This document shows, piece by piece, positions 1 to 33,002 of a stretch of 33,002 nucleotides of DNA. Every line of letters begins with the position of its first letter. Position 1 is the stretch's first letter. This DNA is from Methanosarcina spelaei. Its GTDB lineage: Archaea > Halobacteriota > Methanosarcinia > Methanosarcinales > Methanosarcinaceae. The translations under genes were made by a program, and so were the position numbers. The stretch lies in the NCBI RefSeq assembly GCF_002287235.1, contig NZ_LMVP01000357.1, forward strand, positions 1 through 33,002, in the 5' to 3' direction. The notes under the pieces are model-generated. The model did not search any database, was not told the DNA's origin, and saw only the letters and a program-made list of their open reading frames with translations.

Positions 1-53
1 TGGCGCGGACATACCCCGTTGCTTGCAGCGGGGTGCGCCAGCGCAACTTTGAT
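1..53. repeat. REP-like hairpin element, copy 1
   Basis: An inverted repeat pairs ACCCCG with CGGGGT around TTGCTTGCAG, and an outer TGGCGC pairs with GCGCCA, leaving a small bulge on the 5' side. The same 53 bases recur at 18876-18928 with one mismatch (GGACAT against GAACAT), and the inner core recurs at 18732-18756. This looks like a dispersed repetitive extragenic palindrome. The window begins inside or right at the element, so its left edge is not known. Confidence 0.7.
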
Positions 54-598
54 TTTATTCAGTTTTTTGTTAAATAATAACGTATTGGTCTTTTATTTTA
101 ATCTGTTAATCCGTTATATTGTGCTTGTTGCTTAAAGCAGGTATTAAATAATATGTCTGATCTATATATCTAATATTTTAATGATTATTATTAAGAATTA
201 TTATCATAAATACAAAAATTATAATATGTCTATATATAATTAATTAAAGTTAAGATTTTTATTTTAATCTATTTTATCCTAAATATAATCAGGTTCATAT
301 AATATTTCTCTAATTCAATAAAAATCATAGTAAAAAATCATAGTAAAAAATCATAGTAAAAGTCATAGTCGCCATATAGTCTCATAATTACATTTAATTG
401 TATAAGGGACTCAAAATTTGACTTAAAGGTAAATATATGCCTGAACTTCAGATAAATTTTCTATCCAGGTTAAACTAAACAACATAAATTATCTTATTGT
501 ATAATAAGTCAAGTCTTTAGACAGCCTGTAATATAAATTACCGAAAACTCAAAATTATAGAAAATTCAAAATTTCTAAGATTAACAGATTGTTTAGGG
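54..598. other. AT-rich spacer with a 13-bp repeat and the promoter of the GAF gene
   Basis: No coding sequence is credible here. At 325-370 there are four copies of a 12-13 bp unit, TCATAGTAAAAAA, the last one cut short. A TATA-like box, AATATAAA, at about 530-537 would place transcription start near 560 for the GAF gene at 611. The rest is very AT-rich and I see nothing else in it. Confidence 0.5.
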
Positions 599-610
599 AT
601 GGTGGAAAGC

Positions 611-1333
611 ATGAGTTCTAAATATACTACAAGTCAAGAATCCACAATGTGTCAGACATTATTGGATGAGAATAAGTTACTGGTAGATGAAAACAATACA
701 TTAAAGGAAGAGATAAAGAGTTTAAGAGCAGGTCTGGCGCAGGCTGAAGGAATTGAACGGACTACAGGCAAAATTGATCCGGAACAGGTAGAGACAACCT
801 ATAGTGAGCGCGAGAAACAGTTAATGTTCGATCTCGATGCAATGACCAGAATGTATAAAATCAGCATGCTGTTCATTCGTGAAGGCTGTCTTGAACCAGT
901 TCTTGGCGAGATAGTCGATGCAGCAATTGCAATTTCTGGCGCTGACTTTGGCAATATCCAATTACTGGATCCTGAATCATCTGAACTTAAGATTGTAGCT
1001 TATCGTGGATTTCCCAAATGGTGGCTGGACTTCTGGAACAGTGTATCTGTAGGAAAAGGAACTTGTGGTACGGCACTTGGACGTAAAGAGAGGGTAATTG
1101 TCGAGGATGTTGAACAAAGCCCGATTTTCGTAGGTACACCTGCTCTGGAAATTCAGCTTAAAGCCGGAATAAGAGCGGTACAATCTACACCAATTGTGAG
1201 CAGGTCAGGAAAACCACTCGGCATGTTCTCAACACAATATAAAAAACCACATAAGCCAGACGAAAACACACTTCAAATGTTGGATCTTCTAGCTCGCAGT
1301 GCAGCAGATATTATCGAAAGGGCACACCTTTAA
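611..1333 (+). CDS. stand-alone GAF-domain protein with N-terminal coiled coil
   Basis: A predicted soluble 240-aa sensor protein. Residues 16-45 form a Leu/Glu/Asn-rich coiled-coil-like segment, and a GAF domain fills about residues 80-236, with the conserved Cys in GKGTCGTAL at residue 152. There is no kinase, output or DNA-binding domain. I chose ATG 611 over ATG 599 because GGTGGA lies 5-10 bases before 611 and the resulting N-terminus (MSSKYTT) aligns with MTTKYTD of the kinase at 1636. The GAF part is almost identical, at DNA level too, to the second GAF domain of that kinase, while the N-terminal part is clearly more diverged. So the protein looks like the kinase's coiled coil joined directly to its GAF2. 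It may share a ligand with, or hetero-dimerise with, the kinase; that is inference. Ligand unknown. Confidence 0.85.
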   Translation: MSSKYTTSQESTMCQTLLDENKLLVDENNTLKEEIKSLRAGLAQAEGIERTTGKIDPEQVETTYSEREKQLMFDLDAMTRMYKISMLFIREGCLEPVLGEIVDAAIAISGADFGNIQLLDPESSELKIVAYRGFPKWWLDFWNSVSVGKGTCGTALGRKERVIVEDVEQSPIFVGTPALEIQLKAGIRAVQSTPIVSRSGKPLGMFSTQYKKPHKPDENTLQMLDLLARSAADIIERAHL

Positions 1334-1635
1334 AAAAGTGTATAGTTCTGACAGTGAGAATAAAACCCCAAAGAAATACATTTCTTATTCAATTATTATA
1401 AAATTCCCCCTATAAATTCACACCATTAAAAGTCTCAAGCGTGAGATCAGGCTATCCAAATAACTGGCATAACATTTGTTAAGTGCAATCTCAAGAAAGC
1501 AGTGTCAAAAGAAGCAGAAACTAGCGCCATTAACGTAAAAGTATTGGGGATGTTAATCAAATATTAAAGTAAAAAATGATTTAAGAGAACCATATCAGCA
1601 AGATAAAATTAATCTTAAAAGGTCAGTATAAAAAT
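1334..1635. other. spacer between GAF protein and histidine kinase
   Basis: 302 bases with no credible gene. TATA-like stretches occur near 1396-1418 (TTATAAAATT and CTATAAATTC), which suggests the kinase may have its own promoter. No clear terminator hairpin was found after the GAF gene. Confidence 0.4.
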
Positions 1636-4365
1636 ATGACTACCAAATATACTGATGGCTGTGAGCCTATAAAATATCAAGCATTATTAGATGAGAATAA
1701 GCTACTGGTGGACGAAAACCGTGCCTTAAAAGACAAGATACAGAGCCTGAAAGCATATTTGCAGCAGGATAAAGGACCTAAGTATGATATTGATGAATTA
1801 GATCCGGAGAAAAAACAGGCACATCTTCTTGTAAAAGCCGATTTGGAAGCACTGACTCAAATACATGAGCTGAGTACAAAACTTCTGGGATCGGAGGGGA
1901 TTCAACCACTATTAAAAGAAATAATGGACGCAGCAATCTCTATCGTGGACGCAAAAATGGGTACTTTGCAACTCCTTGAGGATGATTCGCTACATATTGT
2001 TGCTCATTATGGTCACAAACAGCCTTTTTTGGATGATTTTGCATCTGCTGAGAACGTGGCTTCGGTTTGTGGAAAGGCGATGAAACAAAGAGAACGTATT
2101 GTTATTGAGGATGTTGAAACAAGTTCTATGTTTGTCGGGACACCTTCCCTGACTGTAATGCGCGAAGCCGGAGTACGAGCGATTCAGTCCACACCGATAT
2201 TAAGCCGAACGGGTGAGCTTCTTGGTATCCTTACGACCCAATGGAACTTTCCTTATTCTCCAAATGAGCATGATCTCTGGAGGCTTGACCTGCTAGCACG
2301 GCAGGCAGCTGACATGATAGAGCAGGCTAGGTCAGAGAAAGCATTGAACGATAGCAAAAAACGTCTACAGGCCGACCTTAATGCTATGACTAGACTGCAT
2401 AAGATCGGTACGCTGTTCGTTCATGAAGGCTGTCTTGAACCTGTTCTTGGCGAAATAGTCGATGCAGCAATTGCAATTTCGAGTGCTGATTTTGGCAATA
2501 TCCAATTACTGGACCCAGAATCATCTGAACTTAAGATTGTAGCTTATCGTGGATTTCCCAAATGGTGGCTGGACTTCTGGAACAGTGTATCTATGGGAAA
2601 AGGAACTTGTGGTACTGCACTTGGACGTAAAGAGAGGGTAATTGTCGAGGATGTTGAACAAAGCCCGATTTTCGTAGGTACCCTTGCTCTGGAAATCCAG
2701 CTTAAAGCCGGAATACGAGCGGTACAATCTACACCAATTGTAAGCCGGTCAGGAAAACCACTCGGTATGTTCTCAACACATTACAAAAAACCACATAAAC
2801 CACAAGATCATGAACTTCAGTTAATTGACCTGCTAGCTCAGCATGCGGCAGATATTATAGAGCGAGCGCAAATAGAAGATATGTTACATAAGTCCGAAGA
2901 GCGCTTCCGTGTCGCTTTGCAGGGATCTTCTATTGTTATTTCCAGTCAAGACCGTGATCTGAGATACACGTGGGCTTATAACCCTTCACCTGGTTTCAAA
3001 CTCGAAGACCTTCTAGGTAAGAATGACTATGACATATATCAATTAGAAGATGCTGAGACTTTTATCTCTCTCAAAAAGCAGGTTTTAGCTAGTGGTGTCA
3101 GCAGATGTGATGAAGTGGTTATCCATAGGCCTTCTTCTGCCGGTGGAGACTTATTCAGTGAGATGACCACTGAGCCATTAAGTGATGCTACAGGTGCCAT
3201 TGTTGGAGTTATCTGTATTGCAGTTGACATTACCGAGCGCAAAAGAGCTGAAGAGGCATTAAAAAAAGCAAATGATACGTTAGAAGAAAAAATTAAAGAG
3301 CGTACAGTTGAACTTGAAGAGGCTTATAACTCATTACTTGAAAATAAAATGAGACTAAGTGAAGCTCAAAAAATAGCCCATCTCGGAAATTGGGACTGGA
3401 ACCTGGTGACTGACGAATTATACTGGTCAGATGAAATACGTAATATTTTCGGACTTCACTCTCAGGAGTTCGATGAGACTTATGATGCATTTTTGAACCT
3501 TGTTCTTCCAGAAGATAGAGAATATGTGAATAATGCTTTTAAAGAAGTTTTTTATGGGAAATCCTTTGAAATTGATTTTAGAATTATCTTAGCTAATAGA
3601 GAAGAACATATACTTTTTGCACAGGGACAAGTGATTTTTGATGAGAAAAACACCCCTATTAGAGTTAGAGGAATAATTCAAGATATAACTGAACGTAAAA
3701 AAACAAAAGAAGCCCTGATAAAACTCGAAAAAGTCCGTATAAAAGAAATTCACCACAGAATCAAAAATAACCTGCAGGTAATCTCTTCTCTTTTGGACCT
3801 CCAGGCCGAAAAATTTGAGGATAAAAAAGTCAAACAAGCTTTCAGTGAAAGTCAGAACCGTGTACTCTCAATGTCTCTAATCCATGAAGAACTCTACAAA
3901 GGAGGGCAGGCAGAAAAACTTAACTTCTCAGAATATCTTAAGAAATTAGCTGATAACCTGTTGATGACTTATAAACTTAGCAGCATAAATATCCGTTTGA
4001 ATATGGATCTGGAAGATAACGCATTTCTTGATATGGATACTGCTATTCCTTTAGGCATAATTGTTAATGAACTAATTTCCAATTCTCTCAAACATGCATT
4101 CACTGAAAAGAACGAAGGAGAAATTGGAATTCAACTTCGTAGGTATGAAGAGATTGTCAACGGAATTCACAAGTCAGATTTCTGTCTGACAGTTTCAGAT
4201 AATGGGAAAGGAATTCCTGAAGGTCTGAAATTAGAAAGTGTCGAGTCACTTGGCATGCAGTTAGTAAACACTCTAGTAAATCAGTTAGACGGCGAACTTA
4301 AATTGAAAAGGAACAAAGGTACTGAGTTTACTGTAAGGTTTAAAGTAATAGAAAAAAACACTTAG
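1636..4365 (+). CDS. cytoplasmic sensor histidine kinase GAF-GAF-PAS-PAS-HisKA_2-HATPase
   Basis: A 909-aa sensor kinase with no membrane segment or signal peptide. Domains in order: coiled coil (15-45), GAF1 (about 75-232, with Cys145 in SVCGKAM), GAF2 (about 250-410, with Cys325 in GKGTCGTAL), PAS1 (about 418-536), a coiled linker (537-575), PAS2 (about 580-690), HisKA_2 with phospho-acceptor motif HHRIKNNLQ at 706-714, and HATPase_c with N-box NELISNSLKHAF (811-822), G1 box SDNGKGIPEG (854-863) and GMQL (873-876). It should autophosphorylate on His706 or His707. No response regulator is adjacent, so its partner is elsewhere or orphan. Some Methanosarcina kinases with GAF domains (MsmS, RdmS) bind haem through a GAF cysteine; whether Cys325 does so here is untested. 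An AGGT sequence lies rather far (about 12 bases) upstream of the ATG. Confidence 0.95.
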   Translation: MTTKYTDGCEPIKYQALLDENKLLVDENRALKDKIQSLKAYLQQDKGPKYDIDELDPEKKQAHLLVKADLEALTQIHELSTKLLGSEGIQPLLKEIMDAAISIVDAKMGTLQLLEDDSLHIVAHYGHKQPFLDDFASAENVASVCGKAMKQRERIVIEDVETSSMFVGTPSLTVMREAGVRAIQSTPILSRTGELLGILTTQWNFPYSPNEHDLWRLDLLARQAADMIEQARSEKALNDSKKRLQADLNAMTRLHKIGTLFVHEGCLEPVLGEIVDAAIAISSADFGNIQLLDPESSELKIVAYRGFPKWWLDFWNSVSMGKGTCGTALGRKERVIVEDVEQSPIFVGTLALEIQLKAGIRAVQSTPIVSRSGKPLGMFSTHYKKPHKPQDHELQLIDLLAQHAADIIERAQIEDMLHKSEERFRVALQGSSIVISSQDRDLRYTWAYNPSPGFKLEDLLGKNDYDIYQLEDAETFISLKKQVLASGVSRCDEVVIHRPSSAGGDLFSEMTTEPLSDATGAIVGVICIAVDITERKRAEEALKKANDTLEEKIKERTVELEEAYNSLLENKMRLSEAQKIAHLGNWDWNLVTDELYWSDEIRNIFGLHSQEFDETYDAFLNLVLPEDREYVNNAFKEVFYGKSFEIDFRIILANREEHILFAQGQVIFDEKNTPIRVRGIIQDITERKKTKEALIKLEKVRIKEIHHRIKNNLQVISSLLDLQAEKFEDKKVKQAFSESQNRVLSMSLIHEELYKGGQAEKLNFSEYLKKLADNLLMTYKLSSINIRLNMDLEDNAFLDMDTAIPLGIIVNELISNSLKHAFTEKNEGEIGIQLRRYEEIVNGIHKSDFCLTVSDNGKGIPEGLKLESVESLGMQLVNTLVNQLDGELKLKRNKGTEFTVRFKVIEKNT

Positions 4366-4591
4366 GAGTCGTCACAGAACAAACTATGCATAAGTTTCGA
4401 TTGGATGCCTTGATTTTCAAGATCATTATCACCAATTAAAAATTAACTTTATGAAAAGTTTGCCTAATCTGTTTTGTGACAGTTACTTAGTATCAGCGAC
4501 AAATCTGCAGCCTTTGAATGACTTAGAATGACTTAGAATCTGTCTGAATATTATATTTCGGCTCTGTAATTTACTGGTCCTGAGATCCAGT
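4366..4591. other. convergent intergenic region, kinase / MFS
   Basis: The two genes converge here. A spaced inverted repeat, GTCACAGAACAAA near 4372-4384 against CTGTTTTGTGAC near 4470-4481, could fold but has a loop of about 85 bases. A short direct repeat, GAATGACTTA twice near 4516-4535, is also present. No convincing terminator. Confidence 0.3.
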
Positions 4592-5942
4592 TTATTCGTT
4601 TCTCAAAATTATCTGTTCTTCAAAACGCCTGAGCCGGAAATTGAGCACAAAAACTGTATAGATTACCAGGCCTGCAATCAGGAAAGAAGTTCCTGCAAGT
4701 GTTTCATATAAAAGGCCGCCAAGGATAAGTCCTGTGATGCTGGCAAGGCCTCCGGAACTGCTGGCAACACCCTGTACCGTACCCTGGTATTTTCTCCCTG
4801 CGACTTTTGATAAGAGGGAAAGAAACGAAGGCCACATAATCCCGTCTCCAAGTGCAAAAAAACCGGCTGCAAGGTAGGTAAGGAAGACATTTCCGGGGAT
4901 GAGAAGCAGAAAATTCGTACCAAGCATAAGGCTTCCGAAAATTATAAGGACAACATCCGAATATTTTCTTGAAATCCTGGGAAGTACAGTACTCTGTACG
5001 AGTATCAGAAGCCCGCTCAATACCGTAAAATAAACGCCCATTTTTGCAATGCTCCAATTGAGAGTTGAAATTGCGTGTAAAGGAAAAGCTGTATAGAATA
5101 CATTGTAACCAAGGTCGATTAGAAAGTACAGTCCCAGCATGTAGGAAATGCCCGGAATTCTCAGAATTTCTCTGAAACCAGGTTTCGTTATCTCCTTTGT
5201 GATTTTGCATTTCCTGATCTCGTAACCGAAGATTTTCCGTACATTCCCAGCATCTTCAGGCTTACCGGGAGCGCACTCTTTACTTTCGGGAAGATAAAAT
5301 ATAACCAGCAATGTTCCGATAAGTGAGATTATTATTGCTCCAAGTACGGGAGCTACATCCCCATACGCTGTTAAGCTTAGTACTCCGGCAAGAGCAGGAC
5401 CAACTACAAATCCAAGATTCTCGGAAATCGACATTTTACCGAAATTTCGGCTCCGATCTCTTTCTAAAGTAATATCAGCCAGATACGCATTGGCTACCGA
5501 TACATTTCCTCCGGTCAGGTCCGTCAAGTGCTCTGGCGAAAAAGAGCACTACAAGAGGCAGGGTAACTGTAAAAGCTCCCAGAACTCCGGACTCGATTTT
5601 AAAGAGGCTTATTACCGGAAGAAAAAGAACCCCAAGGAAGATAATCCATGAAAGTAAAGTCCCTAGCTGGCTTATAAAAAGTATTTCTTTGCGGCCGTAA
5701 ATATCAGACCACCTGCCTAGAATAGGGGCTCCTATTAACTGAAAAGCCGGATACATCGAACTTGCCAGCCCATAAATAAAAGCATTCCCTCCCAGTCGGT
5801 TAACCAGAAATACCAGAAATGGGAGTACAATGCTAAACCCGAGCGTGCCTATGAAATTTACAGCAAGAATTGGAAGGAGGGAAACGTTTTCTCCTGTACG
5901 AGGACCTGGATTGCTTTTCTTGTCTTTGTTTTCCTTTTTCAT
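4592..5942 (-). pseudogene. MFS (DHA1-type) transporter, disrupted by a +1 frameshift
   Basis: Two overlapping frames together encode one transporter of about 450 aa. The N-terminal part (5942-5475) has several TM helices and the MFS motif A, GRWSDIYGRKE. The C-terminal part runs from about 5527 to 4592 and has TM helices 5-12. The N-terminal frame reads FFARALDG and then runs into nonsense (PDRRKCIG); the other frame continues with the expected LTGGNVSVANAYLADIT. The break is at the GG of plus-strand 5518-5519, where one extra base gives GGACCTGAC instead of GGACTGACC. The family exports drugs or small solutes by proton antiport; substrate not predictable. Start ATG at 5942 is preceded by GAGG. 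Either a true recent pseudogene or a sequencing error, since no other damage is visible. Confidence 0.85.
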
Positions 5943-6037
5943 CTTTCCTCAGGATTCGTTTTCGGAAACCTTTTCCCAGGGCTTTAGGTTCCTTTTTCCT
6001 TTTCATATAACTGGCATGTTCGTTTTTCAGATAACAG

Positions 6038-6349
6038 CTACTTCTTAAGGACAGTTTTCTCTTTAATTCTCAGCATATCAGCCCATGCCTTTTTCCCACA
6101 CCTCGGGCACCTCAGGTACTTTTTATTCACACCGTTTGGGCTGATGAAACCTTTAAGCGTTGAAACTTCGAATACTTCGCCGCATCCGGGACAGAGATAG
6201 GCAAAGTTTTTTGCGTGCCATACTACAAGCAAGATAAGAAACCCGGCTACTATCATTAGCCAGAGATACCAGTAGCTTGCAAGCAGGAAAACTGATGATA
6301 TCATAATTACTACTATGAACTCTAAAAGTACCTTAGCGGTCCCGTACAA
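6038..6349 (-). CDS. small membrane protein with C-terminal zinc ribbon
   Basis: About 103 aa: two hydrophobic helices (about residues 8-25 and 28-45), then a cytosolic zinc ribbon with CPGC and CPRC knuckles about 28 residues apart and a basic tail. Function unknown. The start is uncertain. The only start codon near the first helix is TTG at 6349 with no ribosome binding site. The frame stays open upstream and reads plausible basic protein (RNKYWKITRSGL), with GGTGG close to an ATA codon at 6386-6388, so the true N-terminus may be about 13 residues longer with an unusual or mutated start. It lies 95 bases upstream of the MFS gene on the same strand and could be co-transcribed. Confidence 0.65.
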   Translation of the reverse strand: MYGTAKVLLEFIVVIMISSVFLLASYWYLWLMIVAGFLILLVVWHAKNFAYLCPGCGEVFEVSTLKGFISPNGVNKKYLRCPRCGKKAWADMLRIKEKTVLKK

Positions 6350-6700
6350 ACCGCTTCGCGTAATTTTCCAGTACTTGTTTCTGTTTATAGTCCACCAACC
6401 CCCTATTCTGCTTCTTTTGTACTCCGTTCTCGAATAACTTATACTGGAAAAATACGATTTGCAGTTATTTAATGGTATTTTTGTCTTTTCTTTTTGGATT
6501 AAAAGCCCGAATAAATCTTTTAAAGCCGCAAAAATCTTAAAATATTTAATATGAACCGCTAAAAGTTAGAAAAAGAGAAAAGTTGCCTGGGATCTGTAGA
6601 ATTTGGGTCCAAGTTTAGATTAGTCCTTGTATCTCGTTTATTGAACTGCCTGTGCAGCAGAGGAGTAAAAAGATTTCGAGCTCAGTCATCTTGTTTGAGT
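6350..6700. other. spacer upstream of the zinc-ribbon gene
   Basis: AT-rich intergenic DNA between two minus-strand genes. It probably holds the promoter of the zinc-ribbon/MFS pair, but I could not single out one TATA box. No gene or RNA seen. Confidence 0.3.
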
Positions 6701-6705
6701 CATTT

Positions 6706-6750
6706 CATTTATTTATTTATTTATTTATTTACTTATTTATTCCATTTATT
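6706..6750. repeat. TTTA microsatellite
   Basis: About ten units of ATTT/TTTA with two interruptions (ACTT and TCC). It abuts the stop codon (6746-6748) of the minus-strand gene ending at 6746. A near-identical tract sits at the stop codon of the regulator gene at 31290. Confidence 0.9.
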
Positions 6751-7171
6751 TCGTCTTTACTATCAGTCCTTCTATCGTATCTTCGGAGTACCAGACCAGA
6801 ACTTCCAGGTGTTCCGAACATTTGCAAAAAGCATTCTGCACAGAGACCTGAGTGCCAAAGTCGGGGTTGTCCAGGTGCCTCCAGTCATCGTTAACAAAGA
6901 GCCATAAACTTCTTGTGCTGTCTGCAGGATAGGACATCAGTTCAAGCCAGTACCTGGTTGCTATGCCAGTTTTCGTAGCTACTGCATGTGATTCTACTGT
7001 CTTCTGATCTTCCGGAAAACCTACCAATTTTTTAGGGCCAGTCACATGTTCTGCTGAAGATTCTGCTGAAGATTCTGCTGAAGATTCTGCTGAAGATTCT
7101 GATGGAGATCTTGATAAAGATTCTGCTGAAGATTCTGCTGGTTTATCTATCTCTGATTGGATATCTGCCAT
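6746..7171 (-). CDS. hypothetical protein with SSAE repeats
   Basis: A 141-aa protein with no signal peptide or TM helix. The N-terminal third (about residues 10-41) is low-complexity SSAE repeats coded by a 12-bp tandem repeat. The rest (about 45-141) looks globular, with aromatic stretches such as RYWLELMSYPADS and LWLFVNDDWRHLDNPD; I do not recognise the family. The start ATG at 7171 has a strong GGGGGG ribosome binding site 6 bases upstream, and a TATA-like AATTATATAT at 7244-7253 lies about 75 bases upstream. A perfect hairpin (AATTGC-TAAC-GCAATT, 7192-7207) falls in the leader. The good ribosome binding site and promoter support a real gene. Confidence 0.7.
   Translation of the reverse strand: MADIQSEIDKPAESSAESLSRSPSESSAESSAESSAESSAEHVTGPKKLVGFPEDQKTVESHAVATKTGIATRYWLELMSYPADSTRSLWLFVNDDWRHLDNPDFGTQVSVQNAFCKCSEHLEVLVWYSEDTIEGLIVKTK
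7049..7144. repeat. 12-bp coding tandem repeat (SSAE)
   Basis: Eight consecutive 12-bp units of TTCTGCTGAAGA (plus strand). The first four (7049-7096) are perfect, the next two are degenerate, and the last two are near-perfect. Copy changes would stay in frame, so the length of the N-terminal repeat could vary between strains. Confidence 0.9.
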
Positions 7172-7308
7172 TACTTACCCCCCTTTTGTTTAATTGCTAA
7201 CGCAATTTTTTCATCCCTGATTTCACCAGTTAGTATACTTCGTAATTATATATCTCTAATGAAAGTATGTTTAGGAACTAGGATTCTGTAAGGTAAATAT
7301 CTCTCTAC

Positions 7309-7356
7309 GTATTTTTATAGCTTAGCTTTTTATAGCCTCGACTTTTATAGTTTGCC
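7309..7356. repeat. short 15-bp repeat, TTTTATAG
   Basis: Three copies of a roughly 15-bp unit ending in TTTTTATAG or CTTTTATAG, between pheS and the SSAE-repeat gene. No function is apparent; the spacer 7172-7449 holds nothing else beyond the leader hairpin and promoter noted for the SSAE gene. Confidence 0.5.
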
Positions 7357-7449
7357 TTTGATTGCCTTGTCGGCTGTAGCTTTTTGTCTAAGTTAAAATA
7401 AAAAGTTTTAACCTGAGAAATTTCAGGTTATAAACCCTCAATTCAGATT

Positions 7450-8928
7450 TCAGGTCCTGAAAACCTCACTCTTTCTAAGCCAGTCAATGTCGGACTGATA
7501 TAGAAGCCTGAGGTCTTTAAGCCCTAGCTTCAGCATAGCAAGCCGGCTGACTCCGAGCCCCCAGGCGAGAACAGGGTCTTTAATCCCTAAAGGCTCAGTA
7601 ACTTCTTTTCTGAAAACGCCTGCACCTCCAAGTTCAACCCAACCCAGGCCGTCAACATAGACTTCAGGTTCCACACTTGGTTCGGTGTATGGGAAATATC
7701 CGGGACGGAAGCGGACTTCTTCGAATCCCATCCTGTGGTAGAATTCTGCCAGTAAGCCAAGCAGGTCTGCAAAAGACATATCTTTGTCCATTACAACCCC
7801 TTCAAGCTGCTCGAACTCCGGAGTATGGGTAGGATCAATGGTTTCCCTGCGGTAAGCCCTGTCAATGCAGAAAGCTTTTACAGGTGATTTGGGGTGGTCA
7901 GCCAGATATTTGACAGTGACGGATGTTGTATGGGTTCTCAGCACGTTGCGTCTTGCAAGTTCCTTATCCCAGGTTCCGCCCCAGCCGCAGGAATCGATTT
8001 CTCCTCCGTGCTCATGCATTGCAGCAACCTCTTCAAAATATTCGGTCGGAAGCTGACAGGTACTGCCCAGGTGGAAAGTGTCCTGCATATCCCTTGCGGG
8101 GTGGTCCTGAGGCTGGAAAAGGGCATCGAAATTCCAGAAAGAACTCTGGATTATCCCGCCTTTAATCTCGGAAAATCCCATTTCCAGGAAGATCTGGCGC
8201 ATCTGCTCTATAAGACGTCTGTAAGGATGAATCTTGGCTCCATAAAGGGGTTTGGGGGTAATATCAAGGCGGTAAGGCCTGAACTTCTTCTCCTTCCAGG
8301 CTCCGCTCTTCAATAAGTCGGGCGTGAGCTGAGCAATTTCCTCTTCAAGGACAAGCCCCTCGGTGGCAAGTGCATTTCCTGCATCAGTTATAGAAACAGT
8401 CCTGGACTTTTCTTCGTGTTTTATGATAAGTTTACGTTTGAGAAGGTCCTTTATTGTTCCCTGGTCGGCCCCGATCTCTTCAAGGATTTTTGCTTTGTCT
8501 GTGAAAGCCGCAAGGGTTTCCTCATCTTTTCCTGCATTCACTTTTCCAGACGGTACCATTACCCCGTTTTCAACTTTCGCCCATCCTTTTTTTACGAGCC
8601 AGCCGGTTGCAATCCCTACCATTTGCGGAGAGAAATGGCTTCTCAGTTCTTCAAGCGAGGTAGGGTTTTTCAGAAAGTCAATAATCTGGCGCTCCGGAAG
8701 CCCGTTTTTTGTGTACTCTTCTCCTTCCTTTGTAAGGGAATAACGTTCAAGCACCTTTTCAGAAACCAAAACCAGCCCTTTCTCCTCAAGCATGAAAGCT
8801 GCCTGCATTGCCGCATCTACCTGCAATCCTGATTTCTCCTCCAGCCTTTCGGGAGCAGCAGATCCTATTTCCTCAAGGGCAAGCAAGACTTTTTTCTCGT
8901 TGATTGTGAGATTGTCCTGAATACTCAT
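7450..8928 (-). CDS. pheS: phenylalanyl-tRNA synthetase alpha subunit
   Basis: Catalytic subunit of the class II alpha2-beta2 PheRS that charges tRNA-Phe in the cytoplasm. The 492 aa have the archaeal layout: N-terminal winged-helix DNA/tRNA-binding-like repeats (about 1-200), then the class II core with [21 protein letters not shown] (motif 2, 358-378) and [13 protein letters not shown] (motif 3, 457-469). The ATG at 8928 follows AGGATGTGAT. A TATA-like ATTTATAAG at about 9070-9078 suggests an own promoter with a leader of roughly 120 bases. It lies 162 bases downstream of trpS on the same strand. The beta subunit gene is not in this window. Confidence 0.98.
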
Positions 8929-9090
8929 ATATGATCACATCCTGAAATTCCTGAAACATTGTGAGTTCATTATTATAACAGGTCAATTTTCATAAAGTTT
9001 AATTTGTAAAGTTATCTTATGTGAATTTATTTAGCAAGTTTTCTTTGCAAAGTCGCTTCTAAACGATTATTTATAAGTTGATTTCCTAAG

Positions 9091-10566
9091 TTATTTCTTA
9101 TAAATTATATTATATTCGCCAAGGTGTTCTCTTGCCAGTTCCCGCTTCTCCTGATGGTCTTTGAGGAACTCGTACATCTTTTCGGCTGCAAGCTGCTTGC
9201 ATGAGCCACACATCCTGGTTCCACAGACACATTCTTCTCTTATTTCCAGCAGTTCATCATCATTTTCTGCCAGGTGGAAAAGCAGCAGTTCGAAGACAGA
9301 ACATTCATCAGGTTTTCCACCCAATTTTTTTTGCTCTTCGAGGGTTACACAACCGCCGGTCTTTGCCCTTTTTACCTTTTTTGCACCTTCTTTCGGGTCG
9401 TCAGTTAGAGCAATATAACTGTCAGGGACGCTGCTCGACATCTTTCCTCCCTGCAGTCCACTCATGAAGCGGTGATAGGTAGATGCAGGAGGAATGAAAG
9501 CATAGCCTTCGAACTCAGCGGCTACTTCAGCTACAATCTCATCCAGTATTTTTCGGGTGAGTTTCCATACTTTTCTGAAAACAAAGTATTCTTCGTAACC
9601 TGAGAATTCATATGGTTTAATTTCATTAGCAAATTCCGAGACCTCTTCAAGCTCGGCCGTGAAGTATCTCTTTTTCTCAGGTTGGTTTATCTGCGAAACA
9701 AGTCTTTCCAGGAACGGATAGTCAGGAGTTTGAATTATGTCCAGGTGCTCTTCATAGAGTTTCACCTTACCCGGAATTCGTTTTTTGAGTTCCTGTAACG
9801 CTTCCTTCAGGGCTCCCTTGCCGCGCACGCTCAGGTATTTCCCGCCATTTGCGTTTTCTCTTTCCTCTACCCTGAACATGCTCATCTTGCCTGCAAGTCC
9901 TCGCGTCAGCCGAAGGTGAGGGTCCTGGTCAGGCCCTACAGGGACAACAACCGGCTTTGGTCCTCCAAATTCTTCAAGCTGTGGTTGAAGAATATCAGCG
10001 GCCTGGGTTGCTACACTTATCATATGGGAAAGGTTTGTCTCTCCCGAAAACCCATAAATAGCGCTCAATTCAGAGAAATTGATCTTGACACCGAGTTCAA
10101 ATGCGAGGTCTTTAACGCTGCCACATCCTGACTGGAAGTAAATAAGACCATCGGGCTTAAAACCGAGAGCAATAAGACTTAGTATATATTCTTCTACCCC
10201 AATTTCCCTGCATTTCTGCCAGGAAAAACCACGTACTGAGAAAGCCTCTCTGTCCGCAATCCCGACAAAAGCCGATGCTCCTCTTTGCTGGTGCCAGATT
10301 ATCTGGTCCATAACCATCTTGTGCCCGAGGTGAACTTTCCCTGAAGGCATAAAGCCGTCCATAACCGAAAAAGGGGCACCTGTCCTTATGGCCTCTGCAA
10401 TCTGTTCGTAATCACGGTGCCCGAAGATAACTCTTCTCCGCATATACATATGTGGAGAGGGGATTTCAGGAAGTACATTATCAAATGGAGAAATCCCGAA
10501 TTCTTCGAATAACTTGGAATAGTCATTAATCTCGCTTGAACTCCATGGATCAAGTTTATTAGTCAT
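9091..10566 (-). CDS. trpS: tryptophanyl-tRNA synthetase
   Basis: Class I synthetase that charges tRNA-Trp. With ATG 10566 the protein is 491 aa. HIGH-type motif [10 protein letters not shown] is at 74-83 and KMSSS at 375-379. The frame is open to 10728, but I chose 10566 because GAGGGA lies just upstream and the extra 54 residues do not look like TrpRS. The C-terminal region has cysteines 422, 446, 453 and 456 (C-x23-C-x6-C-x2-C), plus C406 and C448. This is very close to the pattern that holds a [4Fe-4S] cluster in Thermotoga maritima TrpRS (recalled as C-x22-C-x6-C-x2-C), so a metal or Fe-S site near the anticodon-recognition region is likely. A TATA-like AATATGTAAATG at 10688-10699 implies a leader of about 100 bases. 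Confidence 0.97.
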
Positions 10567-10869
10567 AAAGTCCCTCGTTGGCTGCCGATTTTCTGGGAAA
10601 AACTTCAGGCAGGCAGCTTTCTCTTGCTGAAAATAATTAAAGATATGAACGCAGTTCCAGCTAAATTGCTCTTTAAGAATACGTGCTAATATGTAAATGT
10701 TTATCTTCGGACAGGCAGTTAGATTCAAATGGCTTTCCAGAAGTATGAGGTTTTTAACTCTCCTTGGTTGTCATATCCCAACTAAATTCAGGTTAAAAAG
10801 AATATCAATGTACCGGAGAGAACGCCTGGGAAAAATGCTGTAAAAGGATATCCTGCAACTTATTCCTTT
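10567..10869. other. trpS promoter and leader region
   Basis: 303 bases between the radical-SAM-like gene and trpS, both on the minus strand. It holds the probable trpS TATA box near 10688-10699 and a leader of about 100 bases. I saw no riboswitch-like fold or leader peptide rich in Trp codons. Confidence 0.4.
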
Positions 10870-12096
10870 TTATTTTTCACAAACCTTTCCAAAAGGATAT
10901 GGCAGTTTTGCTCCTGCCGGAATCCTGTCAACAAACTCCATAAATTCCGGATCGTGCATCGGAGCCAGGCTTTTATGCTTCTGGAAGTAAGGGTAACCCC
11001 TGATTTTCTGCCAGGCGCTTTTTAAAGATTCTTCTTTTATACTCCCAAAACTGAAAGGCGGATAAGGACCGGCTTTTACATCTCCGTCTGCCGTTATGTG
11101 CATCCAGCGCCTGCCTTCCATTGCACCCAGCATCTGACCTTCAAAATAAGTATTCGCAAACATCCTTGGGCCATTCTGGCTGGAATTTATCCTGTGGTAC
11201 ATCTCAAGGATGCTTTTCCTGTCTTCGTCATTGAGTACAGGCTCATCCCTGGTTTTTGGCATTGCTTCCCAGACTGAAAATTCATGGACTCCGAGTTCTG
11301 ATGCAAGGTTATAGAGCGCAGGCAGTTCCTGTATATTTGAGGGAGATGCATGTGTTGTCATTACAACCATGAGCCCGGCTTCAAGTGCCAGTTTTATGGC
11401 AGAAACCGCTCTTTCGTATGCTCCCCTTGAGTTTCGGGCAGCATCATGTTTTTCAGGATCAGTTGAGTAAATGCCTACCATAAGGGAATGGAGCCCCGCA
11501 TCTTTCAGGCGAAAAGCCGTTTCTGCTGAAAAATCCGTACCCCAGGTGGAACAGTTTACTATAGCCCGCTTCTTGTCCACATACCTTATCAGCTCAAAAA
11601 CTTCTTCCCTCAGGAGAGGATCGTTTTCGGTAAATGTGATAATAAAGGTGCCGGATTCAAGGGCTTCATCGATTATTTTTTTTATAATATCCGTATCCAA
11701 TTCGTCTGCAACCGTTCCGGGTAAATATCTTGAGCTATTCTGGCGGGTAAGTTCAATGGATACGGTTTCAGGAATGTATTTTCCAAGAGCTATCTGTATT
11801 TCCGAAAAAATAAGGCGTTTAAATACCGGACTCGGGATTGGAGGGAGCCAGGCCGAAGCAATGACCCTGTCATCTTCTATGAGGGCTAATTTTTCCTCCT
11901 TGAGGCGGGAGTTCATCTTTTTCAAGATAGGGTTAAAAGCTGCTTTCAGAGTCCCGTTTGCCGTAAGCTCCGGAACATCCCCGACATGCCTCAGGTTTAC
12001 TGATAGTCCGGGAATTGAGAGAATTTCTATATTTTTCTCCTTTTTTTGAGCCTCTCTCAATGAAACTTCCGGTGAATCATCTTTTTCAAAAGTCAT
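10870..12096 (-). CDS. radical-SAM/SPASM-fold protein lacking all cluster cysteines
   Basis: A 408-aa protein that follows the radical SAM template closely but without its chemistry. The cluster loop reads LTRQNSSRYLPG (116-127): N120, Y124 and G127 occupy the CxxxCxxC positions. The SAM-binding GGEP is replaced by TENDPLLR (156-163). Later parts keep the family look: GTDFSAETAFRLKDAGLHSL (186-205), the HDAARNSRGAYERA region (217-230), and a SPASM-like tail (HITADGDVKAGPYPPFSFGS, 333-352) where cysteines would be expected but none occurs. The whole protein has only two Cys (182, 406). It therefore cannot bind the usual [4Fe-4S] clusters. The frame is intact and the ribosome binding site (GGAG before ATG 12096) is good, so this is a conserved-looking pseudoenzyme rather than a decaying gene. 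A TATA box (12129-12142) and an inverted repeat (12142-12174) lie upstream. Role unknown. Confidence 0.8.
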   Translation of the reverse strand: MTFEKDDSPEVSLREAQKKEKNIEILSIPGLSVNLRHVGDVPELTANGTLKAAFNPILKKMNSRLKEEKLALIEDDRVIASAWLPPIPSPVFKRLIFSEIQIALGKYIPETVSIELTRQNSSRYLPGTVADELDTDIIKKIIDEALESGTFIITFTENDPLLREEVFELIRYVDKKRAIVNCSTWGTDFSAETAFRLKDAGLHSLMVGIYSTDPEKHDAARNSRGAYERAVSAIKLALEAGLMVVMTTHASPSNIQELPALYNLASELGVHEFSVWEAMPKTRDEPVLNDEDRKSILEMYHRINSSQNGPRMFANTYFEGQMLGAMEGRRWMHITADGDVKAGPYPPFSFGSIKEESLKSAWQKIRGYPYFQKHKSLAPMHDPEFMEFVDRIPAGAKLPYPFGKVCEK

Positions 12097-12128
12097 TCTT
12101 TCTCCACAGATTCCTGATTTGCCTGCTG

Positions 12129-12174
12129 GATATTTATAATCAACCCTTTTTAAAACAATCTTTTTAAAAGGGTT
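12129..12174 (-). promoter_or_regulatory. promoter with inverted-repeat operator candidate
   Basis: On the minus strand GATTATAAATATCC (12129-12142) is a good archaeal TATA box, about 35-45 bases before the ATG at 12096. Directly upstream, over the BRE position, lies a perfect 9-bp inverted repeat: AACCCTTTT (12142-12150) and AAAAGGGTT (12166-12174). Its place suggests a binding site for a regulator of the radical-SAM-like gene; this is inference. Confidence 0.5.
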
Positions 12175-12436
12175 AGCTGCAAATATTCTAAAAAAAGTTT
12201 GATCACAAATTCCAACAACGACTTGGTCAGCATGATAAAATGGCGCAACGGTTTACGCAAATCTTTTCAAAAAAGGCTTGAACGAAAACAATTCAACATT
12301 TTAATTTTAGAGCCTTATCCCCAAACCCTATCCGGCGTGATCAACCGGCGCAACGGTTGAATTTAAGCAGCCCAGGCACGAAAATAAAAATAATTGGCCT
12401 GAGCTGCTTCTTAAGATTTTTAAATAAGCCTAAACC
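12175..12436. other. downstream region of aIF2-beta with a small hairpin
   Basis: No gene. AACCG-GCGCAA-CGGTT at about 12342-12357 forms a 5-bp hairpin about 80 bases after the aIF2-beta stop (minus strand). A related GGCGCAACGGTTTACGC occurs at 12241-12257. These could aid termination, but no clear T-tract follows. Confidence 0.3.
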
Positions 12437-13048
12437 TCAGGCTGCTCTCTCTGAGAAAGCGAGGTTTCCGCTGATTTTCTTTATTTTTACTTTGACCACG
12501 TCGCCTTTTGAGGCTCCGGGCACGAAAACCGTATACTTGTCTATCTTTGCAATTCCGTCGCCTTTGGACCCGACTGCATCGATCCGGAGCTCATAGGTGC
12601 CGCCTTCTTCGATGGCATCCCTGACAACTACATTGCTTACCTTTCTCTTTTTGACAGGCCTGTGAGCTCCGCAAGCAGAACATCTCAGGATAAGTACCCT
12701 GTCCACCCTGACAAGCTGGGTGTCCGGGCGTCCGCATTCCGAACACATAACGTATTCGTCCACATAAGCCTGAATGTTATCAGAGATCTGGGCTCTCGTA
12801 AACCTTCCCTGGAAGACTGCACGTGTGCCTTCTATTTTCCCTGCAGTCCCAAGCTCCCTTGTGAGATATTTCATCAAGTGGTCAGGGTCCCGGTTAAGGA
12901 TATCTGCAATATTTCCGAAGTTCTCAAGAATTGTAGTTTTTCCTTCGGAAAAGATTCTGGGCTCAGGGATTACGAATCGAGCATCCGTAGTCTCGGTGTC
13001 AGGCATCTTCGCCATTGCACGGTTCAAAAGCTCTTCGTAATCGTACAT
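12437..13048 (-). CDS. translation initiation factor aIF2 beta subunit with TRAM domain
   Basis: Beta subunit of the archaeal aIF2 heterotrimer that brings Met-tRNAi to the ribosome. The 203 aa contain the aIF2-beta/eIF5 fold (about 20-100), a C4 zinc knuckle (C102, C105, C123, C126: CSECG and CSACG), and then a C-terminal TRAM domain (about 148-203, [20 protein letters not shown]). TRAM is an RNA-binding module, and its fusion to this factor is known from methanosarcinal archaea. The gene starts 35 bases after the L10e stop, so the two are almost surely one operon. Confidence 0.96.
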
Positions 13049-13083
13049 GTTATTGCTCCTTTTGATATTAACAGTTTAACTGA

Positions 13084-13908
<825 letters not shown>

Positions 13909-15045
13909 TTAGTGGTTTATAAGGTTTATTGCTGGTTCAGGGTATTTCTCCAGAAATCCTGCAAGGAGCCCAAAACAGCCTGAAAGCATCATGCTCCCGA
14001 AAGGCGCAGCAAAATGCAGTTTATTTGATATCTCTTCTCGGATTTCGGATTCCGAAACCTTCTCAAGCTTTTCTCTTTTTGGGCCCGTAACAAGTATAGA
14101 TCTAACCTGCTCAAAGCTAATTTGTTCAAAACCTGGAGTTTCCCTTCTATATGCACCATGCCCTCCGTCTTCGAAAACGTCGTCAAAACCAAGTTTTCCG
14201 TCGGCAAGCCTTATAATGTAGTCCTGGAGTTTTTCAGGACTCATGAGGGAAGTATGGTGCTCAAAAACGGCCATGATCCTGTTTTCGTTCACAAGCGCTC
14301 CCAGTGTATGCCCATTTCCTATATTAACCACAACACACGGCTGTACAGCCGCAGGATCGGTAAGTGCTCCGAAGATGGCTGCAGGCCCGGTATCCATGAA
14401 AACTGCCCTTGTTTTCCGGTTTCCAGCGGTTTTGAGAAGGGAATCTGCCTGGGCCTTCATTCGGGTAAAAGCCTCAGGAATTTCTTCGGGCCTGTAAACG
14501 AAGTTCTCAAGTTCTCCTCCCTTTTCAATGAGTTCTCGAAGCAATTCAAAACGGTAGATCCTGTTGCTCTTCTCAGGAGCGTTTCCGTGGTCCTGTACTG
14601 CCACGGCATAGTTTGTCGGCATCTGAACCTCAAAGGCCGAAAGTGCAGCTGAAGTTGATTCAGGATCGAAGTCCTGCATAATAATTTCCTGCGCATTTTC
14701 TTCGGATGCAAGCTTTTTTGCTTCCGCTTCCGAGACGATTTGAATTCCGAAAGCCTTTACTTTTTCAATGTTATCATTGATAGTCAAAGCAGCTTTTTCA
14801 GTAGCATATACCCGAAAACCTGCCTTTATATGAGTCCTGATAGCAAATGTTGAGGGGCCTCCTCCCATTATGTTTCCGGTAAACACTATTGTTTTTCCCT
14901 TTTTGGTAGCTTTCCGTACTTTTTTCGCAATTATCTGGGTAGGAGCAGGCATGACCATAAGCAGGCTATTTTCCACCTCTTTTTCTGAATTGAAGTACAG
15001 AATATCCTGAGTACCCGTTCCTACATCCACTGCAAGTATAAGCAT
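13909..15045 (-). CDS. DUF1786 family protein, actin-like ATPase fold
   Basis: A 378-aa soluble protein of the DUF1786 family, which is found in methanogens and a few bacteria and is often loosely labelled as related to pyruvate formate-lyase activation. It shows an ASKHA-type (actin/hexokinase) phosphate-binding pattern: AVDVGTGTQDILYF at the N-terminus, VFMDTGPAAIFGAL in the middle and VVNIGNGHTLGALV later. That suggests nucleotide binding; the substrate is unknown. No ribosome binding site precedes ATG 15045, but a TATA-like element on the minus strand (TTTTAATATC, 15066-15075) lies about 26 bases upstream, as expected for a leaderless mRNA. The 3' neighbour is rpl10e, 303 bases away. Confidence 0.85.
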   Translation of the reverse strand: MLILAVDVGTGTQDILYFNSEKEVENSLLMVMPAPTQIIAKKVRKATKKGKTIVFTGNIMGGGPSTFAIRTHIKAGFRVYATEKAALTINDNIEKVKAFGIQIVSEAEAKKLASEENAQEIIMQDFDPESTSAALSAFEVQMPTNYAVAVQDHGNAPEKSNRIYRFELLRELIEKGGELENFVYRPEEIPEAFTRMKAQADSLLKTAGNRKTRAVFMDTGPAAIFGALTDPAAVQPCVVVNIGNGHTLGALVNENRIMAVFEHHTSLMSPEKLQDYIIRLADGKLGFDDVFEDGGHGAYRRETPGFEQISFEQVRSILVTGPKREKLEKVSESEIREEISNKLHFAAPFGSMMLSGCFGLLAGFLEKYPEPAINLINH

Positions 15046-15142
15046 AAATGTGCATTGGTTAGTAAGATATTAAAACATAGGCAAGCAAGTGAAAGTAAGC
15101 AGGGCATTGGAGAGCAGAACCCTATACGAAATTTGCCAGAAT

Positions 15143-15266
15143 ACTGAGTTAGTTAGAAATACTGAATTAGTTAGAAATATTGAGTTAGTCAGGAATACTA
15201 ATTTAGTTAAAATATTGAGTTAGTTAGAAATAATGAGTTAGTTAGAAATAATGAGTTAGTTAAGAT
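15143..15266. repeat. 18-bp tandem array
   Basis: Seven copies of an 18-bp unit of the form ACTGAGTTAGTTAGAAAT, one copy 17 bp, with a few substitutions. Intergenic, upstream of the DUF1786 gene and downstream of the debranching enzyme gene. No protein or RNA function is evident. Confidence 0.9.
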
Positions 15267-15459
15267 GCCTGGTTGGTCAGAACTCATCAGTCAAGGCTGG
15301 ACCAAAATATAATTTCCTGAAATATAATTATAGAACGCCGTTATGCAAGTTAGGATGGATAGTTCTCTTCACAAAAGAATCAGTTTGAATTATAAGCACT
15401 TCTTTTCGACTCTATGCAAATCCTTAATTTAATCTGGATCTGATCTTGAAGTTCGTTAT

Positions 15460-15575
15460 ATTGTAAAACTCGTGTTGTAAAATTGATTGTATTGTAAAAC
15501 TGAATGTATTGTAAAACTGAATGTATTGTAAAACTGAATGTATTGTAAAACTCATTTTATTGTGAAACTCATTTT
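15460..15575. repeat. 17-bp tandem array, ATTGTAAAA family
   Basis: Seven copies of ATTGTAAAACTGAATGT and variants; the middle three are identical, the second copy lacks three bases, and the last two end in CTCATTTT. The first nine bases match the unit of the array at 32891-33002, which has the same 17-bp period. Confidence 0.9.
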
Positions 15576-15815
15576 ATTCCTTATTGTAGGAGTTATCAAG
15601 ATTGATTCTCATGATCAAAAATTGATTAATAACTCAAGTCAAGTACAGGATTTAAATAAGCAAATCCTGCGTCTTGAGATCAGTTCGTAACTATGTAATG
15701 GCAGTTCACCACATACCCACGCTTCTTAAATACAACACCTAAGGGTATTTTCACGGTTGGTATTTTCACGGTTTTTTGACTATCAAAAGTAAAGGCTACA
15801 CAAGCAACTCCATTT
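15576..15815. other. spacer downstream of the debranching enzyme gene
   Basis: AT-rich, no credible gene. The phrase ATTTTCACGGTT occurs twice near 15749-15774 (GGTATTTTCACGGTT repeated), after the debranching enzyme stop on the minus strand. No clear terminator. Confidence 0.3.
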
Positions 15816-17795
15816 TCAAGGTTTGATCCCAAGTACATCCTCTACATATGCCCTTAAAATTTCTGCAACGCTCCAGGCCTGGGCGATACATCCGCCTGGA
15901 GAGTGAGGGTAGTCACCGTCAAACACTTCGGAAATGGAGCCAATACCTGCTATTTCAAGCTGCATATCAAAACCCTCGAGGAGAGTCCGCATATTCTCAA
16001 GACTATCTTCCGAATAATTATTGATTTTCCTGTAAGCTTTCACATAAGCTCCAAGAAGCCAGGGCCAAACGGTTCCGTTATGGTAGGCTGCGTCTCTGGT
16101 TAAGGCGTCTCCGTGATACTGTCCTTTATATAAGGAGTGGTCTCTCGAAAGACTTCTAAGCCCAAAAGGGGTCAAAAGGTCTTTTTCAACTCTGTCCACA
16201 ATCGCTTTTTCCTTCTCAGGAGAAAGCATAGTATAAGGTAGGGATACGGCAAAGATCTGATTAGGTCGGATTGCAGGGTCTTTAATCTCGTTTCCTGTTT
16301 CATCCTTATATACCAGGTCGAAGAGACAGTTAGTTTCCGGATTCCAGAAAGTGTTCTCAAAACTCGAGACAACACCACTTGCAAGAGTTTCGTATGGAGA
16401 GATCTCTTCGCCGAGAAGAGTGCCAAGATAAGAAGCAGTTTTCAGGGCATTATACCAGAGAGCATTTATCTCACAGGCTTTACCTGCTCTTGGGGTGACT
16501 GCCCATTCTCCGACTTTAGCGTCCATCCAGGTTAGCTGGGGTCCCTGATGGATGAGATAATCTGGATCCATGCCAATTCCAAAATCCGTGCCTGTAAAAT
16601 AATGATCTATAATGTTAACTACTGTGTCCCAGATATCCGAGAGAAAGAGAAAATCGTTTGTATATGCGAAATAGCGGCTAAGGGCATGAATAAACCAGAG
16701 AGAAGCGTCCACTGTATTGTAAATTGGCTCTCCTCCGAAAGCCGGGAAAGTGTTAGGGATTAAGCCTCTCCTACAGTACCTGGCAAAGTAATCGAGAACT
16801 GTTCTTGCTTCCTCGAAACGATAAGGAACTAAAAGCAAGCCAGGCAAAGTAATCATGGTGTCCCTTCCCCAGTCAGAATACCAGTGATACCCGGCAATTA
16901 TCGTATCCTCACCTGAAATATGACTTCTCACTACGAAAGTATCAGTCGCCCTGATAAGTTTAAGAGCAAAAGGATCAATAAGTTTCGAATCAAGAGCAAG
17001 AAGGTTCTGCCGATTTGCTTCCCTGGTACGGAGTTTATCAATTTGCTTGAGATTAAGAGAAGAAATATTTTCTGTTGAAGCAGCAACAAAAAAACGGAAA
17101 TTTCCCAATCCTAGCTTGCCTTCAAAATAACCCGGACTGAAGTTATCTTCCTCAGAGTTAAGCCCTCGTTCTTTCTCAGTGTCATACTCTAAGTTATAGT
17201 ACCATGTGGGATCAGGATGATACTGGAGATCGGATGAAAGCGAGAAAGTAAAACCGTTAGAACTTGCCAGTTCTGCTCCACCAGGAGTAGCTTCCTGGGT
17301 AAATGAAAGGTATGCGGCGCGGGCAGTGAGATTAAAGTCTCTTGAACTTACCAGAGGAAAGATTCTTAGTAAAGCTTCCTCTTTTTTGGATTCTATATCA
17401 TAGAGGACACAGGTTGTGTTACTGTTGCGAACCATGAAGACTGTTTTCTTTAAGGTTAAATCATTTACATGATAAACCCAGGTAGGAAATGGATTTTGAG
17501 AGAATTCTGAAAGATAATTAAAACCTGTAGGGGAAATAGTGCCTGGATATCTATGAGTTGCGAGTTTATAAGTTTCTTCGTCGGTAGAAATTTCCTCATC
17601 AAGGGAAGAAAGTATCAAATATCTTCCTGGATAATTCTCCGGAGCTGCTACAAGCAGTCCGTGATAAGTCCTTGTTCTTGCGTTAATTACCGTAGAGGAA
17701 GCAAAACCTCCAAGCCCATTTCCTATAATCCATTCCTTTTTTATTCCTTCATCGTATGTCGAAAGAAAATCTGCCCCAAACCTGAACCCACTCAT
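15816..17795 (-). CDS. glycogen debranching enzyme (archaeal GDE, GH133)
   Basis: A 659-aa amylo-alpha-1,6-glucosidase of the archaeal type that removes branch points of stored glycogen. The N-terminal domain (about 1-250) starts with the family hallmark EWIIGNGLGGFASSTV and RTYHGLLVA. The C-terminal (alpha/alpha)6 barrel has YHWYSDWGRDTMITLPG (303-319), NTFPAFGGEPIYNTVDASLW (348-367) and YHNGTVWPWLLGAYVKA near the end. No signal peptide: cytoplasmic. There is no ribosome binding site before ATG 17795, but minus-strand TATTTAAT (17818-17825) lies about 26 bases upstream, so the mRNA is probably leaderless. Glycogen synthesis genes are not in the window. Confidence 0.95.
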   Translation of the reverse strand: MSGFRFGADFLSTYDEGIKKEWIIGNGLGGFASSTVINARTRTYHGLLVAAPENYPGRYLILSSLDEEISTDEETYKLATHRYPGTISPTGFNYLSEFSQNPFPTWVYHVNDLTLKKTVFMVRNSNTTCVLYDIESKKEEALLRIFPLVSSRDFNLTARAAYLSFTQEATPGGAELASSNGFTFSLSSDLQYHPDPTWYYNLEYDTEKERGLNSEEDNFSPGYFEGKLGLGNFRFFVAASTENISSLNLKQIDKLRTREANRQNLLALDSKLIDPFALKLIRATDTFVVRSHISGEDTIIAGYHWYSDWGRDTMITLPGLLLVPYRFEEARTVLDYFARYCRRGLIPNTFPAFGGEPIYNTVDASLWFIHALSRYFAYTNDFLFLSDIWDTVVNIIDHYFTGTDFGIGMDPDYLIHQGPQLTWMDAKVGEWAVTPRAGKACEINALWYNALKTASYLGTLLGEEISPYETLASGVVSSFENTFWNPETNCLFDLVYKDETGNEIKDPAIRPNQIFAVSLPYTMLSPEKEKAIVDRVEKDLLTPFGLRSLSRDHSLYKGQYHGDALTRDAAYHNGTVWPWLLGAYVKAYRKINNYSEDSLENMRTLLEGFDMQLEIAGIGSISEVFDGDYPHSPGGCIAQAWSVAEILRAYVEDVLGIKP

Positions 17796-17817
17796 GTATA
17801 CTTAATTTGAGTCGAGT

Positions 17818-17825
17818 TATTAAAT
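17818..17825 (-). promoter_or_regulatory. TATA box of the debranching enzyme gene (leaderless)
   Basis: TATTTAAT on the minus strand, centred about 26 bases before the ATG. The spacing puts the start of transcription on or next to the start codon. Confidence 0.5.
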
Positions 17826-17982
17826 AGCTGTGTGTTTGAAAAAAAGCAATGCGTTGCTGTAAACAATCAATTAATTCTTATATATTTGTGAATTCCATAC
17901 TTTTGCTATTTTGGGTAGTAATTCTATACTTTTTGTTATTTTGTAGTTATAGTCATGCATTTAACTGCTGCAACAAAAATAC

Positions 17983-17989
17983 TTTATAT
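17983..17989 (+). promoter_or_regulatory. TATA box of moaB
   Basis: TTTATAT preceded by the A-rich CAACAAAAATAC, as in archaeal BRE/TATA promoters. The start of transcription would be near 18010, giving a leader of about 25 bases that includes AAGGTGG. Confidence 0.6.
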
Positions 17990-18036
17990 CCCCTTGAAGT
18001 TTCATTGTTTAGCCTCACGACAATAAGGTGGTTTTC

Positions 18037-18576
18037 ATGAAAGAGTCCACACCGGAAATTCACAAAAAAGAAGCAAAAAAATCCTTTTCTTTTGCCTTAA
18101 TCACAATTTCGACTTCAAGATACGAAAAATACGGAAATCCGATCTCACCTGAGGACGCTGAAGACCTTTCAGGAAAAGCCATGAAGGATCTTCTCGAAGC
18201 TGCAGGCCATAAAGTTTCTTTCTACAGGCTGGTTTCCGACGAAAAAACCTCAATTACAAATGCAGTTCTTGCTGCTCTTGACAGCTCAGCAGATATTATT
18301 ATTACAAGCGGAGGCACAGGGCTTGCACCAAAAGATATTACAATCGAGTCTGTAACCCCACTTTTTGAAAAAGAAATTCCGGGCTTTGGAGAACTTTTCA
18401 GGTACAAAAGTATTGAAGATATAGGGACGTCGGTAATTCTTACCAGAGCTGTGGCAGGCGTGATTATAGGAAAAGCGGTATTTTGCCTGCCGGGGTCGCC
18501 AAACGCTGTGAAACTGGGGCTTTCTGAGATTATAATTCCTGAAGCCGGGCATATTGTCAGGCATGTGAGGGAATAA
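18037..18576 (+). CDS. moaB: molybdenum cofactor biosynthesis protein MoaB/Mog family
   Basis: 179-aa MoCF-domain protein that adenylylates molybdopterin (or acts in metal insertion) during molybdenum/tungsten cofactor synthesis. Methanogens need this for formylmethanofuran dehydrogenase. The family motif SGGTGLAPKD is at residues 91-100, and PGSPNAVKLG is near the C-terminus. I chose ATG 18037 rather than GTG 18028 because AAGGTGG (18025-18031) sits 5 bases before it and overlaps the GTG. It is divergent from the debranching enzyme gene and has no Moco neighbours here. Confidence 0.92.
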   Translation: MKESTPEIHKKEAKKSFSFALITISTSRYEKYGNPISPEDAEDLSGKAMKDLLEAAGHKVSFYRLVSDEKTSITNAVLAALDSSADIIITSGGTGLAPKDITIESVTPLFEKEIPGFGELFRYKSIEDIGTSVILTRAVAGVIIGKAVFCLPGSPNAVKLGLSEIIIPEAGHIVRHVRE

Positions 18577-18731
18577 ACCAGGTAAATTTGAGTAGGTGAA
18601 TGCCTTATAAGAGAAATAAGCTTGGGAAAGATCACAGTTACGGGGGCAAAAGGTCTTCAGCTTCCTGTAGAGAAACTATGGGGATAATAACGAAATATTG
18701 AAATAAAGAAGGAATTTTATTTCAGTCGAAT

Positions 18732-18756
18732 ACCCCGCTAGCTTGCTGCGGGGATG
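18732..18756. repeat. REP-like hairpin, partial copy
   Basis: ATACCCCGC-TAGCTTGCT-GCGGGG carries the inner stem of the REP element seen at 1-53 and 18876-18928 but not the outer TGGCGC/GCGCCA arms. It lies about 160 bases after the moaB stop. The rest of the spacer 18577-18875 has no credible gene. Confidence 0.6.
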
Positions 18757-18875
18757 GAAACTTCCCCGGTAACCGTTGATAATAATAAAATTTCTCAATT
18801 CCATTTTCGATTACTAACTTCTGCTCACACTAAATTGTTTAGGGTTATTATTTCCTTTAACGGAATTTTGAGCGG

Positions 18876-18928
18876 TGGCGCGAACATACCCCGTTGCTTG
18901 CAGCGGGGTGCGCCAGCGCAACTTTGAT
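18876..18928. repeat. REP-like hairpin element, copy 2
   Basis: Same 53 bases as 1-53 with a single change. The imperfect stem TGGCGC/ACCCCG ... CGGGGT/GCGCCA lies 23 bases beyond the stop codon of the minus-strand STAND-TPR gene, so it may also act as its 3' end structure. Confidence 0.75.
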
Positions 18929-18950
18929 TATTGCATCCTTCTTTTTATCT

Positions 18951-21590
18951 TTATGATCTTAAGTACCCATAAAAAATCATTTCTTCCAGCATACTATCAT
19001 ATAATCCTATTAAATTGTTTATAGTGATGCTGAAATAAGGATGATTGAGTCCGAGTTTCGTACAATCGATGATATCTACAGCCCGTTCGAATAGAGGTAA
19101 AGCTTCCTCATATTTTCCTATATTCGAATAAAATATCGCTAAGTTATTCAGTGTTACAGCGACATCTGGATGCTCTAGTCCTAAAGAATCCTCTAGTATT
19201 TTGAGTGCCCTTTGATAAAGTGGGAGCGCTTTTTCATACTCTCCCATATTGTTATAGAGTAATGCGATATTGTTCAGGGTTATTGCAATATCTGGGTGTT
19301 GTGGATCAAGCATCTTTTCACGGATATTAAGTGCTCTTTGATGAAGTGGAAGTGCTTTTTCGTAATCTCCCATCTGATGATAAAGTTCGGCAAGATTGTT
19401 TAGTGTTGCTGCAACAGTAGGGTGTTGTAAACCCAGCACATTTTCCTGAATATCAAGTGTTCTTTGATAAAGTGGGAGAGCTTTTTCGTATTCTCCCATA
19501 CTATTATAAAGTCCTGCGAGGTTGTTTAATGTTGTTGCAACATCAGGATGTTGGGGACCAAACACTTCTTCCTGAATATTAAGTGCTTTTTGATAAAGTG
19601 GAAGCGCTCTGTCATAATCTCCCATCTGATAATAGAGTAGTGAGAGATTGTTTAGTACTATTGCAACATCTGGATGTTGCGGATTAAATACTTTTTCACA
19701 GATTTCAAGTGCCCTTTGAGAAAGTTGGAGTGCTTTTTCATACTCCCCCATCTGACGATAGAGTAATGCGAGGTTATCTATTGTTGTTGCAACAGATGGG
19801 TGATATGGACCCAGCACCTTTTCATCGATTTCAAGAGCCTTTTGATAAAGTGAGAGTGCTTTTTCGTACTCTCCCATTTGACGATAGAGTTCAGCGAAAT
19901 TGTTTAGTGTTGTTGCAAAGTCTGGATGTTGCGAACCCAGCGTTTTTTCACGAATATCAAGTGTTCGTTGATAAAGTTGGAGTGCTTTTTCGTACTCTCC
20001 CATTCTTTTATAGAGTCCGGCGAGATTATTTAGTGCGGTTGCAACTGAAGGATTCTCCGGTCCGAGTTTTGCTTCAAGAATTTGCAGCATTTCTTCATAC
20101 ATAGAAGTAATTAACTGCCAGAATGCTGCTCTGTCGAAGGGATCCGATACCGAAATAAACCATTCGCATAATTCTTCTGCTTCCAGTGATTCTTTTGCAT
20201 GGTAGAATGCTTCAATCAATGCATTTTCGTGCTCTTGGGTTATTGCTTTAATATCAAGATCTTTTAGTTGATTGCTGTAGAAGTCAAGCATGAAATTATG
20301 GACTTCTTTTTTCAAATCTTGATCCTGGTTATCCTGCAAGCTTTTTCTCATAAGCTGGTGCATGGAACATTTTCCTTTATCGTCAATGTCCATAAAAGAA
20401 AAACTATGCAGTTCTGAAAAACTGGTTGCAGGATATCCGGTATTAAATTCCTTAACCAGTTTTTTGAATAATTCACGGTTCCAGTATCTGGGAACTGACA
20501 AGACTTTCAGTGTCTCTTTTTCTTCCCCATCAAGGTATTTGACAAATCTACAGAAAATACCTTCCGGAACCTTTGCAAAGTTTTCAGGTGTGGGCTGCTT
20601 TTTTTGCTTTATTTTTCTGTAAATATCGATGGAGAGTTCAAGATAATAGGGCACACCTTCACTGCTTTCGATGAGTACTTTCTGGATATTCTCTTCAGTG
20701 ATTCCGCACTGTTTTAACAGATCGAGAGCATCTTTTTCTGGAAGTTTTCCAATTTTACGCTGGTAAAGGTAATTTTTCCAGTCCTCATCCACTTCTTCCC
20801 AGCGAAGGGACTCTTTTCCACAAATTACCCACAGACAGGATTTTTGTATGTTTTCAATAAGTTTTCTGAGCCATTCATCTCTGGAATTGAAACTTCCTTT
20901 ATCTCTGTCCTTTTCCCAGAGGGCTTCATAAGTGTCTATGAAAATGACTGCGGATTCTGAAGTATTTTGCAGGTGATCAGCAAGATCATGAGCCAAGTAA
21001 ACAGGCAACCGTTCGTATATTTCTGTTGGTTCAAGATTCGGAAGTTTTGAAATATCTTCTTTGCGTTTCAGAGCCCATTTTTGATAACGTTCAGGTAAGC
21101 TTTTGGCAAGTTTATACACGTTTGGTATTAGGTTTACAGGAACAAATTCGTCGCAAATATCCAGAACATCGCGAACAATGCTGTTTTCGGAGTAATCTTC
21201 TTTTACCAGAGGACTATAGGGGTTGATTTTTTTCCAGTAGGTAGCAAGAGCGATGTCAAAAGAGTTGAATTTGATGCCGTATTTCTGGCGTAGCTGGCTG
21301 GAAAGAACTTCGAGGAACTTATAAGGCTGTCTGTATTGTTCGGTAGCGAAGTCTATTGAAGTCCATATAACTCTTGTGTGCCAGTCCGATTCGTTGTGTT
21401 TTTCGATCAAGGTTGGAAGTTCTTTTCTAAGGCTGGTTTTTCCAATTCCGGCAACGCCATAATATACCAGAATACTGTAGTTCTTTTGGTCGATATTCCA
21501 AAAGGCGTTCTCAAAAGCTTCGATGAACTCTTTCCTGTCAACGAATGGACATTTTACTTTTTCATCAAAATTTGCAGGGCAAACTGACAC
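18951..21590 (-). CDS. STAND (NB-ARC-like) ATPase with TPR repeats
   Basis: An 879-aa signalling ATPase. Walker A GVAGIGKTS (45-53), Walker B AVIFIDTYE (214-222), an arginine-sensor-like WVICGKESLRW (254-264), a GLPL-like SSEGVPYYLEL (309-319) and an MHD-like SMHQLMRKSL (409-418) give a complete STAND/NB-ARC module at about 14-425. After a helical linker come eight full 42-aa kinesin-light-chain-type TPRs from residue 513 and a ninth that is cut short. STAND proteins oligomerise when the repeat domain senses a ligand, and many act in immunity or regulation. No N-terminal effector domain is present. The start is GTG 21590, with GGAGGA 6 bases upstream. It is divergent from the cobalamin adenosyltransferase gene and has no defence genes around it. 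A REP hairpin follows the stop. Ligand and output unknown. Confidence 0.9.
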   Translation of the reverse strand: MSVCPANFDEKVKCPFVDRKEFIEAFENAFWNIDQKNYSILVYYGVAGIGKTSLRKELPTLIEKHNESDWHTRVIWTSIDFATEQYRQPYKFLEVLSSQLRQKYGIKFNSFDIALATYWKKINPYSPLVKEDYSENSIVRDVLDICDEFVPVNLIPNVYKLAKSLPERYQKWALKRKEDISKLPNLEPTEIYERLPVYLAHDLADHLQNTSESAVIFIDTYEALWEKDRDKGSFNSRDEWLRKLIENIQKSCLWVICGKESLRWEEVDEDWKNYLYQRKIGKLPEKDALDLLKQCGITEENIQKVLIESSEGVPYYLELSIDIYRKIKQKKQPTPENFAKVPEGIFCRFVKYLDGEEKETLKVLSVPRYWNRELFKKLVKEFNTGYPATSFSELHSFSFMDIDDKGKCSMHQLMRKSLQDNQDQDLKKEVHNFMLDFYSNQLKDLDIKAITQEHENALIEAFYHAKESLEAEELCEWFISVSDPFDRAAFWQLITSMYEEMLQILEAKLGPENPSVATALNNLAGLYKRMGEYEKALQLYQRTLDIREKTLGSQHPDFATTLNNFAELYRQMGEYEKALSLYQKALEIDEKVLGPYHPSVATTIDNLALLYRQMGEYEKALQLSQRALEICEKVFNPQHPDVAIVLNNLSLLYYQMGDYDRALPLYQKALNIQEEVFGPQHPDVATTLNNLAGLYNSMGEYEKALPLYQRTLDIQENVLGLQHPTVAATLNNLAELYHQMGDYEKALPLHQRALNIREKMLDPQHPDIAITLNNIALLYNNMGEYEKALPLYQRALKILEDSLGLEHPDVAVTLNNLAIFYSNIGKYEEALPLFERAVDIIDCTKLGLNHPYFSITINNLIGLYDSMLEEMIFYGYLRS
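18954..20054 (-). repeat. 126-bp TPR-coding repeats
   Basis: Eight complete and one partial 126-bp repeat coding TPR units of the form HPDVATTLNNLAGLY..MGEYEKALPLYQRAL. DNA similarity between units is high, so copy number can change by recombination without loss of frame. Confidence 0.9.
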
Positions 21591-21860
21591 TAAATTCCTC
21601 CGAAATTCAGTCCCTTATTAGTTAAGTTTCCAACCTTTTGAATTATTATTCAACTTGTCCTATATTACAGTACTGAAATCTTTCAATCAATTTCAATTAT
21701 TTGACAAATGAAGCAAACCACGCAATACTGCGACGACCAAAAGCTCTTTTACGGAGAAAAACTAATTTTTTTGTGAATCATGGAGGCCCTAATCCAAAAA
21801 TAACATATGCCTGCAAACTAATCTTTTTCTGGGGAGAAAATACACTTCTGAGGGGTTAAA
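21591..21860. other. divergent spacer, STAND gene / adenosyltransferase
   Basis: Holds both promoters. GAGGAATTTA is the STAND ribosome binding site region on the minus strand, and GAGGGG (21850-21855) serves the adenosyltransferase. A loose direct repeat, AAACTAATTTTTTTGTG near 21759-21775 and AAACTAATCTTTTTCTG near 21816-21832, is of unknown meaning. Confidence 0.35.
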
Positions 21861-22382
21861 TTGGTTAAAGGCCTGGTTTATCTTTACACAGGGGAAGGAG
21901 AAGGAAAAACCACAAACGCTTTTGGACTGGCTCTCAGGGCTGTAGGCCACGGGTACAGTGTAATAATCGTTCAATTCCTGAAAGGCAGGAAGTACATAGG
22001 GGAGTACAAAATAAAAGACAGGCTAGCTCCGGAATACGAGATTTGCCAGTTTGGAAGGGAGGAGTTCGTTGACTTCAAGAACCCCATTCCTCTGGATTAT
22101 GAACTGGCGGAAAAGGGCCTCGAATTTGCAAAAAAAGCCCTGAAAAGGAAGCCCAGGCTCCTGATACTGGACGAGATAAATCTTGCAGCTCACTTTGGCA
22201 TTGTGAAAACCGAAGACATCCTCAAGCTGCTGGAGAAAATCCCGAAAGAAACCACAGTCGTCCTGACAGGAAGGAGGGCTCCTGAAGAACTGATAAAAAG
22301 GGCAGACCTTGTAACGGAGATGAGGCTTATAAAGCACCCCTTCGAGAAAAATGTCCCGGCAAGGGAAGGTCTTGAATATTAA
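21861..22382 (+). CDS. cobA: cob(I)yrinic acid a,c-diamide adenosyltransferase (CobA/CobO/BtuR type)
   Basis: A 173-aa P-loop enzyme that adds the adenosyl group of ATP to cob(I)alamin or its precursor, in corrinoid synthesis or salvage. Corrinoids are needed in large amounts for methyl transfer in methanogens. The P-loop YTGEGEGKTTNAFGLALRA (9-27) is the signature of the family, and ILDEINLAAHFG (Walker B region) and VVLTGRRAPEELIKRADLVTEM follow. The start is TTG 21861, with GAGGGG about 5 bases upstream; no ATG fits. A single gene, followed by 274 bases before the SNF2 gene. Confidence 0.93.
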   Translation: MVKGLVYLYTGEGEGKTTNAFGLALRAVGHGYSVIIVQFLKGRKYIGEYKIKDRLAPEYEICQFGREEFVDFKNPIPLDYELAEKGLEFAKKALKRKPRLLILDEINLAAHFGIVKTEDILKLLEKIPKETTVVLTGRRAPEELIKRADLVTEMRLIKHPFEKNVPAREGLEY

Positions 22383-22624
22383 TCCAAAATATACGTTCAA
22401 CTCCCCTAAAATACGTTTCCTGTATGTGTTCAAGGATGATGTGGGAGAATTACACATTGTTATCAAACTTGCGAGTTAGACAGTTAAAGGTTTAATGTTA
22501 TTGATTTTCAGTTCAACTGTGTAAGTTCTATACTCATGGAAATTAACTATGTAATAGTGGAAGTCCTTTTTCAGAATCTCTACTGAAGAACAAACGGAGT
22601 TTTCAGGCATCCGGTTCCGATCTC
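22383..22624. other. spacer between cobA and the SNF2 gene
   Basis: No credible gene longer than a 36-codon open frame overlapping the end of cobA. AT-rich, with the SNF2 promoter at its end. Confidence 0.3.
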
Positions 22625-22632
22625 TTTATATA
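22625..22632 (+). promoter_or_regulatory. TATA box of the SNF2-SWIM operon (leaderless)
   Basis: TTTATATA, centred 28 bases before ATG 22657. No purine-rich ribosome binding site lies between it and the ATG (CTAATATACAAAATAC), so the transcript probably begins at or next to the start codon. Confidence 0.6.
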
Positions 22633-22656
22633 TTTCTTTGCTAATATACAAAATAC

Positions 22657-25600
22657 ATGATAATACTTCATGCAGGCAGAATTGGAAAACAATTATTTTT
22701 ATGGGGTGAAAGCCCGTCTGAGCGCGAAATTCAGGGTTCTCGGCGGGGGCGAAAACCTAAAAACCCCACGGCAAAGCCTTATCCTTATGATTCGGGTTTT
22801 GAAAACCTGTTTTCTGCCCTTGAGTTGCTGCTGGGCAGTCCTGGCCGAAAAAAGGCCGAAAAAATTAACGTCTGGATGCCGACTATAGGCGGGAATCCGA
22901 CTTCTTCCAGCTCTCTGGTTGCTGAAATGCCTGATTCGAAAGCCGAACCTGCACTGGCTCCCTGGACTGTTCATGCATACCCTCTGGAGGCTGAAGAAAC
23001 CCTTGTTCTTCTCTGTGCCTGCATGGGAAAACGAGTTCTGGCTCCTGGCATCATTTCGGGAAATGACCTTCTCTGGTGGGCCGATGCCCTGAAATTCTCA
23101 GGTTCGCTGGTCGCAGGCCAGAAATACCTGCCTGGCGTCAGGGAAGAGGAAGGGGAGTACAGAGCATTTTGGGAACCCGTATTTTCCGGAGAAGATGCGG
23201 GAGAGCTAGCAAAGCTTGCAAAGCAAATGCCCCCTGCTGCAAGGGCTCTTGCCCCTGAAGTTTCGGAACGGCCGCCTGAGTTGTCCGCAGCTTTCGCGGC
23301 AAGGCAATTTATTGAATCCTCTCTTGACTGGATAGTCCGATCCGAGATAGGAGAAAAAAAGCTCACAAAAGGGATGCGCAAAAGAGAATCATTTGATAGC
23401 GTCCACGATGCCTGGGTTTCTGCCCTGAAAAGCCCCGACGGACTAATCTATGGAGACGATGCCGAACTTATTCAGCTTGAGGCCCGGATCCGTGAATGGC
23501 AGCGCCCCCTCACTATTCTTACTACTTCACCTTTCAGGTTCTGTTTCCGGTTGGAAGAGCCAGTTGAGGATGAAGAAACTGAAGAAAATGAAGAAATCAA
23601 AGGAACCAAAGAAAATAAAGAAACCGAAGAAAATAAAGAAACCGAAGAAAATAATAGAAGCAGGGAAGAGATAGCTGATATCGAAATTCCCAAAGGGCTC
23701 TGGTACGTCCGCTACCTTCTTCAGTCCTATGAGGACCCAAGCCTTCTGATCCCCGTAAAAGAAGCCTGGAAACCAAAAAAGGGCAGCCCTTTGAAAAAAT
23801 ATGATGTGAAAAATATTCGCCAATTTTTGTTATCTTCTCTCGGGCAGGCTGCCGGTATTAATGCAGGAATCGCTTCCAGCCTTGAGGCTCCCAACCCTTC
23901 CGGATATTCCCTTGATACAAAAGAGGCTTACCGCTTCCTGACTGAAAGTGCAGTTAACTTAAGCCAGGCCGATTTCGGAATACTTCTTCCTGGCTGGTGG
24001 ACTCGCAAAGGTACAAAAACCCACTTAAAAGCCCAGGCAAAAGTCAAGGGCAAGAAATTGCAGGCCGGAAACGGGCTTACCCTCGACAAAATTGTCAGTT
24101 TTGACTGGGAAATCGCCCTTGGAGACAGGGTTTTAACAGTTACGGAACTGCGGGCTCTTGCAAAACTCAAAGCTCCGCTTGTGAAGGTACGCGGGCAGTG
24201 GGTTGAAGTAAACGATGCGGAAATCAAGGCTGCTCTTGAGTTCTGGAAGAAGAACCCGCATGGAGAAGAAAGCCTGCGCGAGGTTCTAAAGCTGGCTATG
24301 GGCGCTTCCGAAAAAGCCGGAGGGCTGGATTTTGAAGGAATCAATGCAGACGGCTGGATTGGAGAATTAATCAGCCACTTAAAGGAAAAAACCGGATTTG
24401 AAGAACTTCCGGCTCCCAATGGTTTTTTAGGAACTCTTCGGCCTTACCAGTTCCGAGGTTATTCCTGGCTTGCTTTTTTGAGGCAATTAGGTATAGGAGC
24501 CTGCCTTGCAGACGATATGGGGCTTGGAAAAACCATCCAGACGCTTGCTCTTATCCAGCATGACTTGGAACAGGTTGAAGAAGAAGCTGCCGGATGTGAA
24601 GATGCAATATTTATTAATGCCCCTAACATCCCTAGCGTTCCTAACGCTCCTACTTGTCCGAACCTCCCAAAACCTGTAGCTACAAAACCGGTTCTTCTGG
24701 TCTGTCCTACTTCGGTTATCAATAACTGGAAAAAAGAGGCTGCCCGCTTTACACCAGAAATTTCGGTAATGGTACACCACGGCACCAGCCGGAAAAAAGA
24801 AGAGGAATTTAAAAAAGAAGCTATGAACCATAGTATTGTTATCTCAAGCTATGGTCTTTTGCAACGGGATGTTAAGTTTTTAAAAGGGGTTTCATGGGCC
24901 GGAATTGTACTTGACGAAGCCCAGAATATCAAAAACCCTGAAACTAAACAGGCAAAGGCCGCCAGGGCTCTGGATGCTGATTACCGCATAGCCTTAACAG
25001 GGACTCCGGTTGAAAATAACGTGGGAGACCTATGGTCCATTATGGAGTTTTTAAATCCCGGTTTCCTTGGTAGCCAGGCTGGCTTCAAGCGAAATTTCTT
25101 TATTCCGATTCAGGCCGAAAGAGATCCGGAAGCTGCAAGCAGGCTAAAAGGAATTACAGGCCCCTTTATCCTGCGCCGCTTGAAGACTGACAGTTCGATC
25201 ATCTCTGACCTGCCGGAAAAAATGGAGATGAAGACCTATTGTACACTGACAAAAGAACAGGCCTCACTCTATGCTGCAGTCCTCGAAGATATCGAAGAGG
25301 CAATGGAAGAAGCTGATGAGGAGGGCATCCAGAGAAAAGGAATAATCCTATCTGCCCTTTCCAGGCTTAAGCAGGTCTGCAATCATCCTGCACAGTTTTT
25401 GAAGGACAACTCCGGAATTCCCGGACGGTCAGGAAAACTTGAAAGGCTTACCGAGATGCTGGATGTGGTTCTGGAAAACGGAGAAAAAGCCCTTGTTTTC
25501 ACCCAGTTTGCGGAGATGGGAAAAATACTAAAAGAGCACCTGCAGGCAAGCTTCGGCTGTGAAGTCCTTTTCCTGCACGGCGGGGTTCCCAGAAAGCAGC

Positions 25601-25971
25601 GGGACCGGATGCTCGAGCGTTTCCAGGAAGGAAAAGAGTACCTTCCTATTTTTGTTCTCTCCCTTAAAGCCGGAGGTACGGGGCTTAACCTTACTGGAGC
25701 CAACCATGTATTCCATTTCGACCGCTGGTGGAACCCGGCTGTTGAAAACCAGGCAACTGACAGGGCATTCCGTATAGGTCAGACTAAAAATGTCGAAGTT
25801 CACAAGTTCATCTGCGCTGGCACGCTTGAAGAAAAAATCGATGAAATTATCGAGCGCAAAGTTCAGGTCGCAGAGAACGTTGTCGGAACAGGAGAATCCT
25901 GGCTGACAGAACTTTCCAATGAGGAATTGAAGGAAATTTTAGCTCTTAGAGAAGAAGCGGTAGGTGAGTAA
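22657..25971 (+). CDS. SNF2/HepA-type DEAD-like helicase
   Basis: A 1104-aa Swi2/Snf2 ATPase that moves on double-stranded DNA or removes proteins from it. The N-terminal half (1-580) is the SNF2-associated region seen in prokaryotic HepA-like proteins, with a Glu/Lys/Asn-rich insert at about 303-335. The ATPase core follows: motif I DDMGLGKTIQT (619-629), a Pro/Asn-rich insert (about 640-675), motif II LDEAQNIKN (752-760), motif III LTGTPVENN (780-788), and motifs V-VI AGGTGLNLTGA and QATDRAFRIGQ (1032-1042). The start follows from the TATA spacing given above; there is no ribosome binding site. It is coupled to the SWIM-domain gene one base after its stop. Confidence 0.96.
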   Translation: MIILHAGRIGKQLFLWGESPSEREIQGSRRGRKPKNPTAKPYPYDSGFENLFSALELLLGSPGRKKAEKINVWMPTIGGNPTSSSSLVAEMPDSKAEPALAPWTVHAYPLEAEETLVLLCACMGKRVLAPGIISGNDLLWWADALKFSGSLVAGQKYLPGVREEEGEYRAFWEPVFSGEDAGELAKLAKQMPPAARALAPEVSERPPELSAAFAARQFIESSLDWIVRSEIGEKKLTKGMRKRESFDSVHDAWVSALKSPDGLIYGDDAELIQLEARIREWQRPLTILTTSPFRFCFRLEEPVEDEETEENEEIKGTKENKETEENKETEENNRSREEIADIEIPKGLWYVRYLLQSYEDPSLLIPVKEAWKPKKGSPLKKYDVKNIRQFLLSSLGQAAGINAGIASSLEAPNPSGYSLDTKEAYRFLTESAVNLSQADFGILLPGWWTRKGTKTHLKAQAKVKGKKLQAGNGLTLDKIVSFDWEIALGDRVLTVTELRALAKLKAPLVKVRGQWVEVNDAEIKAALEFWKKNPHGEESLREVLKLAMGASEKAGGLDFEGINADGWIGELISHLKEKTGFEELPAPNGFLGTLRPYQFRGYSWLAFLRQLGIGACLADDMGLGKTIQTLALIQHDLEQVEEEAAGCEDAIFINAPNIPSVPNAPTCPNLPKPVATKPVLLVCPTSVINNWKKEAARFTPEISVMVHHGTSRKKEEEFKKEAMNHSIVISSYGLLQRDVKFLKGVSWAGIVLDEAQNIKNPETKQAKAARALDADYRIALTGTPVENNVGDLWSIMEFLNPGFLGSQAGFKRNFFIPIQAERDPEAASRLKGITGPFILRRLKTDSSIISDLPEKMEMKTYCTLTKEQASLYAAVLEDIEEAMEEADEEGIQRKGIILSALSRLKQVCNHPAQFLKDNSGIPGRSGKLERLTEMLDVVLENGEKALVFTQFAEMGKILKEHLQASFGCEVLFLHGGVPRKQRDRMLERFQEGKEYLPIFVLSLKAGGTGLNLTGANHVFHFDRWWNPAVENQATDRAFRIGQTKNVEVHKFICAGTLEEKIDEIIERKVQVAENVVGTGESWLTELSNEELKEILALREEAVGE

Positions 25972-25972
25972 A

Positions 25973-26923
25973 ATGGCAGCTTACTGGGATGGGTATGATC
26001 ATTACGAACCCACAAAGCCAATTGAAGTCAAAGGTGGAATCAAGGCAAAATCCAAACGTGGGAGCTTTGTCCAGAGCTGGTGGGCGAAACGCTGGATCAA
26101 AACTCTTGAAAGCTTTAACCTGGGGGCAAGGTTAACCCGCGGAAAAACTTATGCTCGTAAAGGCCAGGTAACCTCCATAAAAATAGAAACAGGACTTGTA
26201 AGGGCCAAAGTCCAGGGTTCAAACCCTAAGCCCTATTCCGTAACAATCAAAGTCCGTACCCTGACAGGTTCCGAATGGGAACTTCTTGCAGAAAGACTTG
26301 CCTTGAAGCCTATCTTTGCAGCAAAACTTCTTGCAGGTGAAATGCCGGAAGACATCGACTCCGCATTCAAGGAAATAGGCCTCTCCCTTTTTCCTGAAAA
26401 GCTCGACGACCTTGAAACCGACTGTTCCTGCCCGGATTGGTCAAATCCCTGCAAGCATATTGCAGCTGTTTACTACCTTCTCGGAGAAGAATTTGACAGG
26501 GACCCTTTCCTTATCTTTAAGCTAAGGGGTGTAGATATGGACGATTTTATGTCCATTCTCGGAAAGGGTTCAGGCTCGGAAAACCAGAACCTTATTGCAG
26601 AAGCCAGAAACCTTCTGGAAGGTCCGAATGTTGAGATCAGATCCGAAACCGGAGCCCAAAGCAAAACGAAAATCTCTTCTTTTTCTCAGGAGCCTTTACC
26701 GCTTGATCCGGAAACTTTCTGGGGAAAAATTCCTGAAATTCCTGAAGAAGGAAAAAGACCATCTTTTGAAGTTCATATTCCTCCGGCTGCAGCAGTCCTT
26801 CCAAAAAGGCTTGGAAAGTTCCCATTCTGGCGTGGAGAAGAGGATTTGCTTGAAGTACTGGAGAATATTTATAAAGAAGTTTCGCCTTCAGGAATGATGA
26901 TCTTCCTTGGAGAACGTAAATGA
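25973..26923 (+). CDS. SWIM zinc-finger protein
   Basis: A 316-aa protein with a SWIM motif at residues 151-162 (CSCPDWSNPCKH: C151, C153, C160, H162), thought to bind DNA or protein through zinc. Its N-terminal half (WWAKRWIKTLESFNLGARL) is typical of the SWIM proteins that are encoded next to SNF2 ATPases in bacteria and archaea; the two probably work on the same nucleoprotein substrate. I chose ATG 25973 because GGTGA (25963-25967) precedes it by 5 bases; GTG 25964 would overlap that site. Only one base separates the stop of the helicase gene from this ATG, so translation is very likely coupled. Confidence 0.92.
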   Translation: MAAYWDGYDHYEPTKPIEVKGGIKAKSKRGSFVQSWWAKRWIKTLESFNLGARLTRGKTYARKGQVTSIKIETGLVRAKVQGSNPKPYSVTIKVRTLTGSEWELLAERLALKPIFAAKLLAGEMPEDIDSAFKEIGLSLFPEKLDDLETDCSCPDWSNPCKHIAAVYYLLGEEFDRDPFLIFKLRGVDMDDFMSILGKGSGSENQNLIAEARNLLEGPNVEIRSETGAQSKTKISSFSQEPLPLDPETFWGKIPEIPEEGKRPSFEVHIPPAAAVLPKRLGKFPFWRGEEDLLEVLENIYKEVSPSGMMIFLGERK

Positions 26924-27116
26924 AATGCTGGGGATTATTGATAAATGCTAGAGATATATAAATGCTGGAAAATGTAAATGAATGTTGGGAAATGTAAAAA
27001 ATATCTTGCAGGATATCCCTATGGATTTTTAAGTACAATTTTCCGGCTGATTTGATATCCTGGCTGACCTGATCTCTTCTATCGTCCTCTTTGCATTTCC
27101 TTCGGAGGCAGTAAAA
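26924..27116. other. convergent spacer, SWIM gene / feoA
   Basis: Several AATGCTGG/AATGTTGG phrases separated by AAATGTAAAT or ATATATAA (26927-26998) form an irregular repeat after the SWIM stop. No clear terminator or gene. Confidence 0.35.
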
Positions 27117-27368
27117 TCAGCAGCTAACATAAATATGGTTCGCAATTTCCCTATCAACAGCATATCTGGTCTGGTCTACCTCAAAAAGATATGAGGGAGA
27201 CTTTCTGAGTAGGGTAATAGGCATGCCTGGAAGGATACCCATAGCCATTAGCTTTTGTAGAATTCCCGGGTTCTTCGTTTCAAGACGGTCAATTTTTCCG
27301 GTTTTTCTGGTCTCCATTGCGCAGAGAGTTATAGTTTTCATAGATAAATGTGAGTTTCCGGTTACCAT
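27117..27368 (-). CDS. feoA: FeoA-type ferrous iron transport protein A
   Basis: An 83-aa SH3-like cytoplasmic protein that assists FeoB in Fe(II) uptake. The core ILQKLMAMGILPGMPITLLRKSP and the end RYAVDREIANHIYV are typical of the family. The start ATG 27368 follows AAGGAAG and lies inside the last codons of the upstream zinc-ribbon gene (AAATGGTAA: its Trp and stop), so it is translationally coupled. The N-terminus is about nine residues longer than a second possible ATG at 27341, which has no ribosome binding site. Confidence 0.9.
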   Translation of the reverse strand: MVTGNSHLSMKTITLCAMETRKTGKIDRLETKNPGILQKLMAMGILPGMPITLLRKSPSYLFEVDQTRYAVDREIANHIYVSC

Positions 27369-27529
27369 TTGAATAACTTCCTTATGGATTGAATTATCTT
27401 TGCCTCTTTTACAAGTTCATATCCGCAGTTTGGACAGCATTGCTTGTTGCAGCTGTGGAGTTTCCCGCAGCCGGTACACTTTTTTTCATCAGCTTTTTCA
27501 AATTCGTTTCCGCAGAGTGGGCATTTCAC
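27362..27529 (-). CDS. 55-aa double zinc-ribbon protein of the feo operon
   Basis: A short open frame between feoB and feoA. It begins with GTG 27529 and reads MKCPLCGNEFEKAD, then CTGCG, then CNKQCCPNCGYELV, and ends in a basic amphipathic tail (IIQSIRKLFKW). The CPLC/CTGC and C...CCPNC pairs can make one or two zinc (or iron) sites. GTGA overlaps the feoB stop by four bases, GGGGGTGA lies 4-5 bases upstream, and its stop overlaps the feoA start, so it is placed for tightly coupled translation. Eight cysteines in 55 residues suggest a metal-binding regulator or chaperone for the Feo system; this is inference, as I do not know a named family. Confidence 0.85.
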   Translation of the reverse strand: MKCPLCGNEFEKADEKKCTGCGKLHSCNKQCCPNCGYELVKEAKIIQSIRKLFKW

Positions 27530-29676
27530 AGGCTCACCCCCAGAGCTTTTAGTATGGTGTTTACAATGAAACCTGTAAGAAATGCAAACGGAAATATAAA
27601 GCCCGAAATTGCAAGGGCTGTCTTAAAACCCCTTTCTTTTATTGTCATCATGAACTGAGCTATACAGGGCATGAAAAGGGTAAGAGTAATGGCTGCAACT
27701 ACGAGCTGCACACCTGTCAGTAATCCGGAATCATGCATTCCATAAAGTCCGGCTGCCCCGAAATCTCTCCTGAAAAAGCCGAAAAGGAAGACATCAGCTG
27801 CATCAGGAGGCAGGCCTATCCAGACTGTCGGGTATTCTATGATTTTCAGGGCAAAGGCAAAAAGGCCGGTTAGCCTGCCTATCCAGATAAGGACACTTGC
27901 CAGTACAAATAGGGGCAGAACTTCAAGGAAATACCAGTGCATTCTGGAGTAAGTTTTAACCAGTATATTCGAAAGCTTCGGTTTTCTGAGAGGGGGCATT
28001 TCAAGTATGAAGGTGGGAGCTTCTCCTGGCAGGACTCTGGAAGCCAGGAAACCTATCAGGACGAACTCCAGTAATATTACTACAGACCAGATAAGCAGGC
28101 TCTCAGGGTTTCTCGAAAGGATTGAAAGAATAATGCCTAACTGTGCCGAGCAGGGAATTGCAAGAGCCAGCAGGATATTTGCAATAAGCCTTTCCCGTTT
28201 TGTTTCAAGGGTCCGGGTAACCATTGTAGCCATCGTGGAACAACCAAATCCGAGTACCATTGGGATTACTGCCCTCCCGCTGAGCCCTATTTTCTTAAAC
28301 ATGCTATCCAGGAGCAGGCCTAGCCTTGGAAGATATCCGGTATCTTCAATAATTGAAAACACAAGGAAAAATGCTCCCACTATCGGAAGTATAAGGGCAA
28401 TTGCATATGTTACAGCCTGGGTAAAAATTCCGTATTCTCCTACAAAAAGGTCCTGAAGAGCCGGATAGGGTACAAGCGATATAAACTTTGCAGTTACAAA
28501 GGGGTTTATGTACCCTCCAAAAACCGTGTTTTCCAGATAATCAACAACGGTTCCAGCTGCAAATACGCCTACGAACAGATAGAGTCCGAAGTACAGGATT
28601 AAAAACAAAGCAGGTATTCCAAGTACAGGATGAATGAGAATACTGTCGATTTTCTCGGGAAAAGCGAGATTGATACTCTGTATTTTACTTCCATTCTTTC
28701 CAGTGTCGTCTTCTGCTCTTATTTTTCCGGCGTTTTCACTACTTTTGTTCTCGCTTCTCTCAGGCATTTCCATTACCTGTTCTACTATTCCGTTTACATG
28801 CTCCTGGCGCTTCAGAGTGAACAGATAAGAAAGAGGAACTTCAGATATCTTTGAGGCAGCTTTCACAAGTTTCCGGATTTCTTCGGAGTTTTTTTCATGT
28901 CTTTCATCCCAATATCCTGGTGTTTTTTCAGCTCTGCGCAGGTATTCAAAAGCTGTCCTGTCTTCCTGGTGCATCAGGAGTGAGATCGCTCTTCTTGAGA
29001 TTCCGGTTGAGATTTCGGCTTCTTCTGAAGGTTCAAGAAGACCTTCAACTGCTTCGATATACGGTTCAATTTTCGAGCCATAGTCCATTTTTTGCCTAAA
29101 CTTTTGCGCATTGTTTTCCAGGGTAAACTCCGAAATTGCAGCTTTAAGTTCTTCTATCCCTTTTCCCTCGCTTGAAACAGTTCCTATAACCGGGATTCCC
29201 AAAGAACGGCTGAGCTCAGATATATTGATTTCAATTCCCCTTTCTTCAGCCTCATCCATCATATTCAGGACAAGGATGAGAGGAAGCTCGGCTTCAAGTA
29301 GCTGAAGGGTGAAAGAAAGCATGCGTCTGAGGTTTCGGGCATCTATTACATGAAGGTAAACTGAAGCCTTTTCCTCAAAAAGCAGAAGCTGAGAGACTCT
29401 TTCTTCTTCACTTACAGGGAGTAGGGAATACATCCCGGGTGTGTCAATAATTTCATATTCCCTTTCTCCAATCCTTGCTTTTCCATGAGTGATTTCGACT
29501 GAGGTTCCGGGATAATTGGAAACCAGGGTATAACTTCCGGAAAGGGCATTAAAAAGGCTGCTTTTTCCCACATTAGGGTTTCCGATGAGTATAATTTTCG
29601 GAAGCCCTTTTCCAGGAGTACATTCCTTTTTTCCGCAGCAACATTCTTTTTCGGAACAGATAACTGGCAGTTTCAT
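27526..29676 (-). CDS. feoB: ferrous iron transporter FeoB
   Basis: A 716-aa membrane GTPase-permease for Fe(II). The G domain has G1 GNPNVGKSS (32-40), G3 DTPG (79-82) and G4 NMMD (138-141). A GDI-like helical segment and a charged linker (about 315-345) follow, then two Gate regions with conserved cysteines (VLGFGCSTMATMVTRTLE and IPCSAQLG) and about nine to ten TM helices. The first 20 residues carry a Cys cluster (C7, C12-C14, C19) ahead of the G domain, an extra N-terminal metal-binding-like motif. ATG 29676 is the first gene of the operon; two DtxR-like palindromes lie upstream. The stop overlaps the small zinc-ribbon gene. Confidence 0.97.
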   Translation of the reverse strand: MKLPVICSEKECCCGKKECTPGKGLPKIILIGNPNVGKSSLFNALSGSYTLVSNYPGTSVEITHGKARIGEREYEIIDTPGMYSLLPVSEEERVSQLLLFEEKASVYLHVIDARNLRRMLSFTLQLLEAELPLILVLNMMDEAEERGIEINISELSRSLGIPVIGTVSSEGKGIEELKAAISEFTLENNAQKFRQKMDYGSKIEPYIEAVEGLLEPSEEAEISTGISRRAISLLMHQEDRTAFEYLRRAEKTPGYWDERHEKNSEEIRKLVKAASKISEVPLSYLFTLKRQEHVNGIVEQVMEMPERSENKSSENAGKIRAEDDTGKNGSKIQSINLAFPEKIDSILIHPVLGIPALFLILYFGLYLFVGVFAAGTVVDYLENTVFGGYINPFVTAKFISLVPYPALQDLFVGEYGIFTQAVTYAIALILPIVGAFFLVFSIIEDTGYLPRLGLLLDSMFKKIGLSGRAVIPMVLGFGCSTMATMVTRTLETKRERLIANILLALAIPCSAQLGIILSILSRNPESLLIWSVVILLEFVLIGFLASRVLPGEAPTFILEMPPLRKPKLSNILVKTYSRMHWYFLEVLPLFVLASVLIWIGRLTGLFAFALKIIEYPTVWIGLPPDAADVFLFGFFRRDFGAAGLYGMHDSGLLTGVQLVVAAITLTLFMPCIAQFMMTIKERGFKTALAISGFIFPFAFLTGFIVNTILKALGVSL

Positions 29677-29692
29677 ACTTTTACTCTAATTT

Positions 29693-29706
29693 TTAGGCAA
29701 ACCTAA
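29693..29706 (-). promoter_or_regulatory. DtxR/IdeR-like operator 1 of the feo operon
   Basis: TTAGGCAAACCTAA, a near-perfect palindrome with TTAGG/CCTAA ends, as in binding sites of DtxR-family metal repressors. It lies 17 bases upstream of the feoB ATG, in the leader or over the transcription start. Confidence 0.7.
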
Positions 29707-29723
29707 TTATCAATTTTCCCTAT

Positions 29724-29737
29724 TTAGGTATGCCTAA
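29724..29737 (-). promoter_or_regulatory. DtxR/IdeR-like operator 2 of the feo operon
   Basis: TTAGGTATGCCTAA, a second copy of the palindrome, 31 bases centre-to-centre from operator 1 (about three helical turns, the same DNA face). A minus-strand TATA-like CTTAAATATT (29737-29746) abuts it, so a bound repressor would block transcription start. Confidence 0.7.
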
Positions 29738-29809
29738 TATTTAAGGTTACTGCAAGTGGCAAAATTCTCTCCAAATTTATTGTTTATAAATAAAATTTTA
29801 CACAATTTT

Positions 29810-29885
29810 AACTCAAAAAATCTTTTAATCTGGGTCTTTAATTCAAAAATCAAAAATCTTTTAATCCATATCTTTAATTCAAATT
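29810..29885. repeat. two-copy direct repeat of about 36 bp
   Basis: TCAAAAAATCTTTTAATC...TCTTTAATTCAAA is followed by TCAAAAATCTTTTAATCC...TCTTTAATTCAAA. Intergenic, between feoB and the cupin gene. Confidence 0.7.
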
Positions 29886-30384
29886 TCAGTTTGTGATCTC
29901 CATCCCAAAGCCAATTTTCAGTCTCACTCAGTAAGCTTTTCAAGACTATTTTTGAGGACCATAATCTCGATTTTTCTCGGTTAGTCAGACATTCATGAGG
30001 TTAGGTTCCAAATTTAGTGAACTAATGAAAGTGCGATATGTTTGAAGAGGAGGTACTATGGAAAATATATAACTCTGGTATTTATTTTTGGAAATTTTGA
30101 GTGAAAAAAATCAATATTAAGATCATTATTTTAATCTTCATAATATTTATGTTTCTACTAATATTATATTCCTCAAATATAATTTTTCTATTGCATGTGT
30201 TTGAAATCGCCTTTGTTGGCAAATTTCACAATATAAATAAGGGCAGAATTTACTATTATTAGTGCCTAAATTAATATAAATTGTAAAATTTGTCTATATA
30301 GTAAATACTTCTGCCAACATCGGTGGATTGAAAACCAAAATTTGTAAAATTTGTTAAATTGAAACAGGTTGGGGGAGTCGACAA
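29886..30384. other. AT-rich spacer upstream of the cupin gene
   Basis: No credible gene. TTGTAAAATTTG occurs near 30282 and TTTGTAAAATTTG near 30341, resembling the ATTGTAAAA core of the 17-bp arrays. The promoter of the cupin gene should be here but no single TATA box stands out. Confidence 0.35.
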
Positions 30385-31009
30385 ATGAATCTTAAAAATA
30401 CACTGGGTATTTTGCTGGCAGTTTGTTTTTTACTGTCAATTGCCGCAGTGGCAGTAAATTCCAAAGAAGCGCCCTGTACGGCTGGTAAGGAAACATATAA
30501 GCCTGCAGAGAAGCCTGCAGAGAAGACAAAAAACAAAATGAAAGGATTTTCTATTAATATCGAAAATGCTACTTTGGAAAATAACAATTTCCGCAAGGTG
30601 CTCTATACTGCAAAGTATAGCCAGCTGGTACTTATGAGCCTCAAGCCCGGAGAAGAAATCGGAATGGAAGTGCATGAGGAAAATGACCAGTTTTTCCGTT
30701 TTAAGAAGGACAGGGGAAATCGGAATGGAAGTGCATGAGGAAAATGACCAGTTTTTCCGTTTTGAAGAAGGACAGGGAAAGTGTATAATTAACGGTAACG
30801 AGTATGAAGTAGGTAACGGGTCTGCGGTGGTTGTGCCTGCCGGTGCTCAGCACAATATCATTAACACTTTGGAAACAGGTCCTCTGAAATTCTATGTGAT
30901 CTATTCGCCACCTGTTCACAAGGATCAAACCACGCACGCCACAAAGGAAGAAGCTGAGGCAAATCCAGATACATTTGACGGTGTAACTACGGAATGTAAC
31001 CAGGGATAA
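30385..31009 (+). pseudogene. secreted cupin-domain protein broken by a tandem duplication
   Basis: The start (ATG 30385, after GGGGGAG) gives a signal peptide (about residues 1-25, ILLAVCFLLSIAAVAV), a Lys/Pro/Glu-rich linker and the first strand of a cupin barrel, then fails in frame at about 30720. The second frame (to 31009) holds the rest of the barrel, with EGQGKCIINGNEYEVGNGSA and VPAGAQHNIINT. The cause is a 61/62-bp tandem duplication (30655-30715 and 30716-30777) whose copies differ by one base. Removing one copy restores an intact small-molecule or metal-binding cupin of about 186 aa with its metal-ligand pattern (EVHEENDQFFRF, PAGAQHN). The protein would be outside the membrane. 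The ligand is unknown. Confidence 0.85.
30655..30777 (+). repeat. 61/62-bp tandem duplication inside the cupin gene
   Basis: Both copies begin GAAATCGGAATGGAAGTGC and end GACAGGG. Copy 1 (30655-30715) reads TTTTAAGAAGG where copy 2 (30716-30777) reads TTTTGAAGAAGG, a one-base loss. Copy 2 fits the downstream cupin frame. Confidence 0.95.
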
Positions 31010-31026
31010 GATCAGAGAAGTAGAAA

Positions 31027-31064
31027 TAAACGCTTTATATGAATAAAGTGTTTATCTTTTTTAT
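31027..31064 (+). terminator. hairpin plus T-tract terminator of the cupin gene
   Basis: TAAACGCTTTAT (31027-31038) and ATAAAGTGTTTA (31043-31054) form a 12-bp stem with one G-U pair and a 4-base loop, followed by TCTTTTTTAT. It starts 18 bases after the cupin stop. The remaining spacer to 31270 has no gene. Confidence 0.75.
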
Positions 31065-31270
31065 ATTCTCAAATAAAGGTTTGAATTTCCTCGAAACCGT
31101 TGTTAGCAATAACGATGACTGCAGTTGGTTTTGTATCTCAATGTTTTGATTCCTTTTAAGGAACTTGTACGAAATATTCAAAAGTCAATTTTTGATTAGG
31201 CTCAGGTCTTCATCTCAATAGTCAGGACTTAATAATTTATCACTCAGTAATCTGCGGGTCTATGCATTGC

Positions 31271-31303
31271 TATTTATTTATTTATTTATTTATTTATTTA
31301 TTT
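31271..31303. repeat. TATT microsatellite at the end of the regulator gene
   Basis: Eight uninterrupted TATT units. It codes the last residues and stop codon (31290-31292) of the minus-strand regulator. Its sister tract is at 6706-6750. Confidence 0.9.
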
Positions 31304-32078
31304 CCCTGCTCATGTCTCTGTAGTATTCGAACAGTTCTTGTCCCCATTTTATTGCCTGTGGTTCGAAACTTATCACATACTGACGGTCAAACCTCCCGCT
31401 TTCGTTAAACAATCCCATAGTCATTATATTGTTAGCGGTAGCAATGAGCGCTGGAATTTCCACTCTTTTTTTTTCCAGAATATAAAGACTTGAATTTTCC
31501 ATTTTGAGAAATTCTTTCCCTTCTTCTTTGAAATCTTCTACAAGCCGTAAGTATACTGCTTCACTCAAAACAAGGGAAATTTCAATACCTTTTTTTGCAA
31601 GGTTGAGTACAAAAGCAGGAAGTTGAGGATGGAAATAAGAATAAAGCATGTGGGTATAGGTTGACTTGGAAAGGTTTTTCAAAAGTTCCGGGTTCAAATC
31701 AAAAGTATGACTGAGGTCAGGTTCTATGAGGCGATAATTTCCAAGCTCATTTATTCTATTTACAAGATAGGGTGGGATAGGAGCAAGCTTTCTATCGGCC
31801 CAAAATTCTTCATTTTTCTCAAAAACTGACAGAGTCTCAATCAGTGGCTGCATTTTTTCGACAACAATTTCCCCTATCTCACTGAGCCGATATATTCCTC
31901 CTTCATGTATTACCAGCTCCTCTTCTTTTAACTTCTTTATTTGCGGAAGAAGGGCCGTCCTCGGTACCTGAAGCTTTTCAAGTGCCTCTTCAATACTTTT
32001 AGGACCTTCTTTCAGGAGCAGAAGAAAATCTTTTCTCTTCTCTGAAAACAGGATAAGATCAAGCAAACTGAAATTCAT
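31290..32078 (-). CDS. FilR1/DUF1724-type winged-helix regulator
   Basis: A 262-aa transcription factor: a winged-helix DNA-binding domain (about 1-80, with LLLKEGPKSIEEALEKLQVPRTALLPQIKKLKEEELV), a linker, and a C-terminal effector domain of the FilR1/DUF1724 type (about 120-260). Proteins of this kind are common in methanogens; Methanosarcina Msr regulators of methanol methyltransferase genes are related. Which genes it controls cannot be told from here. The start ATG 32078 has a GGATGG about 10 bases upstream. The last codons (REINK) and the stop run through a TATT microsatellite. Confidence 0.88.
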   Translation of the reverse strand: MNFSLLDLILFSEKRKDFLLLLKEGPKSIEEALEKLQVPRTALLPQIKKLKEEELVIHEGGIYRLSEIGEIVVEKMQPLIETLSVFEKNEEFWADRKLAPIPPYLVNRINELGNYRLIEPDLSHTFDLNPELLKNLSKSTYTHMLYSYFHPQLPAFVLNLAKKGIEISLVLSEAVYLRLVEDFKEEGKEFLKMENSSLYILEKKRVEIPALIATANNIMTMGLFNESGRFDRQYVISFEPQAIKWGQELFEYYRDMSREINK

Positions 32079-32890
32079 TTTATAGTTTCCATCCTGAACT
32101 TATGAAAAAAGGTTTTGTTCACCGATTCTGTTTTTATTGTTCGCTTTTTTAAGTCCCTTATGAGTGCCAAACTGCTAATAAAGGTGTCGAAATTATTTGA
32201 AAACTTCGTCCTATTTCTTACCAAATTGGGAAAATAGCCGTTATTTAGCGAATTTATAGATAAAAAATTCTCCTACAATCCTTATTTTCTTTTTATCTTC
32301 TTCTTGTGAATCCAGAATAAACCGAAAAGCTCAGTTAAGTGAAAAGGAACAAATGCAAAATCCTGAGCAAACTTTACTAGCTTTATACCTAACTTATACC
32401 TAACTTATTGCTTATACTCGTTTGAAACCTTAGTTCCCAAAATTTAAGCGCATATATGTAGTAATGAGAATCTGCGAGGTCAGAAGACCACGATTTTGAA
32501 ATTCTGCTACAAATATTATGTGCTTAAACTTAAGAGCATACTCCGATATCAGGAGACATTTATGTGCCTAAAAATGCGGAACTTAGGTTGAAAGGTTATA
32601 TTACTATCAGTTTTCATAGAATTTAACCTGCTGCCGGTGTCAATCTGAAATCCAAATTACTGCCTGTATTAAAATCCGAAGCTTTACTCATTCCTATTAT
32701 AAATCCAGAAGTTCATCTGACTGCTTTTCGTTTTGCTAGGAAACGTTGATATAGAAGATAATGAGAAAAGGGAGAAACCTGGATGAATAGTAAATAACTC
32801 CAAGTAAGTGGCATGTAGCTCCAAGTAAGTGATAATTAGTTTCCAGAAACTCATAATGTTTCATTTATTGATCGTATAATTTTTCGTACT
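32079..32890. other. long AT-rich spacer upstream of the regulator
   Basis: About 810 bases without a credible gene on either strand. Short direct repeats occur: TTATACCTAAC twice near 32382-32403, and CTCCAAGTAAGTG twice (near 32801 and 32820, 20-21 bp apart). The promoter of the regulator should be in the first 200 bases. Confidence 0.4.
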
Positions 32891-33002
32891 AAATATAATA
32901 AGATATGAGTATAATAAGATACAGAATATAATAAGATGCAAAATATAATAAATTGTAAAATATAATAAATTGTAAAATATAATAATTTATAAAATATAAT
33001 AA
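32891..33002. repeat. 17-bp tandem array, ATTGTAAAA family, runs off the window
   Basis: Seven TATAATA-centred units with a 17-bp period (the first spacing is 16): TATAATA begins at 32894, 32910, 32927, 32944, 32961, 32978 and 32995. The middle units read ATTGTAAAATATAATAA. The array continues past the window end. Confidence 0.9.

Follow-up and report, generated by a model that had tools for sequence, protein, structure and literature searches.

The sequence analysed (hereafter the window) is a 33,002-nt stretch of a Methanosarcina spelaei contig. An open reading frame on its minus strand, between positions 10870 and 12096, runs from an ATG to a TAA stop codon and encodes a 408-aa protein, the positional orthologue of cysteine-bearing radical SAM/SPASM enzymes, which itself contains just two cysteines, as the first-pass annotation of this DNA had counted. 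A GGAG ribosome-binding site (12102 to 12105, minus strand) precedes the ATG by 5 nt, and a TATA-like box, TTATAAATA (12131 to 12139, minus strand), lies about 35 nt upstream of the same codon; both were recognized by sequence only and are consistent with the promoter and good ribosome-binding site proposed previously. The gene sits, as also stated there, between those for aIF2-beta (upstream, 12437 to 13048) and trpS (downstream, 9091 to 10566), with the gene for ribosomal protein L10e at positions 13084 to 13605; these three neighbours are conserved and all lie on the minus strand. A DUF1786 protein (13909 to 15045, minus strand; in Pfam a putative pyruvate formate-lyase activating enzyme, DDR-like) also belongs to this block, and many genera have preserved it there.

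The Pfam Radical_SAM model (PF04055) matches residues 129 to 262 of the protein (1.1e-14; 55.4 bits against a cut-off of 29.5), and the structure and PDB matches extend the barrel to approximately residues 105 to 282 (11251 to 11784, minus strand). The AlphaFold comparison recommended in the first-pass annotation gave a model with a pLDDT of 89.8 and a pTM of 0.90, whose closest PDB structures are SkfB (Z 23.2) and PqqE (Z 23.1). With Z values of 19 to 23 to radical SAM structures, the protein belongs to this superfamily by fold and homology. Preceding the barrel is an extension of three strands plus helices (residues 20 to 103; 11788 to 12039, minus strand), which is common to the cysteine-bearing paralogues and has no match in Pfam. 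The idea that it is a known peptide-recognition element was set aside for want of such a match, although it may still be one. The SPASM-like region (residues 311 to 378; 10963 to 11166, minus strand) scores 19.1 bits with the SPASM model (PF13186), under the 21.5-bit cut-off, and the four auxiliary-cluster ligands of the orthologues (cysteines at 325, 335, 343 and 378 in the numbering of the window protein) are all replaced, in agreement with the claim of a cysteine-free C-terminal region.

The former cluster loop (residues 120 to 127; 11716 to 11739, minus strand) reads N.S.Y..G where active orthologues have C.C.C..C. Since the two loops align without gaps (TREC-KCN-C-EH-C in orthologues versus TRQN-SSR-Y-LP-G here), N120, Y124 and G127 fall exactly on three cluster cysteines, as had been noticed, and S122 on a fourth invariant one. 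No Methanosarcina orthologue examined has CxxxCxxC. The loop is also predicted to be disordered, and nowhere else in the barrel is the model so poor: the block of residues 121 to 130 has a mean pLDDT of 52, with residues 125 to 127 below 50, against 74 and 81 for the matching blocks 111 to 120 and 121 to 130 in the model of a cysteine-bearing orthologue. The motif expected to bind SAM has likewise changed, to ENDP (residues 157 to 160; 11617 to 11628, minus strand). The first-pass annotation was correct about ENDP but had derived it from GGEP; active orthologues carry EGDP, the ancestral form of the family, so that the change peculiar to Methanosarcina is from EGDP to ENDP, and GGE is found in paralogues. 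Altogether, these data show a protein with the radical SAM fold that cannot hold the canonical cluster.

The best structural and profile matches, PqqE, SkfB, AhbD and NirJ (PF04055 plus PF13186), share the barrel and SPASM-like layout; the Methanosarcina protein differs from them in lacking cluster ligands and in having the additional N-terminal domain of approximately 100 aa that it shares with its own paralogues. None of the curated equivalog models reached its cut-off. Radical SAM pseudoenzymes are not without precedent, as NCBI has named a haloarchaeal family pseudo-SAM/SPASM (TIGR04347). The protein studied here scores 66.2 bits against that model, whose cut-off is 525; because it lies outside that family, the cysteines were presumably lost in two separate events. 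Cysteine-bearing orthologues and paralogues from Methanosarcinales are homologous over the full length and have the same N-terminal domain, the orthologues also occupying the same locus; unlike in the pseudoenzyme, the loop cysteines (C.C.C..C or CxxxCxxC), the motif EGDP or GGE and the SPASM-like cysteines are all still present.

Orthologues, positional or best-matching, keep both C.C.C..C and EGDP in Methanolobus, Methanococcoides, Methanohalophilus, Methanosalsum, Methanomethylovorans, ANME-3, ANME-2 and Methanothrix, with CxxxCxxC in place of C.C.C..C in one Methanothrix-type sequence (some of these genomes are ones that we take to be Methanothrix, Methanosalsum and others). Thus, outside the branch described below, cysteines are retained in every Methanosarcinaceae genus sampled as well as in ANME-2 and Methanothrix. 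Eight cysteines are invariant among the aligned active orthologues (120, 122, 124, 127, 325, 335, 343 and 378). The Methanosarcina type has lost every one of them, whereas among the other conserved columns only 26 of 161 have changed, a difference beyond chance (Fisher p 1.3e-6). The Methanimicrococcus orthologue is cysteine-less too, yet it has kept EGDP, and one further genus has preserved only the middle one of the loop cysteines. The EGDP of Methanimicrococcus, together with its other replacements, initially led us to suspect independent losses there and in Methanosarcina; this was rejected on the evidence of two trees and one substitution. In the gene tree the cysteine-less sequences form a single group (support 100/97, 100% of bootstraps), and the organisms that carry them also group together in a separate species tree built from RpoB, PheS, TrpS, aIF2beta and L10e (SH-aLRT 99). 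Furthermore, all cysteine-less lineages have in common the change P185W (11542 to 11544, minus strand), just after the third barrel strand, where active orthologues have proline. The cysteines were therefore lost once, in an ancestor that Methanosarcina and two sister genera share with Methanimicrococcus and one other genus, and the loss, shared by the whole of this branch and not found beyond it, now sets apart active-looking and cysteine-less genes of sister genera at the same chromosomal position.

Locus order is nearly constant across the family (L10e, aIF2beta, in some a KaiC-like ATPase, the radical SAM-type gene, trpS, pheS). The ATPase, KaiC/RecA-like, separates aIF2beta from the cysteine-bearing radical SAM gene in many genera (L067:3511-3830; also L058, L059, L072, L073 and L075), is reduced to a decayed remnant in a Methanococcoides-type locus and is missing from Methanosarcina. 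A connection between this gene and the cysteine loss was considered and dropped: it is present in many cysteine-keeping genera but not tied to the loss.

The first-pass annotation had predicted a conserved gene and proposed examining its dN/dS; it had also held that close orthologues retaining CxxxCxxC would point to local decay. Matches to the pseudoenzyme gene were found in all 31 Methanosarcina genomes searched, without internal stops, and in 112 of 112 genomes of the family Methanosarcinaceae, and the reduced Methanimicrococcus genomes keep the pseudoenzyme as well. The median pairwise dN/dS of the Methanosarcina pseudoenzyme is 0.117 (NG86, a rough estimate); active orthologues gave 0.061, TrpS 0.072 and L10e 0.102. 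The gene has thus been under purifying selection (dN/dS approximately 0.12) since the loss. Orthologues do retain their cysteines, as that argument envisaged, but local decay does not follow, because a single ancient loss is common to all descendants and the frame has been kept. Slow decay of a gene on its way out, which might be read into a dN/dS roughly double the value found for active orthologues and into the faster evolution seen in Methanimicrococcus and its sister genus, is scarcely credible for a gene that shows these retention counts, this level of constraint and so selective a loss of cysteines; its maintenance since the ancestor of several genera refutes the idea in the main. One Methanosarcina copy (L054, G002:C1:39369-40555) has an in-frame TAG or a frame change near the C-terminus; in such organisms a TAG codon may specify pyrrolysine.

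The active set has 169 conserved columns, and the two cysteine-less branches both retain 95 of these, including T156, E157, D159, P160, S211, T248, H249, W276 and E277, which lie at barrel-strand ends and are putative ligand-contact residues. Three positions beside the putative SAM site (G158, S208 and T245) have changed in Methanosarcina-type proteins; Methanimicrococcus retains S208 as well as EGDP, so that the two branches have changed differently after the loss. One could argue from this pattern, in which other pocket-side residues are kept next to the altered SAM site and the branches diverge in their own ways, that the reaction carried out by the active orthologue was no longer needed (through another carrier structure or another enzyme) and that the protein was preserved for an unrelated binding function, such as that of a chaperone or a sensor of a pathway intermediate. 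We regard this as unlikely, though worth keeping in mind: all descendants, even those with genomes of 1.3 to 1.8 Mb, have kept the gene, and the partner genes are present in these genomes, which is better explained by a function inside the pathway.

The location of the gene between aIF2-beta and trpS, noted earlier as odd for this superfamily, might be taken as a hint of its function. A moonlighting role in translation or its regulation would accord with the conservation of the L10e-aIF2beta-gene-trpS-pheS block through most of the family, but catalytic orthologues have the same neighbours, and the association is broken elsewhere. The gene lies away from the L10e-aIF2beta block in Methanothrix and in most ANME-2 loci read; in Methanimicrococcus trpS is not directly downstream, and in two of the loci read from this genus a fourth radical SAM gene is found just upstream of the L10e-aIF2beta pair; in deep lineages of the phylum the gene belongs to a prenyl-lipid/radical-SAM cluster. 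The translation block is thus an inherited position rather than a clue to function, and we consider a role in translation very improbable.

A more informative context is provided by the paralogues. Methanosarcina genomes encode two further full-length proteins of this type (about 37% identity), with the same N-terminal domain and the cluster cysteines kept. A second, cysteine-bearing copy of the pseudoenzyme gene was looked for in Methanosarcina and discarded: the three strong matches per genome are accounted for by the pseudoenzyme and paralogues 2 and 3. Paralogue 2 adjoins the gene for geranylfarnesyl-diphosphate synthase (equivalog GFPS_Meth, NF040627; 623 bits, above cut-off), and paralogue 3 adjoins a UbiA-type prenyltransferase and a geranylgeranyl-reductase-like flavoprotein (GGR). 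In the genome from which the window derives, the four radical SAM genes do not lie together but are found on different contigs, which speaks against the reading proposed below. Deep relatives, from several other families of the phylum, have a single cluster in which two or three proteins of this radical SAM family are accompanied by the reductase and by a fourth radical SAM protein, which is MoaA-like; most of these clusters also encode an NMT1-like binding protein and a UbiA protein. The first gene of this cluster is orthologous to the pseudoenzyme gene (98/98, shared EGDP signature); for paralogues 2 and 3, the tree gives no such clear orthology between Methanosarcinales and the deep lineages. 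The SsuA/NMT1-like protein ends the radical SAM/UbiA cluster of the deep relatives, where no transporter genes are evident (L267:8119-9000; also L290 and L291), and could be one of the pathway enzymes.

The distribution of these genes was profiled in 393 genomes of the phylum, which are not independent of one another. The trio matches in 95 and the fourth radical SAM protein in 94; both occur in 92 of the 97 genomes that have either. The set is missing from nearly all genomes of two Methanosarcinales families, one of them Methanoperedens-like, and tested members of both have MqnA/MqnD, of the futalosine route to menaquinone. Conversely, MqnA/D (PF02621) was found in none of 22 carriers examined. 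Co-occurrence among members of the set and exclusion of menaquinone genes are as expected for two membrane electron carriers that substitute for each other. One genome (G349, family code f9) is an exception to the profile: it has menaquinone genes and lacks the trio, yet the fourth radical SAM protein has a good relative there.

Methanophenazine links the electron-transport chain in acetate- and methyl-using methanogens and in several methane-oxidising archaea, and in the gut-dwelling Methanimicrococcus group it is the sole energy-coupling carrier (PMC11362671). Its biosynthetic pathway was described as "not deciphered" in 2021 (PMC8546582), the one known enzyme being the geranylfarnesyl-diphosphate synthase MM_0789 that makes the side chain (PMC3017947, PMC8546582). 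As it is this synthase that adjoins paralogue 2, and the distribution of the set follows the lineages lacking futalosine menaquinone genes, methanophenazine is strongly suggested as the product on genomic grounds. Another cofactor or lipid, served by the pseudoenzyme in its turn, would be a quite unlikely product of the four-gene set. Its best arguments are the AhbC/AhbD-like heme enzymes among the nearest curated radical SAM models and the deep carriers, which gave no strong match to geranylfarnesyl synthase; at the cut-off used this synthase was not found in all trio carriers across the phylum, and the product need therefore not be methanophenazine everywhere. The heme pathway was nevertheless rejected: the AhbD model (heme b synthase, TIGR04545) scores 104.1 bits, far below its cut-off of 500, the AhbC cut-off is likewise far from reached, and heme would leave the exclusion of menaquinone genes unexplained. 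The UbiA, prenyl reductase and geranylfarnesyl synthase neighbours point instead to a prenylated carrier.

Homology, fold, synteny, a single loss, retention and constraint together define the history of the pseudoenzyme. As to its present function, we lean towards membership in a methanophenazine-biosynthesis set, in which this protein, having lost its Fe-S ligands, would now be a non-catalytic subunit or a partner binding a substrate or intermediate. The first-pass suggestions of substrate binding or of regulation of an active paralogue are both possible. The paralogous radical SAM/SPASM proteins, the fourth, MoaA-like radical SAM protein, the UbiA-type prenyltransferase and the geranylgeranyl-reductase-like flavoprotein would, most likely, make methanophenazine. 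In the lineage that gave rise to Methanosarcina and Methanimicrococcus along with three allied genera, one member lost its Fe-S ligands but kept its fold and putative ligand-contact residues. It would therefore probably act today as a non-catalytic partner of its cysteine-bearing paralogues, as a subunit or by binding a substrate or intermediate. More tentatively, we envisage an anaerobic radical-SAM route to methanophenazine involving four proteins of radical SAM fold, UbiA and a prenyl reductase, in which the pseudoenzyme would have become an obligate non-catalytic subunit.

In the literature searched, which did not extend to preprints or to most subscription journals, nothing, biochemical or genetic, was found on these genes under radical SAM pseudoenzymes, methanophenazine genes or Methanosarcina Tn-seq, and none of the papers retrieved assigns a radical SAM gene to the methanophenazine pathway. 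The analysis provides a defined list of candidate genes for the methanophenazine ring and its prenylation, which can be tested in the genetically tractable Methanosarcina. It also describes a natural experiment, in which one chromosomal position holds an active-looking radical SAM gene or, following loss on one branch, a cysteine-less one.

Three other features of the window deserve mention. A major-facilitator transporter (4592 to 5942, minus strand) is split over the overlapping frames 5475 to 5942 and 4592 to 5527, as by one frameshift. A 61-nt tandem duplication (30655 to 30776, plus strand), the first 48 nt of which are identical between the two copies, is not a multiple of three in length and puts a cupin gene (30385 to 31009) out of frame. 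Finally, an 879-aa protein (18951 to 21590, minus strand) combines an NTPase-like N-terminal half with a long, highly regular TPR array.
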